A DNA stretch of 64,000 bases from Oxalobacteraceae bacterium (lineage in GTDB: Bacteria > Pseudomonadota > Gammaproteobacteria > Burkholderiales > Burkholderiaceae_D). The notes below the pieces were generated by a model. The model was given only the letters and a program-made list of their open reading frames with translations, was not told the origin of the DNA and ran no database searches. A program made the position numbers and the translations under genes. This document shows, piece by piece, positions 1 through 64,000 of this stretch; within the stretch, counting starts at the first letter, position 1, and every line of letters begins with the position of its first letter. The stretch spans positions 1-64,000 of the forward strand of contig JAIXXN010000073.1 of the NCBI GenBank assembly GCA_027490725.1. The letters run 5' to 3'.

Positions 1-77
1 CGGCATGGGAAGAGGGCCAGTGGTTCCGCGACGCCCTGCAAGCCCACGCCGACAAGCACGCCACACCAAACATCTAA
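1..77 (+). CDS. paaA: Phenylacetyl-CoA epoxidase subunit PaaA, C-terminal end (partial)
   Basis: Only the last 24 codons are inside the window. The frame reads AWEEGQWFRDALQAHADKH and ends with TAA at 75-77. It lies 10 bases before paaB in the same direction, which is the position of paaA in paaABCDE operons. PaaA is the di-iron catalytic subunit of the multicomponent ring 1,2-epoxidase. The call rests on the operon position more than on the short peptide. Confidence 0.8.
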   Translation, partial: AWEEGQWFRDALQAHADKHATPNI

Positions 78-87
78 GGAGAGCAGC

Positions 88-372
88 ATGAGCAAACAAT
101 GGCCACTGTGGGAAGTGTTCATCCGCAGCCAGCACGGACTGGCGCACAAACATGTGGGCAGTCTGCATGCGCCGGATGCGGAAATGGCGGTCAACAATGC
201 ACGCGATGTGTACACGCGGCGCAATGAAGGCGTGAGTATCTGGGTGGTGCGTGCGGCCGATATCGTGGCCAGCAGCCCGGCCGATAAAGGTGCGCTGTTC
301 GATCCTGCCAACAGCAAGGTATATCGCCATCCAACCTTCTTCCCGATGCCGGAAGAAGTCAAGAACCTGTAA
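88..372 (+). CDS. paaB: 1,2-phenylacetyl-CoA epoxidase subunit PaaB
   Basis: This 94-residue protein has the size and sequence of PaaB. It opens with WPLWEVFIRSQHGLAHKHVG, has a central NARDVYTRRNEG segment and an IWVVRAADI strand. PaaB is a small structural subunit that bridges PaaAC heterodimers in the epoxidase and has no cofactor of its own. A good Shine-Dalgarno sequence (GGAGAG) precedes the ATG. It sits between paaA and paaC in a plus-strand operon. Confidence 0.95.
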   Translation: MSKQWPLWEVFIRSQHGLAHKHVGSLHAPDAEMAVNNARDVYTRRNEGVSIWVVRAADIVASSPADKGALFDPANSKVYRHPTFFPMPEEVKNL

Positions 373-399
373 GCGTCGCGCACCATGGAAAAGCAAGGC

Positions 400-1167
400 A
401 TGACTACTCACACTACCCAGCAGACCTTCGAGTACCTGCTGCGGCTGGGCGACAACGCCCTGATTCTCAGCCAGCGCCTGTCGCAACTGTGCGGCAAAGG
501 GCCGGCCCTGGAAGAAGATATGGCGCTGACCAATGTGGCGCTGGATCTGCTGGGCCAGACCCGCTTGTGGTTCAGCTATGCGGGGGAACTGGAACAGGCG
601 GGCCGCGACGAAGACCGGCTGGCTTTCCATCGCGACGCCCACCAGTTCCGCAACTGTCTGCTGCTGGAACAGCCGAACGGTAACTATGCCGACACCATGA
701 TGCGGCAGTTCTACTTCGATACCTGGCACTACTTCCTGATCGAAGCGCTGACCCGCAGCAGCGATGCGCGCATTGCCGCGATTGCGGAAAAATCGCTCAA
801 GGAAGTCACTTACCATCTGCGCCGCAGCGGCGATCTGATTGTGCGGCTTGGCGATGGGACCGAGTTCAGTCACCAGCGCTGTCAGGCAGCGGCCGATGCG
901 CTGTGGATGTATAGCGGCGAGATGTTTATTTACGACGAGCTGGATCAGGCGCTGGTCGCTGCCGGCGTTGCACCCGATGGAGCGGCACTGCGCACGCAAT
1001 GGCTGGCGCACGTTCAGGCGATCTTCACGGAAGCGACGCTGACCATGCCAGCGGCCGATGCGTGGATGCAGCGCGGGGGCAAGCAGGGGCGTCACAGCGA
1101 GCATCTGGGCTATTTGCTGGCCGAGATGCAGTTCCTGCAGCGCGCCTATCCTGACTCCACGTGGTAA
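400..1167 (+). CDS. paaC: 1,2-phenylacetyl-CoA epoxidase subunit PaaC
   Basis: The product (255 aa from this start) is the non-catalytic ferritin-like partner of PaaA in the phenylacetyl-CoA epoxidase. The PaaC hallmarks are LRLGDNALILSQRLSQLCG near the N-terminus, DMALTNVALDLLGQ, a DTWHYFLIEAL helix and KEVTYHLRRSGDLIVRLGDG. The start at 400 (MTTHTTQQ) is preferred because AAGG lies just upstream. An in-frame ATG at 385 would add five residues (MEKQG). PaaC stabilises PaaA and helps form the substrate site. The next gene, paaD, starts 10 bases after its stop. Confidence 0.95.
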   Translation: MTTHTTQQTFEYLLRLGDNALILSQRLSQLCGKGPALEEDMALTNVALDLLGQTRLWFSYAGELEQAGRDEDRLAFHRDAHQFRNCLLLEQPNGNYADTMMRQFYFDTWHYFLIEALTRSSDARIAAIAEKSLKEVTYHLRRSGDLIVRLGDGTEFSHQRCQAAADALWMYSGEMFIYDELDQALVAAGVAPDGAALRTQWLAHVQAIFTEATLTMPAADAWMQRGGKQGRHSEHLGYLLAEMQFLQRAYPDSTW

Positions 1168-1177
1168 GGACTGCGCC

Positions 1178-1726
1178 ATGAACAGCGCTGCTAGCCGCTA
1201 CGATGCGGCTCAGGTGTGGGACTGGCTGGGTGCGGTTGCCGATCCCGAAATCCCCGTCATTTCCATCGTTGATCTGGGCATCGTGCGCGATGTGCAGGTG
1301 GGCGCGGACGGCCTCTGCACGGTGGTGATCACGCCGACTTATTCCGGCTGTCCGGCCATGCAGGTGATCGCGGATGCGATCAGCGAGGCCCTGGCTGCGC
1401 ATGGCGTGACCCGGCTGACCCTGCAAAACCAGCTGTCGCCCGCATGGACTACAGACTGGATGAGCGCCAGCGGCAAGGACAAGCTGCGCGGCTACGGCAT
1501 CGCGCCACCCGCCCAGCAGGTGATCGATATCAGCGGCTTGCAGCGCTCGGCGGGCAGCACTGCCCATGCAGCAATCTCCCGGCAGCAGCCAGCGCCGCAA
1601 GTGACCTGTCCGCATTGCGGTTCGGCCCACACCTCGCTCACCAGCCAGTTCGGTTCGACACCCTGCAAGGCACTCTATAAATGTCTGGACTGCCACGAGC
1701 CCTTCGATTACTTCAAGTGCCACTAA
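1178..1726 (+). CDS. paaD: 1,2-phenylacetyl-CoA epoxidase maturation protein PaaD
   Basis: The 182-residue product has two parts. Residues about 1-90 are a DUF59/MIP18-type domain (VADPEIPVISIVDLGIVRDV, then TPTYSGCPAM). The C-terminal part carries a zinc- or cluster-binding CPHCGS ... PCKALYKCLDC pattern. PaaD is needed for epoxidase activity, probably in Fe-S or di-iron maturation, and resembles SUF-type assembly factors. The ATG at 1178 follows an AAGGA element overlapping the paaC stop region. A longer in-frame reading from 1058 lies inside paaC and is not credible as the start. Confidence 0.93.
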   Translation: MNSAASRYDAAQVWDWLGAVADPEIPVISIVDLGIVRDVQVGADGLCTVVITPTYSGCPAMQVIADAISEALAAHGVTRLTLQNQLSPAWTTDWMSASGKDKLRGYGIAPPAQQVIDISGLQRSAGSTAHAAISRQQPAPQVTCPHCGSAHTSLTSQFGSTPCKALYKCLDCHEPFDYFKCH

Positions 1727-1733
1727 CAAGACC

Positions 1734-2807
1734 ATGAGCCAATTCCATACCCTGACCGTTGCCGGCGTAAGTCAGCAGACCCGCGACACCATTGCTGTCA
1801 GCTTCGCCGTGCCGCCAGCCCTGCAACAGAGTTTCCAGTACCAGCAGGGCCAGCACCTGACGCTGCGCGCACAGATCAACGGTGAAGAAGTACGCCGCTC
1901 GTATTCGATCTGCTCGAGCGTGCAGGACGCAACGCTGCGCGTGGCCATCAAGCGTATTCCGGGCGGGCTGTTCTCCGGCTGGGCGCATGGCGCGCTAACG
2001 CCCGGTGTGACGCTCGATGTGATGCCGCCGATGGGGCACTTCAATTTGCCACTCGATCCGGCAAGCCGTAGGCACTATCTGGCAGTGGCGGCCGGTAGTG
2101 GCATTACGCCCATCCTGTCGATCATCAAGACCACACTGGAGACCGAGCCGCACAGCAGCTTTACGCTGTTCTACGGGAATCGCGCTTCGTCGTCGGTGAT
2201 CTTCAAGGAAGAGCTATCGGCGTTAAAGGACACTTACATGGAGCGCCTGACGCTGGCCTATGTGATGAGCCGCGAGCAGCAGGATATCGAATTGTTCAAT
2301 GGCCGCATCACCGGTGAAAAGTGCCGTCAGCTGTTACAGCACTGGGTGCGCGTGGAAGATCTGGATGCGGCCTTTATCTGCGGGCCGGAAGACATGATGC
2401 TGGCCGTGTCGGCTGCCCTGCAGGATGCCGGCATGCCGAAGGCGCAGATCAAGTTCGAGCTGTTTGCGACCAATACCGCCCGCCAGACTGCCCGCAGCAT
2501 AGAGCACACGGGTGAACAGCATGCCACCGAAGTCACGGTGATCATGGATGGCAATGCCAGCACCTTCACCATGAATCAGGATCAGGAATCGCTGCTTGAC
2601 GCCGGCCTGCGCGCCGGGCTCGATATGCGTTACTCCTGCAAAGCTGGGGTATGCTCAACCTGCCGCTGCAAACTGGTGGAAGGCAAGGTCGATATGGATG
2701 TCAACTACGCGCTGGAAGATTACGAGATTGCCCGTGGCTTTGTCCTCAGTTGCCAGAGTTTCCCTGTCAGCGACAAGCTGGTGATCGACTTCGATCAGGC
2801 CGATTAA
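1734..2807 (+). CDS. paaE: 1,2-phenylacetyl-CoA epoxidase reductase subunit PaaE
   Basis: This 357-residue NADPH-dependent reductase passes electrons to the PaaA di-iron site. The N-terminal half is a ferredoxin-NADP reductase fold: an FAD-binding RRSYSICSS motif, then AAGSGITPILSIIK, then FICGPEDMM near residue 216. The C-terminal 90 residues are a plant-type 2Fe-2S ferredoxin with CKAGVCSTCRCK and a later C in VLSCQS. It begins 7 bases after paaD and completes the five-gene epoxidase block. Confidence 0.95.
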   Translation: MSQFHTLTVAGVSQQTRDTIAVSFAVPPALQQSFQYQQGQHLTLRAQINGEEVRRSYSICSSVQDATLRVAIKRIPGGLFSGWAHGALTPGVTLDVMPPMGHFNLPLDPASRRHYLAVAAGSGITPILSIIKTTLETEPHSSFTLFYGNRASSSVIFKEELSALKDTYMERLTLAYVMSREQQDIELFNGRITGEKCRQLLQHWVRVEDLDAAFICGPEDMMLAVSAALQDAGMPKAQIKFELFATNTARQTARSIEHTGEQHATEVTVIMDGNASTFTMNQDQESLLDAGLRAGLDMRYSCKAGVCSTCRCKLVEGKVDMDVNYALEDYEIARGFVLSCQSFPVSDKLVIDFDQAD

Positions 2808-2865
2808 AACAGGCTGAATCAAACGACAGCAGGCAAGCACTTTGAATAACCGCGAGGGAAACCCC

Positions 2866-3657
2866 ATGCAATACCAAAATATCGTATTCGGCATCGAGGC
2901 TGGCATTGCCACGCTGACGCTGAACCGTCCCGACAAACTGAATAGCTTCACGCAGGCCATGCATGAAGAAGTGCGCGATGCGATGCGTCATGTACAGCAG
3001 GATGGCAGTGTGCGCGTGCTGGTGCTGGCGGCTGCCGGTCGCGGCTTCTGCGCCGGTCAGGATCTGTCCGACCGTGCCGTGGCGCCCGGTGCCCCGGCGG
3101 TTGATCTGGGTGAGTCGGTCGAGAAGAATTATGCGCCGCTGGTGCTGGCGCTGCGTGCCTTGCCGATGCCGGTGATCTGCGCCGTGAATGGTGTGGCGGC
3201 CGGTGCTGGTGCGAATCTGGCGCTGGCCTGCGATATCGTGGTGGCTGGTGAATCGGCCTCGTTTGTCGAAGTGTTCTGCAAACTGGGGCTGATTCCCGAT
3301 ACCGGCGGTACCTACTTCCTGCCACGACTGGTGGGCAATGCCCGCGCCATGGGTATGGCGATGCTGGGCGAGCGGATTAGTGCTGCGCAGGCGGAACAGT
3401 GGGGGCTGATCTGGAAGTGCGTCCCCGATGCCGAACTGGCCAGCAGTGTTCAGACCATGGCGCAGCACTTTTCGACGGCGCCCACCAAAGGCCTGGCGCT
3501 GACCAAGCAGGCGCTATACGCCAGTCCGCATAACACGCTGGCGCAACAACTGGCGCTGGAGGCGGGCATGATGAGCGAACTGGGACGCAGTGCCGATTAT
3601 CGTGAAGGCGTGGCAGCGTTCATCGAAAAACGTAGCCCGCACTTCAAGGGAGCATAA
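2866..3657 (+). CDS. paaG: 1,2-epoxyphenylacetyl-CoA isomerase PaaG
   Basis: The 263-residue crotonase-fold enzyme converts the ring epoxide to oxepin-CoA. It follows E. coli PaaG closely: LTLNRPDKLNSF, then GRGFCAGQDLSDR, AVNGVAAGAGANLALACDI in the oxyanion-hole region, LGLIPDTGGTYFLPR with the acidic residue expected in the active site, and a terminal RSADYREGVAAF. The ATG at 2866 is preceded by GAGGGAAA. An in-frame TTG at 2842 would add eight residues without a ribosome site. It is the only crotonase gene in this operon, so PaaF is not encoded here. Confidence 0.93.
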   Translation: MQYQNIVFGIEAGIATLTLNRPDKLNSFTQAMHEEVRDAMRHVQQDGSVRVLVLAAAGRGFCAGQDLSDRAVAPGAPAVDLGESVEKNYAPLVLALRALPMPVICAVNGVAAGAGANLALACDIVVAGESASFVEVFCKLGLIPDTGGTYFLPRLVGNARAMGMAMLGERISAAQAEQWGLIWKCVPDAELASSVQTMAQHFSTAPTKGLALTKQALYASPHNTLAQQLALEAGMMSELGRSADYREGVAAFIEKRSPHFKGA

Positions 3658-3659
3658 AT

Positions 3660-5252
3660 ATGGCGGCACTCGATACCAGTCGCAGCGTGGCCGTGATCGG
3701 CACGGGGGCGATGGGCGCAGGCATTGCGCAGGTGGCGGCGCTGGCCGGTTACACGGTCCGGCTGTATGACAATCGCCCGCAAGCTGTGGCCAAGGCCATG
3801 TCCGATATTGCCGCGGCGCTCGACAAGCTGGTACAGAAGCAACGTCTGGGTGCGCCGGAATGTGCTGCGGCGATCGCGCGCATTCATGCCGCGCTGAGTA
3901 TCGAAGAACTGGCCGATACGGCACTGGTAGTCGAGGCGATCGTCGAGGATCTGGAAGTCAAGCGGGCGCTGTTTGCGCAGCTGGAAGGCGTCGTCGCTGC
4001 GGACTGTATTCTCGCTACCAATACCTCGTCGATCTCGGTGACGGCGATTGCCGCAAAGCTGAAGGTTCCGGCACGGCTGGTGGGTATGCACTTCTTCAAT
4101 CCGGTGCCGCTGATGGCGCTGGTGGAAGTGATCAGCGGTCTGGCCACCGATGCAGCTGTCGCGCAGACGGTCTTCGATACTGCAGCGGCCTGGGGAAAAA
4201 ATCCCGTACATGCGCGTTCGACGCCGGGCTTTATCGTCAACCGCGTGGCGCGTCCGTATTACGCCGAAGGCTGGCGCTTGCTGGGCGAGCAGGCGGCCGA
4301 TGCGGCCACGCTCGATGCCATCATGCGCGAGTCGGGCGGCTTCCGCATGGGGCCCTTCGAACTGATGGATCTGATCGGCCACGATGTGAATTTTTCAGTC
4401 ACCCAGTCGGTCTTCCACGCCTACTTTAATGACCCGCGCTTCACCCCGTCTATCCTGCAGCAGGAACTGGTGAATGCCGGTTTCCTTGGCCGCAAATCGG
4501 GACGGGGACTGTACGATTACAGCACTCCAGCAGCTAGCACTGGTGCGCGTCAGGCGCCGCAGGCCGAAGCGGCGCAGCCCAGGCCCGAGTATGTCAGCTA
4601 CAGCGTGGCACAGGGCGTGGCGAGCACGCAGGTGCTGGGCGCCGGGATGAGCGATAGTCTGGCCGCGCGCCTGCGCGCCGCCGGCATTCAGGTGGTCCAC
4701 CGTAAAGCGCCTGAAGCACGTGGCAATGCGGTGGCCGAGGACGCGCCGGCATTCCACTGTAATGGCGCCGCCGTATACCTGACGGATGGCCGCACAGCCA
4801 CTCAGCGCGCCAGTGATAACCAGCATCCCGATACGGTGCTATTCGATCTGGCGCTGGACTATGGCAGTGCGACGCGGATTGCGCTCAGCTGCGCCGACCA
4901 GTGTTCGCCGGCTGCCTATCAGGCCGTGGTCGGTCTGCTGCAGGCTGCCGGATTGCTGGTCACCCGGCTCGATGACGTACCCGGCATGGCCGTGATGCGT
5001 ACCGTTGCCATGCTGGCCAACGAAGCTGCCGATACGGTAAATCAGGGTGTCTGCAGCGCGCAGGCAGTCGATGTGGCGATGCAGAAAGGTGTCAATTATC
5101 CGCGCGGTCCGCTGGCGTGGGCCGATGCGATCGGACTGGATATGGTCGTCAAAGTGCTGGCGAATCTGGCCGCCAGCTATGGCGAAGATCGCTACCGCGT
5201 CGCGCCACTGCTGCGCCGCAAGCTGGCCTCCGGAGCACGTTTCCATGCATAA
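3660..5252 (+). CDS. paaH: 3-hydroxyadipyl-CoA dehydrogenase PaaH
   Basis: The 530-residue NAD-dependent 3-hydroxyacyl-CoA dehydrogenase oxidises 3-hydroxyadipyl-CoA late in the pathway. The N-terminal Rossmann motif is GTGAMGAGIAQ at about residues 14-24. MHFFNPVPLMALVE carries the catalytic His-Asn region, followed by STPGFIVNRVARP and a first 3HCDH C-terminal domain. A second C-terminal domain (about residues 300-530) contains DDVPGMAVMRTVAMLANEA. The protein is somewhat longer than E. coli PaaH (475 aa), mainly around an Ala/Gln/Glu linker near residue 300. It starts 2 bases after paaG. Confidence 0.93.
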   Translation: MAALDTSRSVAVIGTGAMGAGIAQVAALAGYTVRLYDNRPQAVAKAMSDIAAALDKLVQKQRLGAPECAAAIARIHAALSIEELADTALVVEAIVEDLEVKRALFAQLEGVVAADCILATNTSSISVTAIAAKLKVPARLVGMHFFNPVPLMALVEVISGLATDAAVAQTVFDTAAAWGKNPVHARSTPGFIVNRVARPYYAEGWRLLGEQAADAATLDAIMRESGGFRMGPFELMDLIGHDVNFSVTQSVFHAYFNDPRFTPSILQQELVNAGFLGRKSGRGLYDYSTPAASTGARQAPQAEAAQPRPEYVSYSVAQGVASTQVLGAGMSDSLAARLRAAGIQVVHRKAPEARGNAVAEDAPAFHCNGAAVYLTDGRTATQRASDNQHPDTVLFDLALDYGSATRIALSCADQCSPAAYQAVVGLLQAAGLLVTRLDDVPGMAVMRTVAMLANEAADTVNQGVCSAQAVDVAMQKGVNYPRGPLAWADAIGLDMVVKVLANLAASYGEDRYRVAPLLRRKLASGARFHA

Positions 5253-5727
5253 ATTAGCGCACGATGAACCGCCTGCGCACGCTGAACAGTCTGCGCAAGC
5301 CTTGGCGGTCGCCGTGGGGGCCATGCTGTTTGAACGCGATCCGGCCTCGCGCGGCCTGGGGATGCAGCTGGCCGAAATCCGGCCCGGCTATGCGCGTATG
5401 ACGATGACCATCCGGGCCGATATGCTGAATGGTCACCAGAGCTGCCATGGCGGCTTTATCTTTGCGCTGGCCGACAGTGCTTTCGCGTTTGCCTGCAATA
5501 GTCACAATCTCAATACCGTAGGCGCGGCCTGCACGATTGATTATCTGGCACCGGGACGCCTCGGGGACCTACTTACGGCGCAGGCCTCGGAGCAGGTGCT
5601 GGCAGGGCGCAGTGGCGTGTATGACGTCAGCATCCGTAATCAGGAAGGCGTGACGGTGGCACTGTTCCGAGGCAAATCGCATCGCGTCAGTGGCGAGGTG
5701 ATTCCTTCGCAGTCCGGCGAGCACTGA
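5245..5727 (+). CDS. paaI: Hydroxyphenylacetyl-CoA thioesterase PaaI
   Basis: This is a 160-residue hotdog-fold thioesterase. The PaaI signature is NGHQSCHGGFIFALADSAFA at about residues 64-83, including the conserved H-G-G-x-x-x-x-L-x-D pattern, followed by GAACTIDYLAPGRLGD. It hydrolyses dead-end aryl-CoA thioesters and so frees trapped CoA. The ATG at 5245 overlaps the end of paaH by 8 bases, a sign of translational coupling. Reading frames starting earlier lie wholly inside paaH. Confidence 0.93.
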   Translation: MHKLAHDEPPAHAEQSAQALAVAVGAMLFERDPASRGLGMQLAEIRPGYARMTMTIRADMLNGHQSCHGGFIFALADSAFAFACNSHNLNTVGAACTIDYLAPGRLGDLLTAQASEQVLAGRSGVYDVSIRNQEGVTVALFRGKSHRVSGEVIPSQSGEH

Positions 5728-5800
5728 TACACCATTAACGCAGCAGTTACGCTACCCCTGTCATGAGAGCGGGGGCGCCATGAATATTTTAGGAGACACT

Positions 5801-7006
5801 GTGAACGACGCATTTATCTGTGATGCCATCCGTACCCCTTTTGGCCGCTATGGCGGCGCACTGGCGAGCGTGCGACCTGACGATCTGGGCGCCTTGCCGA
5901 TCGCTGCGCTGATGGCGCGCAATCCCGGGGTGGACTGGGCCAGGGTGGATGATGTGTATTACGGTTGCGCCAATCAGGCTGGCGAAGACAATCGCAACGT
6001 GGCGCGCATGGCGGCGCTGCTGGCAGGCCTGCCGGTGGAAGTCCCGGCCAGCACGATCAACCGTCTGTGCGGCTCCAGTCTGGATGCAGTAGGTATGGCG
6101 GCACGCGCCATCAAAGCCGGCGAGGCGCAGCTGGTGATTGCCGGTGGCGTCGAGAGCATGACGCGTGCGCCGTTCGTGATGGGCAAAGCCGATAGCGCGT
6201 TTTCGCGGGCGGCAAAAATCGAAGACACCACCATCGGCTGGCGTTTCGTGAATCCCTTAATGAAAGCGCGCTACGGCATCGATTCCATGCCAGAAACGGC
6301 GGAAAACGTGGCAGAGGAATTTTCCATCAGCCGCGCCGATCAGGATGCCTTCGCGCTACGCAGCCAGCAGCGCTGGGCGGCTGCCCATGCGGCCGGGGTG
6401 TTCCGCGACGAGATTGTGCCGGTCACGCTGCTGCAGAAAAAGGGCGATCCGAAAGTCGTCGATACCGATGAACATCCGCGTCCCGATACCACGCCGGAAA
6501 TGCTGGCCCGGCTTAAAGGCGTGGTGCGTGCAGACGGCAGCGTCACAGCGGGCAATGCATCCGGCGTCAATGATGGCGCTTGTGCGATTCTGCTGGCTTC
6601 AGCCGCAGCTGCAGAACAATACGGTTTGAAAAAACGCGCTCGCGTGCTGGGTATGGCGACTGCCGGTCTGGCGCCGCGCATCATGGGCTTCGGCCCATCG
6701 CCAGCGTCGAAGAAGGTGCTGGCGCAACTGGGGCTGAACATCGCCCAGATGGACGTGATCGAACTGAATGAGGCCTTCGCTGCGCAAGGGCTGGCAGTCA
6801 CCCGCGATCTGGGCCTGGCCGATGATGCGGCGCACGTCAACCCGAACGGTGGCGCGATCGCCATCGGCCACCCGCTTGGTGCTTCCGGTGCGCGGCTGGT
6901 GCTGGCAGCGCTGAACCAGCTGGAGCGCACCGGCGGCCGCTATGCGCTGTGCACCATGTGCATTGGCGTGGGGCAGGGCATTGCAGTAGTGATCGAACGC
7001 GTTTAA
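5801..7006 (+). CDS. paaJ: 3-oxoadipyl-CoA / 3-oxo-5,6-dehydrosuberyl-CoA thiolase PaaJ
   Basis: The beta-ketothiolase catalyses the two thiolytic steps of the pathway. The nucleophilic Cys is in INRLCGSSLDA (C90), the His in GGAIAIGHPLGASGARL, and the second Cys in CTMCIGVGQG. I chose the GTG at 5801 because AGGAGA lies 6 bases upstream and the 401-residue product matches E. coli PaaJ. An ATG at 5780 would add seven residues (MNILGDT) that include the ribosome site. About 70 bases separate it from paaI. Confidence 0.93.
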   Translation: MNDAFICDAIRTPFGRYGGALASVRPDDLGALPIAALMARNPGVDWARVDDVYYGCANQAGEDNRNVARMAALLAGLPVEVPASTINRLCGSSLDAVGMAARAIKAGEAQLVIAGGVESMTRAPFVMGKADSAFSRAAKIEDTTIGWRFVNPLMKARYGIDSMPETAENVAEEFSISRADQDAFALRSQQRWAAAHAAGVFRDEIVPVTLLQKKGDPKVVDTDEHPRPDTTPEMLARLKGVVRADGSVTAGNASGVNDGACAILLASAAAAEQYGLKKRARVLGMATAGLAPRIMGFGPSPASKKVLAQLGLNIAQMDVIELNEAFAAQGLAVTRDLGLADDAAHVNPNGGAIAIGHPLGASGARLVLAALNQLERTGGRYALCTMCIGVGQGIAVVIERV

Positions 7007-7021
7007 GCACGGAGCGAGAAC

Positions 7022-7633
7022 ATGGTCAAAGTCTATGAAATCAATGGCATCACACCAGTGGTGCACCCGACTGCCTACGTGCATCCGAGTGCTGTGCTGA
7101 TTGGTGACGTGATCGTGGGGCCGCGTTGCTACATTGGGCCGCTGGCGTCGCTGCGTGGTGACTTCGGTCGCCTGATTCTGGAGGAAGGTGCGAATCTGCA
7201 GGATACCTGTGTGATGCACGGCTTCCCCGGCGCCGACACAGTCGTCGAGCAGGATGGTCACATCGGCCATGGCGCTGTGCTGCATGGTTGCCGCATCGGT
7301 CGCAATGCGCTGGTTGGTATGAACAGCGTGGTGATGGATAACGCCGTGATCGGTGCGGACAGCATTGTCGCAGCCATGAGCTTTGTGCGCGCTGGCATGG
7401 AAGTACCGCAGCGCAGTCTGGTGGTGGGCTCGCCGGCCAGGGTGGCACGCGAGCTGCGTGACGATGAAATTCAATGGAAGAGCGCAGGCACTGCGCAATA
7501 TCAGGAACTCGCGGTGCGCTCGATGCAGACCATGCGCGAAACGGAGGCGCTGACGGAAGTTCCGGCGCAACGGCCACGCATGGTGTGGGAAAGCTCGCTA
7601 CCCCTGCACCTGCATAAGAACGCCTCGGCATAA
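7022..7633 (+). CDS. paaY: PaaY, hexapeptide-repeat gamma-carbonic-anhydrase-like thioesterase
   Basis: The 203-residue protein is a left-handed beta-helix of the LbH/gamma carbonic anhydrase family. Repeated hexapeptides are visible ([19 protein letters not shown], then [20 protein letters not shown]). PaaY has been linked to thioesterase repair of the phenylacetate pathway. The C-terminus (about residues 165-203) is a helical tail typical of PaaY and absent from shorter relatives. It lies 15 bases after paaJ and before paaZ. Metal-binding His residues are present in HGFPG and [11 protein letters not shown]. Confidence 0.92.
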
Positions 7634-7651
7634 ACCATACGGAGACCAGTA

Positions 7652-9715
7652 ATGACCCAAGCTTTAAGCAACATCGCCACCCTGCAAAGCCTGATCGGCG
7701 GACGCTGGATCGGTAGCGAGGCGGCCGTGCCGCTGCACGGCGCGCTGAATAACGCGCTGATCTACCATACCCACAGCGAGCAGATCGACTTCGACGAAGC
7801 GGTGACCTATGCCCGCAAGACCGGCGTTCCAGCGCTGATGAAGCTGGACTTCCAGCAGCGCGCGGCGCGTCTGAAAGCGCTGGCGCTGTATCTGGCCAGT
7901 CGCAAGGAAGAACTGTATGCCATCTCGCACCTGACCGGTGCCACCCGTGCCGATAGCTGGGTCGATATCGAAGGTGGCACCGGCACCCTGTTCGCCTATG
8001 CCAGCATGGGCAGCCGCGAACTGCCTTCCTCGAATGTGTTACATGAAGGCCCGGCCATGGCGCTGGGTAAGAGCGGTGGCTTTGCCGGTACGCACATACT
8101 GGTGCCGCGTGGCGGACTGGCGGTACATATCAATGCCTTCAACTTCCCGATCTGGGGATTGCTGGAGAAATTTGCGCCGAGTTTTCTGGCTGCCATGCCG
8201 TGCATCGGCAAACCGGCCACCGCGACCAGTTATCTGACCGAAGCGCTGGTGCGCATGATGCATGAATCCGGCCTGCTGCCGGAAGGTGCACTGCAACTGG
8301 TCATTGGTAGCACCGGCGATTTGCTGGATCGCCTGAACGGCGCCGACGTGGTGACCTTTACCGGTTCCGCTGACACAGCCGCCATGCTGCGCGCGCAGCG
8401 CAACCTGATCGCCAACTCGGTGCCCTTCACGGCGGAGGCAGACTCGCTCAATTGCGCGATTCTGGCACCGGACGTGTCGCCGGACGATGCCGAATTCGAC
8501 CTGTTCGTCAAGGAAGTGGCGCGCGAGATGACCGGCAAAGCCGGTCAGAAATGTACCGCGATCCGCCGCATCATCGTGCCGGAAAAACTGGTCGATGCGG
8601 TGGGCACGCGCTTGCGCGAACGGCTCGCCAAAGTCAGTGTCGGCGATCCATCCATCGAGGGCGTGCGGATGGGCGCGCTGGCCTCGAAAGCCCAGCAGCG
8701 CGATGTGGCCGAACGGGTGGCATTGCTGAGTCAGGGTAATGAGCTGCTGTTTGGCGAGCGCGATGGCTTCAAACCGGTGGGCGAGGGCGTCAGCGAGGGA
8801 GCGTTCTTTGCGCCGACGCTGCTGCTGTGCCGCGACGGCATGCGCAACGACGCCGTGCACGATGTGGAAGCCTTCGGTCCGGTCAGCACCATCATCAGCT
8901 ATAACGGTATCGATGAAGCGCTGGCGCTGGCGGCGCGCGGGCGCGGTTCGCTGGTATCCACACTGGTGACCAAAGATCCGGCCACTGCCGCTTACGCGGT
9001 GCCGATGGCGGCGGCTTCGCATGGCCGGGTACTGATCCTCGAGCGCGAAGCCTCGGTGGACTCCACCGGCCACGGTTCACCGCTGCCACAACTCAAACAC
9101 GGTGGCCCTGGCCGCGCCGGTGGTGGTGAAGAGCTGGGCGGCATCCGCGCAGTGCGTCACTTCCTGCAGCGTGCTGCCGTACAAGGCTCGCCCACCATGC
9201 TCGCCGCGGTGACGGGCGAATATGTGCGCGGCGCCAGAGTGCAGGAAAGTCCGCTGCACCCGTTCCGTAAATACTTCGAAGATTTGCAGATGGGCGATTC
9301 GCTGCTGACCCATCGTCGTACCGTGAGCGAAGCAGACATCGTGAATTTCGGTGGCGTCTCGGGCGATTATTTCTATATGCACTTTGACGAAATTGCCGCC
9401 AAAGATACCCAGTTCGGCAAACGTATCGCGCACGGTTACTTCGTGCTGTCGGCAGCGGCAGGCCTGTTTGTGTCGCCGGCACCGGGCCCGGTGCTGGCCA
9501 ATTATGGGCTGGATAATCTCCGCTTCATCACGCCGGTGGCGATCGGTGACACCATCCGTGCACGTCTGACTTGCAAGCGCAAGGTTGATCGTAATCGCAC
9601 GGATGACAAGGGCATCGGTCAGGGCGTGGTGGCGTGGGACGTGCAGGTCACCAACCAGAACGAGGAGCTGGTCGCCAGTTACGACATTCTGACACTGGTG
9701 ATGAAACGCGGCTGA
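7652..9715 (+). CDS. paaZ: Bifunctional PaaZ: oxepin-CoA hydrolase / semialdehyde dehydrogenase
   Basis: The 687-residue fusion opens the oxepin ring and oxidises the resulting aldehyde. Residues about 1-520 are an aldehyde dehydrogenase: a [10 protein letters not shown] motif, FTGSADTA, a general-base Glu near residue 262 (FTAEADSLN) and the nucleophile C301 in [12 protein letters not shown]. Residues about 545-687 are an R-specific MaoC-type hydratase with [17 protein letters not shown]. Both domains look complete. This is the last paa gene in the window; no further co-directional gene follows closely except the small gene at 9802. Confidence 0.95.
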
Positions 9716-9729
9716 GCGTTGCACTAAAA

Positions 9730-9796
9730 CCGGCAGCAGCGCTGGATTTTTAGCGCGATAGGGGAGACAATGCGGTTTTCCCTGCTGCTGCCGGAG
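9730..9796 (+). promoter_or_regulatory. Long inverted repeat ending on the ribosome site of the 9802 gene
   Basis: An 11-base perfect inverted repeat (CCGGCAGCAGC at 9730-9740, GCTGCTGCCGG at 9784-9794) surrounds a 43-base loop. The right arm runs into GGAG at 9793-9796, the Shine-Dalgarno of the next gene. It could fold in mRNA reading through from paaZ and hide that site. It has no U tract, so it is a poor intrinsic terminator. Function is inferred. Confidence 0.35.
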
Positions 9797-9801
9797 ACCT
9801 G

Positions 9802-10236
9802 ATGGACTGTACGATTACCCGCCGTTCGCTGGCGTTTTCCCCGCAAGCCTATCCGCATGGCTGGCTGTTGATGTCGCTGGCATCGGCGCAATTTTTCGCG
9901 GTGCTGCAATTGCCGACCGACTGGAGCGCGCTGGGCATACTGCGCATCCTGCTGCTGGGTGGTTTTGGCTACGCGGTGTCGCTGGCAATGAACAACATTC
10001 CGGTGCGCGGCAGTGTGCTGACGCAGGGGCGTGTAGCGTTTCTCGGCCGGCTGGCACAATTCGGCTATCTGCCGCTGCCGCCTTCAGCGAGTGTTGACGG
10101 TGAACTTTACGAGCGCAGGGGCGGCGTTTTCGAAGCCCACGCTGGCACGATTCTGGTAGGTCCGGAGAATGGCGATAGTTTCAATGTCACCGTTCCCCTG
10201 CGTTTCTATCGTCTGTTAAAACGCATGCAGCAATGA
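9802..10236 (+). CDS. Unknown small protein with one or two hydrophobic segments
   Basis: I do not recognise this 144-residue protein. The N-terminal third holds two hydrophobic stretches (about residues 20-35 and 44-62, the second ILRILLLGGFGYAVSLAM), so it may be membrane associated. The C-terminal half is soluble and ends RFYRLLKRMQQ. GGAG precedes the ATG by five bases and codon use fits the neighbours, so it is probably a real gene. It follows paaZ by 86 bases. Its stop codon falls in a 15-base tandem duplication. Confidence 0.6.
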   Translation: MDCTITRRSLAFSPQAYPHGWLLMSLASAQFFAVLQLPTDWSALGILRILLLGGFGYAVSLAMNNIPVRGSVLTQGRVAFLGRLAQFGYLPLPPSASVDGELYERRGGVFEAHAGTILVGPENGDSFNVTVPLRFYRLLKRMQQ

Positions 10237-10250
10237 CGCATGCAGCAATG
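10221..10250. repeat. 15-base tandem duplication across a stop codon
   Basis: The unit ACGCATGCAGCAATG occurs twice in direct tandem (10221-10235 and 10236-10250), followed by a partial third ACGCAGTAG. The copy encodes the last four codons plus part of the stop of the preceding gene, so the second copy preserves the same ending if the first stop is read through. Confidence 0.85.
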
Positions 10251-10300
10251 ACGCAGTAGAAATGAGGCGGCGCTGATTTCACAGGCCGCCCGCGATCAGT

Positions 10301-11530
10301 CTACTTGCGCAGACCAAACGGATCATCGATGCTGTGGGCCGGTTCGGTGAACCATTTCGGACCTTGCTCGGTCATGTAGAAATGGTCTTCGTGACGCACA
10401 CCGAATTCGCCGGGAATGCAGATCATCGGTTCGTTCGAGAAGCACATGCCCACATCCAGCGGGGTTTTATCACCACCCACCAGATACGGCCACTCGTGAA
10501 TATCGAGACCGATGCCGTGGCCGGTGCGGTGCGGCAGACCCGGTAATTTGTAGCCGGGACCGAAGCCATCGGCTTCCAGCGAACGGCGCGCCGCCGCATC
10601 AACTTGCTCGCATGGCACGCCTAACTGGGCCGCCTTGAAGGCCGCCAACTGGGCTGCCTTTTCGCTATTCCACACCGAACGCTGACGCTCGCTGATGGCG
10701 CCGTACACATAGGTGCGGGTAATGTCGGATATGTAGTTGTGCAGTTTGCAGCCCGTGTCGATCAGCACAGTGTCGCCTTCGCGCAACGTCTGCACATAGC
10801 TGACGCCATGCGGGTAAGCGGTGGCTTCGCCAAACAGCACGATCACGAAGTAGGAACCGGAGGCGCCTACCTTGCGGTGTGCCTGATTGATAAATTCTTC
10901 CACTTCGACGGTAGTGATGCCGGGGCGCAGAATGCTGGCGGTGGCGACATGCACGGCCAGCGTCATGTCTTTGGCGCGCTGCATCAGGGCGATTTCATTG
11001 GGCGACTTGCGGGTGCGGCAGTGTGCCGTGACGCTGCGGGCGTTTTCCAGTGCGTAGCCTTCGGCTAGCGGGCGGATGCCGTCGTAGATGAAGAAGGCAG
11101 CGCTCTCGCAAATGCCGATGCGCGGCGCACTGGCAGCTGCAGCAGCCGGCGCGATGCCCATGCGCTGCAGGGTCGTGATGAAGAGCTGGTAAGGGCTTTC
11201 GTGTTCGTGCCAGGTATTCACCACGCCATCGACCAGCATGAAGTCTTTCAGGGTGCTTTCCTCGAACGCCGGCGCGATGTATTCGACCGCACCGCTGGCT
11301 GGCAGGATCGCCCCGACCATGCGCTCGCTGGCGTACCAGCGGGTGCCGGTGAAGTAGGTCAGGTTGGCGCCGGCATTAATATAGATGGCGGCGATGCCCT
11401 GGGCCTGCATGTAGGCCTGCGCCTTGGCGATGCGTTGCAGGTGTTCTTCTTTGCCGATCGGGACCGCGCCTGCGGTCATATCGGACAGGGAGGCCAGAGC
11501 CTCGGCGATGGTTTTGCCACCTATGGTCAT
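10301..11530 (-). CDS. M24-family metallopeptidase (Xaa-Pro peptidase type)
   Basis: The 409-residue protein has a creatinase-like N-terminal domain (about 1-175) and a pita-bread M24 catalytic domain. All five metal ligands are visible: D258 in LIDTG, D269 in YISDITR, H338 in TGHGIGLD, E367 in SNEPMI and E381 in RHEDHFY. It lacks a signal peptide, so it should act in the cytosol on proline-containing peptides. It stands alone on the minus strand, convergent with the small gene before it. Substrate specificity within M24B cannot be read from sequence. Confidence 0.85.
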   Translation of the reverse strand: MTIGGKTIAEALASLSDMTAGAVPIGKEEHLQRIAKAQAYMQAQGIAAIYINAGANLTYFTGTRWYASERMVGAILPASGAVEYIAPAFEESTLKDFMLVDGVVNTWHEHESPYQLFITTLQRMGIAPAAAAASAPRIGICESAAFFIYDGIRPLAEGYALENARSVTAHCRTRKSPNEIALMQRAKDMTLAVHVATASILRPGITTVEVEEFINQAHRKVGASGSYFVIVLFGEATAYPHGVSYVQTLREGDTVLIDTGCKLHNYISDITRTYVYGAISERQRSVWNSEKAAQLAAFKAAQLGVPCEQVDAAARRSLEADGFGPGYKLPGLPHRTGHGIGLDIHEWPYLVGGDKTPLDVGMCFSNEPMICIPGEFGVRHEDHFYMTEQGPKWFTEPAHSIDDPFGLRK

Positions 11531-11627
11531 TTTTATATCCCTCTATCCCTGGGTGTGTGCTTGCTGCTGACTGGTACGCCGCGCGCTTGTGTCGCTTGGC
11601 GTCAGGCGGGGATGATAGCAGCTTTAT

Positions 11628-11685
11628 GCCTGCGGACTTGCCGCAGGCAGGCTTTCAGGCCTTACCGATATGCCGATTTCGGCAT
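11628..11685 (-). other. Two GC-rich hairpins between the M24 gene and the M4 protease gene
   Basis: An 8-base stem GCCTGCGG / CCGCAGGC lies at 11628-11648, and the palindrome ATGCCGATTTCGGCAT lies at 11670-11685 just after the minus-strand protease stop. Neither has a U tract on the minus strand, so they are at best weak termination or mRNA 3' end elements. Confidence 0.3.
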
Positions 11686-13926
11686 CTAGCGGGTCAGCAG
11701 ACTCACCTTGTCGATGACGAAGAAGCTGGCCTTGGAACGGTCTTCGTGCATGGCGAAGCTCAGGGTGACGGTTTTGCCATTCTGCTCCAGCAGGTCGAAG
11801 CTGTGCAGCTGGTAGCCGGCGGCGGCATCCTGGTTGCTGTAACGGCCGATGGTACGCAGTACTTTTCCGCTGCTATCCTTCAGCGTCACGGTGAGTTGAT
11901 CATAGACGTAGGGATGGATCTCACTGGTCTCGATATGCAGGGCGAAGGACAACCTCGCCTGCGTGGCACCGGCCGGAATACTGACGCTCTGCGTCAGCGT
12001 CTGATTGGTGGTTTTGCCTGTGCCACCGAGTCGCGCGTAGCGTGTGCCCTGGTAGGGGAGTTGCGCGGGGTCGCTGACTATGCTGGCAGTGCTGCCTTTC
12101 CAGCCAGTGCTGCCCTCTTCGAAACCACCATTGAGTACCCGTTCGGTGCCGCCCGGATCGCCACCGCCGCTATCGGCTTCATCTACATCGGCACCGACAT
12201 TGATGGCCGCGTAGGCGCGTTGCACCGCCGTCGCTTCTCTGGAGTCCGGCCCGTACAGTTCCTGTGCCGCCGCCAGTACCTTGTTGCGCGCATCGATATA
12301 GCCAGTGGTCGAGGTGAACTTGGTGGTCAGCGCACGGAACCAGATGCGGTAAGCCTTGTCGTTGCCGATGCCGTGCATGGCGGCCGGCTGGCGGGTCAGG
12401 TATTTGCTGTAGAAGTCGGAGGCCGGATCGGCATTCGAGCCTTGTGACAGAAAATAGAACATGCGGTTATTCGGTCCGCTGGAATAGTGGACGTCGAGGT
12501 ATTTCAGCGAACTACTCCAGGCATCGGGACTGCTGCCATCTTTGCTGGGACGGTACATCCAGCGTAGTGGCTGCCCTGATTTGCTGATTTCCTTCCCCAT
12601 CATCCAGTCATTGCCAGTGGCCGGGATCAGCGCGCCGCTGCCGCCCGCGCGCGCGTAGGCTTCCACCATTTCGCCGCCGAGGTCCGAGTTCGATTCGTTC
12701 AGCCCACCCGATTCACCGGCATACACCAGATCGGCAGTAGCAGCGGTCACGCCGTGCGACATCTCGTGGCCGATCACATCGATCGAGCCCAGACTATTGA
12801 AGCTATTGCCATCACCGATGTACATGCATTTGCAGCTGTCGTCGTAGAAGGCGTTGTCATAGCGGGTGTCGACGTGAACCGCGATGTAGGTGGCGGTGTT
12901 GTTACCGTCCAGTGAATGCCAGCCTAGCGCGTTGCGGTGCGCGTCGTAGGTGTTCATCAGTCCCCACAGCGCATTTACGGCGGCGGTCTGGCCATTGGCA
13001 TTGCTGGTGCTGCCGCCGTTGACATACTGTTTGCCATCGCCCCAGACATTACTGTGATTGGTGTAGATGCTGCCGGGGTCGGGATTCTCGGCAGAACTGT
13101 GATCGGCGTTGGTGATTGCCATACCGCCGTAGCGGCCAGCGTTGCCACGGCTGGTATCGAGCATCTGGAAACCGCTGGCGGTGCTGCTGGTATTGATCGG
13201 CACCACGCCGTTGTACTGGCTATTGCCGGTGCCGACGGCGCTCTTCAGTGCTGGCCACTGGGCGATGATGACACCGCTCGTGGCATCGACGATGGTGTCG
13301 TAATACACCGGCTTGCCGTCCTGCGCCATGCGGGTCTTGACATAGTAGGCCAGCGCGTAGCGCTCGATGGTTTCCTGCAGATCGGCGGCATTCAGTTCGG
13401 TCTCCGGTTTGCCCAGCGCGGCCGGCAGCCTGACCGTCTTCGCGACCGGATAGATCAGCAGTTCTGCGCCGGGCGGCCAGCGGTGACTGCCGCGTGGCGC
13501 CACCGATTCGGCAGCAATCCGGATTGCATCGGCCGCATTGATGGCGGGCGCGGTTGTGGCGGTGGAGAGGGGCGCCAGTGTTGCGCCGGTGCTGCGCCGG
13601 TCGGTGCTGGCAACGCTGACGATGGCGCCGCCGTTATCGGTTACCACCACCGATTCCGAACCGAAGATGCGTAGGCCTTTGTAGGTGTGCTGGGTGCGCA
13701 CGATTTTCTGGCCGGCCGCACCGGGGTGCTGGCTGCTCAGGCGTACACTCAGTTCCGGCATCAGCCCTCGCGCTGTGTCCATGGCGCTCAGCTGGGTGAG
13801 CAGGTTGCCGCTCTGCTGCGGCGATAAGGTGGTAATCGGTGCTGCCATCCGCTGTGCGGCAGCGCCGTGGGCGCTGATGGCAGCGATGAGCAGCGCGCAG
13901 GCGTGGCGCTGGCGTGTGGGTTTCAT
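11686..13926 (-). CDS. Secreted thermolysin-like neutral metallopeptidase (M4), short paralogue
   Basis: This 746-residue preproprotein has a signal peptide ending near HGAAAQ, an FTP/PepSY propeptide (about 30-230) and an M4 catalytic domain. The zinc motif is HEMSH at about 387-391, with third ligand E411 in GGLNESNSD and a likely catalytic His in DVHYSSGPNN. A C-terminal jelly-roll-like domain starts at RVLNGGFEEGSTGW. Two adjacent ATGs (13929 and 13926) follow GGGAG; the second has better spacing. It is paralogous to the gene at 22968 but lacks that protein's Ig-like domain. It lies downstream of the pilus-like operon on the same strand. Confidence 0.92.
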   Translation of the reverse strand: MKPTRQRHACALLIAAISAHGAAAQRMAAPITTLSPQQSGNLLTQLSAMDTARGLMPELSVRLSSQHPGAAGQKIVRTQHTYKGLRIFGSESVVVTDNGGAIVSVASTDRRSTGATLAPLSTATTAPAINAADAIRIAAESVAPRGSHRWPPGAELLIYPVAKTVRLPAALGKPETELNAADLQETIERYALAYYVKTRMAQDGKPVYYDTIVDATSGVIIAQWPALKSAVGTGNSQYNGVVPINTSSTASGFQMLDTSRGNAGRYGGMAITNADHSSAENPDPGSIYTNHSNVWGDGKQYVNGGSTSNANGQTAAVNALWGLMNTYDAHRNALGWHSLDGNNTATYIAVHVDTRYDNAFYDDSCKCMYIGDGNSFNSLGSIDVIGHEMSHGVTAATADLVYAGESGGLNESNSDLGGEMVEAYARAGGSGALIPATGNDWMMGKEISKSGQPLRWMYRPSKDGSSPDAWSSSLKYLDVHYSSGPNNRMFYFLSQGSNADPASDFYSKYLTRQPAAMHGIGNDKAYRIWFRALTTKFTSTTGYIDARNKVLAAAQELYGPDSREATAVQRAYAAINVGADVDEADSGGGDPGGTERVLNGGFEEGSTGWKGSTASIVSDPAQLPYQGTRYARLGGTGKTTNQTLTQSVSIPAGATQARLSFALHIETSEIHPYVYDQLTVTLKDSSGKVLRTIGRYSNQDAAAGYQLHSFDLLEQNGKTVTLSFAMHEDRSKASFFVIDKVSLLTR

Positions 13927-14043
13927 CATATTCTCCCTCGATAGACTGTTCCGGCTGGCGTCGGGCGACACCAGTGGCTCCGCTTGGCGGATAGAACACG
14001 CTAGAGCGGCGCGGCATGCGGGGTACTGTGGCACATCAATATG

Positions 14044-14565
14044 TCAGCGTTTGGGCTGTGTCGCCTGCTCGCTGGTGTACAGATCGAAGGGGTAGGTGAA
14101 TCGCCAGTCGGCGTAGCGGCTCTTTCTGGCCAGACCGGCGTCGTCATCGTGGAAGTGATCCTGTTTGATGGGCTGCTGTAGCGAGCGCGAATGGATGCCG
14201 ACGATACGGCCCTGCTGGCGGATCAGCTGCCAGTCCGGCTGGCCCGTGACAGGATCGCGGTACAGGCGCCGCAGATGGCGCACGGCTTGCGGGAAGCGCC
14301 CGTCATGCAGCAGATCTTCGAGGCTGAGCGGATACTGCCCCTGCCCCTGTGCCGGCCCGCTAGCCTTGTAGTAGCTCTCCAGCGCATGGCGGAACTCATG
14401 GCCGATGAATAGCAACTCGCGCTCTTTGTCGCGGCGCATGGCAGTGGTGTACAGCTCACCGGCAATGCTTAGCCCGACACCCATGAAGGCCACCAGCATC
14501 AGGGTCCACAGATAGGCCAGACCCTGCTGACGCGGCGCCTTATAGCGACTGGTAGGCAATGCCAT
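14044..14565 (-). CDS. Prepilin-like protein with atypical cleavage site
   Basis: The 173-residue product has a type IV pilin-like N-terminal helix: RQQG, then LAYLWTLMLVAFMGVGLSIA, then a helix ending YTTAMRRDKERELL. The residue five after the Gly is Trp instead of the usual Glu, as seen in some minor pseudopilins. The HALESYYKASG and PLSLEDLLHD segments match the GspG-like soluble region. It is the last gene of the operon and overlaps the preceding pilin gene by 26 bases. It is probably a minor or tip component. Confidence 0.75.
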   Translation of the reverse strand: MALPTSRYKAPRQQGLAYLWTLMLVAFMGVGLSIAGELYTTAMRRDKERELLFIGHEFRHALESYYKASGPAQGQGQYPLSLEDLLHDGRFPQAVRHLRRLYRDPVTGQPDWQLIRQQGRIVGIHSRSLQQPIKQDHFHDDDAGLARKSRYADWRFTYPFDLYTSEQATQPKR

Positions 14566-14914
14566 CGCGGGTTTTTCCCGGTGCGCCGCTGCGGATATCG
14601 GCCACGCCCGGTTTGTCGGGATCGGCAGATGGTAGCAGTTGCCAGGTGGTGGAGGATTCCGTTACCGGATCAAGCGGGATGCTGCGGAAGTAGTGCCGGC
14701 TGACCAGATCGCCCAGCGAGGCCGGGTACTCGCCCTTGTCGGCGTAGTATTTGTCGATACCGCTGCGCAGTACCTGCAGATTTTCCATCAGGGCGACTTC
14801 CCGGGAACGCTGCACCGAAGCGAAATAGCGCGGCAGAGCGATGGTCAGCAGCAGTGAAATAATCGCCAGCACTACTAGCAGTTCAACCAGCGTGAATCCG
14901 TGATTGCGTTTCAT
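14540..14914 (-). CDS. GspG-like prepilin
   Basis: The 124-residue protein has a canonical class III signal: MKRNHG, then FTLVELLVVLAIISLLLTIA with Glu at position +5. The soluble part contains LQVLRSGIDKYYADKGEYPASLGDLV and IPLDPVT, characteristic of GspG-type major pseudopilins. It needs a prepilin peptidase, which is not encoded in this window. It follows the 14919 gene by 4 bases and is ninth in the operon. Confidence 0.88.
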   Translation of the reverse strand: MKRNHGFTLVELLVVLAIISLLLTIALPRYFASVQRSREVALMENLQVLRSGIDKYYADKGEYPASLGDLVSRHYFRSIPLDPVTESSTTWQLLPSADPDKPGVADIRSGAPGKTRDGIAYQSL

Positions 14915-14918
14915 GGTT

Positions 14919-15401
14919 TTACCATTGGTTGAGGGGGATGCCGTTCAGACCGATGAGGGGCGAACGGGAGCTGATGTCGAACACGTCTTCGCCCTGGCGC
15001 GGGCTATCCGGCGGCGACGCATACGAGCGTAGGGCCCAGCCGGCGCTGGCAGGGCTGTCTTTGGCAGCAAAGGGATCACGCGGAATGCGGCGCAGGAAGT
15101 AGATCGTCTGTTTGCGCGGGCTGCGCTGGTCCGGCACGCCTTCCACCAGATCTTCCAGCTTTTTCGGGTAACCGGAATCACCGATGGCGAGCTTGATACG
15201 GCCATTGTCGGCGGCACGTTTGTAGGCGTCGATGCCTTCGCGTAGTTCGATCAGTGCCGTGCGCAGCTGATGTTCTTTGTCGCGCTGCAGCGCTACCTGC
15301 GCCATCGGTGCGGCCACCATGGCCAGCGTTGCGAGGATGGCGAGGGTGATCATCAGCTCGATGAAAGTGAAGCCGCGCGGCTGCAAGGCGGACATATTCA
15401 C
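14919..15401 (-). CDS. GspG-like prepilin (larger)
   Basis: The 160-residue protein starts MNMSALQPRG, followed by FTFIELMITLAILATLAMVA, with Glu at +5. The soluble domain has LIELREGIDAYKRAADNG, GYPKKLEDLVEG and IPRDPF, again GspG-like. The start is GTG at 15401, giving a 4-base GTGA overlap with the secretin stop; ATG at 15395 is an alternative. Two GspG-like proteins in one operon suggest a heteropolymeric or duplicated filament. Confidence 0.85.
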   Translation of the reverse strand: MNMSALQPRGFTFIELMITLAILATLAMVAAPMAQVALQRDKEHQLRTALIELREGIDAYKRAADNGRIKLAIGDSGYPKKLEDLVEGVPDQRSPRKQTIYFLRRIPRDPFAAKDSPASAGWALRSYASPPDSPRQGEDVFDISSRSPLIGLNGIPLNQW

Positions 15402-17356
15402 TGAGCCTTTTTCGGAGCGTTGGGCAGCGTGCCGGTGGCGACCGGCTTTCCGGCTGGCGCAGTCGCGCCGCCGGTCATGCCGAAGGCGGAGGTGGCAGGC
15501 GGGTCGAGCGGCGCTGGGGCGGTAGCCGGTGACAGCCCTGCAGCCGGTGTTAGGTCGTTGTCGCCGGTCGCGTAGCTGCCGGCAAGCTGGCTGCGGCCAC
15601 CGATATCGGTTTCGGTGCCGGAGTTGAATTCGGCCGCCGACAATTCGGGGCGGCGCAGTGAGCGCAGCACGCGCGGCGTGATCGATAGGACGATCTCGCT
15701 GCGGGTGCTGTCATCCTTCTGGCTGCCGAACAGACGGCTCATCACAGGCAGTTCGCCGATACCCGGCACTTTGTTGCCATTGCTCCGGTCTTCATCGCTG
15801 ATCAGCCCTGCCAGTACCTGGGTTTCTCCATCCTTCAGGCGCAGCACGGTGGCAGCACTGCGGGTGCCGATCTGATATGCCTGCGTGCCGGATTTGCTGA
15901 CGATCTCCTTGACCACGTTGCTGACTTCCAGATTGATCTTGATCGCCACTTCATCATCCAGATGGATATTCGGTTCCACATCGAGCTTGAGGCCCACTTC
16001 CACATAATTCACGCTATCGGCGCTGACGCCGTTATTGGTGGTCACGGTAATCACCGGCACCCGGTCGCCGATCAGGATCTTGGCTTTGTCCTTGTTGCGC
16101 ACCCGGATGCGCGGATTGGCGAGGATATTGCTGTCGGTGTCGGTGCGGTTGGCATTCAGCGTTACAGCGCCTAGCGCAAGGCCGATATTGCCGCCATTGA
16201 TGCGCTGCAGATCCGCGACTTTTAGCCCGCCAGGCTGGCCGCTCGCGAGCAGGGTCAGACCCGCAGTGTCGGGCCAGCGTATCCCCAGTTCCTGAATCCG
16301 GGTGCGCTTCACTTCCAGTACTTCCACTTCCAGCATCACTTCGGGGTCGGCGACATCCTGCACGGCGATGATGCGTTCGGCCATGCGGATCATTTCCGGC
16401 GTGTCGCGCATGATGATGGTGCCGATGCGTTCGTCGGTGACGATGTCGCGCGCCTTGAGCAAGGTTTTCAGCGAGAAAGCGACCGTTTTCACGTCCGCAT
16501 TGGCCAGGAAGAAGCTACGTACCAGCAGCTGCTGATAGTCCTTCTGTTTTTGCGGCGTATTCGGGTAGATGGTGATCGAGCGTTCGCCGCTGATGCTCTG
16601 CTCCAGCTGGTTCGCGCCCAGCAGCATGGCGATGGCCGTCTCGATACTGGTGTCGCGTACCGAGATGGTGGCGCGCAGGGTTGGATCGACGTCGCGATCA
16701 AATACGAAATTCAGGCCCGATACCTTGCCGATAAAGTCGAAGATGGCGCGCACCGGCGCGTCGCGAAATTCCAGTGTGACCGGCTTGCGGTAGGCCGCAG
16801 CGAGTCGGCCACCGGCGGGCCGCAGACGTGCCTGCGCGTCGGCCAGCCGGTCCTTCAGGCGTTGTAGTTCGCGTTGCTGCGGACGTTGTGCCAGCAGGGG
16901 GCGTAGCAGTTCCTGCGCTTGCGCCAGTTGCGCCTCGCCGCCCTGCTGCAACAGGCTCTCGGCCTGATTCAGCACGAGTTGCTGGCGCTGGTCCTGTGCC
17001 AGTGTCTGCAGCCCCTGTCGGGCCATGGTGTTACTGGCTTCAATGCCGAGTACTTGCTGGTAGAGCGCGCTAGCAGCCTCGCTCTGGCCGCTGCTGCGCA
17101 GCGTTTCGGCGCGCCCGTTCAGGGCATTGATCAGGCGTAGTTTGCGGCCCAGCAAGGCGATCCGGTATTCGGCATTATGCGGCTCCTCCCGACTGGCCTG
17201 TTCCAGTCGTGCCAGACCCTGCTCGATCTGGCCGGCATCCAGCAGGGCATTCCCTTCTTTAAAAGCCTGATTACCGGCGCAGGCGCTAAGGAGCAGACTG
17301 ACCAGCAGTACGGCGACGCTGCGGTTACGCAGCGGTAGAACCAAGACGGATTTCAA
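15398..17356 (-). CDS. Secretin (GspD/PilQ/MshL-like) lipoprotein
   Basis: The 652-residue product should form the outer-membrane ring of the machine. The signal peptide ends in a lipobox LLLSAC with C26. Residues about 30-170 are TPR-like with Ala/Gln-rich helices. An AMIN/secretin N-domain follows (FRDAPVRAIFDFIGKVSGL), and the secretin domain lies at about 380-560 with VPGIGELPVMSRLFGS and SEIVLSITPRVLR. The C-terminus is Pro/Ala-rich. The start is TTG at 17356, preceded by AGGGG and overlapping the upstream stop by 4 bases. Confidence 0.88.
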   Translation of the reverse strand: MKSVLVLPLRNRSVAVLLVSLLLSACAGNQAFKEGNALLDAGQIEQGLARLEQASREEPHNAEYRIALLGRKLRLINALNGRAETLRSSGQSEAASALYQQVLGIEASNTMARQGLQTLAQDQRQQLVLNQAESLLQQGGEAQLAQAQELLRPLLAQRPQQRELQRLKDRLADAQARLRPAGGRLAAAYRKPVTLEFRDAPVRAIFDFIGKVSGLNFVFDRDVDPTLRATISVRDTSIETAIAMLLGANQLEQSISGERSITIYPNTPQKQKDYQQLLVRSFFLANADVKTVAFSLKTLLKARDIVTDERIGTIIMRDTPEMIRMAERIIAVQDVADPEVMLEVEVLEVKRTRIQELGIRWPDTAGLTLLASGQPGGLKVADLQRINGGNIGLALGAVTLNANRTDTDSNILANPRIRVRNKDKAKILIGDRVPVITVTTNNGVSADSVNYVEVGLKLDVEPNIHLDDEVAIKINLEVSNVVKEIVSKSGTQAYQIGTRSAATVLRLKDGETQVLAGLISDEDRSNGNKVPGIGELPVMSRLFGSQKDDSTRSEIVLSITPRVLRSLRRPELSAAEFNSGTETDIGGRSQLAGSYATGDNDLTPAAGLSPATAPAPLDPPATSAFGMTGGATAPAGKPVATGTLPNAPKKAQ

Positions 17357-17913
17357 TGAGTGTCCCCTACAGCGAGTATTTGTTTCTGATTGAGTGGCAG
17401 ATAGATGAAGATCATGCGCTTGTCGTCGGCGGCTTCCAGCAGGTACTGATCGGTGACGCGTTCACCCGGACGGGCCAGCAGGTTCTGGCCATCCATTTGC
17501 AGGAAGTAGGCCGTCTGGCCATCGTCGCTGTAGCGCCCCATAAACTGGAATGGCAGGGCTGGCGCAGCGTCGCTCGGCGCTTTGCTGACGACTGGCTGCG
17601 CCGCTGCAGCGGCGCCAGCTTGCGCCAGCTGCTTGCCGGTCAGCTGCGGCGACCAGCGCTGCTTGGCGAAGAGATTCCCCAGCTCCTCCTCCTCCCCCTC
17701 GTTGCGCGCGGCGATGTGCAGACTGGCTCTCAGCGCTTCGGCGCTGGCGCCCGTTTCGGCGCGCACTGACGCCGCGCTGGCGGGCCTGACCATGTGGCTG
17801 GCGGATTCCGCGCGTGCGGCCGCGGGCGACACCACGCCAGGTTCGGCGTCGGGCGCAAACCACGCTGCGATCAGAGTGGCCGCTGCGGCGGCGCTGAGCA
17901 GCATTTTTCTCAT
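17353..17913 (-). CDS. PilP/GspC-like periplasmic linker protein
   Basis: The 186-residue protein has an N-terminal hydrophobic anchor (LLSAAAAATLIAAWFA), an Ala/Ser-rich middle and a C-terminal beta domain beginning LPFQFMGRYSDDGQTAYFLQ. That domain resembles the HR/PilP-type modules that bind secretin N-domains. The position, between the PilO-like gene and the secretin, supports a linker role. It overlaps both neighbours by 4 bases. Sequence identity to a named family is not clear, so this is a contextual call. Confidence 0.6.
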   Translation of the reverse strand: MRKMLLSAAAAATLIAAWFAPDAEPGVVSPAAARAESASHMVRPASAASVRAETGASAEALRASLHIAARNEGEEEELGNLFAKQRWSPQLTGKQLAQAGAAAAAQPVVSKAPSDAAPALPFQFMGRYSDDGQTAYFLQMDGQNLLARPGERVTDQYLLEAADDKRMIFIYLPLNQKQILAVGDTH

Positions 17914-18530
17914 CGGCCGCGCTCCTGTCGCACCAGCAATACCAGCTGGATGCGTGCTTCGACTTCGCCCGCTTCGATCTGCGTGCGCTTGAAGGCGACC
18001 GCTTCCAGCGTCAGCGTGGGCATGGCCTGCAGGGCATGGATCAGGAAGTCCTGTGTGCTGGCGTAGTCGGCACGGATCGGCAGCGTGATCCGGTAACGCA
18101 GGAAGTCGGCGCGGCTCTCGGCTTCTGCCTTGTATTCCGCTTTGCTCAGCGTGATGCCATGGCTTTCGGCGATCTCGACCAGTTGCCGGAGATGGTCGGG
18201 AATCGCCGTGTGCTCAGGAAGATAGGCGTAGAAGGCGGCGATGCTGCTGGCGCTATCAGCGACCCTGGGCGAGGTAGCCGCACCTGCAGCCGCGCTGGCA
18301 GCCGCGCTGACAGCAGTTTGCAGCTGTCGTAGCAGGACCTGCTGCTGTTGCTGCAGCTGGAGCGCATGCCACTGTGCCAGTAACGCCAGCAGGGCACAGG
18401 CAATGCCGGCAGCGGCGGCCGGCCCGAGCTGGCGCAGCAGACGGCGGCTTTGCCACAGTAGTTTGGCAAGTGGACGCGCCACCAGACGCGCGCCGGACTG
18501 TGCGTGGTGTGCCTGATTTACTGGCGCCAT
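17910..18530 (-). CDS. PilO/GspM-like inner-membrane protein
   Basis: The 206-residue protein has a short cytosolic basic N-terminus, one membrane helix (AAAAGIACALLALLAQW, about 39-55), a Gln-rich coiled coil (HALQLQQQQQVLLRQLQ) and a periplasmic ferredoxin-like domain with LVEIAESHGITLSKAEY. This is the layout of PilO and GspM. It overlaps the PilN-like gene by 13 bases. PilN and PilO normally form a heterodimer. Confidence 0.7.
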   Translation of the reverse strand: MAPVNQAHHAQSGARLVARPLAKLLWQSRRLLRQLGPAAAAGIACALLALLAQWHALQLQQQQQVLLRQLQTAVSAAASAAAGAATSPRVADSASSIAAFYAYLPEHTAIPDHLRQLVEIAESHGITLSKAEYKAEAESRADFLRYRITLPIRADYASTQDFLIHALQAMPTLTLEAVAFKRTQIEAGEVEARIQLVLLVRQERGR

Positions 18531-19081
18531 TGCGCCTCCAGCTGGAAGTGATAGGGCCGTTCACCCGCAGCGCTGAGCATGTCGTGGCGGTTCAGATAGA
18601 CTGCGCGGAACAGTGTTTGCTGATTGAGGTAGGCCAGATAGTTGAACATATCGCGGGTGGTTTCCGCTTCGGCGGCGATTTTCAGTGTGCCGGCGGCTTG
18701 CGTACCAGCTTGCTCCGCGGCGGGCTGGCCGTTCAGGTCCAGCGCGAGCAGGGCAACGTGGATATCGGCCGGCGCGGCGATTGAGCGGATCAGGCGCGTG
18801 ACCGGCAGGTTCAGTTGACGCACTGCCAGCGCCACCGCCTGCATCTGCAGATCGCGTTGCTGCTGTTGCGCCGGCGCCAGGACCGGCCGGCTGAGTTGCT
18901 GTGCCTGCGTGCGGGCGGCATGCGCCTGCCATTGCGCGCTACTCTGGCTGACTGCCTGCAGTTGAAACAGCCAGTGCGCCGTTGCGGCGCACAGCATCAG
19001 CACACCGGCCAGCAGGATGGCCATTCGCCAGCCAGCGGGGCGCAGGGGACGGGGCTGGAAGTCGAGGCGGGTGATGCTCAT
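18518..19081 (-). CDS. PilN-like inner-membrane assembly protein
   Basis: The 187-residue protein begins MSITRLDFQP, a PilN-type cytosolic lead that normally contacts PilM, followed by one membrane helix (MAILLAGVLMLCAATAHWLF) and a periplasmic domain. The ATG at 19081 gives an ATGA overlap with the PilM-like gene. Longer readings upstream lie inside that gene. Similarity is by architecture and gene order more than by strong motif. Confidence 0.68.
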   Translation of the reverse strand: MSITRLDFQPRPLRPAGWRMAILLAGVLMLCAATAHWLFQLQAVSQSSAQWQAHAARTQAQQLSRPVLAPAQQQQRDLQMQAVALAVRQLNLPVTRLIRSIAAPADIHVALLALDLNGQPAAEQAGTQAAGTLKIAAEAETTRDMFNYLAYLNQQTLFRAVYLNRHDMLSAAGERPYHFQLEAQWRQ

Positions 19082-19995
19082 CGCCTCCCCTCCGCTGCGA
19101 GTGTGCCGTCCGCGTATGCGGCGGGGAGGATGGCCTGCGCAACCGGCGCTTCGCCAAACGGCGCGGCGCACAGGAAGAACGGTGCAGGCAGTGCCTCCGG
19201 TACCAGATGCAGGGCTGCCGCGTGTGGCGTCGCGGGTGTCAGATTGACCACCGCCACCCGTTCGATCGATGCCAGTTCCGGGGTTCGCACGCTGCAGCGC
19301 CGCCATGCTTGCGGCAGTTCGGTGCGCCATGCCTCGCTGACTGGCTGGGACTGGACGGTCGTCACGCGGCCGGTTTCCAGCGTCGCGATGGTGAGCCGGC
19401 CGGATTCGATGATGGCCAGTGCCTGCAGTGTGGCGGGCGGCGCAGCCTGCCATGCAGTTGTGCGGACGGGGGCGAGGGCCGGTGACAGGGTGCGCAGCAA
19501 GTTGCCGAGCACCGGCTCGATGCGGTGGCAGCGATGGCCGGTCTGGCTGACCACGTCGCGCAGCGCCTGCAGGAGCGCACGCTCGGTGCCGCAGACCAGG
19601 CGTGGCTGACCGTAGGGGGCATCATCGCTGCTGATCTGCCAATGCTGTACTGCTTCGCCATACAGTGCCATCAGCTGCAACTGCAGGAATGCCTGCGCCG
19701 TAGCGGGGCGCAGTAGCTGTTCACTCCACGGCGCCATGGCCAGCTGGCTCCAGCGGCCGGAAATGCTGATCTCCAGTGGCAGGCGCAGCGGATGCGTTGC
19801 ATTCTGCTGCAATAGGGTGCGCAATGCCTCGACGCTGGCCTGCCAGCTACCCGCTTGCGGAACATTCAGCTGTCGGGCGCTGCCCTCAATGATGCGCTGT
19901 TTGCAGCGCCGCACGCTCAGCAGATAGTGGGGCGTCATCAGAATCGCCTGATGGGGCGTGGCGCCGGACCCGAACAGGCGTTTAATAAGTGACAC
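19078..19995 (-). CDS. PilM/GspL-like cytosolic assembly protein (divergent)
   Basis: The 305-residue protein occupies the PilM slot between the ATPase and the PilN-like gene. It lacks a membrane helix. I see no clear actin-type ATP motif, though ATLQALAIIESGRLTIATLE and RVAVVNLTP could be the central strands of such a fold. The start is probably GTG at 19995 (VSLIKRLFGSG), preceded by GGAG; it overlaps the ATPase gene by 14 bases. An upstream start at 20025 would overlap it further. Confidence 0.6.
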   Translation of the reverse strand: MSLIKRLFGSGATPHQAILMTPHYLLSVRRCKQRIIEGSARQLNVPQAGSWQASVEALRTLLQQNATHPLRLPLEISISGRWSQLAMAPWSEQLLRPATAQAFLQLQLMALYGEAVQHWQISSDDAPYGQPRLVCGTERALLQALRDVVSQTGHRCHRIEPVLGNLLRTLSPALAPVRTTAWQAAPPATLQALAIIESGRLTIATLETGRVTTVQSQPVSEAWRTELPQAWRRCSVRTPELASIERVAVVNLTPATPHAAALHLVPEALPAPFFLCAAPFGEAPVAQAILPAAYADGTLAAEGRR

Positions 19996-21688
19996 GATTG
20001 AGCTCCGATAAAGTGGTTTCGCCAAGTCGCACCAGATCGAGTCCGGCGCTGCGGGCCAGCCGGAAGCCGCCCACGCTTGCCGCTTGTTTCATACGGCTGA
20101 CGGGCGCACGGGTGCAGATCATTTCGCGCATGGCGTCATTCAGGATCAGCACTTCGGCCACGGCTTTGCGGCCCTTGTAGCCGGTGCCACGGCAATGGCC
20201 GCAGCCGGCACCGGCCTTGAACTGCCAGCCAGCGACGTCGGCCGGCGTCAGGCCGCTGTCGTCGAGTTGCTGCGCTGTCACTGCGACCGCTACGGCGCAA
20301 TGCGTGCAGTTCAGGCGCAGCAGGCGCTGTGCCACGATGCCGTTCAGGGCTGCGGCGAAGCTGTAGGCATCCACCCCCATGTGCAGAAAACGGCCCACCA
20401 CATCGAAGACATTGTTGGCGTGGACGGTGGTGAATACGAGGTGGCCGGTGAGCGCTGCCTGTACGGCGATCTGCGCCGTTTCATCGTCGCGGATCTCACC
20501 GATCATGATCTTGTCCGGGTCGTGACGCAGGATGGAACGCAGGCCGCGCGCAAAGGTCAGGCCTTTTTTCTCGTTGACGGGAATCTGCAATACCCGTGGC
20601 AGGCGGTATTCGACCGGGTCTTCGATGGTGACGATTTTGTCGCGCCCCGTATTGATTTCGGTGATCGCCGCGTACAGCGTGGTGGTCTTGCCGGAACCGG
20701 TGGGGCCGGTTACCAGCAACATCCCGTGGGGCATCGCGGCGAGCCGGCGGATCTGCACGATGGCATCCTGATTCAGCCCCAGACTTTCCAGCCGCAGGGC
20801 AGCAGCGGCTTCGGTCAGGGCGCGCCGGTCCAGCAAACGCAGTACCGCATCTTCACCGAAGATGTTCGGCATGATGGAGACCCGGAAGTCGATTTCGCTG
20901 CCTTTGACGCGGACCTTGAACCGTCCGTCCTGCGGCACACGGCGTTCGGCAATATCGAGTTCGGCCAGCACCTTGATGCGCGAAATGATCTGTTCGGCCA
21001 TAGCCACACCCTGCACCACGCCGGCCTGCACCAGCACACCGTCGACCCGGTATTTGATCACCAGACTGGCGCCATCGCATTCCAGATGGATGTCGCTGGC
21101 CTGGAATTTCAGGGCATCGTAGATGGTGGAGTTGACCAGTTTGACTACCGGGCTGCTGTCTTCACTGATGCGGATCAGCGAAATGTCTTCGACCGTCTGA
21201 TCGGGATCGGCCAGCGTGCTGCCACTACCATCGCCGGGCATATCCTGCATGGCCTGCTGCACGCCTTCCTGCTGCGTCAGATAGGCGGCGATGTCGTCCG
21301 GATCAGCGAGTGCCACCTGATAGCTGCCGGCGATGGCATAGCTGGCCCACTGCAGGGTATCGTCAGCCAGCGGATTGCCGATCACCAGTATTGTCGCGAG
21401 CTGCCCAGGATCGGCTGCGGCAGCGGCGGCGCTACGAAGCAGCACGCAGTCATGCTGTACGCAATCGGTGTAAGGCAGCAGATCGAAGGCGGGCAGCGCC
21501 GCCTGTAACTGGCTCATGCTCCATGCCGGATAGCAGAACAGCGCGGCCAGCTGGCCGGTGAGTTCCGGGGCACTCAGTCCTGCCAGTTCCTGCAGCACCG
21601 TGATGGGATGGCGGCCCTGTGCCAGTGCATGCTCGCGCGCGCGCTGCAGCAGGTCGGCCGCGAGGCCGGAATTGAACGGTGCATTCAA
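19982..21688 (-). CDS. GspE/PilB-family assembly ATPase
   Basis: The 568-residue ATPase powers filament extension. It has a GspE N-terminal domain (about 1-130) and the PilB/GspE catalytic core. The Walker A motif is GPTGSGKTT at 328-336, the Asp box is TIEDPVEY, Walker B is KIMIGEIRD at about 393-401, and the His box is VHANN. A tetracysteine metal site follows (NCTHC, then CGHCRGTGYKGR). The start is TTG at 21688 with GGAG upstream, overlapping the GspF stop by 4 bases. Confidence 0.92.
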   Translation of the reverse strand: MNAPFNSGLAADLLQRAREHALAQGRHPITVLQELAGLSAPELTGQLAALFCYPAWSMSQLQAALPAFDLLPYTDCVQHDCVLLRSAAAAAADPGQLATILVIGNPLADDTLQWASYAIAGSYQVALADPDDIAAYLTQQEGVQQAMQDMPGDGSGSTLADPDQTVEDISLIRISEDSSPVVKLVNSTIYDALKFQASDIHLECDGASLVIKYRVDGVLVQAGVVQGVAMAEQIISRIKVLAELDIAERRVPQDGRFKVRVKGSEIDFRVSIMPNIFGEDAVLRLLDRRALTEAAAALRLESLGLNQDAIVQIRRLAAMPHGMLLVTGPTGSGKTTTLYAAITEINTGRDKIVTIEDPVEYRLPRVLQIPVNEKKGLTFARGLRSILRHDPDKIMIGEIRDDETAQIAVQAALTGHLVFTTVHANNVFDVVGRFLHMGVDAYSFAAALNGIVAQRLLRLNCTHCAVAVAVTAQQLDDSGLTPADVAGWQFKAGAGCGHCRGTGYKGRKAVAEVLILNDAMREMICTRAPVSRMKQAASVGGFRLARSAGLDLVRLGETTLSELNRVTY

Positions 21689-22887
21689 GAGAGGCTCCCT
21701 GCCAGTTCGAAGATCGGCATATACATCAGAACGACCACGCCACCGATGACGATACCGATCAGCGTCATCAGAACGGGTTCCAGCAAGCGTGAGGCCCAGT
21801 CGACCCAGCGCGCAAATTCTTCATCATGGAAGCGCGCCGAGCGCTCCAGCATGTCGCCCAGACGGCCGGTGCTTTCGCCCACTTTCAGCAGCGATTGCGC
21901 CACCGGGGTACTCAGGCCACTCTGTTCGAGTGCGCTGGAAAATGCCAGCCCCTGTTCGACGGCGCGGCGGGCCAGCTGTAGTTGCTGTTGCTGTTGCGGC
22001 ATCAGCATTGCATGGCATAGCGCCAGTGCACGGGTAAGCGGGATACCGGCATGCAGCAGTAGCGACAGCGCCCGGTAAAAGCGCGCGAGGCGGAATTCGG
22101 CGGCGCGGACGGCCAGCAGCGGCAGGCGCAGCACCGCCATCAGCAGTTGCTGGCGCAGGCCGGCATGACTGAGCGCCAGCACCAGCGCGAGTACTACGCT
22201 GGCCAGCGCGCCCGCACAGGTCCACGGATGGGCGGCCAGCGTTTTGCCGAAGCCGAGCAGCAGCTGCGACGCCCAGGGTAGCTCGCGTCCCGAACTTTCA
22301 TACACCACACTGAATTTCGGCACCACATAACCGAGCAGGAATAGCGTGACCAGCGTGCCGACAATCAGCAGCATGACGGGATAGATGGCGGCGGAAACCA
22401 GTTTTTTGCGAATGGCGTCGAATTGCAACTGGTAGCTGACGAAGCGGGCCAGCGCTTCCGGGAGATTGCCGGAGCGTTCGGCGGCGTGCACGGTGGCGAC
22501 ATACAGCGCGGGGAAGATGGCGGGGAAGGTCGCCAGTGTCTCGGAAAAACTCTGGCCTTGCTGAAGTGCGCGCTGGATGGCGCCCAGTGTGGCGCGGCTG
22601 CTTGCGCGGCTTTCCTTGTTATGCAAGGTGGCGATGGCGCTGCCCAGATTCAGACCCGCCTCCAGCAGTGCCAGTAGTTCCTGACTAAAGTGCAGCAGCG
22701 GGAAAGGGGCCGGGCGTATCGGCCGGGCCGCACGCGACCCTGCCGCCGCGCCGGGGGCATTGTCGATGGCGAGCACTCGCCAGCCATGGCGAGCAGCTTG
22801 CCGGATCGCTTCCGCTTCGCTAGCGGCGTCGATCGTTACGGATTGCGAGCCATCTGGCCCGCCCTGCACAAGAAGATGGAACTGCAT
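21685..22887 (-). CDS. GspF/PilC-family inner-membrane platform protein
   Basis: The 400-residue protein has two T2SSF domains, each with FSQELLALLEAGLNLGSA-like or FYRALSLLLHAGIPLTRAL motifs, and three hydrophobic helices, the last with MTLIGIVIGGVVVLMYMPIF near the C-terminus. It couples the ATPase to pilin insertion. I start it at ATG 22887 because the alternative GTG at 22920 falls inside the terminator hairpin of the upstream protease gene. It is the first gene of the ten-gene operon. Confidence 0.9.
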   Translation of the reverse strand: MQFHLLVQGGPDGSQSVTIDAASEAEAIRQAARHGWRVLAIDNAPGAAAGSRAARPIRPAPFPLLHFSQELLALLEAGLNLGSAIATLHNKESRASSRATLGAIQRALQQGQSFSETLATFPAIFPALYVATVHAAERSGNLPEALARFVSYQLQFDAIRKKLVSAAIYPVMLLIVGTLVTLFLLGYVVPKFSVVYESSGRELPWASQLLLGFGKTLAAHPWTCAGALASVVLALVLALSHAGLRQQLLMAVLRLPLLAVRAAEFRLARFYRALSLLLHAGIPLTRALALCHAMLMPQQQQQLQLARRAVEQGLAFSSALEQSGLSTPVAQSLLKVGESTGRLGDMLERSARFHDEEFARWVDWASRLLEPVLMTLIGIVIGGVVVLMYMPIFELAGSLS

Positions 22888-22907
22888 TGCATCATTACTG
22901 CCTTGTG

Positions 22908-22940
22908 AAAAAGCAGCCACACCGGAACCGGTGCGGCTGC
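22908..22940 (-). terminator. Intrinsic terminator after the large M4 protease gene
   Basis: On the minus strand GCAGCCGCACCGG, loop TT, CCGGTGTGGCTGC form a 13-base stem with one mismatch, followed directly by TTTTT. It lies 28 bases after the protease stop and just before the pilus-like operon, so the protease and the operon are probably separate transcription units. Confidence 0.85.
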
Positions 22941-22967
22941 CGCTGTTGCGCTGATTGCGGGTACTAA

Positions 22968-25496
22968 TTACTGGGCGATCAGACTGACCTTATCCAGCAC
23001 GAACGAGGTTTGCAGCGACGAGTCTTCCGTTGCGGCGAAGGATAGCGTTACCGTCTGGCCTCGGTAGGGCAGCAGACTGAAACTGCGGGTCTGGTAGCCG
23101 CTGGCGGCATTCACGTTGGAATAGCTTGCCAGCGTAGCCAGCACCGTGCCACTGCTACTTTTTACGGTGACCAGCAGCTTGTCGTACACCTTGCTGGCCG
23201 ATTCGGCGGTATCGATATGCAGGGCAAAGCTCAGCGTGGCGCTGCTGGCGCTGGATGGAATCGTCACCGCCTGGGTCAGCGTTTCGCTGGCGGTGCTGCC
23301 GTTCCCGCCCAGCCATGCGTACTTGCTGCCTTCGAAGGCGCTCTGGCCGGTGAAGGTGCCGATCGCGCCGGTGCTACCGCTCCAGCCGGTTGCGCCTGAT
23401 TCGAAACCGCCGTTGCTGACACGCTCGGTGGCGCTGCTGCTGCCGACGCTCAGGGTGGCATTGCCGGAGGTTGCCGTTTTCACTGGCGACGATGCATCGC
23501 TGACCACCGCATTGAACACCGCGCCGTTATCGGCGGTTTGTGCGGTGAACGAGTAGCTGGCCGAGCTTGCACCGCTGATCACGGCACCATTGCGGTACCA
23601 CTTGTAGCTGTAGGGCGCCGTACCACCGGTGGCGGCCACGCTGAACGAGGCGGTAGCACCGGCTGCGACGCTGATACTGGCTGGCTGGGTCGAAATCGAG
23701 ACGCCGCTGCCGCCCCCCGCTTCGTCGATGTCGGTACCGACATTAATCGCCGCATAGGCGCGCTGTACGGCAATGGCTTCTTTCGAGCCAGTGCCGTACA
23801 GCTCCTGTGCTGCCGCCAGTACCTTGCTGCGTGCATCGGCGTAGTTGGTCGACGCGGTGAACTTGGTGGTGAGTGCCTTGAACCAGATCCGGAAGGCTTT
23901 ATCGCTGCCGATGCCGGTCATGGCGGCCGGGCTCTTGACCAGATACTTCGAGTAGTAGTCGCTGGTGCTGCTGGCGTTCGAGCCCTGCGACAGGAAGTAG
24001 AACATGCGGTTGTTCGGGCCACTGCTGTAGTGCACGTCCAGATTCTTCAGGGTGCTGCTCCAGGCGTCCGGGCTGCTACCGTCTTTACTCGGCTTGTACA
24101 TCCAGCGCAGCGGCTGGCCGGTTTTGCTGATTTCCTTACCCATCATCCAGTCGTTACCGGTAGCAGGAATCACCGTGCCGGTGCCGCCAGCACGGGCATA
24201 GGCTTCCACCACTTCGCCGCCGATGTCCGAGTGCGACTCGTTCAGACCACCCGATTCGCCGGTGTAGTTCAGGTTGGAGGTGGCGGCGGTGACGCCGTGC
24301 GACATTTCGTGGCCAATCACGTCGATCGAGCCGAGACTGTAGAAGCTCGAGCCATCGCCGATGTACATGCATTTGCAGCCGTCATCGTAGAAAGCGTTGT
24401 CGTAATTGTTATCGACGTGGGCGGCGATGTAGGTGGCGGTGTTGTTACCGTCCAGCGATTGCCATCCCAGTACGCGTTTCAGCGTGTCGTAGGTATTCAT
24501 CAGCCCCCATAGCGCATTCACGGCAGCAGTCTGGCCGTTGGCGTTGGTGGTGCTGCCGCCGGAGACGTACTGTTTGCCATCGCCCCAGGTGTTGCTGCTG
24601 TTGGTGTAGATGCTGCCGGCGTTCGGCGAATTGGCCGAGCTGTGGTTGGCGTTGGTGATCGCCATACCGCCATAGGTGCCGCCCACGCCGCGCGAGGAAT
24701 CCAGCATTTTGTAGGTGCTGCCGGACAGGGTGGTGTTGATCGGCACGGCGCCGTTGTACTGGCTGTTGCCGGTGCCGATCACCGTCTTCAGCGACTTCCA
24801 CTGATCGATGACGGCGCCGGTTCTGGCATTCAGGATGGTGTCGTAGTAGACCGGCTTGCCGCCGCTGGCCATGCGCAACTGCACGTAGTAGGCCAGCTCG
24901 TAGTGATCCACGACTTCTTCCAGATCGAGCGCATTGAGTGCCGCTTCGGCCTTGTTGGCGGCGGACGCAACACGCACCGATTTCATGACCGGATAAATCA
25001 CCAGCTCCGCATTCGGCTCCCAGCGATGTACGCCACTCGGCGCCAGGGCTTTTACCAGCAGGGCAATCGCGTCGGCGCCGCTCAGGGTAGGCGAGGTGTC
25101 GAGCAGGGCCTTGGTGGCAGTTCTGCCATTGGCAGGCGCGCCTAGTGCCTGACGGCGATCGGCGACGGATTCGCTGATGATCTCGCCGGCGCTGTCGGTG
25201 ACGATTACCGATTCCGAACCGAATACGCGCAGACCCTGATAGGTGTGCTGGGCACGGGTGATCTTTTCACCGACCACACCCGGATGCTGGCTGCTGATCT
25301 GGAAGCTGAGTTCCGGGCTCAGGCCGCGCTTGGCGTCGAGTGCCGTCAGCCTGGCGACCAGGCCCTTGCTCTCTTGCGGAGAGACCGGTGCCACCGGTGC
25401 GGACATCAGCTGGGGTGCGGCGTAGGCCGATTGGTGCGCCAGCAAGGGTAGTGCGGCGACGATAGATGCTGCAAGCAGGGTCTTAGGTAGATTCAT
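22968..25496 (-). CDS. Secreted thermolysin-like neutral metallopeptidase (M4) with Ig-like domain
   Basis: This 842-residue preproprotein has a signal peptide ending near SAYAA, an FTP/PepSY propeptide (about 30-240) and an M4 catalytic domain. The zinc site is HEMSH at 396-400 with E420 in GGLNESHSD; H489 in LDVHYSSGP is the likely catalytic His. After about residue 597 an Ig-like domain follows (ISTQPASISVAAGATASF ... YKWYRNG), then a C-terminal domain starting VSNGGFESGATGW. It is closely paralogous to the gene at 11686. Type II secretion is the usual route for such enzymes. Confidence 0.93.
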   Translation of the reverse strand: MNLPKTLLAASIVAALPLLAHQSAYAAPQLMSAPVAPVSPQESKGLVARLTALDAKRGLSPELSFQISSQHPGVVGEKITRAQHTYQGLRVFGSESVIVTDSAGEIISESVADRRQALGAPANGRTATKALLDTSPTLSGADAIALLVKALAPSGVHRWEPNAELVIYPVMKSVRVASAANKAEAALNALDLEEVVDHYELAYYVQLRMASGGKPVYYDTILNARTGAVIDQWKSLKTVIGTGNSQYNGAVPINTTLSGSTYKMLDSSRGVGGTYGGMAITNANHSSANSPNAGSIYTNSSNTWGDGKQYVSGGSTTNANGQTAAVNALWGLMNTYDTLKRVLGWQSLDGNNTATYIAAHVDNNYDNAFYDDGCKCMYIGDGSSFYSLGSIDVIGHEMSHGVTAATSNLNYTGESGGLNESHSDIGGEVVEAYARAGGTGTVIPATGNDWMMGKEISKTGQPLRWMYKPSKDGSSPDAWSSTLKNLDVHYSSGPNNRMFYFLSQGSNASSTSDYYSKYLVKSPAAMTGIGSDKAFRIWFKALTTKFTASTNYADARSKVLAAAQELYGTGSKEAIAVQRAYAAINVGTDIDEAGGGSGVSISTQPASISVAAGATASFSVAATGGTAPYSYKWYRNGAVISGASSASYSFTAQTADNGAVFNAVVSDASSPVKTATSGNATLSVGSSSATERVSNGGFESGATGWSGSTGAIGTFTGQSAFEGSKYAWLGGNGSTASETLTQAVTIPSSASSATLSFALHIDTAESASKVYDKLLVTVKSSSGTVLATLASYSNVNAASGYQTRSFSLLPYRGQTVTLSFAATEDSSLQTSFVLDKVSLIAQ

Positions 25497-26234
25497 CTCT
25501 TCTCCATGGAATTGTGAATAGTGGTCGGCCCGTCATCTCCGGGTGCTGGCGGGGTCTGACTGCTGCCCTTTTTTGCGGCAAAGGCGACGAGTGGGGCGAC
25601 ACTATTCCTGTCGCCATGGGCAAGTCAAAAAACTTGGAAAATGAGTCGCAGTGCTGAAAAGTGTCCGAAATGAGACAGTTCCGTGCGGCACTGAGTCTTG
25701 CGCGGGCCTGGAAATGGCGGCGCACTAGCAGAGATTCGCTGGTAGATGCCGCACGATAGATGGAATTTGTCTTATATCAACAACGCTTTAGAGCGGAATC
25801 TCGCTTTTCGGTGGCTACGCAACACTATGCTTAAAAATTCAGCAAAACATGGTTGCAGACTTCTAATATTGCGAATTAAACTAGTTGATGTCGGCGGGGA
25901 TCACGCTCCCTGACCGGACCATAAAAAGCGCAGGGCACGACCCTTAGAAACAAGCGCATCGGGAACTATTGGAAGAAGACTATGACCGCATACCCAACGC
26001 AAGCATTCCGCTCCACCCGCGCCCTGTGCGCTGCCCACACCACCGCTCCGCCTATCTGTTAGGCCTTCCCTTTATTGATGCGCTTTCCGCTGCACGTCTG
26101 ACGCGCCACGCTGCCCCGTAGCGCCGCCCGGAGTGTGCTGTGTGGCCGCAGTCTGCTGCCATCTGCTGCAGCGCGGCGAGCGTCTGCTATCCATTGTGTG
26201 TTTTGTCTGCCCGTGCGCAGACAGGGGAGTTTGT
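25497..26234. other. 738-base gap: divergent promoters and a possible long mRNA leader
   Basis: No confident gene is seen here. The left part must hold the promoter of the minus-strand protease. On the plus strand TTGCAG (25853-25858), 18 bases, TAAACT (25877-25882) is a possible sigma-70 promoter. If so, the next gene has a leader of about 345 bases containing a small ORF (25982-26062) and a hairpin GTCTGC/GCAGAC at 26205-26222 that abuts the AGGGGAG ribosome site. The stretch 25700-25900 is noticeably AT-richer than the coding regions around it. Confidence 0.4.
25982..26062 (+). CDS. Possible 26-residue leader peptide (uORF)
   Basis: An ATG at 25982 with GGAAG nearby upstream opens a 27-codon frame (MTAYPTQAFRSTRALC to a final PPIC) ending in TAG. 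It precedes the 26235 gene by 172 bases. The peptide is rich in Thr, Ala and Pro and has two Cys. It has no recognised family. It could be a regulatory leader peptide or chance. Confidence 0.25.
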   Translation: MTAYPTQAFRSTRALCAAHTTAPPIC

Positions 26235-26888
26235 ATGCTATCGATCGCCACCAAAGTTGAGCGCATCGTCATGGAGTCGTCGTTTCTGATGGAAGGCTTG
26301 CGGCGCAATCTGATCAATCTGTCGGAGCTGGCGCGTCAGCTGCAGCCGCAGCTGGAAAGCGATATGTGGAAGCCGGTCGGGCAGGCGGCGGTGGTGATGG
26401 CGCTGCGTCGCGTCGCCGAGCGCTTGCCGGAAGCGGCCAATCAGCCGATCGAGCGCGCCCGCCAAACCGGCGAGCTGACCACCCGCACCGAACTGACCGA
26501 ATATACCTACCGCCATTCCGATAGCATTGGCGACAGCCACCGTCTGCTGCTGGAACGGACCGCGCGCATGGGCGGCGTGTTCGTCACGGTCACGCGCGGA
26601 GTGAACGAGGTGATGGTGATTTGCAGCCGGCCTGTGAAGCAGGTGGTGGAAGAGGTGTTTGCCGGCGAGCGTCTGTTGAAACAGCAGGACAATCTGAACG
26701 CGCTGACCTTGCACCTGAATCCGGAAACCAGCCGTACCCCCGGCATCTATCACACCATACTCAAGCAGCTGGCGTGGGACAAGGTCAATCTGGTCAACAT
26801 GATCTGTACCTACACCGAGCTGACCGTGCTGCTGGAACAGAATCAGACCAGCGCTGCATTCGACGTGCTGTCGCGCGCGCTGGCCTGA
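26235..26888 (+). CDS. Unknown cytosolic protein, possible ACT-like domain
   Basis: I do not recognise this 217-residue protein by name. It is soluble, with a helical N-terminal half (GLRRNLINLSELARQLQPQLE; VMALRRVAERLPEA) and a C-terminal region, TPGIYHTILKQLAWDKVNLVNM then TYTELTVLLEQNQTSAAFDVLS, which looks like an ACT-type ligand-binding fold. The ATG at 26235 has AGGGGAG six bases upstream. It is convergent with the TRAP permease genes. A regulatory or amino-acid-sensing role is possible but inferred. Confidence 0.65.
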   Translation: MLSIATKVERIVMESSFLMEGLRRNLINLSELARQLQPQLESDMWKPVGQAAVVMALRRVAERLPEAANQPIERARQTGELTTRTELTEYTYRHSDSIGDSHRLLLERTARMGGVFVTVTRGVNEVMVICSRPVKQVVEEVFAGERLLKQQDNLNALTLHLNPETSRTPGIYHTILKQLAWDKVNLVNMICTYTELTVLLEQNQTSAAFDVLSRALA

Positions 26889-26893
26889 CGCGG

Positions 26894-28540
26894 CTATTTC
26901 TTCTCGGCGTCGCTGGAGAAATTCAGTACCGGCGCTGCACCATCGGGGACCTCCTCGGTGGCGGGAGCCGGGCTATCGAGGCGTAACTCGAGCTGCTCGT
27001 GCATATCGACTTTGCTACCCACCGAGACCAGCCCGGGGAAGCCGATGATCAGCGCTACCATCACGATCTGGATCAGCACGAAGGGAATCGCGCCCCAGTA
27101 GATATCGCTGGTTTTGACTTCGGCCGGAGCCACCGAGCGCAGATAGAATAGCGCGAAGCCGAACGGCGGGTGCATAAAGGACGTTTGCATATTCACCCCC
27201 AGCAGCACGCCGAACCAGATCAGATCGATGCCCAGTTTGTCTGCCACCGGACCCACTAGCGGCACCAGAATGAAGGCCAGCTCGAAGAAATCGAGGAAGA
27301 AGGCCAGCACGAAGAACAGCAGATTGACCGCCACCAGAAAACCGGTACTGCCGCCCGGCAGTGCCGACAGCAGATGTTCCACCCACAGATCGCCATTCAC
27401 GCCACGGAACACCAGCGAGAACACGGTCGAACCGATCAGAATCCACACCACAAAGCAGGATAGTCGGGTGGTGCTGTGCATGGCCTGCCTGGTCAGATCC
27501 AGCGTCAGGCGGCCGTTGAGCAGTGCCAGTAACAGCGCGCCCATGGCGCCCATGCCGCCGCCCTCGGTGGGGGTGGCCAGACCGATGAAGATGGTACCCA
27601 GCACCAGGAAAATTAGCGCCAGCGGTGGCACCATCACGAACACGACTTTTTCCGCCATGCGTGACAGCAGGCCCAGTTTCAGCTGGCGGTTCAGCAGCGC
27701 AAACAGGAAGGCGCCGACGATGCCCACGGCGGCCGCCGCGATGCCCAGTTGATCGCTGGCCATGGCCGGATGGCGTGCGCCCCACAGGCGGGCAAACACA
27801 TAGGAAGCGGCGACGGCGCCCAGCACCAGTGCCAGCAGCGAAGCAATGCCGCTGCTGCCGTCGGGCTGGCGCAGATTGCGGGCTTCCAGTGGTAGCGCCG
27901 GAACTGCAGACGGTTTGAAGATCGACAGTGCCAGCACATAGCCTGCATACAGTGCCGTCAGCAGCAGGCCCGGTACAAAAGCGGCTTTATACATATCGCC
28001 GACCGAGCGGCCCAGCTGGTCGGCCATCACGATCAGTACCAGCGAAGGCGGGATGATTTGCGCCAGCGTGCCGGAAGCGGCAATCACGCCGGCTGCCAGT
28101 TTGCGGTCGTAACCGTAACGCAGCATTACCGGCAGCGAGATTAGCCCCATCGAGATGACTGAGGCTGCCACCACGCCGGTGGTGGCAGCCAGCAGGGCAC
28201 CGACAAAAATGACGGCGTAAGCCACGCCGCCACGGATAGGCCCGAATAGCTGGCCGATGGTGTCGAGCAGATCCTCCGCCATGCCGGAGCGTTCCAGTAT
28301 CAGCCCCATAAAGGTAAAGAAGGGAATCGCCAGCAGCGTATCGTTGGCCATGATACCGAAGATGCGGTTAGGGAGCGCCTGCAGCAGTTCCGGTTTCAGC
28401 AGCCCCAGTTCGATACCGAGCAGGCCGAAACACAGGCCATTGGCCGCTAGCGCAAACGCCACCGGAAAACCGGACAGCAGAAACAGCACCAGAGCACCGA
28501 ACATGATGGGGGCGAGGTTCGCCGTCAGGAATGCTTCCAT
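26894..28540 (-). CDS. TRAP transporter large permease (DctM family)
   Basis: The 548-residue membrane protein has about 12-14 helices and DctM features: FPVAFALAANGLCFGLLG near the start, IPFFTFMGLILERSGMAEDLL, and AAGVIAASGTLAQIIPPS, the conserved substrate-path motif. It is longer than typical DctM (about 430 aa) because of an insertion at about 215-290, as in the larger subfamily, and has an acidic C-terminal tail. It would import an organic acid with Na+. The substrate-binding DctP protein is not encoded nearby. Confidence 0.88.
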   Translation of the reverse strand: MEAFLTANLAPIMFGALVLFLLSGFPVAFALAANGLCFGLLGIELGLLKPELLQALPNRIFGIMANDTLLAIPFFTFMGLILERSGMAEDLLDTIGQLFGPIRGGVAYAVIFVGALLAATTGVVAASVISMGLISLPVMLRYGYDRKLAAGVIAASGTLAQIIPPSLVLIVMADQLGRSVGDMYKAAFVPGLLLTALYAGYVLALSIFKPSAVPALPLEARNLRQPDGSSGIASLLALVLGAVAASYVFARLWGARHPAMASDQLGIAAAAVGIVGAFLFALLNRQLKLGLLSRMAEKVVFVMVPPLALIFLVLGTIFIGLATPTEGGGMGAMGALLLALLNGRLTLDLTRQAMHSTTRLSCFVVWILIGSTVFSLVFRGVNGDLWVEHLLSALPGGSTGFLVAVNLLFFVLAFFLDFFELAFILVPLVGPVADKLGIDLIWFGVLLGVNMQTSFMHPPFGFALFYLRSVAPAEVKTSDIYWGAIPFVLIQIVMVALIIGFPGLVSVGSKVDMHEQLELRLDSPAPATEEVPDGAAPVLNFSSDAEKK

Positions 28541-28571
28541 GGAGGGCCTTTATGAAGAGGGGCGAGTCTGT

Positions 28572-29141
28572 TCAGGGAGCAGGATGGCTGGCCGGCAGGA
28601 CCGCTGCTGCGGCTGGCGCAGCGCGGGTAAAGCTGCTGTCGTCGATCCGGCCAGCCAGATAGGCGATGCGCTTGATGATTTCGGCCAGCGTTTGCAGGAT
28701 CAGCAGCAGAAAGCCGAGTGGTACTAGCAGCTTGGCTGGCCAGACGATCAGGCCCCCGGCATTGCTGGACATTTCGGCACTGCGCAGCGACAGCAGCGCA
28801 AACGGGGTGGCGTAATACAGAATCAGCAGGGCGACCGGCAGCAGGAATAGCAGAAAGCCCAGCAGGTCGATCCAGATTTGCGTGCGGCGCGAGAAATGGC
28901 TGGTGATGACGTCGATGCGTACATGCTCGTCGCGTTGCAGGGTATGCGCGGTGGCCAGCATGAACATGGCGGCAAACAGATACCACTGGATTTCCAGCCA
29001 TGCATTGGAACTGAGATTGAGGCTGTAGCGCAGCAGCGCATTGCCGGTGCAGATGACGACGGCGACCAGTAAGGCCCAGCCGACCGTGCGGGCGATCGCC
29101 CCGTTGAGTTGATCGATGGCGCGGGCAAGCTTCAAGAACAT
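28572..29141 (-). CDS. TRAP transporter small permease (DctQ family)
   Basis: The 189-residue protein has four membrane helices and a DctQ pattern (WALLVAVVICTGNALLRYSLN, then WLEIQWYLFAAMFMLATAH). The ATG at 29141 follows AGGAG. It precedes the large permease by 31 bases in the same direction, forming a two-gene QM unit. A C-terminal Ala-rich tail follows the last helix. Confidence 0.87.
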   Translation of the reverse strand: MFLKLARAIDQLNGAIARTVGWALLVAVVICTGNALLRYSLNLSSNAWLEIQWYLFAAMFMLATAHTLQRDEHVRIDVITSHFSRRTQIWIDLLGFLLFLLPVALLILYYATPFALLSLRSAEMSSNAGGLIVWPAKLLVPLGFLLLILQTLAEIIKRIAYLAGRIDDSSFTRAAPAAAAVLPASHPAP

Positions 29142-29279
29142 GCTGACTCCTCTACGCCCGGCGGCGTCACCGGGTAATTTACCGTGGACCGTGGGCCTTG
29201 GCCCGTAGCCAGCGGCGTGGCCGCTGGCAGTGCTAGCGCTGCACCGGACCGGACGGCCCGGCACAGCGTGGCATGGGCT

Positions 29280-30683
29280 TTACGCTTCGCCAGCCAGTTG
29301 GGCACGCACGCGGGCAATCGCCTTGCGTACCTGCGCCGGCGCGGTACCGCCGACGTGATCACGGGCAGCCACCGAACCTTCCAGCGTCAGCACGGCAAAC
29401 ACGTCGTCGCTGATCAGTGGCGAATAGGCTTGCAGCTGTTCCAGCGACATTTCGGCCAGATCGATTTTCAGGCCATCGCAGGCACGCACCGCATGCGCCA
29501 CCACTTCGTGGGCATCGCGGAAGGGCAGGCCTTTCTTGACCAGATAGTCGGCCAGATCGGTCGCGGTGGCGTAGCCTTGCAGGGCTGCAGCGCGCATCGC
29601 TTCCGGCTTGACGCTGATGCCGCCAGCCATATCGGCGAAGATGCGCAGCGTGTCGACCACCGTATCGACGGTATCGAACAGCGGTTCCTTGTCTTCCTGA
29701 TTATCCTTGTTATAGGCCAGTGGCTGGCCTTTCATCAGGGTCAGTAAGCCCATCAGGTGACCGTACACGCGGCCGGTTTTGCCGCGTGCCAGTTCCGGCA
29801 CGTCCGGGTTTTTCTTTTGCGGCATGATCGACGAGCCGGTGCAGAAGCGGTCGGCAATGTCGATGAAGCCGACCCGTGGGCTCATCCAGATCACCAGCTC
29901 TTCCGACATGCGCGACACGTGCATCATGATCAGCGAGGCGGCAGCAGTGAATTCGATGGCGAAGTCACGGTCCGACACGGCGTCCAGCGAATTGTGGCAG
30001 ACATCGTCGAAGCCCAGCGTGCTGGCGACGCGCATGCGATCGATCGGGAAGGTGGTGCCGGCCAGTGCCGCGGCGCCCAGTGGCAGGCGGTTGACGCGTT
30101 TGCGGCAATCGGCCATGCGCTCGGCATCGCGGCCGAACATTTCGACATAGGCCAGCATGTGGTGGCCGAAGGTGATCGGCTGGGCCACCTGCATGTGGGT
30201 GAAGCCGGGCAGAATCGTGTCGGCGTTTTTCTCGGCCAGATCGGTCAGGGCCGAGCGCAGCGCGTGCAGCAGTTCCAGTATGTCGTCGATGGCGGTACGC
30301 ACATACAGACGGATGTCGGTGGCTACCTGGTCGTTGCGGGAACGGCCGGTGTGCAGGCGTTTGCCGGCATCGCCTACCAGTTCGGTCAGGCGTTTTTCGA
30401 TATTCAGGTGTACGTCTTCCAGATCGAGCAGCCATTCGAACTGGCCAGCCTCGATTTCGGCGCTGATCTGCGCCATGCCGCGTTCGATTTCGGCACGGTC
30501 AGCGGCGCTGATGATGCCTTGCGCGGCCAGCATTTCGGCGTGCGCCAGCGAGCCCTGAATGTCCGCCTTGGCCATGCGTTTGTCGAAGAACACGGAAGCG
30601 GTATAGCGTTTGACGAGGTCGGAAACAGGTTCGTTAAAGCGGGCCGACCAGGCTTCGCTTTTCTTGGAAAGTTGTGCAGTCAT
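29280..30683 (-). CDS. argH: Argininosuccinate lyase
   Basis: The 467-residue enzyme splits argininosuccinate to arginine and fumarate in the final step of arginine synthesis. It has the fumarase/aspartase-superfamily signature [11 protein letters not shown] at about 283-293 with the catalytic Ser, plus [13 protein letters not shown] (about 111-123) and [14 protein letters not shown] with the catalytic His. Length and motifs are standard. The gene lies upstream of the TRAP genes on the same strand, 138 bases away. Confidence 0.97.
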
Positions 30684-30831
30684 AGTGGGAGGCAGAGGAG
30701 TCGCGTGAGGGATGCAGAAATAATGTCAGCGGTGATTATAAACCGCCCGCTGCCCAAAAATATGTCAACCTTGCGAGTTTGCCCACTAAAATCTGGTCTG
30801 CAGGCCGGATTCGGTCAAATCAGTTTAATCG

Positions 30832-30868
30832 GGGACGTAACGATATTTTTTTAATATCGTTACGTCCC
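30832..30868. repeat. 16-base perfect palindrome with T5 loop
   Basis: GGGACGTAACGATATT at 30832-30847 and its exact complement at 30853-30868 flank TTTTT. It lies 18 bases beyond the stop of the yfcC-like gene and upstream of argH. On the plus strand it is followed by TATTTGTTT, on the minus strand by a C-rich then mixed tail, so it is not a classic terminator for the permease. It may still stop transcription, stabilise an mRNA end or bind a protein. Confidence 0.7.
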
Positions 30869-30886
30869 TATTTGTTTGGCAAGAGT

Positions 30887-32284
30887 TTATTGCCAGTTCA
30901 TCAGGCAGGGCGGGACCAGTACGGCCAGTGCCAGCACCGCGTAGATCAGTTGCAATGGGATCATCCATTTAGCCCAGGTGATCCAGGGGATGCGTGCCAG
31001 TGCCAGCACGCCGACGGTGATGCCCGAGGTGGGAATCATCGGGGTGCTCAGTTCACCGAGCTGGAAGGCCAGAATCGCGGTCTGGCGGGTCACGCCGACC
31101 AGATCGGCCAGCGGCGCCATGATCGGCATGGTCAGGGCGGCCTGACCGCTGCCGGAGTGGATGAAGAAGTTGATGACGGTCTGGATGCCGAACATTTTCC
31201 ATGCGGCGAACACCGGCATCGAGGACTGCACCAGCGGCATCAGGGTGTGCAACATGGTGTCGATGATGTGGGCGTCGCGTGCCAGGATCATGGTGCCGCG
31301 CGCCAGTGCAATCACCAGCGCCGTGCCGACCAGATCGCGGGCACCCTGTATGAAGCTTTCCACGATCTGGGTCGAATCGAGTTTGCCGACCAGACCAATG
31401 ACGACTGCCATCACCAGGAACAGGGCGGCGATTTCGTCGATGTACCAGTCGTAGCCGACCACACCACCGACCATGATCGCCAGCGAGCTGACAAAAATCG
31501 CCAGCACCAGTTTGTGGCGGCCGGTGATGCCGTGGAATTCACCCAGTCCGTGCGGCTGCTCGCGGCGTTTTTCCAGATCGAGCGCATAGGTAGGGCTCAG
31601 ACGCGGATTTTTTTTCACGCGCGCCGCATACCACATCAGGAAGCCGATCGTGATGGCGGTCGCGATCACCCAGACGATCAGGCGGTAGCCCCAGCCGGAA
31701 AAAATCGGCACACCGGCAATCCCTTGTGCGATGCCGACGTTGAACGGGTTGAGGAAGGCGGCACCAAAGCCGACCTGCGAGCCAAGGAAGGGAATCGAGA
31801 CGCCGGTGATGGTGTCATAGCCGAGTGCCAGTGCCAGCGGCACGAAAATCAGGATGAAGGGGATCGCTTCTTCGTTCATGCCGAAGGTGGCGCCGCCGAT
31901 CGAGAACATGGTGACAAAGACGGGAATCAGGGCTTTCTGGATGAATACCGAGCTGTCGTGGGCGCGTGCCAGTGCCTTGATCATGGCATCCACGGCTTCG
32001 GTTTTCTGCAGCACCGCGAAGGCGCCACCGACGATCAGCACGAAGCCGATAATCAGTGCCGCTTCGACAAAGCCTTTGATCGGCGCTTTGATCAGTGCGG
32101 CCAGCCCTTGCGGCGCGCTGGCCACGTAATGGAAGCTGGCCGGGTCGATCAGCTGTTTGCCGTTGACCAGATGGGTGTCGTATTTACCGCCCGGGACCAG
32201 CCAGGTTGCCGCAGCAATCAGTGCCAGAATCATGAACAGCAGAACGAAGGTATGCGGCAGTTTGAATTTTTTCGGAGTGGTCAT
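30887..32284 (-). CDS. YfcC-family permease (basic amino acid / dipeptide carrier candidate)
   Basis: The 465-residue membrane protein has about 12 helices and YfcC/DcuC-type (IT superfamily) features: HTFVLLFMILALIAAATWLVPGG at the N-terminus, GMNEEAIPFILIFVPLALALGYD, SQVGFGAAFLNPFNVGIAQ and FFIHSGSGQAALTMPIMAPLAD. Relatives are proposed to carry arginine or related cationic solutes. It lies 27 bases after the zinc peptidase gene, so the two are an operon. Given its neighbours, beta-Asp-Arg or its products are good candidate cargos; this is inference. Confidence 0.82.
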   Translation of the reverse strand: MTTPKKFKLPHTFVLLFMILALIAAATWLVPGGKYDTHLVNGKQLIDPASFHYVASAPQGLAALIKAPIKGFVEAALIIGFVLIVGGAFAVLQKTEAVDAMIKALARAHDSSVFIQKALIPVFVTMFSIGGATFGMNEEAIPFILIFVPLALALGYDTITGVSIPFLGSQVGFGAAFLNPFNVGIAQGIAGVPIFSGWGYRLIVWVIATAITIGFLMWYAARVKKNPRLSPTYALDLEKRREQPHGLGEFHGITGRHKLVLAIFVSSLAIMVGGVVGYDWYIDEIAALFLVMAVVIGLVGKLDSTQIVESFIQGARDLVGTALVIALARGTMILARDAHIIDTMLHTLMPLVQSSMPVFAAWKMFGIQTVINFFIHSGSGQAALTMPIMAPLADLVGVTRQTAILAFQLGELSTPMIPTSGITVGVLALARIPWITWAKWMIPLQLIYAVLALAVLVPPCLMNWQ

Positions 32285-32311
32285 GGGCTGGCTTCTGGGT
32301 GGCTGTCGGGA

Positions 32312-33451
32312 TTACTGGCTGAGCAAGTCGCCGGCGCGGTAAGCCTGCGCGCCAGCGATTTTGCCGATGTTCATACCGCGAATCACGTGCCGGTGGGCGC
32401 TGCGGGCAAAGAAAATGCCGGCCACGCTGGCACGGATCACGGTGGTGTCGCCGCTGACCGGATCAATGATGTCGGCAATCGCGTCGCCGGCAGCGATATG
32501 CTCGCCCAGCTCGCGGCTGTAGACCAGAATTCCCGGATGCGGTGCGTACAGCGGCTCGACGCCTTCCAGCGGGGTAGCGGCGCAGAGTGGCGCAGGCAGC
32601 ACGCGCGCGGCCGCTTCGCCATCTGCATCAACTGCTGTCACGATGCCGCGCAGGGTGAGGAATTGCAGCAGACCGGCAGCATCGCGCTGCGCCAGTGCAT
32701 ACGTCACTTCCTGTTCGCCGCGCAGTTCCACGGTGGTGGACAGGCAGGCGGCCGGAATCGGGTAACGTCCGCCGAAGTGCTGCTCGAGATCCCACCACAG
32801 GCGGCTGCAGGCTTCGTCGAACGGTTCGCCGCCTGCCTGATAAGCTAGCAGCACGGCATGCGCGCCCATGATGGCCGCCAGCGGGGCGACGGCTTCGGCC
32901 AGCGGGGTGCCGGCGTAGATGTGCAGCGCCGCTTCGTTATCGCAGTGCAGATCAAGCACGATGTCGGCGTCGACGGCTAGCGTCATCAGGATTTTTTTCA
33001 GCGCATCCGCGTCGGTGGCCGGCTGCCAGGCGGCGATCGAGTCGCGCGCGTGGGCACGGATCAGCGTAACGTTGGCGTCGGCGTCGTCGCCCAGCAGGCC
33101 AGTCAGCGAACTTTTCAGATCCTCGGCGACGTGCTTGTAGGAGCGATTGAAGTTGATGCCGGTGGTCAGATCAAATCGGCCGAATGCGGCGCCGTGGATG
33201 GCTTGCGCCAGTCCGATCGGGTTGGCCGCAGGGACCAGTATCACTTCGCCCTGCAGGCGTCCGGCCGCTTCCAGCGCCAGTAATTCCTTGCGCAGAAATT
33301 GCGCCACCAGCATACCGGGCACTTCGTCAGCGTGCAGGGAAGCTTGTATATACACTTTTTTGCCGCTGCCCGGGCTGCCGAAATGGAGGCTGGTTAGCTG
33401 GTAATGGGCATTGCTGTGCGCGCCGGAGATGGGGTGTTGATGTACTTGCAT
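32312..33451 (-). CDS. AstE/AspA-type zinc peptidase, likely beta-Asp-Arg dipeptidase (CphZ/AotO-like)
   Basis: The 379-residue cytosolic protein belongs to the succinylglutamate desuccinylase/aspartoacylase branch of M14. The zinc ligands are visible: H40-x-x-E43 in SLHADEVPG and H169 in DLHCDNEA. A carboxylate-binding FNRS lies at 101-104 and a likely catalytic Glu in TTVELRGE (about 242). The C-terminal part is a biotinyl-lipoyl-like barrel (about 290-379). Pseudomonas AotO, shown to be the cyanophycin dipeptide hydrolase CphZ, belongs to this group, and the flanking cyanophycinase and uptake genes favour that role. The assignment within the family is inferred. Confidence 0.75.
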   Translation of the reverse strand: MQVHQHPISGAHSNAHYQLTSLHFGSPGSGKKVYIQASLHADEVPGMLVAQFLRKELLALEAAGRLQGEVILVPAANPIGLAQAIHGAAFGRFDLTTGINFNRSYKHVAEDLKSSLTGLLGDDADANVTLIRAHARDSIAAWQPATDADALKKILMTLAVDADIVLDLHCDNEAALHIYAGTPLAEAVAPLAAIMGAHAVLLAYQAGGEPFDEACSRLWWDLEQHFGGRYPIPAACLSTTVELRGEQEVTYALAQRDAAGLLQFLTLRGIVTAVDADGEAAARVLPAPLCAATPLEGVEPLYAPHPGILVYSRELGEHIAAGDAIADIIDPVSGDTTVIRASVAGIFFARSAHRHVIRGMNIGKIAGAQAYRAGDLLSQ

Positions 33452-33608
33452 AATGGCCGGAGATGGTTCGACAAAGATTGAGTATGTAGCACTATTTTCA
33501 CAAAGTAAATCACCATATGCGGAAAGCGTCCATGCTTCCTTGAGTTTTAGGCATGATGTGCGTACAGTTAGCTCAATGTAATCGTTTCTTCAACTACGAG
33601 AGAAAAAC
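33452..33608. promoter_or_regulatory. Divergent promoter region of the putative cyanophycin-use locus
   Basis: The 157 bases between the two divergent operons are AT-richer than the genes. On the plus strand TTGAGT (33540-33545), 17 bases, TACAGT (33563-33568) is a fair sigma-70 match upstream of the TonB receptor. GAGAGAAAAAC gives the ribosome site. No clear operator was identified. A shared control site for both arms is plausible. Confidence 0.4.
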
Positions 33609-36365
33609 ATGGGTGCAGCTCAGAATATGCGGGTTTCGAATATGGCGCGGGCAGTCCGGCTGGCGCTGGGTGTGGGGGCCGTGCTTGGCCTGATGTCGCA
33701 GGAAGCACTGGCGCAGAGCGCCGTGGTGAGTGCGGTGACCATGCCGAAGGTGGAAATTACCGGTTCGGCGATCCGCCGTATCGAATCCGAAACGGCGTTG
33801 CCGGTGCAGGTGATCACCCGCGAAGAGATCGACAAAGCCGGGGTCACTACCGCTTCCGAACTGCTGGCGCGCGTGGCTGCCAACACCGGCGGTCTGACCG
33901 ATGGTGCCAGTATCAATGTGGGCGGCGACCAGCGCGGCTTCAATAGCGCCAACTTGCGCGGGATCGGTACTTCTTCTACGCTGGTGCTGTTGAATGGCCG
34001 TCGCATGGCCAACTTCGCCTCGCCCGGCGATGATACCGGGGTGGACCTGAACAATATCCCTGCTGCCGCGATCCAGCGCGTGGAAGTGCTGCTCGATGGC
34101 GCGTCTGCGCTATACGGCACGGATGCTATCGGTGGTGTCATCAACTTCATCACCCGCAAGGATTTCCAGGGCCTGGAACTGAACGTCTACGGTAACAAGA
34201 CCCAGGAAGGTGGCGCCGGTAAGCGCACCGCCAGCCTGAGTGTCGGCCACGGCGATCTGGGACGTGACGGTTACAACGTGTTTGCTGTGGTAGACCTGCA
34301 GCGCACCGGTGCGCTGAATACTTCGCAGCGCAAGTTCATCGATGATCTGCATATCGCCGAACGCCTGCCGCACCTGCTGTCCGGCTATACCAGCCCGGCC
34401 AATATCCGTCTAACCGGCGCCCAGCGTGACTACCTGCAGGAGCAGGGCTTCACCATCAACGGCAAGCCGATTACCAATCGCACCATCAATCTGTCGCAGC
34501 CCGGCTGCGCGCCAGCGGCCAATCTGTATCTGCCCAACGGCACCGGCGGGATCGATGCCTGCACCTATAACTACATGGGTGACACCGAGCTGTATCCGAA
34601 GTCGGACAAGGCCAATCTGCTGAGCCGCGGTGTGCTGCAACTGAATAGCGATAACCAGCTGTTTGCCGAAGTGGCGCTGAGCCGCTCGAAGACCCACTAC
34701 GTCGGTTCCTCGGCGCGGGTGACGGCGGCGATCAACTACAAGCGTATCCCCGGCCTCGCCAAATATGACCTGAGTTCGGAAGCGGCCAGCGCCGATGATG
34801 ATGTGGTGGGCGATGTGACGCTGCGTATGCGCGTCAACGAAGCCGGTCGCCGCACCAGTGAGCTGACCAGCGAGAGCCAGCGCATCGTGCTGGGCCTGAC
34901 CGGTAGCGCCAACGGCTGGGACTATGATGTGGGCCTGAACCACAGCGTCAACACCATCAAGGACAAAGACACCCACGGCTATGTGCTGTACGACAAACTG
35001 CTGCAGGGTGTATACGACGGCCTGATTAACCCGTTCGGCCCATCCAGTGCTGCCGGTGTAGCGCTGCTCGATTCGATCCAGGTGAATGACGATGTGCGCC
35101 ACGCCCGTGGTGTAATGGATTCGGTCGACTTCAAGGTATCGCATGCACTGGGCGCGCTCGGTGGTGGTGATGCGGCGCTGGCGGTTGGCGGCGAAGTGCG
35201 TCACGAACGCACTGATTTCACCCCATCGGCACTGCTGATGAGCGATAACATTAACAATGACGCCGCACCGGAAGGTGGCCGCGCCACCAGTGACAAGCGC
35301 AGCGTGCAGGCGATCTACGGCGAATTACTGCTGCCGTTCACCAAGCAGCTGGAAGCACAGATCTCAGCCCGTTACGACCACTATCAGGTGGTGGGTGGTG
35401 CGGCCAGCCCGAAAGTGGGTCTGAGCTATACCCCGTCCAAGACCATGCTGTTCCGCGCTTCGGCCGGACGCGGTTTCCGCGCACCGTCGATGTCGGATCT
35501 GTTCCGCCCGACCGTGTATAGCAGTACCGCGACCCTGCCGGATCCGGTCTATTGCGCCACGGTGGATAACAACTTCGCCGATTGCGCCGATAACTGGAGC
35601 ACCCGCCGCTACTCGAATGCGCAGTTGAAGCCTGAACACAGCCGTCAGTACTCGCTGGGGATGGTGCTGGAACCGGTCAAGAACGCCACCCTGTCGCTCG
35701 ATTACTGGAACATCAAGCGCACCGACCTGATTAGCGAGCTCGGTGACGACGTGATTCTGGGGAATCTGGCCAAGTACGGCGATCTGGTGCACCGCGATGA
35801 AGATGGCCTGATCGACTATATCGAACTGCGTAAGGAAAACCGTGGTGCGCAGATCGCATCCGGGCTGGATCTGACCATCGACTACCGTGGCGTGCAGACG
35901 GCGCTGGGACGTTTTGGCGGCCACCTGTCGGGCACTTATGTCATGCAATCGAAAATCCAGAACAGCGTGGGCGATGCTTACCTGAGTAATCTGGGTCGCT
36001 TCGTTACCGACGGTGTCGTGCAGCGCTGGCGCCATACGATTACCTTCGACTGGGATAAAGGTCCATTCTCGGCCAGCCTGTCGAACACCTATTCGAGTGG
36101 TTATGTCGACCAGAACTCGGCGATCAATATCGACGATGGCTCGGTGGTGGCCGCCAATCGCGTGAAGGCCTACTCGCTGTGGGATATGTCGGGGAGCTGG
36201 CAGGTTAGCAAGGCGCTGAAACTGCGTGCCGGTGTGCAGAACCTGCTCGATACCGCGCCACCGTATTCGAATCAGGCCTTCTTCTTCATCTCTGGCTATG
36301 ATCCGACTTACACCGATCCGCGTGGCCGTCGCTTCTTTGGCACGCTGAATTACGCATTTAAGTAA
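33609..36365 (+). CDS. TonB-dependent outer-membrane receptor
   Basis: The 918-residue protein has a signal peptide ending near EALAQ, a plug domain (MPKVEITGSAIRRIESE ... LRGIGTSSTLVLLNGRRM) and a 22-strand barrel ending GRRFFGTLNYAFK with the terminal aromatic residue. It would import a substrate over the outer membrane using TonB. It has no extra N-terminal signalling domain. Neighbours are two secreted cyanophycinase-like enzymes and, divergently, a zinc dipeptidase and permease, so the cargo may be a cyanophycin dipeptide or oligomer. This is a contextual inference. Confidence 0.92.
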   Translation: MGAAQNMRVSNMARAVRLALGVGAVLGLMSQEALAQSAVVSAVTMPKVEITGSAIRRIESETALPVQVITREEIDKAGVTTASELLARVAANTGGLTDGASINVGGDQRGFNSANLRGIGTSSTLVLLNGRRMANFASPGDDTGVDLNNIPAAAIQRVEVLLDGASALYGTDAIGGVINFITRKDFQGLELNVYGNKTQEGGAGKRTASLSVGHGDLGRDGYNVFAVVDLQRTGALNTSQRKFIDDLHIAERLPHLLSGYTSPANIRLTGAQRDYLQEQGFTINGKPITNRTINLSQPGCAPAANLYLPNGTGGIDACTYNYMGDTELYPKSDKANLLSRGVLQLNSDNQLFAEVALSRSKTHYVGSSARVTAAINYKRIPGLAKYDLSSEAASADDDVVGDVTLRMRVNEAGRRTSELTSESQRIVLGLTGSANGWDYDVGLNHSVNTIKDKDTHGYVLYDKLLQGVYDGLINPFGPSSAAGVALLDSIQVNDDVRHARGVMDSVDFKVSHALGALGGGDAALAVGGEVRHERTDFTPSALLMSDNINNDAAPEGGRATSDKRSVQAIYGELLLPFTKQLEAQISARYDHYQVVGGAASPKVGLSYTPSKTMLFRASAGRGFRAPSMSDLFRPTVYSSTATLPDPVYCATVDNNFADCADNWSTRRYSNAQLKPEHSRQYSLGMVLEPVKNATLSLDYWNIKRTDLISELGDDVILGNLAKYGDLVHRDEDGLIDYIELRKENRGAQIASGLDLTIDYRGVQTALGRFGGHLSGTYVMQSKIQNSVGDAYLSNLGRFVTDGVVQRWRHTITFDWDKGPFSASLSNTYSSGYVDQNSAINIDDGSVVAANRVKAYSLWDMSGSWQVSKALKLRAGVQNLLDTAPPYSNQAFFFISGYDPTYTDPRGRRFFGTLNYAFK

Positions 36366-36408
36366 GCGAACGTAATGATGCATTAAGCCAGACTTGCCAA
36401 TTGATTGG

Positions 36409-36457
36409 TATGATCTGCGCTACGACGGCGCCGCGCGTGAGTGTGGCGCCGGTTTTT
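36409..36457 (+). terminator. Terminator-like hairpin before the first cyanophycinase gene
   Basis: CGGCGCC (36426-36432) and GGCGCCG (36445-36451) form a 7-base stem with a 12-base loop, followed by TTTTT (36453-36457). The T tract ends 14 bases before the ATG. An extended -10-like TGGTATGAT ends at 36414, so the hairpin might also sit at the 5' end of a new transcript. It would separate the gene from the TonB receptor. Confidence 0.55.
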
Positions 36458-36471
36458 CTCGGAAGGGCAAC

Positions 36472-37794
36472 ATGAAATTCACAGGTTTTACGCTACTGCG
36501 CGTTGTCATGCTCTGGCTGCTGCTGATCAGCGGTACCAGCGTATGTGCGGCGCAGGTAGCAGCCAGCACGCCGGCGGGCAAGGTGCAGCAAGCACCGGGT
36601 CGCTCCAGCAAGCCGGCCAAAGCCGTGCCGCCGCCCAAACCGGTACTGGCGCCACCGGCAGGGAATCTGGTGATCATCGGCGGCGGTCTGCGCGCCGACA
36701 ATGCCGAAGTCTGGCAACGTATCGTACAGTTGGCCGGTGGCAAGGGTGCACGCATCGGCGTGTTTGGCTCGGCCTCGATCAATCCCGAGCAGTCGGCCCA
36801 GAACACCATTAACAAACTCAATCAGTATGGCGCGCAGGCGTTCTTTATTCCGCTCGGTGTGACGCTGCCCAATAGCGACTACCGCAAGGCTGCGGAAGAT
36901 CCGGAAGTAGTGGCGGCGATCCATTCCGCCACCGGTATCTATTTCACTGGTGGTGACCAGGCAAGGATTACCCGTGCGCTGGTGCGCCCGGATGGCAAGC
37001 ACACCGCGGCACTCGACGCGGTATGGGATGTGTATCGCGATGGCGGGGTGGTGGCAGGTTCCAGTGCCGGCGCTGCGATCATGAGTACCACCATGTTCTA
37101 CGACGCCAAGGCGACGCTGGATATGCTCAAGCAGGGCGTCACGGAAGGCAACGAGATCGCGCCGGGACTGGGCTTTATCGGTGATGACGTATTCGTCGAC
37201 CAGCACTTGCTGGTGCGGGGACGCTTTGCCCGCATGATACCGGTGATGCTGAAGAAGGGTTACCAGATCGGTCTGGGGATCGACGAAAACACCGCGATGG
37301 TGGTTAACGCCAAGCGTGACGTCGAAATTATCGGCTACAGTGGCGCGCTGCTGCTGGACCTGTCGGCGGCAATTACGGATCGTGGCATCAAGGGCTTCAA
37401 CATCAGTAACGCCACCATCAGCTATCTGGACCGGGGCGATAAATTCAATCTGGTGACGCGCGAATTCACGCCGTCGCCGGACAAGGCCGATAACAAGCTC
37501 GATCCGAATCAGCCGGAGACCCGCGAGCCGGTGTTTACCAACGATATTCTGGGGAATAACGCGGTGCTCGATCTGATGGTCAATCTGATTGATAACGCCC
37601 AGCAGGAAGCCATCGGTATCGCCTTCGGTAATCCGCGCGATGCGTATCCCGATACCGGCTTCGAATTCCGCTTCAGTAAAACCATCAACAGCGTCGGTTA
37701 CAGCTCGACCGAAGTCGAGGCGTATTCGGTGCTCAAACTGCGCATGGATGTGCGACCTATTCAGCTGCAGCAGCCGCTATACCGCTATCGCTAG
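36472..37794 (+). CDS. Secreted cyanophycinase-like S51 peptidase (copy 1)
   Basis: The 440-residue protein has a signal peptide (to about residue 27), a Pro/Lys-rich linker to about residue 60 and an S51 cyanophycinase domain. The nucleophile is S198 in VVAGSSAGAAI, the GGDQ motif lies at 160-163, and VDQHLLVRGR carries the likely catalytic H245. Cyanophycinases cleave multi-L-arginyl-poly-L-aspartate into beta-Asp-Arg. The signal peptide makes it an extracellular or periplasmic form like CphE. GGAAGG precedes the ATG at 36472. Copy 2 follows in tandem. Confidence 0.88.
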   Translation: MKFTGFTLLRVVMLWLLLISGTSVCAAQVAASTPAGKVQQAPGRSSKPAKAVPPPKPVLAPPAGNLVIIGGGLRADNAEVWQRIVQLAGGKGARIGVFGSASINPEQSAQNTINKLNQYGAQAFFIPLGVTLPNSDYRKAAEDPEVVAAIHSATGIYFTGGDQARITRALVRPDGKHTAALDAVWDVYRDGGVVAGSSAGAAIMSTTMFYDAKATLDMLKQGVTEGNEIAPGLGFIGDDVFVDQHLLVRGRFARMIPVMLKKGYQIGLGIDENTAMVVNAKRDVEIIGYSGALLLDLSAAITDRGIKGFNISNATISYLDRGDKFNLVTREFTPSPDKADNKLDPNQPETREPVFTNDILGNNAVLDLMVNLIDNAQQEAIGIAFGNPRDAYPDTGFEFRFSKTINSVGYSSTEVEAYSVLKLRMDVRPIQLQQPLYRYR

Positions 37795-37812
37795 CGGCCT
37801 GTAAAAATCAGG

Positions 37813-37852
37813 TATATTGAGGGGATGGCGTGTACTGCGCCATCCCTTTTTT
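37813..37852 (+). terminator. Intrinsic terminator / 5' hairpin between the cyanophycinase genes
   Basis: GGGATGGCG, loop TGTACTG, CGCCATCCC (37822-37846 region) form a perfect 9-base stem, followed by TTTTTT to 37852. It is a good terminator for copy 1. A -10-like TATATT lies at 37813-37818, so a new transcript could begin with this hairpin. The ribosome site GGAGG of copy 2 follows within ten bases. Confidence 0.75.
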
Positions 37853-37868
37853 ACTTGCGGAGGCCGGA

Positions 37869-39101
37869 ATGCGCAGCGCAGTCAAATGGATGCACCGAGT
37901 GTTGCAGGCAGCACTGCTGCTGAGCGTACCGTTCGGTGCCGCGCAGGCCATCACGACGGCGCCCAAGGGTTCGCTGGTGATCATCGGCGGGAATCTACAG
38001 GCCGATAATGCCGAAGTCTGGCAGCGCATCGTGCAACTGGCCGGCGGTCCGGGCGCGCGGCTGGCCGTGCTGCCATCGGCGGCGGCCGATCCGGGGCCGG
38101 TGGGTGCGGCCATTGTGGCGCGTTTCCGTGAATATGGCGCCGATGCGTTTCTGGTGCCGCTGGCAGTAAAACTGGCTGATAGCGATTACCGGCAGGTGGC
38201 GGAAGACCCGCAACTGGCCGATGCGGTGCGCGGCGCAGGCGGCGTATTTTTCGCCGGAGGCGATCAGGCGCGCATTACGCAGGCGCTGGTGCGCGCCGAC
38301 GGTAGCCGCAGTGCGGTGCTCGATGCCGTTTGGGAGCTGTACCGCAACGGCGGCGTGGTCGCGGGCAGTAGTGCTGGTGCTGCCATCATGAGCAGCACCA
38401 TGTTCTATGCGCCGAATACGGTGTTTTCCACTTTGCGTCTGGGCGTTACGGAAGGGCGCGAGATCGCGCCCGGTCTGGGCTTTATCGGTGACGACGTGTT
38501 TGTCGACCAGCACCTGCTGGTGCGTGGCCGCTTTGCCCGCATGATTCCGGCAATGCTGAAAAAAGGCTATAAGTTCGGTCTCGGGATCGACGAGAACACG
38601 GCGATGGTGATCGATCAGCACCGGCAGGTGGAAATCGTCGGCCGGCGCGGGGCGCTGCTGATCGACTTGCGGCGCGCCACCACGGACGATAGTCATGGCG
38701 GCTTTAATGTCGCCAATGCCGTGATCAGCTATCTGGACAAGGGCGACCGTTACGATCTGTCCAGTCATACCTTTATTCCATCGCAGGCCAAGGCCGCTGG
38801 CAAAATCGATCGGCGTGCCGCGCAGATGGCGCAGCCGGTATTTTCTGCCGATATCCTGGCGCGCAATGCGCTAGTCGCGCTGATGGAAAACCTGATGAAT
38901 AACCGTCGCAGTGAGGCGATCGGGATTGCTACCAGCGGACGCAATACCCCGCTGCCGGAACTAGGCTTCCAGTTCACCTTCAGCAAAACCCGCGATAGCG
39001 TCGGTTACGCGTCGGCAGCGCTGGACAGCTATTCGATCCTGAATATGCGGCTCGATATCCGCCCGCTCGATATCGGCCAGTCGCTGACCCGCAAGAACTA
39101 G
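37869..39101 (+). CDS. Secreted cyanophycinase-like S51 peptidase (copy 2)
   Basis: The 410-residue protein is a close paralogue of the previous one. It has a signal peptide ending FGAAQA, then the S51 domain directly, without the Pro/Lys linker of copy 1. S168 is in VVAGSSAGAAI, the GGDQ motif lies at about 130-133, and H215 is in VDQHLLVRGR. The paralogue pair shares LGFIGDDVFVDQHLLVRGRF exactly. The ATG at 37869 is preceded by GGAGG. Different linkers and loop sequences may mean different locations or chain-length preference. Confidence 0.87.
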   Translation: MRSAVKWMHRVLQAALLLSVPFGAAQAITTAPKGSLVIIGGNLQADNAEVWQRIVQLAGGPGARLAVLPSAAADPGPVGAAIVARFREYGADAFLVPLAVKLADSDYRQVAEDPQLADAVRGAGGVFFAGGDQARITQALVRADGSRSAVLDAVWELYRNGGVVAGSSAGAAIMSSTMFYAPNTVFSTLRLGVTEGREIAPGLGFIGDDVFVDQHLLVRGRFARMIPAMLKKGYKFGLGIDENTAMVIDQHRQVEIVGRRGALLIDLRRATTDDSHGGFNVANAVISYLDKGDRYDLSSHTFIPSQAKAAGKIDRRAAQMAQPVFSADILARNALVALMENLMNNRRSEAIGIATSGRNTPLPELGFQFTFSKTRDSVGYASAALDSYSILNMRLDIRPLDIGQSLTRKN

Positions 39102-39166
39102 CCGTTTCGTTGCGCGGTAGGCGCGATTACAATGGCGAGCATCGTGAACCGAACTTCGGGAGTTGC

Positions 39167-40582
39167 ATGAACCGCTACGTATCCTTTCTGCTGGCAGTCC
39201 TCGCTGTCTGCACCACTCTGCCTGCGCTTGCCGCACAACCGGCCACCGTGCGGGTCGATTATCTGCACAGCGGGAATGCGCTGAACGAGAGTTACGCGCT
39301 AGAGCGCGTGGTGATCGAGCCCTTGCCATGGCCGGGCGATATGCGCCGTACCATCGACGAAACCAACCGTGGCAATAATATGCTCGAAGTGGTGGATAGC
39401 AAGACTGGCGAATTGCTGTATTCGCGTGGTTTCTCCACCATCTTTGCGGAATGGCGCAGCACCGAAGAAGCCATGCATGCGAATCGCGGTTTTCAGGAGT
39501 CGGTGCGGTTTCCCAAGCCGGATCGTCCGGTGCGGGTGCGGATTCTGAAACGTGACGACCGCAATGCCTTCTCGGTGGTGTGGACTGCGGAAATCGATAG
39601 CGATGCGATGGACGTGGTGCGCAAGCTGCCCGCTGCACCAGTGAAGCCGATCGCGATCCGCGTCAATGGCCCGTCCGCACAGAAAGTCGATCTGCTGATC
39701 GTCGGGGACGGCTATACCAGCGCAGAAATGCCGAAGTTCGAAGCGAGTGCCCGCAAGCTGGCTGATCATCTGTTTGCAACTTCGCCATTCAAGGAACGCG
39801 CCAGCGACTTCAATGTATGGGCGCTGGCTTTACCGACGGCGGAATCCGGCGTATCGCGCCCCTCGACGGGTGTGCACCACGCTTCGCCACTGGGGACGCG
39901 TTACGATATTTTCGGCAGTGAGCGGTATGTGCTGACCACCGATAACCGCGCCCTGCGCGAACTGGCGCAGTACGCGCCGTACGAGTTCATCGAGATTCTG
40001 GTGAATAACGAGACTTACGGTGGTGGCGGCATCTTTGGCCAGTTTAGTACCGCGGCGGCGAATAACGACTGGGCTAACTATTTGTTCGTGCACGAATTCG
40101 GCCATCACTTCGCCGGTCTGGCCGATGAATACTATACCTCGCCGGTAGCCTATCAATCGGGTACGGCGCGGCCGGAACCGTGGGAACCGAATGCGACCGC
40201 TTTGCGCGATCCGGCACAGCTGAAGTGGAAAAAGTTTGTCGCCGCTGCTACGCCGCTGCCGACGCCATGGCCGAAAGCGGCCTACGAAACTGCAGCACGC
40301 GACTTCCAGAAAGAGCGGGCGGCGTTGCGCGCGGCGCAGCGGCCCGAGTCGGAAATGAGTGCCTTGTTCAGCAAGGATCTGCGCGAGAGCACGGCCATGT
40401 TCAGCCGCGATCCGCAGTTCCATGCGGTGGGGGCGTTCGAAGGAGCGAACTACGAAGCGAGTGGTTACTATCGCCCGCAGGTGCAGTGCATTATGTTTGA
40501 TCGCAGCGAGAAGTTCTGCGCCGTATGCGCCGATGCGATCAGCACCATTATTGACCTGTATTCGCGGCCGCCAGCCCGGTAG
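39167..40582 (+). CDS. Secreted M64-family metallopeptidase
   Basis: The 471-residue protein has a signal peptide ending LPALAA, an N-terminal beta domain (about 25-155) and a catalytic domain of the IgA-peptidase M64 family. The zinc motif is HEFGH at 309-313 within VHEFGHHFAGLADEYY; the core motif DLLIVGDGYT is at about 175-184. The ATG at 39167 is preceded by GGGAG. It follows the second cyanophycinase by 65 bases. It may digest protein or act on peptide material exposed by the other enzymes; the substrate is unknown. Confidence 0.83.
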   Translation: MNRYVSFLLAVLAVCTTLPALAAQPATVRVDYLHSGNALNESYALERVVIEPLPWPGDMRRTIDETNRGNNMLEVVDSKTGELLYSRGFSTIFAEWRSTEEAMHANRGFQESVRFPKPDRPVRVRILKRDDRNAFSVVWTAEIDSDAMDVVRKLPAAPVKPIAIRVNGPSAQKVDLLIVGDGYTSAEMPKFEASARKLADHLFATSPFKERASDFNVWALALPTAESGVSRPSTGVHHASPLGTRYDIFGSERYVLTTDNRALRELAQYAPYEFIEILVNNETYGGGGIFGQFSTAAANNDWANYLFVHEFGHHFAGLADEYYTSPVAYQSGTARPEPWEPNATALRDPAQLKWKKFVAAATPLPTPWPKAAYETAARDFQKERAALRAAQRPESEMSALFSKDLRESTAMFSRDPQFHAVGAFEGANYEASGYYRPQVQCIMFDRSEKFCAVCADAISTIIDLYSRPPAR

Positions 40583-40647
40583 GCGAAACTATGTCGTCTC
40601 TACGACTGAACAGCCCATGATGGTAAATAATTGGTCAGACAAATCAA

Positions 40648-41022
40648 TCAACAACTTGCACCGGCAATGCTTTTTCCGGTGCGAAGATCTATTCCGAGAA
40701 AACATCGATAGCCAACCTTGGGGCTGAAGGAACAATATACCTTGCCTTTCCTTCGGTCGCGATCACCTTTTTCACCGCTGCACGTTGGCTGGAAATCCGG
40801 ATACATTGAGTCGAACATTTCCCGTGCCGGTAGCCCTGTAAATTCGATCGCGATCTTTCGATCACTTGTGGTTGGTGCTGATTCTTCGCTCAGCTCGCCC
40901 GAGTAAATAGAATAGGACCCCTTGAGTGGTTTGCTCTTGCCGGCCTCCGTGTCCTTTCCTAAGGCGTAAAGTGTTGTTGATAGCGCACCAGCTGTGACGA
41001 TCAATTTTAGGAGTGTCTTCAT
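40648..41022 (-). CDS. Periplasmic candidate immunity protein for the adjacent effector
   Basis: The 124-residue protein has a signal peptide (MKTLLKLIVTAGALSTTLYALG) and a small Cys-containing domain with C at PTCSGEK, VYCSFS, YRCFLG and the final ASC, so one or two disulfides are likely. It has no recognised family. It starts one base after the effector stop (TAAAATG), typical of a toxin-immunity pair, and its periplasmic location matches a murein-cutting toxin. The role is inferred from position. Confidence 0.6.
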   Translation of the reverse strand: MKTLLKLIVTAGALSTTLYALGKDTEAGKSKPLKGSYSIYSGELSEESAPTTSDRKIAIEFTGLPAREMFDSMYPDFQPTCSGEKGDRDRRKGKVYCSFSPKVGYRCFLGIDLRTGKSIAGASC

Positions 41023-41023
41023 T

Positions 41024-41491
41024 TTAAGTCCTCAACTTCACGTGGAAATGATCGTCGTGTTTAGCTAGAGGGCTTACGTTAGGAATATTTATGTCGTTGA
41101 AATAGACCAGCACAACCGGCGCAAACGTACGGAAGAGCGCAATCAATTTTGCGGTTGCTTCGCGATCATAGCCTGCCTGACTCCACCTAACAGCGACCTC
41201 TGCTCCGTCTTTCCTGAGTGGGCGGATGTCCACCTCCAATCCGCTGAGATGAGTCGAGTGCTTTGGATACGGGAGGCCGTCTGCTAGACTGATATTTCCA
41301 ATGCCGAATTTTCGATGGTCGATAGCTTGCCATTCGCGCTCAACACGTAGCAGTGCTGACATCATCGATGAATGTGCGAATTGCCCTCCACCTCCGGGTG
41401 GCGTTCCGTACACGTAGTATCCGGCATCTTCTGGCGCCTGAGGAACCACAAAATACCCACGGGAGTCTTTGCGTTGGACTTCGAGAACCAT
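41024..41491 (-). CDS. LAS-type murein endopeptidase, candidate T6SS effector
   Basis: The 155-residue protein has the MepA/LAS metallopeptidase pattern: H81-x6-D88 in THLSGLEVDIRP and a closing HxH in DDHFHVKL (H148, H150). It has no signal peptide, so it needs another route to reach the periplasm. It sits directly after hcp and before a secreted small protein. That order suggests a type VI effector that cleaves peptidoglycan crosslinks in rivals. The ATG at 41491 follows GAGG; a TTG at 41503 is less likely. Sequence shows the enzyme class; the T6SS role is inference. Confidence 0.72.
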   Translation of the reverse strand: MVLEVQRKDSRGYFVVPQAPEDAGYYVYGTPPGGGGQFAHSSMMSALLRVEREWQAIDHRKFGIGNISLADGLPYPKHSTHLSGLEVDIRPLRKDGAEVAVRWSQAGYDREATAKLIALFRTFAPVVLVYFNDINIPNVSPLAKHDDHFHVKLRT

Positions 41492-41499
41492 GGCGCACC

Positions 41500-41991
41500 T
41501 CAAACGATTTTATTGGTTGCAAGATCCCAGCCGCCAGATGTGTTACCGCCAGCTCCGCCGCCAATTTTTTGCTGCGTATATTTCCATTTCACCTTGGAGA
41601 ATTTTAACGAGACCGACTCATGCAGAATGTCTCCCTCATGTACGTTCTGATGAACGTTGGCGATGAGCACGTTTTCAAGTGCGACCTCGTAGTATTTCAC
41701 GCGATCACCCTGGCCATCAGCACGTAGGAATTCGAGTTTTGCCGAGGGGATGGTTTTCCCAGCGGAGCAAAGCTGCATCAGAATAGGGGAGGCTAGATCA
41801 GCAAGCTTAGTAATCGCTACACTGCGATGCTCGCAACGCTCGGCGGTGTGTCCTCCGCCGGTTGATGCCGTGGCACTTTTGGGTTGTGCGACGCCTAGCT
41901 GAGCCGAGGTTACTTCGATCCAGCCCTGGTGTGTGGAGTCGGTTGACTCACCTGTAATACCATCGATTTGAAGATAGACGTCGATTGCCAT
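41500..41991 (-). CDS. hcp: Type VI secretion tube protein Hcp
   Basis: The 163-residue protein opens with MAIDVYLQIDGITGESTDS, the usual Hcp1 start, continues IEVTSAQLGVAQP, and has a central LADLASPILMQLCSAGK. The C-terminal part holds YYEVALENVLIANVHQN and VSLKFSKVKWKY, also Hcp-like. GGAGG precedes the ATG at 41991 by four bases. Hcp hexamers form the secreted tube and can carry small effectors in their lumen. No other T6SS core gene is in the window, so this is an orphan hcp islet. Confidence 0.9.
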   Translation of the reverse strand: MAIDVYLQIDGITGESTDSTHQGWIEVTSAQLGVAQPKSATASTGGGHTAERCEHRSVAITKLADLASPILMQLCSAGKTIPSAKLEFLRADGQGDRVKYYEVALENVLIANVHQNVHEGDILHESVSLKFSKVKWKYTQQKIGGGAGGNTSGGWDLATNKIV

Positions 41992-42194
41992 ATGTCCTCC
42001 AAGAAAGAAGATCAGCGAGATGGCAATTATCGGTAGCAATTGCTTGCGTAATGTTGCGCTTCCGCAGGTGACAAGTTTCTTTTTTCTACGGGATTGTTAG
42101 CATTAACGTCGCAACACACGAGCGAGTCAGCCCAAGATAAAGCGCTAGCAAACTTGCTAAGGCCAGGATATTCGGGCGACGGTGCATCTTGAAG

Positions 42195-42227
42195 CGCGGT
42201 CGTCAGCGTGATTGGCTAACGACCGCG
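42195..42227. other. 9-base hairpin between hcp and parC
   Basis: CGCGGTCGT (42195-42203) pairs with ACGACCGCG (42219-42227) around a 15-base loop. It lies 23 bases beyond the parC stop on the minus strand. No U tract follows, so it may be a weak terminator or RNA 3' end. The rest of the 41992-42250 gap is AT-rich and should hold the hcp promoter. Confidence 0.35.
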
Positions 42228-42250
42228 ATACAGCGGGAGGATTGAACTGG

Positions 42251-44830
42251 TCAGACGATCGGCGTCAGCGTGGTCGGTTTCAGCTTGGTGGCCAGCGCCT
42301 TGCCTTTGCGGGCGCGTTTGCCGAAGTGGACCGCCAGCGCCGATGCCGACAGACGTTCTTCCTGCGGCTTGGCACCACGGCCGATGCCGGACACGATCAC
42401 ACCTTTCTGGCTGATAGGCTGGGCGGCGATCAGGGTTTCCTTGTCGTCCAGCTCCATCAGAATCACACCGCGACCGCCGTTGGTCAGCACCTTCATTTCA
42501 TCGAGACCGAACACCAGCACGCGACCATTGGCTGACAGTACGGCCACGGCGCTGGCGGTATCCGGAATCACGCTAGGCGGCAGCGGCGTTGCGCCTTCGT
42601 CCAGTGTGATGTAGGCCTTGCCACCCTTGATGCGGCTGACCATATCCGCCGCTTTGGCGACGAAGCCGAAACCACTGCTGGTGGTCAGCATCAGCTGGGT
42701 GCTGCCGCTACCGGTGAAGTAATGCAGGATGCGGGTGCCGCTGGCCAGATCGACCAGGGTGGTAATCGGCACGCCGTCACCACGCGCGTTCGGCAGCGCT
42801 GCGACCGGCACCGAATAGACTTTGCCGTTGCTACCGAAGGCCAGCAGGTGATCCACCGTGCGGCATTCGAAAGCGCCATACAGGGAATCGCCAGCCTTGA
42901 AGGTGAACTGGGCGGAGTCGTGGCCGATGCCGGTACGGGCGCGGATCCAGCCTTTGTCGGAAATGATGACGGTGACCGGTTCGTCCACCACCTTCTGTTC
43001 TACTACGGCTTTCTGTGCCTCTTCGATCAGGGTGCGACGGGCATCGCCGTACTGTTTGGCGTCCGTTTCGATTTCCTTGATGATGGCGCGCTTCATCGAG
43101 CTCGGGTTGTCCAGCAGATCCTGCAGGATGCCTTTTTCCTTGCGCAGTTCGGCCAGTTCCTGCTGGATCTTGATCGCTTCCAGACGGGCCAGCTGACGCA
43201 GGCGGATTTCCAGAATATCCTCGGCCTGAATTTCGGACAGGCGGAAGCGTTCCATCAGCGCCGCTTTCGGTTCGTCCGAGTTGCGGATGATGTGGATCAC
43301 TTCATCAATATTCAGCAGGATGGTCTCGCGACCTTCCAGAATGTGGATGCGCGCATCGACCTTGCCCAGTTTGTACTGGGTGCGGCGGGTGACGGTAGCG
43401 AAGCGGAAGGTGATCCATTCCTGCAGAATGTCGCTCAGACCTTTCTGGCGCGGACGGCCATCGCCGCCGATCATCACCAGATTAATGGAGGCCGAGGATT
43501 CCAGCGAGGTATGCGCCAGCAGCATCAGCATGAATTCGGTCTGATCCTGATTTTTCGACTTCGGTTCGAATACCAGCCGCACTGCAGCGGCGCGTCCCGA
43601 TTCGTCACGGATGGTGTCGAGCGAATTGAGGATCAGCGATTTCAGCGCCAGCTGTTCTGGCGACAGGGCTTTCTTACCGAGTTTGATTTTCGGATTGGTC
43701 AGCTCTTCGATTTCTTCGAGGACCTTCTGCGACGAGGTGCCCGGTGGCAGTTCGGTGACTACCGCCTGCCACTGACCACGCGCCAGTTCTTCGATTTTCC
43801 AGCGGGCCCGCACTTTCATGCTGCCACGGCCGGTCGCGTACATATCGCTGATCTGCGATGCCGGGGTGATGATCTGACCGCCGCCCGGGAAGTCCGGGCC
43901 AGGCACCAGCGCCATCAGTTCGCTGTGGGTGATTTTCGGATTGCGGATCATGCTGACCGCTGCCTGCGCTACTTCGCCCAGATTGTGCGACGGGATTTCC
44001 GTAGCCAGACCCACGGCGATCCCGGAGGCGCCGTTCAGCAGCACCATCGGCAGACGCGCCGGCAGCAGACAAGGTTCTTCGGTCGAGCCGTCGTAGTTGG
44101 CCTGGAATTCCACCGTGCCCAGACCGATTTCGTCGAGCAGCACTTTGGCGATCGGGGTTAAACGGGCTTCGGTGTAACGCATTGCCGCAGCGCCGTCGCC
44201 GTCGCGCGAACCGAAGTTACCCTGACCGTCGACTAGCGGGTAGCGCAGCGAGAAGTCCTGCGCCATACGTACCATGGCGTCGTACACCGACTGGTCGCCG
44301 TGCGGGTGCAACTTACCCAGTACATCACCCACCACGGTGGCCGATTTACGCGGTTTGGCGCTGGAGTTCAGCCCCATTTCGTTCATCGCGTACAGGATGC
44401 GGCGCTGTACCGGCTTCTGGCCGTCGCACACGTCCGGCAGGGCGCGGCCTTTCACCACCGAGATGGCGTAATCGAGGTAGGCGCGTTCGGCAAAGGTGGA
44501 CAGGGTCAGCGAGTCACCGCCGTCGCCGCCGCCGTTGCCGAAGACACCGTTGTCTTCGTGATCGCCACCATTGCCACCGTCGCCACCCATACCGGCATCG
44601 GCGGCAAGATGGTCTGGTGCAGCGTCGGCTGCGTCGGATTCTGCGCTCGAATCGGCTGCCATGGCTGCCGTGGTGACGGCATCGTCCGCGCCATCGGCGC
44701 TGGTGCTCAGTACGTCAGTTTCGGCAGACAATGCCGTCGCTGGCGCGGCTTGCGCCGTGCTGGCTGCAGTAGTGCCGCTGTTTGCGGCCGGCTCGGAGGC
44801 CGGTTCGTCAAAGAGATTTGCTTGAGTCAT
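42251..44830 (-). CDS. parC: DNA topoisomerase IV subunit A
   Basis: The 859-residue subunit cuts and rejoins DNA for chromosome decatenation. The catalytic Tyr is Y219 in [10 protein letters not shown]; the GyrA/ParC core starts at about 106 ([18 protein letters not shown]). The first roughly 105 residues are an unusual low-complexity tail rich in Ala, Ser, Asp and then Gly. At the quinolone-determining site the motif reads [12 protein letters not shown], with Gln180 where E. coli has Ser80. The C-terminal beta-pinwheel is short, as expected for ParC. It lies 12 bases after parE in the same direction. Confidence 0.95.
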
Positions 44831-44842
44831 GATCAGTAATAG

Positions 44843-46840
44843 TTAGATATCGGCGTCGGCTTCGTTGCCGTGTTCTTCGATCCAGGCGCGACGGGCGGCG
44901 GCTTCGCCTTTACCCATCAGCATATTGAAGCGGGATGACGCTTCGGTGAGCCCGAAACCGCCCAGCGCCACAGGCAGCAAACGGCGCGTATCCGGATTCA
45001 TGGTGGTTTCCCACAGCTGCTCGGCGTTCATCTCGCCCAGACCTTTGAAGCGCGAGATCGACCAGGCGCCTTCTTTCAGACCGTCTTTGCGCAGCTTGTC
45101 TTCGATGGCGACCAGTTCGCCGGCATCGAGCGCATACAGCTTCTGGATCGGCTTCTTGCCGCGTGCCGGCGCATCGACACGGTACAGCGGCGGACGGGCG
45201 ATGCAGATATTGCCGTTGGCGATCAGGGCAGGGAAGTGCTTGAAGAACAGCGTTAGCAGCAGTACCTGAATGTGCGAGCCATCGACGTCCGCATCGGAGA
45301 GGATGCAGATTTTGCCGTAGCGCAGACCACTCAGATCGGGCGTGCTGTTGGCAGTATGCGGATCGACCCCGATCGCCACAGCGATGTCGTGGATCTCATT
45401 ATTGGCGAACAGGCGGTCACGGTCGGTTTCCCACGAGTTGAGCACCTTACCGCGCAGCGGCAGGATGGCCTGGAATTCCTTGTCGCGGCCCATCTTGGCG
45501 GAGCCGCCTGCCGAATCACCCTCGACCAGGAAGATTTCGGTGCGGGCCACATCGGACGATTCGCAATCGGTCAGCTTACCGGGCAAGACTGCCACGCCGG
45601 ACGATTTTTTCTTCTCGACTTTCTGCAGCGAACGCAGACGCGATTGCGCCTGTTTGATCACCAGTTCCGCCAGCTTCTTACCGTAGTCGACGTGCTGATT
45701 GAGCCACAGTTCCAGCGCCGGCTTGGAGAAGGTCGATACCAGTCGCACCGCATCGCGCGAATTCAGGCGTTCCTTGATCTGGCCCTGGAATTGCGGGTCC
45801 AGCACTTTGGCCGACAGCACGAAGGAGACCCGCGCAAACACGTCTTCCGGCAGCAGCTTGACGCCTTTCGGCAGCAGCGAGTGCAGTTCGACGAAGTTTT
45901 TCACCGCGCCATACAGACCATCGCGCAGGCCCGATTCGTGGGTGCCGCCGTTCGGCGTCGGGATCAGATTGACATAGGACTCGCGCACAATCGCGCCTTC
46001 TTCGGTCCACGCCACCACCCATGCCGCGCCTTCTCCTTCGGCAAAGCCTTCGGCGTCGGCACCGGCAAACTGTGCGCCCTCGAACAGCGGGATCAGGGTT
46101 TCGCCGTTGCCGGTCTGGGCCAGCGTTTCCATCAGATAGCCGCGTAGGCCATCGTCATATTTCCAGGTTTGCGCTTCGCCCGTCTTGGCGTTGGCCAGCG
46201 TGACGGACACGCCGGGAAGCAGCACTGCCTTGGAGCGCAGCAGGCGTTGCAGCTCGACCTGGGAGATGGCTGGCGAATCGAAGTATTTGGCATCCGGCCA
46301 TGCAGTAACGCGGGTTCCGGACTTTTTGCCGTCGCGCGGCGCTACGACCGACGCCAGTGGTTCGACCACATCGCCGTGTTCGAAGGCCAGCCGGTGCATG
46401 CCGGTGCCGTCCGGCTCCTTGCGCCAGACGGTGATCTCCAGACGCTTGGACAGCGCATTGGTGACCGACACGCCGACCCCGTGCAAACCGCCGGAGAAGG
46501 CATAGGCACCGCCCGATCCCTTGTCGAATTTACCGCCCGCGTGCAGGCGCGTGAACACGATTTCCACCGTCGGCACGCCTTCTTCCGGATGCAGACCGAC
46601 CGGAATCCCGCGGCCATCATCCTCCACCGTGATGCTGCCATCAGGGTTCTGCGTAACGATAATATTTTTGCAATGGCCGCCCAGCGCCTCATCGGAGGCA
46701 TTGTCGATCACTTCCTGAATGATGTGCAGCGGGTTCTCGGTGCGGGTGTACATGCCCGGACGTTGCTTGACAGGTTCCAGGCCCTTGAGGACGCGGATGG
46801 ATGATTCGCTATAGTCGGAAACAGGTTTTTTAGTGGCCAT
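44843..46840 (-). CDS. parE: DNA topoisomerase IV subunit B
   Basis: The 665-residue ATPase subunit has the GHKL fold: IDNASDEALGGHCKNI with the Mg-binding Asn, VEDDGRGIPVG, and GGLHGVGVSVTNALS. The TOPRIM region holds VEGDSAGGSAKMGRD and SDADVDGSHI. Length and order are standard. It drives ParC strand passage. It precedes parC by 12 bases in a two-gene operon whose promoter lies in the 46841-47158 gap. Confidence 0.96.
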   Translation of the reverse strand: MATKKPVSDYSESSIRVLKGLEPVKQRPGMYTRTENPLHIIQEVIDNASDEALGGHCKNIIVTQNPDGSITVEDDGRGIPVGLHPEEGVPTVEIVFTRLHAGGKFDKGSGGAYAFSGGLHGVGVSVTNALSKRLEITVWRKEPDGTGMHRLAFEHGDVVEPLASVVAPRDGKKSGTRVTAWPDAKYFDSPAISQVELQRLLRSKAVLLPGVSVTLANAKTGEAQTWKYDDGLRGYLMETLAQTGNGETLIPLFEGAQFAGADAEGFAEGEGAAWVVAWTEEGAIVRESYVNLIPTPNGGTHESGLRDGLYGAVKNFVELHSLLPKGVKLLPEDVFARVSFVLSAKVLDPQFQGQIKERLNSRDAVRLVSTFSKPALELWLNQHVDYGKKLAELVIKQAQSRLRSLQKVEKKKSSGVAVLPGKLTDCESSDVARTEIFLVEGDSAGGSAKMGRDKEFQAILPLRGKVLNSWETDRDRLFANNEIHDIAVAIGVDPHTANSTPDLSGLRYGKICILSDADVDGSHIQVLLLTLFFKHFPALIANGNICIARPPLYRVDAPARGKKPIQKLYALDAGELVAIEDKLRKDGLKEGAWSISRFKGLGEMNAEQLWETTMNPDTRRLLPVALGGFGLTEASSRFNMLMGKGEAAARRAWIEEHGNEADADI

Positions 46841-47158
46841 ACTTAATCGGGAATACTGGGTTTATGTACAGGTTTATGCGAACGTTTGCGTATTCTATCC
46901 TCAACTGGCGTCAATCGCGGCAAAAAAACGGTGCGCGCTAATTTATACACGATGTTTACAGGGGAAGCATAACTTTTTAGGCCATTTTTATGGTTCCGTC
47001 ACTAAGCTGTCGTGCATCGCAAGGTATCGGGCAGGCCCTTGATTTGAAAGCATATTTCGGTCTTTCCGCCGAGCCGGCCGCGCGCCGGTGTGGTGTGGCG
47101 GCCTCGCCCCGGACTTCGCGTATGCCTGTTTTCTCATCACCGACAGAAAGAACCCACC
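46841..47158. other. 318-base gap between divergent parE and the TorF-family porin gene
   Basis: No gene is seen. The gap must hold the parE promoter (minus) and the porin promoter (plus). Near its centre is a pair of TTTACA-like heptamers 11 bases apart (46944 and 46955). GC-rich palindromic sequence (CCGGCCGCGCGCCGG at about 47074-47088) falls in the likely 5' leader of the porin gene. Confidence 0.6.
46944..46961 (+). promoter_or_regulatory. OmpR-type direct repeat, similar to the KdpE operator
   Basis: TATACAC at 46944-46950 and TTTACAG at 46955-46961 are direct repeats in helical phase (11-base spacing). The same spacing and near-identical heptamers occur in the kdp operator at 47976-47993. 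It could bind KdpE or another OmpR/PhoB-family regulator and act on the porin gene or parE. Confidence 0.4.
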
Positions 47159-47920
47159 ATGAAAAAATTGATCCTCGCCGCAACCATCAGCCTCGTCTGC
47201 GCGAGTGGCCCGGCCCTCGCCGAAAACGACGCTGCAGGCGCCAGAGCAGATGCTGACATCAGTGCCAACCTCGCCGTTGTCTCAGACTATCGCTATCGCG
47301 GCATCTCGCAGACCCGCTTGCAGCCAGCGCTGCAAGGTGGTGTCGACTACACCCACAATCCTAGCGGCCTGTATGCCGGCGCCTGGCTGTCCACCATCAA
47401 ATGGACCAAGGATGCCGGTGGTAGCGGTGACATCGAACTGGATATCTACGGCGGCAAACGCGGCCAGCTGAGCGACGCCATTGCGTATGACGTCGGGGTG
47501 CTGGGCTATGTGTATGCCTCGAATGGTCTGGATCATGTTGCCGGTTTCGTTGATGCGAACACCGCAGAAATCTACGGCCAGCTCGGTTTTGGCCCGGCGT
47601 ATATCAAGTATTCGCACGCCGTCACCAATCTGTTCGGCTTTGTGGACAGCAAGAACAGCGGCTATCTGGATATCGGCGCCAACCTGGATGCCGGTGAAGG
47701 CTACACCATCAATCTGCACGCCGGTCATCAGAAGGTCAGCCATAACAGCGCGGCCAGCTACACCGACTGGAAAGTCGGCGTGACCAAGGACTTCGGCGTG
47801 GCGAGCGGCGCGCTGGCCGTGATCGGTACCAACGCCAGCGAAAGCGCCTACGCTTCGCCAGCCAACGGCAAATTCCTCGGCAAGACGGCACTGCAGCTGA
47901 CCATCAGCAAAACCTTCTAA
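47159..47920 (+). CDS. TorF-family putative outer-membrane porin
   Basis: The 253-residue protein has a signal peptide ending SGPALA and a beta-barrel domain of the Gcw_chp/TorF family. Its opening VVSDYRYRGISQT is the family hallmark, and the last residues LQLTISKTF end in Phe, as expected for a barrel. Typical members have about 220-260 residues. The transported solute is unknown. The neighbouring kdp operon and the shared operator-like repeat raise the idea of osmotic or potassium-linked control. Confidence 0.85.
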   Translation: MKKLILAATISLVCASGPALAENDAAGARADADISANLAVVSDYRYRGISQTRLQPALQGGVDYTHNPSGLYAGAWLSTIKWTKDAGGSGDIELDIYGGKRGQLSDAIAYDVGVLGYVYASNGLDHVAGFVDANTAEIYGQLGFGPAYIKYSHAVTNLFGFVDSKNSGYLDIGANLDAGEGYTINLHAGHQKVSHNSAASYTDWKVGVTKDFGVASGALAVIGTNASESAYASPANGKFLGKTALQLTISKTF

Positions 47921-47973
47921 GTGCGCGGCGGATAGGTCTACCGCAATGAGGTTCGCAGCGGCGGGGTGCTGGA

Positions 47974-48014
47974 TTTTTACACTTTGTTTACACCCCGCCG
48001 CCAACTGTTTACAC
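47974..48014 (+). promoter_or_regulatory. KdpE operator upstream of the kdp operon
   Basis: The run from TTTTTACAC through TTTGTTTACACC to CCGCC closely resembles the E. coli kdp operator. Three TTTACAC heptamers begin at 47976, 47987 and 48008, spaced 11 and 21 bases, which keeps them on one face of the helix. The first operon start codon is 63 bases downstream of the last repeat. KdpE encoded at 55599 is the expected binder. Confidence 0.75.
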
Positions 48015-48076
48015 CATCTTTAGGCCTATCTGGCTAACCTTCTTCCTAACAAAACAAGACCCGTGGGGTGGTAACA

Positions 48077-48169
48077 ATGGACGTTGTATTTATCGGCGCG
48101 ATCGTCGCCTTCATCGTCGTATGCGCGGCATTCGCTGCCGCCTGCGACAAGCTGGGAGGCAAACAATGA
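48077..48169 (+). CDS. Small membrane protein preceding kdpF
   Basis: This 30-residue ORF encodes a single hydrophobic helix ([20 protein letters not shown]) with a short polar tail KLGGKQ. It overlaps the kdpF start by 4 bases (ATGA), and similar short single-helix ORFs occur before kdpF in many proteobacteria. It is probably translated with the operon and may associate with KdpFABC. Function is unknown. Confidence 0.65.
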
Positions 48170-48255
48170 ATACCTTTTATCTGATTGGGGCGGTGGCTGC
48201 GGCCGGCCTGCTGGTCTACCTGGTGGTAGCCCTGTTGAAAGCGGAGGATCTGTGA
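48166..48255 (+). CDS. kdpF: K+-transporting ATPase subunit KdpF
   Basis: The 29-residue peptide is a single membrane helix ([20 protein letters not shown]) ending KAEDL, the typical KdpF form. It stabilises the KdpABC complex. It overlaps the preceding small ORF by 4 bases and its stop overlaps the kdpA start by one base (TGATG). Confidence 0.85.
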
Positions 48256-50072
48256 TGACCACGCAAGCTATCGTATTACTGGTGGTGTTTCTGGCCGCGC
48301 TGCTGGCGCTGGCCTACCCGCTGGGTATCCTGCTGACCCGCGTAGGCGAGGGCAGCGCCGTGCCGGTGATGGGCTGGCTGGCTAAAGTCGAGCAGCTGCT
48401 GTACCGCGCCGCCGGTATCGCCGGCAAGGACGGTAAAGTGGCAGGCCAGAACTGGAAAGCCTATGCTATCGCCCTGCTGCTGTTTAATGGTCTGGGTGCG
48501 CTGGCCGTGTATGGTTTGCAGCGCCTGCAGGCCTGGCTGCCGCTGAATCCCCAGCAACTGGCGAATATCAGCCCTGATTCTTCGTTCAATACCGCTGTCA
48601 GTTTCGTCGCCAATACCAACTGGCAGGGCTATAGCGGCGAGCAGACCATGAGCTATCTGACCCAGATGCTGGCGCTGGCGGGGCAGAACTTCTTCTCGGC
48701 CGCCACCGGTATCGCCGTCGCCTACGCACTGATACGCGGCTTCTCGTCACGCTCGGCCAAGTCGATCGGTAATTTCTGGGTCGACGCTACCCGCTCTACG
48801 CTGTACGTGCTGCTGCCGCTGTCGCTGGTGTTCGCCGTGGTCCTGATGGGGCAGGGCGTGGTCCAGAACTTCTCCGCTTATCGGGAAGTGACCCTGCTGG
48901 ATCCGGTCACCTACACCCAGCCTAAAGTCGGTGCCGATGGTCAGCCAATCAAAGACGCCAAGGGCGAAGTTGTCACCGAAACGCTGATCGCAAGCACCCA
49001 GACCATTGCCATGGGCCCGGTCGCATCGCAGGAAGCTATCAAAATGTTGGGCACCAACGGTGGTGGCTTCTTCAATGCCAACTCGGCGCACCCCTACGAG
49101 AATCCGACTGCGCTGACCAACCTCCTGCAGATGCTGGCGATCTTCGTGATCCCTGCGGGGCTGTGCTTTGCGTTTGGCCGGATGGTTGGCGACTTGCGTC
49201 AGGGCTGGGCCGTGCTGGCCGCAATGAGTCTGCTGTTCGTGGTCTGTACGGTGGCCGTGATGGGGGCGGAACAGCAGGTCCATCCCGCCTATCAGGCCAT
49301 GGGTATCGACCAGAGTGCCAATGCGATGCAAGCAGGCGGCAATATGGAAGGTAAGGAAACCCGTTTCGGTATCAGTGCCAGCACGCTGTTCGCGGCAGTT
49401 ACCACGGCCGCTTCCTGTGGTGCCGTGAATGCCATGCATGATTCGTTTATGCCGCTCGGTGGTCTGGTGCCGATGCTGCTGATGCAGTTCGGTGAAGTGA
49501 TCTTCGGTGGCGTGGGCTCCGGTCTGTACGGCATGCTGATCTTCGCCATCATGGCGGTGTTCATCGCCGGCCTGATGATCGGTCGTACCCCGGAATATCT
49601 GGGTAAAAAAATCCAGGCCTATGAAATGAAAATGACCTCGATCGCGATTCTGGTCACGCCGACCCTGGTGCTGACCGGGACGGCAATTGCCGTGATGCTT
49701 GCCGATGGCCGGGCCGGGATTCTGAATCCCGGTGCGCATGGCTTCTCGGAAGTGCTGTATGCCTTCAGTTCGGCCGCGAATAACAACGGCAGTGCCTTTG
49801 CCGGTCTGTCTGCGAATACACCGTTCTATAACACCATGCTGGCCATCGCCATGTGGTTTGGCCGCTTCGGCGTGATCGTGCCGGTTCTGGCGATTGCCGG
49901 TTCGCTGGCAGGCAAACAGCGTCTGGAAGCGAATTCCGGCACCTTGCCGACGCACGGCCCGATCTTTGTCGGTCTGCTGGTCGGGGTGGTCACGCTGGTG
50001 GGCGTACTCAATTACGTCCCGGCGCTGGCACTGGGCCCGGTGGTGGAACATCTGCAGCTGTTCGCTAAATAA
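48255..50072 (+). CDS. kdpA: K+-transporting ATPase subunit KdpA
   Basis: The 605-residue integral membrane subunit is the selective K+ channel-like part of KdpFABC. Filter-loop motifs of the SKT superfamily are visible, among them [18 protein letters not shown] and [15 protein letters not shown]. About ten helices are evident. The ATG at 48255 overlaps the kdpF stop; longer in-frame readings cover kdpF and are rejected. It is followed by kdpB after 11 bases. Confidence 0.96.
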
Positions 50073-50083
50073 TTCAGGAGTAC

Positions 50084-52213
50084 ATGATGTTAAACGCTCA
50101 ACCATCTCAGAAAGAGATGACGATTTTTACTAACCCGCCAGCGAAGAAGCTGCGCCTGTTCGATTCGGAACTGATGATGCCTGCCATCGTCGATTCCTTC
50201 CGCAAGCTCGATCCGCGCGTGCAGGTGCGCAGCCCGGTGATGTTTGTGGTCTATGTCGGCAGCATTATCACCACCTTGCTGTACGTGCAGGCACTGTATG
50301 GTCAAGGCGAAGCTGCTCCCGGCTTTATTCTGGCCACCAGTATCTGGCTGTGGTTCACGGTACTGTTTGCGAATTTTGCCGAGGCGCTGGCGGAAGGCCG
50401 CAGCAAGGCGCAAGCCGCTTCGCTGCGTAGCCTGAAGCAGACCGTCACCGCCAAAAAGCTGGCATCGCCCAAGCATGGCACCACCTGGCTGCCACAGTCG
50501 GCCAACGATCTGCGCAAGGGGAACTATATTCTGGTCGAAGCCGGCGATGTGATTCCGATCGACGGCGAAGTGATCGAAGGTGTGGCTTCGGTCGACGAGA
50601 GTGCCATCACGGGCGAATCGGCACCCGTGATCCGTGAATCAGGCGGCGACTTTTCTTCCGTGACCGGTGGCACCCGCGTGCTGTCGGACTGGCTGGTGGT
50701 CAAAGTCACTGCCAATCCGGGCGAGACTTTCCTTGACCGTATGATCGCCATGGTGGAAGGCGCCAAGCGCCAGAAGACCCCGAATGAAATCGCGCTGACC
50801 ATCCTGCTGGTGGCACTGACCATCGTGTTTCTGGTGGTGACGGTGACCCTGTTGCCGTTCTCGCTGTTCTCGGTGGATGCTGCCAAGGCCGCAGGGCTTA
50901 GCAGTTCGCCGATCAGCATTACCGTGCTGATCGCCCTGCTGGTGTGTCTGATCCCGACCACCATCGGCGGCCTGCTGTCGGCCATCGGTGTGGCAGGTAT
51001 GAGCCGCATGATGCAGGCCAACGTGATCGCCACCTCCGGCCGCGCCGTGGAAGCAGCCGGTGACGTGGATGTGCTGCTGCTCGATAAAACCGGCACCATC
51101 ACGCTGGGTAACCGTCAGGCTTCGACCTTTATTCCGGCACCGGGCGTGAGCGAACAGCAGCTGGCCGATGTCGCGCAACTGGCTTCGCTGGCCGACGATA
51201 CGCCGGAAGGGCGCAGCATCGTAGTGCTGGCCAAGCAGAAGTTCAATATCCGTGAACGCGAGATGGCCTCCCTGCAGGCGGTGTTCGTGCCATTCTCTGC
51301 GAACACCCGTATGAGCGGCGTGGATATCGGCGAGCGTCAGGTGCGCAAAGGTGCGGCCGATACGGTGCGCCAGTATGTCGAGGCGCTGGGTCTGGTGTAT
51401 CCGGCCGAAGTGAGCGCTGCAGTCGATGATGTGGCACGCCGTGGCAGCACGCCGCTGGTGGTGGTGGATGCTGGCCGCGTGATGGGCGTGGTCGAGCTGA
51501 AGGACATCGTCAAGGGCGGTATCAAGGAACGTTTTGCCGAATTGCGTCGCATGGGGATCAAAACCGTGATGATCACCGGTGATAACAAGCTGACCGCAGC
51601 GGCGATTGCCGCCGAAGCAGGGGTGGACGACTTCCTTGCCGAAGCTACGCCGGAAGACAAGTTGAAACTGATTCGCAGCTATCAGGCCGAAGGCCGGCTG
51701 GTGGCGATGACCGGTGATGGTACCAATGACGCACCGGCGCTGGCCCAGGCCGACGTGGCCGTGGCTATGAATTCCGGCACCCAGGCCGCCAAGGAGGCCG
51801 GCAATATGGTCGATCTGGATTCGAATCCGACCAAGCTGCTGGAGATCGTCGAAATCGGCAAACAGATGCTGATGACGCGCGGTTCGCTGACCACTTTCTC
51901 GATTGCCAACGACGTCGCCAAGTATTTTGCGATTATCCCGGCGGCTTTCGTGGGCACTTTCCCGGCTTTGAAGGCGCTTGATGTCATGCAGTTGAGTAGC
52001 CCGAATTCGGCCATCATGTCGGCGGTGATTTTCAATGCACTGATTATCGTGTTCCTGATTCCGCTGGCGCTGAAAGGGGTGCGCTACCGTGCGATTGGTG
52101 CTGCTGCACTGCTGCGCCGGAATATCTGGGTCTATGGCGTGGGCGGTCTGGTGCTGCCATTCATCGGCATCAAGCTGATCGATGTGCTGCTGGCGACCTT
52201 CCATCTGGTCTAA
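50084..52213 (+). CDS. kdpB: K+-transporting ATPase ATP-binding subunit KdpB
   Basis: The 709-residue P-type ATPase subunit energises K+ uptake. The phosphorylated Asp is D334 in [29 protein letters not shown] is the actuator loop with [20 protein letters not shown] is the hinge motif. AGGAG precedes two ATGs (50084 and 50087); the true start may be either. All core motifs are intact. Confidence 0.96.
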
Positions 52214-52244
52214 GCGCGACCCCACTTCACTCACTGGAAAAATC

Positions 52245-52838
52245 ATGACTACTCAAATTCGTCCCGCACTGGTGCTGTTCGGCGCTCTGACCGTACTTTG
52301 CGGGGTACTGTATCCGCTGGCTGTGACTGGCGTTGGCCAGCTGGCCTTTCCCGCGCAGGCTGCCGGTAGCATCATCGAGCTGCATGGCAAGCCGGTTGGC
52401 TCGGCGCTGATCGGGCAGGCTTTTAGCTCGCCGCAGTATTTCTGGGGCCGGCCGTCGGCGACTGGCCCGATGCCCAATAACGCCGCCGGTTCCGGTGGAT
52501 CGAACCTCGGTCCGCTGAATCCCGTCCAGACCGATGCGGTGAAAGCCCGGGTGGACGCACTCAAGGCCTCCGAGCCGGAGGGGAGGATTAATCCGCTACC
52601 GATTCCCGTCGATCTGGTGACGGCGTCGGGCAGCGGGCTGGATCCGGAGATCAGCATTGCCGCCGCCCAGTATCAGCTGGCGCGGGTCGCGACGCTGCGC
52701 AAGCTGGACAGCGCACGCGTACAGGCATTGATCGATGCCCACAGCAAGCCGCAATATCTGGGCTTTTTTGGCGAGCCACGGGTGAATGTACTGGAACTGA
52801 ATCTGGCGCTGGACGCAGAAACTGCGCATACTCGCTAA
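52245..52838 (+). CDS. kdpC: K+-transporting ATPase subunit KdpC
   Basis: The 197-residue protein has one N-terminal membrane helix ([20 protein letters not shown]) and a periplasmic KdpC domain with [21 protein letters not shown] and the late [17 protein letters not shown]. KdpC supports high-affinity K+ binding. The ATG at 52245 starts a standard-length product. kdpD follows after 23 bases. Confidence 0.95.
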
Positions 52839-52861
52839 ATCGGCGCATTTAACTCACCACT

Positions 52862-55606
52862 ATGTTCTCCAACGATAGCGAACGACCCGACCCGGATGCC
52901 CTGCTTGCGCAGGTACAGGCGCAGGAACGCAAGGCAGCCCGGGGCAAACTGCGCATCTATTTTGGCGCCTCGGCTGGTGTCGGCAAGACCTACGCCATGT
53001 TGGCGGCGGCGCGCAAGCTGCAGGCCGATGGCCAGCCGGTGCTGGTCGGCGTGATCGAAACCCATGGCCGCAGCGAGACGGCGGCCATGCTGGAGGGGCT
53101 CGATCTGCTGCCGCTCAAGCAGGTCGACTATCGCGGCAAGCAGATCGCCGAGTTTGACATCGATGGTGCGCTGGCGCGCCAGCCATCCATGATACTGATG
53201 GACGAGCTGGCGCATTCCAATGCTCCCGGCTCGCGCCATCCGAAACGCTGGCAGGACGTTGAAGAACTGCTCGATGCAGGGATCGACGTACTGACCACGG
53301 TGAATGTGCAGCATCTGGAGAGCCTCAATGATGTGGTGGGTGGTATCACCGGAATCCGCGTCAACGAGACTGTGCCCGATACCGTCTTCGACGACGCCGA
53401 TGAAGTGGTGCTGGTCGATATTCCGGCCGATGAACTGCTGGCCCGTCTGAAGAGCGGTAAAGTCTATAAGGCAGCGCAAGCGGAACGCGCTTCGCGCAAT
53501 TTTTTCCGCAAAGGGAATCTGATCGCGTTGCGCGAACTGGCGTTGCGCCGCACGGCCGACCGTATCGAAGATGATGTGCGGGCCTACCGGGTCGAACAGT
53601 CGATCGCTACGGTCTGGAAAACCGGCGCGGCCCTGCTAGCCTGTGTGGGGCCGCGTGCCGGTTCCGAGCATATCGTGCGCAGTGCCGCTCGGCTGGCCGG
53701 ACAGCTGGGCACCGAGTGGCACGCCATCTATGTTGAAACGCCGTCGCTGCAGCGCTTACCGGCCTCGCAGCGCGAGCAGATCCTGCGCACACTCAAACTG
53801 GCCGCCGATCTGGGGGCTACCACCGCCGTCGTTTCCGGCAATGACATTGCCCGTGCGGCGGTCGACTATGCGCGCAGCCATAATCTGTCCAAGATGGTGC
53901 TGGCACGCGCCCATCCCACCTGGCCCTGGCGTACCCCCCACATCCGTCGGATGGCGCAGTACGCACCGGATATCGACCTGATAGAAATCGGTGCGGCGCC
54001 TAATACCGGCGCCGAACGTGAACGCCCTGCCAGCGAGGCGGAAGTCAGTCTGGCGCTGGGCAAGCGGCGGCTTTCCGGCTATCTGTGGGCGGCCGGCGCC
54101 AGTGTGGCGACTGCGCTGGCGGCCACGCCGCTGCTGGCGTATGTCGATCTGGCCAATATTGCCATGCTGTTCCTGTTAGTCGTGGTGCTGGTGGCAGTGC
54201 GCTTCGGGCGCGGCCCGTCGGTGCTGGCCACCTGCGTGTGCGTCGCCTGCTTCGACTTTTTCTTTGTGCCGCCACGCTTCACGTTTGCGATTTCCGATTT
54301 CCAGTATCTGATTACCTTTGCCGTGATGCTGGTGGTGGGGCTGATTACCGGCCACCTGACGGCTGGGCTGCGGTTTCAGGCGCGGGTGGCTTCCCAGCGC
54401 GAGGCGCGCTCGCGCGCCCTGTACGAGTTTGCCCGCGAGCTATCCGGCGCCTTGATGACCGAGCAGATTTTTTCTACCACTGAGCGTGCGTTGCGCAGCG
54501 CCTTCCGCGCGCATGCCACCTTGCTGCTGCCCGATGATCAGAATGGTCGTCTGCAGATGCCGGTGCCGCCGCCCGGCGATCCGGCTGCCAGCGGCCATCT
54601 GTCGGTACTTGATATCGGTATCGCCCAGTGGGCCTATGACCATGCCGAGAGCGCTGGCCTAGGCACCGATACCCTGCCTTCCAGCCGGATTTTCTATCTG
54701 CCGCTGGTGGCGCCGATGCGCACCCGTGGCGTGCTGGCGCTCGAACCGGAGCACCGCCGCTGGATCCTGATTCCGGAACAGCGTCAGCAACTCGATACCT
54801 TTGCCGCACTGGCGGCGATTGCGCTGGAACGCGTGCATTACATCGAAGTGGCGCAGAACGCGCTGGTCAACATGGAATCGGAGCGCTTGCGTAATTCCCT
54901 GCTGGCGGCGCTGTCGCATGATTTGCGGACTCCACTGACATCGCTGGTCGGCCTGTCGGAATCGTTGGCCGGCTCGCGACCGCCGCTGAGTAGCGCGCAG
55001 CAGGAACTGGCGCAGGCCTTACACGACGAGGCACTGCGCATGAGTACACTGGTTGCCAATCTGCTCGACATGGCGCGCATCCAGAGCGGCGAGGTGAAAT
55101 TCAATCTGCAGTGGCAGGCGCTGGAGGAGGTGGTGGGCAGTGCGCTGCGTGCCAGTGCCTTGCAGTTGAAAGGCCATGTGGTGCGCACCGCACTTTCGCC
55201 CGATTTGCCACTCTTGCGGTTTGATGCGGTGCTGATCGAACGGGTCTTGTGCAATCTGCTGGAAAACGCCGCCAAGTACACCCCACCGGGCTCGCAGATC
55301 ACAGTCACCGCCGAATTGCGCGGGGCGCTGGCACAGGTGATGGTTTATGATGACGGTCCCGGTCTGCCCGCTGGGCGCGAAGAAGCGATTTTCGAAAAAT
55401 TTACCCGTGGCGAGCGCGAGTCGGCCAAGCCCGGCGTGGGGCTGGGACTGGCGATCTGCCGCGCCATCGTCGAGGCACATGGCGGAACCATACAGGCCGC
55501 GCCATCACCGGCTGGCGGAGCTGCCTTTGTGCTGACGCTACCACTGGGCACCCCGCCATCCATGCCTGAACTGGATGCCGAACCAACTGGATTGAGTGAT
55601 GAGTGA
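52862..55606 (+). CDS. kdpD: Osmosensitive K+ channel sensor kinase KdpD
   Basis: The 914-residue sensor kinase controls the operon with KdpE. It has an N-terminal KdpD domain with Walker A GASAGVGKT (35-43), a USP domain (about 250-370), the DUF4118 four-helix membrane region (about 400-500), a GAF domain and a HisKA/HATPase core. The phosphorylated His is H686 in LSHDLRTPLTSL; the ATP lid has YDDGPGLP and GVGLGLAICRAI. It overlaps kdpE by 8 bases, so sensor and regulator are co-translated with the pump genes. Confidence 0.95.
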   Translation: MFSNDSERPDPDALLAQVQAQERKAARGKLRIYFGASAGVGKTYAMLAAARKLQADGQPVLVGVIETHGRSETAAMLEGLDLLPLKQVDYRGKQIAEFDIDGALARQPSMILMDELAHSNAPGSRHPKRWQDVEELLDAGIDVLTTVNVQHLESLNDVVGGITGIRVNETVPDTVFDDADEVVLVDIPADELLARLKSGKVYKAAQAERASRNFFRKGNLIALRELALRRTADRIEDDVRAYRVEQSIATVWKTGAALLACVGPRAGSEHIVRSAARLAGQLGTEWHAIYVETPSLQRLPASQREQILRTLKLAADLGATTAVVSGNDIARAAVDYARSHNLSKMVLARAHPTWPWRTPHIRRMAQYAPDIDLIEIGAAPNTGAERERPASEAEVSLALGKRRLSGYLWAAGASVATALAATPLLAYVDLANIAMLFLLVVVLVAVRFGRGPSVLATCVCVACFDFFFVPPRFTFAISDFQYLITFAVMLVVGLITGHLTAGLRFQARVASQREARSRALYEFARELSGALMTEQIFSTTERALRSAFRAHATLLLPDDQNGRLQMPVPPPGDPAASGHLSVLDIGIAQWAYDHAESAGLGTDTLPSSRIFYLPLVAPMRTRGVLALEPEHRRWILIPEQRQQLDTFAALAAIALERVHYIEVAQNALVNMESERLRNSLLAALSHDLRTPLTSLVGLSESLAGSRPPLSSAQQELAQALHDEALRMSTLVANLLDMARIQSGEVKFNLQWQALEEVVGSALRASALQLKGHVVRTALSPDLPLLRFDAVLIERVLCNLLENAAKYTPPGSQITVTAELRGALAQVMVYDDGPGLPAGREEAIFEKFTRGERESAKPGVGLGLAICRAIVEAHGGTIQAAPSPAGGAAFVLTLPLGTPPSMPELDAEPTGLSDE

Positions 55607-56297
55607 ACCGATGCCGACCGCCCTGCTGGTCGAAGATGAACCGCAAATCCGCCGTTTTGTGCGTTCTGCGCTGGAGCAAGAGGGCTGGCTGGTGTTCGAG
55701 AGCGTAACGCTGCAGCGCGGTCTGATCGACGCGGGCACCCGCAAGCCCGACCTGATCGTGCTCGATCTGGGCCTGCCCGACGGCGATGGCATCGACTTTA
55801 TTACCGACGTACGCAAATGGTCGTCGGTGCCGATCGTGGTACTGTCGGCGCGCGTCAACGAGTCCGACAAGATCCGTGCGCTCGATGCCGGTGCGGACGA
55901 TTATCTGACCAAGCCGTTTGGCGTGGGCGAGCTGCTGGCGCGGGTGCGCGCCACGCTGCGCCGGCAGCGCCAGCCGGCGGCCGACACGGCAGGGCAGGTG
56001 CGCTTTGGCGAAGTCACGGTGGATCTGCAGAATCGCCGGGTCAGCAAGGGCGGCGAGAATGTCCATTTGACGCCGACCGAATATCGTCTGCTGGCAGTGC
56101 TGGTAGCGAATGCCGGACGGGTAATGACTAACCCGCAGTTGCTGCGCGCAGTGTGGGGACCGTCGCAATCAGAGAACGGTCATTACCTGCGCATCTACAT
56201 GGGCCATCTGCGCCATAAACTCGAGGACGATCCGACCCAGCCGCGCTATCTGCTGACCGAAACTGCGGTCGGCTACCGGCTGCAGCTACCAGTCTGA
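55599..56297 (+). CDS. kdpE: KDP operon response regulator KdpE
   Basis: The 232-residue OmpR/PhoB-family regulator has a receiver domain (VEDEPQIRRFVRSAL; phospho-acceptor D56 in IVLDLGLPDGDG) and a winged-helix DNA-binding domain (LTPTEYRLLAVLVANAGRV). It should bind the operator at 47974. ATG 55599 is chosen; ATG 55611 is an alternative that would still keep the whole receiver domain. It is the last gene of the kdp operon, convergent with the VWA gene. Confidence 0.95.
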   Translation: MSEPMPTALLVEDEPQIRRFVRSALEQEGWLVFESVTLQRGLIDAGTRKPDLIVLDLGLPDGDGIDFITDVRKWSSVPIVVLSARVNESDKIRALDAGADDYLTKPFGVGELLARVRATLRRQRQPAADTAGQVRFGEVTVDLQNRRVSKGGENVHLTPTEYRLLAVLVANAGRVMTNPQLLRAVWGPSQSENGHYLRIYMGHLRHKLEDDPTQPRYLLTETAVGYRLQLPV

Positions 56298-56307
56298 AGA
56301 CGGGGCG

Positions 56308-57477
56308 CTATTTACTCAGGGTGCGCATGGCCCGTTCCAGCCCGTCCATGGTGAGCGGGAACATACGCCGGTTCATTAACTGATCGATAATGCTGATCGA
56401 CTGACGGTACTGCCACACCCCGGCCGGTTCCGGATTGAGCCAGACGAATTTCGGGAAGGTGCTGGTAAACCGCTGCAGCCAGGTTGTGCCGGCTTCCTCG
56501 TTGTTGTATTCGACCGAGCCGCCCGGCTGCAGGATTTCGTAGGGACTCATGGTGGCGTCACCGACGAAAATCAGCTTGGTGTCGGGCGGGTATTTGCGCA
56601 GCAGGTCCCAGGCCGGGAAGCGTTCGGCATGACGGCGGCGGTTGTTCTTCCACAGGTAGTCATACACGCAGTTATGGAAGTAGAAGAATTCCATATTCTT
56701 GAATTCGCTGCGCGCGGCTGAGAACAGTTCTTCGGTGCGTTCGATATGGTCGTCCATGGTGCCGCCCACGTCGAACAGCATCAGTACCTTGATGTTGTTC
56801 TTGCGCTCGGGCTGCATCTTGATGTCGAGGTAGCCGGCATTGCTGGCGGTGGCGCGGATGGTGGCGTCCAGTGCCAGTTCTTCGGCTGCGCCGAGACGGG
56901 CAAACTTGCGCAGGCGGCGTAGCGCCACCTTGATGTTGCGCGTGCCGATTTCCCGTTCGCCGTCGTAGTCTTTGTAGTTACGCGCTTCCCAGACTTTGAC
57001 GGCAGTGCGGTTGCCACCCTTGCCGCCGATGCGGATGCCTTCCGGATTGGTGCCGCCGTGGCCGAACGGCGAGGTGCCGCCGGTACCGATCCATTTATTA
57101 CCGCCTTCGTGACGCTCTTTCTGTTCTTTCAGCAGCTCGTTGAGGCGGTCCATCAGTTTGTCGTAGCCGAATTTTTCCAGCTCGGCGCGTTGCTCGTCAC
57201 TGAGTTCGCGCTTCATACGCTGCACCAGCCAGTCCAGCGGGATAGTGCCCTGCTGGTCGAAAGCCGCCTGTATGCCTTTGAAATACAGGCCGAAAGCGCG
57301 GTCAAATTTATCGAAGTGGGCTTCGTCCTTAACCAGCGTGATACGCGCCAGATAGTAGAAATCATCGAAGGAGGTGCCGATCACCTGCTTCTGCAGCGCT
57401 TCCAGCAAGGTCAGAAATTCCTTGATGGAGACGGGGATCTTGGCGTCCCGTAGGGTGAAGAAAAAATCAATCAGCAT
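56308..57477 (-). CDS. VWA-domain protein of the CoxE-like family
   Basis: The 389-residue protein has an N-terminal helical region (MLIDFFFTLRDAKIPVSIKE) and a C-terminal VWA domain. Its MIDAS-like site reads LFDVGGTMDD, with Gly and Thr in place of the classical D-x-S-x-S residues, as in the CoxE-like branch. Such proteins work with MoxR AAA+ ATPases as metal-insertion or complex-assembly chaperones. It starts one base after the GNAT stop. ATG 57477 is the likely start; longer readings overlap the GNAT gene. Confidence 0.85.
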   Translation of the reverse strand: MLIDFFFTLRDAKIPVSIKEFLTLLEALQKQVIGTSFDDFYYLARITLVKDEAHFDKFDRAFGLYFKGIQAAFDQQGTIPLDWLVQRMKRELSDEQRAELEKFGYDKLMDRLNELLKEQKERHEGGNKWIGTGGTSPFGHGGTNPEGIRIGGKGGNRTAVKVWEARNYKDYDGEREIGTRNIKVALRRLRKFARLGAAEELALDATIRATASNAGYLDIKMQPERKNNIKVLMLFDVGGTMDDHIERTEELFSAARSEFKNMEFFYFHNCVYDYLWKNNRRRHAERFPAWDLLRKYPPDTKLIFVGDATMSPYEILQPGGSVEYNNEEAGTTWLQRFTSTFPKFVWLNPEPAGVWQYRQSISIIDQLMNRRMFPLTMDGLERAMRTLSK

Positions 57478-57478
57478 G

Positions 57479-58093
57479 TCAGACGGTTCCGTGTTGCGCC
57501 AGTTTGTAACGCAGATGCGCTTTAATCTCCGGCCACTCGCCGGCGCGGATGCTGTACATGACGGTATCGCGTACCGTGCCATCGCGGCGCAGTGCATGGT
57601 GGCGCAGCACACCATCCTTCTTGGCACCGAGTCGCTCGATGGCTGCTTGCGAAGCGTGGTTGAAGTTATCAGTGCGCAGACCGACCAGCGCTGCACCCAG
57701 CGTTTCGAAGGCGTGCGTCATCAGCAGCAGTTTGCAGGTGGTGTTGACGTGGCTGCGCTGGGCGCTGCGCGCATACCAGGTGTAGCCGATTTCCAGCCGG
57801 GCGATGCTGGGCACGATGTCGTGATAGCTGCTAGTGCCCAGAACCTTGCCGCTGGCGGCATCGAGCACGGCGAAGGCCAGCCGTTCCGGACGCTGGCCTA
57901 GCGCTTTGGCGATATAGGCATCCACCTGATCCGGTTCCGGCACCGAGGTGACGCGCAGCTTCCACAGTTCGCCATCGGCGGCGGCAGCGCGCAGACCGTC
58001 GGCATGTTGTGGTCCCAGTGGTTCGAGGCGCACGCCATGCAGTTCCAGCGTGACAGGGGTGATCGGCGCGGCCGGGTGGGCGAGGGTATGCAT
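57479..58093 (-). CDS. GNAT-family N-acetyltransferase (RimJ/RimL type)
   Basis: The 204-residue protein shows the acetyltransferase_3 fold: VRLEPLGPQHADGL at the start, IGYTWYARSAQRSHVNTTCK containing the acetyl-CoA loop region, and LRTDNFNHASQAAIERLGAKKDGVLR. It would acetylate an amino group on a protein, amino acid or drug. It lies between the MoxR and VWA genes and overlaps the MoxR stop by one base (TAATG). Its link to that pair is unclear. Confidence 0.85.
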   Translation of the reverse strand: MHTLAHPAAPITPVTLELHGVRLEPLGPQHADGLRAAAADGELWKLRVTSVPEPDQVDAYIAKALGQRPERLAFAVLDAASGKVLGTSSYHDIVPSIARLEIGYTWYARSAQRSHVNTTCKLLLMTHAFETLGAALVGLRTDNFNHASQAAIERLGAKKDGVLRHHALRRDGTVRDTVMYSIRAGEWPEIKAHLRYKLAQHGTV

Positions 58094-58947
58094 TAGCGGT
58101 TATTCCGTGACATGTACACCAGACGTTCGAACAGGTGTACATCCTGCTCGTTTTTGAGCAGTGCGCCATGCAGTGGCGGCACGATGGCTTTGGCATCGTC
58201 GCTGCGCAGTGCGGCCGGCGGGATGTCTTCGGCCATCAGCAGCTTGAGCCAGTCGAGGAATTCCGAGGTGGAGGGTTTTTTCTTCAGCCCCTGTACCGCG
58301 CGCAGATCGTAGAAGGTCTGCAGCGCCTGCGCCAGCAGCTCTTTTTTCAGGTGCGGGTAATGCACGTTGACGATCTGCTCCATGGTGTCGCGGTCGGGGA
58401 ACTGGATGTAGTGGAAGAAGCAGCGGCGCAGGAAGGCGTCCGGTAATTCCTTCTCGTTGTTGGAGGTGATGATCACCAGCGGGCGGTGTCTGGCGCGCAC
58501 CATCTCGCGGGTTTCGTAGACGTAGAACTCCATGCGATCGAGTTCGCGCAGCAGATCGTTGGGGAATTCGATGTCGGCCTTGTCGATTTCATCAATCAGC
58601 AGTACCACCGGATGGTCTGTTGTAAAGGCTTGCCACAGCACGCCTTTGACGATGTAATTATTGATCTCGCGCACGCGCTCGTCGCCCAGTTGCGAGTCGC
58701 GCAGGCGCGATACGGCATCGTACTCGTACAGGCCCTGCTGAGCCTTTGTGGTCGATTTGATATGCCATTGCAGCAAGGGCATGCCCAGCGCGGCGGCCAC
58801 TTCTTCGGCCAGCATGGTTTTGCCGGTACCCGGTTCACCTTTGATCAGGAGCGGGCGTTGCAGCGTCAAAGCCGCATTGACGGCCAGTTTCAGGTCATTG
58901 GTGGCGACATACTGGTCGGAACCTTCGAAGCGCGGTGTAGCAGACAT
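58093..58947 (-). CDS. MoxR-family AAA+ ATPase
   Basis: The 284-residue ATPase has Walker A GEPGTGKT (37-44), Walker B VLLIDEIDKAD (about 115-124), a sensor region IITSNNEKELPDAFLRRC and the MoxR lid domain. It is cytosolic. MoxR proteins pair with VWA proteins to mature enzyme complexes, and a VWA gene lies two genes downstream. The whole three-gene unit is tightly packed on the minus strand. Confidence 0.92.
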   Translation of the reverse strand: MSATPRFEGSDQYVATNDLKLAVNAALTLQRPLLIKGEPGTGKTMLAEEVAAALGMPLLQWHIKSTTKAQQGLYEYDAVSRLRDSQLGDERVREINNYIVKGVLWQAFTTDHPVVLLIDEIDKADIEFPNDLLRELDRMEFYVYETREMVRARHRPLVIITSNNEKELPDAFLRRCFFHYIQFPDRDTMEQIVNVHYPHLKKELLAQALQTFYDLRAVQGLKKKPSTSEFLDWLKLLMAEDIPPAALRSDDAKAIVPPLHGALLKNEQDVHLFERLVYMSRNNR

Positions 58948-59154
58948 GGGGTGGGGGATTTCTACATTAAAAAGGGAATCGTCAGTATAGGGGAGAACGC
59001 TAGAGGCGGGGCTCGGATGCTCCGTACAACAGTGTGTTGTAACGGCAATGAATTGCGTAGCCGTGCCAATTTTCTTGGGTTAGAATCGCAAGCTCAATGC
59101 AAATGTCAAGTTTTGCATCCGCGGTAGTATCCGATTACTTACCTTGCACACACT

Positions 59155-59487
59155 ATGAAAAAAATATCCGCACTCCTCGTGCTCGCAGGCTGCGCTTCAC
59201 TGGCCTCAGCGGCTGACCTCGTGGGCAACGCCCAGAATGCCAAAGCAAAGATAGAAATGTGTATCGGTTGCCACGGGATTCCCGGCTATAAAGCCAGTTT
59301 CCCTGAGTCCTTCCAAGTTCCGATGATTGGCGGCCAGTCGGCCAAGTTTATCGAGGGCGCACTGAAAGCCTACCAGAAGGGCGATCGCAAACACCCGAGC
59401 ATGAAAGGCATTGCGGCTAGCCTGTCGGATCAGGATATTGCGGATATCGCAGCGTACTACTCGCAGCAAACTGCTAGCGCCAAATAA
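59155..59487 (+). CDS. Class I cytochrome c (periplasmic)
   Basis: The 110-residue protein has a signal peptide ending ASLASA and a single heme motif C36-x-x-C39-H40 in EMCIGCHGIPG. The Met ligand is probably in VPMIGG or KHPSMKG, before SDQDIADIAAYYS. It resembles short c4/c5-type electron carriers. The next gene, 10 bases downstream, encodes a second one, so the two are an operon pair. Confidence 0.9.
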   Translation: MKKISALLVLAGCASLASAADLVGNAQNAKAKIEMCIGCHGIPGYKASFPESFQVPMIGGQSAKFIEGALKAYQKGDRKHPSMKGIAASLSDQDIADIAAYYSQQTASAK

Positions 59488-59497
59488 GGATAGGGAC

Positions 59498-59839
59498 ATG
59501 AAAAAACTGTTGATAGCACTGGCATGCGCCACCGTGTCCTTCGCCGCTGTTGCGGGCGGCAATATTGATGCTGGTAAAGCGCTGACCGATAAATACAGCT
59601 GCTTCGCCTGCCATGGCAAGGATTTCAATAGCCCGATCGACCCGAGCTACCCTAAGCTGGCCGGTCAGCATAAAGACTATCTGGAACACGCACTGACGAC
59701 TTACAAGCGTGGTGATGCCGCGAACGGTCGTAACAACGCCATCATGGGTGGTCAGGTGAAAGCCCTGAGCGATCAGGACGTGCGCGATATCGCCGCTTAC
59801 CTGCACAGCCTGCCAGGAACGCTGGTGTCGCGCCGCTAA
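59498..59839 (+). CDS. Class I cytochrome c (periplasmic), second copy
   Basis: The 113-residue protein has a signal peptide ending AAVAG and one heme motif C35-x-x-C38-H39 in YSCFACHGKDF. LAGQHKDYLEHALTTYKRG and SDQDVRDIAAYLHSLPG match c4/c5-type cytochromes. AGGGA precedes the ATG at 59498. Together the pair could serve as a two-heme shuttle to a terminal oxidase or oxidoreductase not present in the window. Confidence 0.9.
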   Translation: MKKLLIALACATVSFAAVAGGNIDAGKALTDKYSCFACHGKDFNSPIDPSYPKLAGQHKDYLEHALTTYKRGDAANGRNNAIMGGQVKALSDQDVRDIAAYLHSLPGTLVSRR

Positions 59840-59955
59840 ACGCTGCCGCATCGGAACGGGGCCAGCCCGGGCATACTGCCCGCGCTGGCCCCTTGTCGTT
59901 TCTGGCGGGGTTATGCCTGAGCCGGCACTTTGCCCGAGCTGGCCCCGATGCTGAA

Positions 59956-60378
59956 TTAGAGCAGGCGGCGTACTGCTTCGATATAGGCCACGCCGTCGGG
60001 CGCGGTCGCGTTGCGCTGGGCGTTCCAGATCATTTCGCCGAGGCACTCCATGATGGCGTGCTGGGCGGCGTGGGCGTCGTCCAGTTTCAGGGTCAGGGCG
60101 GTGGCGGCGGCGCGGATGCCGGGCGGCTGGTCGATCGAGATCTGCTCGTCGATCGAGAGGTGCATCGACAAGTGCAGGAAAGGATTGGTTTCGCTGCCGC
60201 CCGCATAGTTGCGGCTCAGGGCGTGCTCGACGTCGCTCAGCACGTCGTGGTATTCGGGATGGTGGCGGATCCAGTCGCCGGCCATGCTTTCCAGCGGTGT
60301 CAGGATCTCGTGGGTGCGCTGCTTGCGAAAGGTTTCGCAGAAGAAGCGGCGTACGTCGTCGGAGGATGGATTAAACAT
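59956..60378 (-). CDS. DUF1841 family protein
   Basis: The 140-residue cytosolic protein matches the DUF1841 family: MFNPSSDDVRRFFCETFRK, then HHPEYHDVLSD, then NPFLHLSMHLSIDEQISIDQP. The family is found mainly in betaproteobacteria and its function is unknown. It is downstream of rppH on the same strand but separated by an intrinsic terminator. Confidence 0.87.
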   Translation of the reverse strand: MFNPSSDDVRRFFCETFRKQRTHEILTPLESMAGDWIRHHPEYHDVLSDVEHALSRNYAGGSETNPFLHLSMHLSIDEQISIDQPPGIRAAATALTLKLDDAHAAQHAIMECLGEMIWNAQRNATAPDGVAYIEAVRRLL

Positions 60379-60428
60379 GGCGCGATTGTACCAGCAGCGC
60401 GCGGACGGCGTGGCGCCGGGCGGGGGGC

Positions 60429-60459
60429 GAAAAAAACGGGACAGCTAGCTGTCCCGTTT
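60429..60459 (-). terminator. Intrinsic terminator after rppH
   Basis: On the minus strand AAACGGGACAG, loop CTAG, CTGTCCCGTTT form an 11-base stem, extended by a run of T. It lies 22 bases after the rppH stop and should separate rppH from the DUF1841 gene. Confidence 0.85.
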
Positions 60460-60480
60460 GGTTTTGCTGCCGGGCTGGTG

Positions 60481-61182
60481 TCAGCCGGCTTTGGGCATGC
60501 TGGCCACCGCCGATGCGCCCGCTGCCGCCGCAGTTGCGGGGGCACTCGTCGCACTGCATGGCTCCAGCGTCGCCGTCGTTGCCGTGGCGGCCACGGCGCT
60601 GGCTGGCGCGCCCGGTGCTGCATCCGGCCCGCTTGCCGATCCGGGTACGCCGCCCGTGCGCGGCTGGCGCAAATAGCGTGCGCCATGACGACGCTCCTGA
60701 CCGTTGGCGGGCCAGGTCAGGAACCGTGACAGTTCCTGTAGCGCGCGCTGGTAGACGTCGCGTTTAAATTCGATCACCACATCCAGCGGTACCCAGTAGT
60801 CATGCCAGCGCCAGGCGTCGAACTCGGGGTGGTCGGTCAGACGCAGGTTGACGTCGTTGTCACGCGCACACATGCGCAACAGGAACCAGATCTGCTTCTG
60901 GCCACGGTAATGGCCACGGATTTCCCGCTTGATGAAGTGATCCGGCACCTCGTAACGCAGCCAGTCACGCGTGCGACCGACGATTTTTACATGTTCTGCT
61001 CTTAAGCCGATTTCCTCTTCCAGTTCCCGGTACATTGCCTGTTCCGGCGTTTCTCCGTATTTAATGCCGCCTTGCGGAAACTGCCAGGAGTGCTCACGCA
61101 CCCGTTTCCCCCACCACACCTCGTTCTGGGCGTTTAGCAGGATGATGCCGACGTTGGGCCGAAACCCTTCACGATCGAGCAT
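60481..61182 (-). CDS. rppH: RNA pyrophosphohydrolase RppH with Ala-rich tail
   Basis: The 233-residue enzyme removes pyrophosphate from 5'-triphosphate mRNA and so starts decay. Its Nudix box spans residues 38-60 ([20 protein letters not shown]). HSWQFPQGG and [11 protein letters not shown] are RppH landmarks. The catalytic part is about 165 residues; a further 60-residue Ala/Pro/Thr-rich tail of low complexity follows and is longer than in E. coli RppH (176 aa). ATG 61182 is divergent from proS. Confidence 0.93.
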
Positions 61183-61385
61183 ATTGCACCTCAATACTTT
61201 CTGCGACCGAGCTCCCTGCTTATATTTTTGCCCACAAAACCGCACGCCGGCACGTCTTTCGGGGTACGAAAGCGGCCGGACAGGCATCAATTGAACGCAT
61301 TTGTATAAAGTATGGACGCATCAGCCAGCTAATCCTTTAAAATTAGGTTGATTATAACCCTCTCTTTTTAAAAAGAATTCACCGT
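61183..61385. promoter_or_regulatory. Divergent promoter region of rppH and proS
   Basis: About 200 bases separate the two starts. The stretch 61330-61385 is AT-rich (for example TTAAAATTAGG and GATTATAACC) and probably carries the proS promoter, but no consensus pair is clear. No attenuator or T-box was found. Confidence 0.45.
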
Positions 61386-63122
61386 ATGCGCGCCTCACGA
61401 TTTTTTATTTCCACGCTTAAAGAAGCGCCTTCCGATGCCGAGATCGTCAGCCACCAGTTGATGATGCGCGCCGGGATGATCAAACGCCTAGGCTCGGGCA
61501 TCTACACCTATATGCCGATGGGCCTGCGGATTATCCGCAAAGTCGAAGCCATCATCCGCGAAGAGATGAATAAGGCCGGCGCTATCGAGCTGCTGATGCC
61601 GCTGGTACAGCCTGCCGAACTGTGGCAGGAGACAGGCCGCTGGGACAAAATGGGTCCGGAACTGTTGCGCGTCAAAGACCGCCACGGCCGCGATTTCGCC
61701 ATCCAGCCAACCTCGGAAGAAGTGATTACCGACGTAGTCCGTTCGGAAATCAAATCCTACCGTCAGCTGCCGTTGAATTTTTACCACATTCAGACCAAGT
61801 TCCGTGACGAGCGCCGTCCCCGCTTCGGCCTGATGCGTGGCCGCGAGTTCACCATGAAGGATGCGTATTCCTTCGACCGCGATCTGGCCGGCATGCAACT
61901 GTCGTATCAGCGCATGTTCGACGCATATGTCGCCATTTTCAGCCGTTTTGGCCTGAAATTCCGCGCTGTTGCTGCCGATAATGGCGCCATCGGCGGGACC
62001 GGTTCGCATGAATTCCACGTCATCGCCAGCACCGGCGAAGACGCCATCGTCTACTGCGACAGCTCCGATTACGCGGCCAATATGGAAGCGGCGGAAGCGC
62101 TGCCGCTGGCCGCCAGCCGTCCTGCTGCTGCCGAAGCACTGAGCAAGGTCGCCACCCCGGACGCCACCAAGTGCGAGTCCGTGGCCGAGCTGCTCAAGCT
62201 CGATCTGGCGCGCACCGTGAAGACCATCGCGCTGACGGTCGAGACCGAAACCGACGGCAAACTGACTAAACAGTATTTCATGTTGCTGTTGCGTGGCGAC
62301 CACGAATTGAACGAAGTCAAGGTCGGCAAAGTGCCAGGTCTGGCGGCGCACCGCTTCTCGACCGAAGCCGAAATTCTGGAAGTCTACGGTTGCGTACCGG
62401 GCTATCTGGGTCCGATCGGCACCAAGGCAGCGGTGACCGTGGTGGCTGACCGCACGGTGGCCAATATGGCCGACTTCGTGTGTGGCGCCAACGACGCCGG
62501 TTTCCACTATACGGGCGCCAACTGGGGCCGCGATGTGGCGGAGCCGACTCTGGTGGCCGACCTGCGCAACGTGGTGGCGGGCGACGCCTCGCCGGACGGT
62601 CAAGGTGTGCTGTCGATCGAACGCGGTATCGAGGTCGGTCACGTGTTCCAGCTGGGCACGGCGTACTCGGAATCGATGAAGGCTACCTTCCTCGATGAAA
62701 ACGGCAAACCGGCACCGCTGCAGATGGGTTGTTACGGGATCGGCGTGACCCGTATTCTGGGCGCGGCCATCGAACAGAACTTCGATGACAAGGGCATTAT
62801 CTGGCCAGCCTCGCTGGCACCGTTCGAACTGGTGCTGTGCCCGATGGGCATGGACCGCAGCGAAGCGGTGAAAGAAGCCACCGAGCAGCTGTATGCGCAA
62901 GCACAGGCAGCCGGCATCGACGTGATTCTGGATGACCGTGGTCTGCGTCCGGGCGGCATGTTTGCCGACTGGGAACTGATCGGCGTGCCACACCGCGTGG
63001 TGATTGGCGAGCGCGGCCTGAAAGAAGGCAATCTGGAATATCAGGGCCGTCGCGACAGCGAAGCGACCGCCGTGCCAGTAGCCGAGGTGCTGGCCTTCAT
63101 TCAAGGCAAGCTGGCAGCGTGA
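61386..63122 (+). CDS. proS: Prolyl-tRNA synthetase
   Basis: The 578-residue class II synthetase charges tRNA-Pro. It shows the bacterial type with an editing (INS) insertion at about 225-405, between catalytic motifs 2 ([20 protein letters not shown]) and 3 ([17 protein letters not shown]). The anticodon-binding domain holds [21 protein letters not shown]. The start [15 protein letters not shown] is typical. Its stop overlaps the next start by 4 bases (GTGA). Confidence 0.97.
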
Positions 63123-63727
63123 AACTGAAACACCGGCTAGGGTGGTGGGCTGTGCTGCTGGCGATGACCAGCAGCGCCCCCGCTCAGGCTGGCAATCAGA
63201 AGGAAGAAGCGCTGGCCGACTCGGTTCGGCTGGCGCTGGCCAACGCCATCAAGGATGCGGCGCCGCCGCAGCCCAGCTTCCGCACGCCGGAAGAGCGTCA
63301 GCGCTATCAGCAATGGCTCGAGCACAGTTCGGCGCGGCTGCAACGCCGTCTGCCGGACCAGCAAACCCGCAGCGAATTTCTGGCCACCGTCTGGTATGAG
63401 GCGCGCCGTGCCGGGCTCGATCCGGCCATGGTGCTCGGTCTGATCCAGGTCGAATCAGCCTATCGCAAATACGCTGTCTCGATGGTCGGTGCGCGTGGCT
63501 ATATGCAGGTGATGCCGTTCTGGACCAGTGTGATCGGCGACCACAATCGCAGCGCCCTGTTCAATATGCAGACCAATCTGCGCTATGGCTGCGCCATTCT
63601 GCGCATGTATCTGGACATGGAAGCGGGCAATCTGTATCTGGCGCTGGGCCGCTACAACGGCAGCCGTGGCAAGCCCGATTATCCGAACGCCGTACTCTCG
63701 GCATGGAATCACTGGAAACTCCACTAG
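63119..63727 (+). CDS. Lytic transglycosylase (SLT family)
   Basis: The 202-residue protein has a signal peptide ending PAQAG and an SLT catalytic domain: catalytic E112 in [16 protein letters not shown], then [17 protein letters not shown], and [19 protein letters not shown]. It cleaves the peptidoglycan glycan with 1,6-anhydro product. The start is GTG at 63119, overlapping proS by 4 bases, so the two are co-translated. It is compact, without LysM domains. Confidence 0.9.
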
Positions 63728-63748
63728 CCCTTAGAGCCATCATTGCCT

Positions 63749-63804
63749 AAAAAATAGGGGCGCAACGCTGTTGAATCTGATTGGCGTTGCAGCGCTATTT
63801 TTTT
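63749..63804. terminator. Bidirectional hairpin terminator after the lytic transglycosylase
   Basis: AAAAAATAG then GCGCAACGC pairs with GCGTTGC, a mismatch, GCGCTATTTTTTT across 63749-63804 with an AT-rich loop of about 15 bases. A strong U tract (63798-63804) follows on the plus strand and one exists on the minus strand. Confidence 0.6.
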
Positions 63805-63955
63805 GAGACATTTTTTCGGAGATGTCGCGCGGTTCCATGCGAACGGTCGCGCGAAAGCGCGCTGGCTTGGCGGATGCCGCTGCGGTGTACTGTCGGGATG
63901 GGAACTGCGGGGAGCGCGGCTGGCACGGTGTTGGTGCAGGCGCAATCGGGAAGTG

Positions 63956-63984
63956 TTGTAACCCTTTGTCGTAAAGGGTTACAA
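63956..63984. promoter_or_regulatory. 12-base inverted repeat at the window end
   Basis: TTGTAACCCTTT (63956-63967) and AAAGGGTTACAA (63973-63984) form a perfect inverted repeat around GTCGT. Its symmetric TTGTAAC arms suggest a dimeric regulator site or a hairpin near the start of the next gene, which lies beyond the window. No credible gene is seen in 63728-64000. Confidence 0.5.
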
Positions 63985-64000
63985 ACACAGTGGCGCTTAT

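Follow-up and report, generated by a model that had tools for sequence, protein, structure and literature searches.

The type of system considered here is largely known: published work already covers CphE, CphZ, loci for cyanophycin scavenging and the proximity of a TonB receptor to a cyanophycinase gene. In pseudomonads, AotO is a CphZ-type hydrolase, and the inner-membrane step in Pseudomonas is performed by the aot ABC operon. The portion of the CphE report consulted here describes the enzyme of Pseudomonas anguilliseptica BI and P. alcaligenes DIP1 as an S51-type serine peptidase of about 420-440 residues with a Sec signal and Ser-His-Glu as catalytic residues, and states that in CphEal of Pseudomonas a Thr precedes the catalytic His (PMC3235067). 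The CphZ family is described as specific for beta-Asp-Arg or beta-Asp-Lys (PMC10206079), and a passage of the same paper relates that in strain L21-Spi-D4 a cyanophycinase, an isoaspartyl dipeptidase and a transporter are encoded together (Ben Hania et al., via PMC10206079). Excerpts of two further papers describe, in Citromicrobium sp. JLT1363, a TonB receptor gene that lies near one for a cyanophycinase, with cyanophycin as the receptor's proposed substrate (PMC3400609), and mention a cyanophycin synthase and a cyanophycinase in Janthinobacterium svalbardensis (PMC5690324). No report of cyanophycin scavenging was recognised among the listed literature on the bacterial family.

The window analysed here, a stretch of 64,000 nucleotides from a Duganella-related bacterium, contains six adjoining genes in which a preliminary description had seen a candidate pathway for the use of extracellular cyanophycin, a nitrogen-rich polymer. 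All six reading frames are open at the positions claimed and each product exceeds its Pfam cut-off. As far as the excerpted account of strain L21-Spi-D4 allows comparison, the locus likewise clusters a cyanophycinase, a dipeptidase and a transporter, but its dipeptidase is CphZ rather than IadA, it includes a TonB receptor and its genome carries cphA; of the features expected of a scavenging locus in a non-producer, clustering is thus present whereas a cphA-free genome is not. The proximity of receptor and cyanophycinase is as in the part of the Citromicrobium sp. JLT1363 report consulted (PMC3400609), although the present set is fuller, with CphZ and a permease, and is conserved in many genomes. 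Unlike CphZ/AotO in its aot ABC operon context, CphZ is here linked to a YfcC-like permease and a TonB receptor. Enzyme families, catalytic residues, export-like N-termini and linkage, all read from sequence, indicate that the locus is very probably a cyanophycin utilisation module, and the pathway is considered very likely because of the matches to cyanophycinase and CphZ, the linkage of the genes, a second copy and co-occurrence across genomes. In this pathway, two Sec-exported CphE-type serine peptidases would cut cyanophycin to beta-Asp-Arg, presumably in the periplasm or extracellularly, the TonB receptor would take fragments of the polymer, or dipeptides, through the outer membrane, the permease would carry the dipeptide on through the inner membrane and CphZ would split it into Asp and Arg in the cytosol. 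This provides a complete, testable route for extracytoplasmic cyanophycin use in Duganella, Janthinobacterium, Massilia and their kin, including candidate carriers for both membrane steps.

The first step would be performed by S51 a (36394-37794, plus strand; Pfam S51 38.6 bits) and S51 b (37830-39101, plus strand; 32.7 bits), which are 58% identical and both pass the TIGR02069 cyanophycinase model (147.0 and 143.2 bits, respectively; cut-off 126.6). The catalytic Ser, His and Glu correspond to S198, H245 and E272 in S51 a and to S181, H228 and E255 in S51 b, and Q163, S198, D243-Q-H245, R249, R251, R254 and E272 of S51 a do not vary in any of the 29 aligned rows. The structure model of S51 a matches 7uqv, 7uqw and 3en0, with cyanophycinase entries nearest and peptidase E behind; its top PDB match, by sequence and fold alike, is an entry titled pseudo-CphB, which keeps the same active-site residues, so that these residues are no proof of cyanophycinase activity. 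Measured against CphE as characterised in the consulted part of its report, the window enzymes share the S51 type, a Sec-like signal and Ser-His-Glu, but occur as two tandem copies and carry Gln, as in CphB, rather than Thr before the catalytic His. A second S51 gene is present in 27 of the best 80 of 177 loci, these 80 having been picked by CphZ similarity. A plasmid search returned distant cyanophycinases only, with at most 35.6% identity among the matches listed (12 of 20 records).

Export was assessed with a crude, home-made rule tuned on these data, which combines charge, hydrophobic core and cleavage site, and two S51 pieces of at most 300 residues were left out before counting. The first version was positive for 76 of 97 scored CphE-like rows (two lacked the motif) and for one of nine scored rows of the CphB-like control (ten loci lacked the motif); the second reached 98 of 99, with a control of 1 of 18, yet the first strand of the domain itself could enter the count. 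The final version finds signal-like N-termini in 97 of 99 CphE-like rows versus one of 18 scored CphB-like rows (one lacking the motif), and both S51 a and S51 b are positive. Since such N-termini begin there in the translations, the true starts probably lie downstream of those of the longest reading frames, near 36472 for S51 a, near 37869-37890 for S51 b and near 39167 for the M64 peptidase discussed below. The genome also encodes a Type II secretin. The earlier reading of two secreted cyanophycinase-like enzymes stands, and S51 a and S51 b are supported as predicted exported CphE-type cyanophycinases.

The final step is assigned to cphZ (32312-33451, minus strand; Pfam AstE_AspA_cat 54.5 bits), for which a cytosolic AstE/AspA-type peptidase resembling AotO/CphZ had been proposed, and whose product is indeed nearest to CphZ of Acinetobacter baylyi by sequence and fold. 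The best solved matches, 8ein and 8eip (269.7 and 267 bits), both titled CphZ of that species, are 39-40% identical to it, and the model superposes on 8ein with a TM of 0.91 at 39% identity. H40, E43, H169 and E242 are the same in all 16 aligned rows; the conserved residues presumably include the zinc ligands. E242 corresponds in the alignment to the position that is mutated in 8eip. Relative to the solved CphZ, the fold is retained, as are the catalytic Glu and the proposed zinc ligands. The signal rule was negative for CphZ and no signal peptide was seen. With regard to alternative dipeptidases, the genome contains no IaaA-family match and no IadA over the cut-off (four weak matches lie below it), and CphZ, present in two genomic copies, is therefore the sole type found among the three hydrolase types sought. 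The annotation of the window gene as a putative zinc-dependent, CphZ-type cyanophycin dipeptide hydrolase is thus supported.

The two membrane steps have candidate carriers. The permease (30887-32284, minus strand; Pfam DcuC 343.7 bits), previously called YfcC-type, belongs to the DcuC family and is YfcC-like, but its score with the YfcC equivalog model (377.2 bits) falls below the cut-off of 500. It occurs in 72 of the best 80 of 177 loci and in each of the 72 it comes directly after cphZ, on its strand, among the genes searched for; it is proposed as the inner-membrane importer of beta-Asp-Arg, its putative substrate. The TonB-dependent receptor (33609-36365, plus strand; Pfam barrel 157.4 and plug 85.2 bits) is present in 58 of these best 80 loci and absent from 12 of 65 S51-bearing loci in full view, and is thus not indispensable. 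Its nearest paralogue in the same genome (50%; next 34%) is sited in the second cph locus. Its matches among solved structures cover the plug region, and as hints to a substrate they offer only receptors for colicin I, siderophores, B12, heme and ferric citrate and one unnamed TonB-linked receptor; it is proposed as an importer of cyanophycin pieces, which may be its substrate.

The association of these genes recurs in related genomes and is therefore not a matter of chance. S51 accompanies cphZ in 74 of the best 80 of 177 loci, and the proposed linkage into one pathway is supported by the co-location of S51, CphZ, the permease and mostly the TonB receptor across relatives; a gene order that breaks down among close relatives had been named in advance as grounds for refutation, and it was looked for and not observed. 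Among 145 genomes of the family, 35 have both a strong CphZ and a CphE-like gene, one a strong CphZ only, four CphE only and 105 neither, so that CphE-like genes accompany strong CphZ in 35 of 36 genomes, a pattern for which the Fisher test ignores shared ancestry. Here, strong CphZ means above 350 bits, plus one fragment (G052), and CphE-like means above the TIGR02069 cut-off but below 200 bits, both thresholds having been fixed after the scores were seen; ten sub-cut-off TIGR02069 rows, one of them in G044, were excluded from the genome and linkage counts. As to a CphE-like gene over the cut-off within 12 kb, it is absent at nine of 42 strong CphZ matches, and the count at weaker CphZ matches is 0 of 15. 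The genome itself carries a second, diverged copy of the module on contig 37, together with an arginine/ornithine succinyltransferase gene.

It had also been suggested that the lack of a cyanophycin synthetase in the window fits the use of polymer made by others. The whole-genome check, however, located cphA outside the window (980.1 bits, cut-off 850) and a shortened cphA-like partner (675.8 bits), and cphA is present in 39 of 39 CphE-bearing genomes versus 70 of 106 others; its absence from the window is consequently uninformative on scavenging from others, and a scavenger of foreign polymer for want of cphA is rejected. Polymer-making genes in the same bacterium are unexpected, and as the cell carries cphA the polymer could come from itself, its kin, dead cells or other species. 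It is possible, and compatible with a utilisation module, that the genes mainly recycle cyanophycin of the cell or its kin, released by lysis or export, rather than that of other species. This is favoured by the cphA distribution, by the neighbours of cphA and its partner, namely a DUF1854 protein and an ABC exporter-type protein associated with cyanophycin, and by the four S51 enzymes of the genome, all of which look exported and none of which reaches the CphB-type score range. On the other hand, of the 109 genomes with cphA, 68 lack any CphB- or CphE-like gene that exceeds the cut-off, so that lack of CphB is ordinary here, polymer export is only putative and shared ancestry may account for the co-occurrence of cphA and CphE. 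As the sampled carriers of the route also have cphA, the question becomes less one of which organisms scavenge than one of whether cyanophycin serves as a shared or recycled reserve.

A utilisation module for cyanophycin is also to be weighed against one for which cyanophycin is a minor substrate and which serves different isopeptides or beta-aspartyl peptides, derived from damaged proteins or from natural products of another kind. The S51 fold includes peptidase E, the top structural match is pseudo-CphB and an M64 peptidase adjoins the module, but all four genomic S51 enzymes exceed the TIGR02069 cut-off, the second locus includes the succinyltransferase and all 39 CphE-bearing genomes have cphA, which makes this reading unlikely. 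Likewise improbable is a full cycle in which cyanophycin serves these Oxalobacteraceae as a shared extracellular or envelope nitrogen store, made by cphA and its partner, exported by the linked ABC exporter-type protein and recovered by CphE, TonB receptor, permease and CphZ, instead of being scavenged from cyanobacteria. That the genes were merely inherited together around argH and parC, with no joint function, is very improbable, for although the argH neighbourhood is common to 63 of the best 80 of 177 loci and the M64 gene behaves in this way, all ten S51-bearing loci in which argH and parC are both out of view keep cphZ, yfcC, tbdr and S51, locus L093 retains the set in a different order, a second copy exists and seven genomes have both CphZ and CphE-like genes nowhere within 12 kb of each other.

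The secreted M64 peptidase (39110-40582, plus strand; Pfam M64 419.9 bits), which has a signal-like N-terminus by the same home-made rule, had been counted as a pathway member. It occurs at 55 of the 64 S51-bearing loci showing argH or parC and at three of ten showing neither, the other seven being without it; at least one of the three (L017) is a short contig and may only be cut short. It thus mostly tracks the argH-parC neighbourhood, and it is best regarded as a neighbour of the module, membership in its core being unsupported. Likewise, argH lies on the same strand as yfcC but was rejected as an operon member, as the module persists in loci without argH in view and a strong 16-bp hairpin (30832-30868, minus strand; -25.2 kcal/mol, z -7.43 against 200 shuffles) parts the two genes and may act as a terminator. 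An RpiR-type regulator is present in 31 of the best 80 of 177 loci and absent at the window locus, and the best match to it elsewhere in the genome has only 26% identity. The 157-bp divergent intergenic region (33452-33608) contains sequence blocks kept in at least 90% of 29 aligned regions (the window and 28 relatives), which are candidate promoters or operators.

Six open reading frames on two strands lie at the positions assigned to them in the preliminary description, and Pfam and NCBIfam identified among them a zinc enzyme of the AstE/AspA type (cphZ, 32312-33451, minus strand), a TonB-dependent receptor (33609-36365, plus strand), an M64 peptidase (39110-40582, plus strand) and a DcuC/YfcC-like permease (30887-32284, minus strand); the earlier label of YfcC-type permease holds at the level of this family, but the YfcC equivalog cut-off was not reached. 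The remaining two genes, S51 a (36394-37794, plus strand) and S51 b (37830-39101, plus strand), had been described as cyanophycinase-like, and with 147.0 and 143.2 bits both indeed exceed the cut-off of 126.6 set for the curated cyanophycinase model. In the proposed pathway, the exported S51 enzymes would release beta-Asp-Arg, the receptor would take up the pieces, the yfcC-like permease would import the dipeptide and CphZ would split it. Cleavage may occur in the periplasm after import through the receptor, or outside the cell with free diffusion of the dipeptide; the receptor is absent from 12 of 65 S51-bearing loci in full view, and such receptor-free loci suggest either that cutting can take place outside or that some other receptor fills the role.

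With a home-made, twice-adjusted signal-peptide rule, export-like N-termini were found in 97 of 99 CphE-like rows from 80 loci and in all four S51 proteins of the own genome, versus one of 18 scored CphB-like comparison rows (19 loci, one without the motif); CphZ showed no signal-like N-terminus. The genome encodes a secretin of the type II system, scored at 623.9 bits against a cut-off of 351.35, and PMC3235067 proposes type II secretion as a route for the release of CphE.

Alignment of S51 a with Synechocystis cyanophycinase 3en0 revealed that the Gln, Ser, Asp-Gln-His, three Arg and Glu are all retained. Their CphB numbers, 101, 132, 172-174, 178, 180, 183 and 201, fit the 3en0 chain numbering once a 20-residue offset is subtracted. 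All 29 CphE-like rows that were aligned, hand-picked from 103 (99 from loci and four of the own genome), agree in these columns. Each of the 99 rows from the loci has the Gln and Asp-Gln-His-Arg motifs, 97 have the Glu motif and 84 fit a narrow Ser motif, the other 15 deviating only at the residue preceding Ser. The AlphaFold2 model of S51 a (mean pLDDT 85.4) matched pseudo-CphB 7uqv best, followed by 7uqw and 3en0, with peptidase E further down; because the best match is an entry titled pseudo-CphB, for which our literature search found no paper, the active-site residues alone do not prove activity. The closest solved relatives of the zinc enzyme are 8ein and 8eip, titled in the PDB as CphZ from Acinetobacter baylyi and its E251A mutant in complex. 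The position at which these entries differ corresponds to E242 in the window CphZ, and E242, the proposed catalytic Glu, is unvaried in 16 of 16 aligned rows together with the proposed zinc ligands H40, E43 and H169. Two CphZ-type genes are encoded in the own genome, where a profile search returned no IadA above cut-off and no match to the IaaA family.

Among the best 80 of 177 CphZ loci, S51 a is present in 74, yfcC in 72, argH in 63, the receptor and M64 in 58 each, an RpiR-type regulator in 31 and S51 b in 27; in the 69 loci in full view the corresponding numbers are 65 for S51 a, 63 for yfcC, 53 for the receptor and 52 for M64. Ten S51-bearing loci have neither argH nor parC in view, and all ten contain cphZ, yfcC, the receptor and S51; gene order differs in one of them, from Undibacterium (L093), and at least one other, L017, is a short contig and possibly a truncated argH locus. 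M64 accompanies S51 in 55 of the 64 loci where argH or parC is in view and in 3 of the 10 where neither is, and is for this reason better regarded as a neighbour; it does adjoin S51 b, as first described, but its membership of the module is not upheld. The RpiR-type gene is the next searched gene ahead of cphZ in 30 of 31 loci, all four examples scanned carry SIS and rpiR-family HTH domains, and the own genome has no close copy (best match 26%). The divergent intergenic region of the window (33452-33608), a presumed promoter region, contains blocks that stay conserved in 90% or more of the 29 regions aligned (the window and 28 relatives), though the RpiR-type regulator of other relatives is absent here. 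In Rugamonas aquatica (L022:47-4343), a window-type locus is directly adjoined by a second receptor (47% to that of the window) and by a gene related to the enolase-family gene of contig 37.

Contig 37 of the own genome holds a diverged gene set comprising a yfcC-like gene, a receptor (the closest own-genome match to that of the window, 50% versus 34% for the next), S51, an M20 peptidase, a CphZ paralogue (53%), an AraC-type regulator, a gene of the enolase family with an o-succinylbenzoate synthase score and an arginine/ornithine succinyltransferase that passes the subfamily cut-off and misses the AstA equivalog cut-off. The presence of an arginine-catabolic enzyme in this gene run supports arginine as a product. 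Within this second locus (L015:2138-13808), the enolase-family protein, the M20 peptidase with its signal-like N-terminus and the AstA-type succinyltransferase stand together, a trio presumably resembling N-succinylamino acid racemase pathways that convert D- to L-amino acids. A fourth S51 gene is located on contig 1 (L016:8428-9798); this cyanophycinase-like gene has a signal-like N-terminus and is 55% identical to S51 a, and a gene for an amino-acid permease (AA_permease, 419 bits) is oriented divergently from it.

The lack of a synthetase in the window had been taken to fit the use of polymer made by others, a view that does not survive the whole-genome check, which finds cphA (980.1 bits, cut-off 850). 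Among 145 family genomes, cphA-family genes (E <=1e-100) occur in 109, including 39 of 39 CphE-bearing genomes versus 70 of 106 others. CphZ (E <=1e-40) was found in 51; strong CphZ (above 350 bits, plus one fragment) occurs in 36, CphE-like genes (over the TIGR02069 cut-off and below 200 bits) in 39 and both in 35, these two thresholds having been set after the scores were seen. CphB-like genes (>=200 bits) are present in 19, and 20 genomes combine cphA, CphE and strong CphZ without one; such an absence is ordinary, since 68 of 109 cphA-positive genomes lack any cyanophycinase over cut-off. A CphE-like gene lies within 12 kb of 33 of 42 strong and 0 of 15 weak CphZ matches, and no CphB-like gene was found within that distance of any of the 57.

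Extracellular CphE (PMC3235067), CphZ (as reported through PMC10206079 and PDB titles), scavenging loci in cphA-lacking genomes (PMC10206079) and, in Citromicrobium, a TonB receptor close by a cyanophycinase gene (PMC3400609) are already published, the use of outside cyanophycin by other bacteria has been proposed (PMC7564069, PMC6243061), and passages of PMC12661447 and PMC10687191 add nothing further on uptake. No recognisable description of the full gene set in Oxalobacteraceae was found in a search mostly outside subscription journals; the complete assembly of CphE, receptor, permease and CphZ, the second copy of it alongside arginine catabolism, and the confinement of the assembly, in the 145-genome sample, to cphA-positive genomes were not met in print.

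On contig 58 (L097:3617-11424), cphA and a C-terminally shortened partner lie near cyanophycin-associated ABC transporter and DUF1854 proteins, which score 1410.7 bits with the model 'cyanophycin metabolism-associated ABC transporter', whose cut-off is 880, and 231 bits with the model 'DUF1854', whose cut-off is 150, respectively. The partner (721 residues, 675.8 bits, model coverage ending at position 719 of 862) reaches 973.6 bits with NF010623, the subfamily model for cyanophycin synthetase, above its cut-off of 877, and by inspection its nucleotide-binding motif looks altered. DUF1854 (109) and cphA (109) occupy nearly the same set among the 145 family genomes, the two lists being compared by eye. 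A cytosolic-type M14 carboxypeptidase (L097:13958-15082), encoded about 2.5 kb from cphA, may be a candidate for breaking down cyanophycin internally where CphB was not found.
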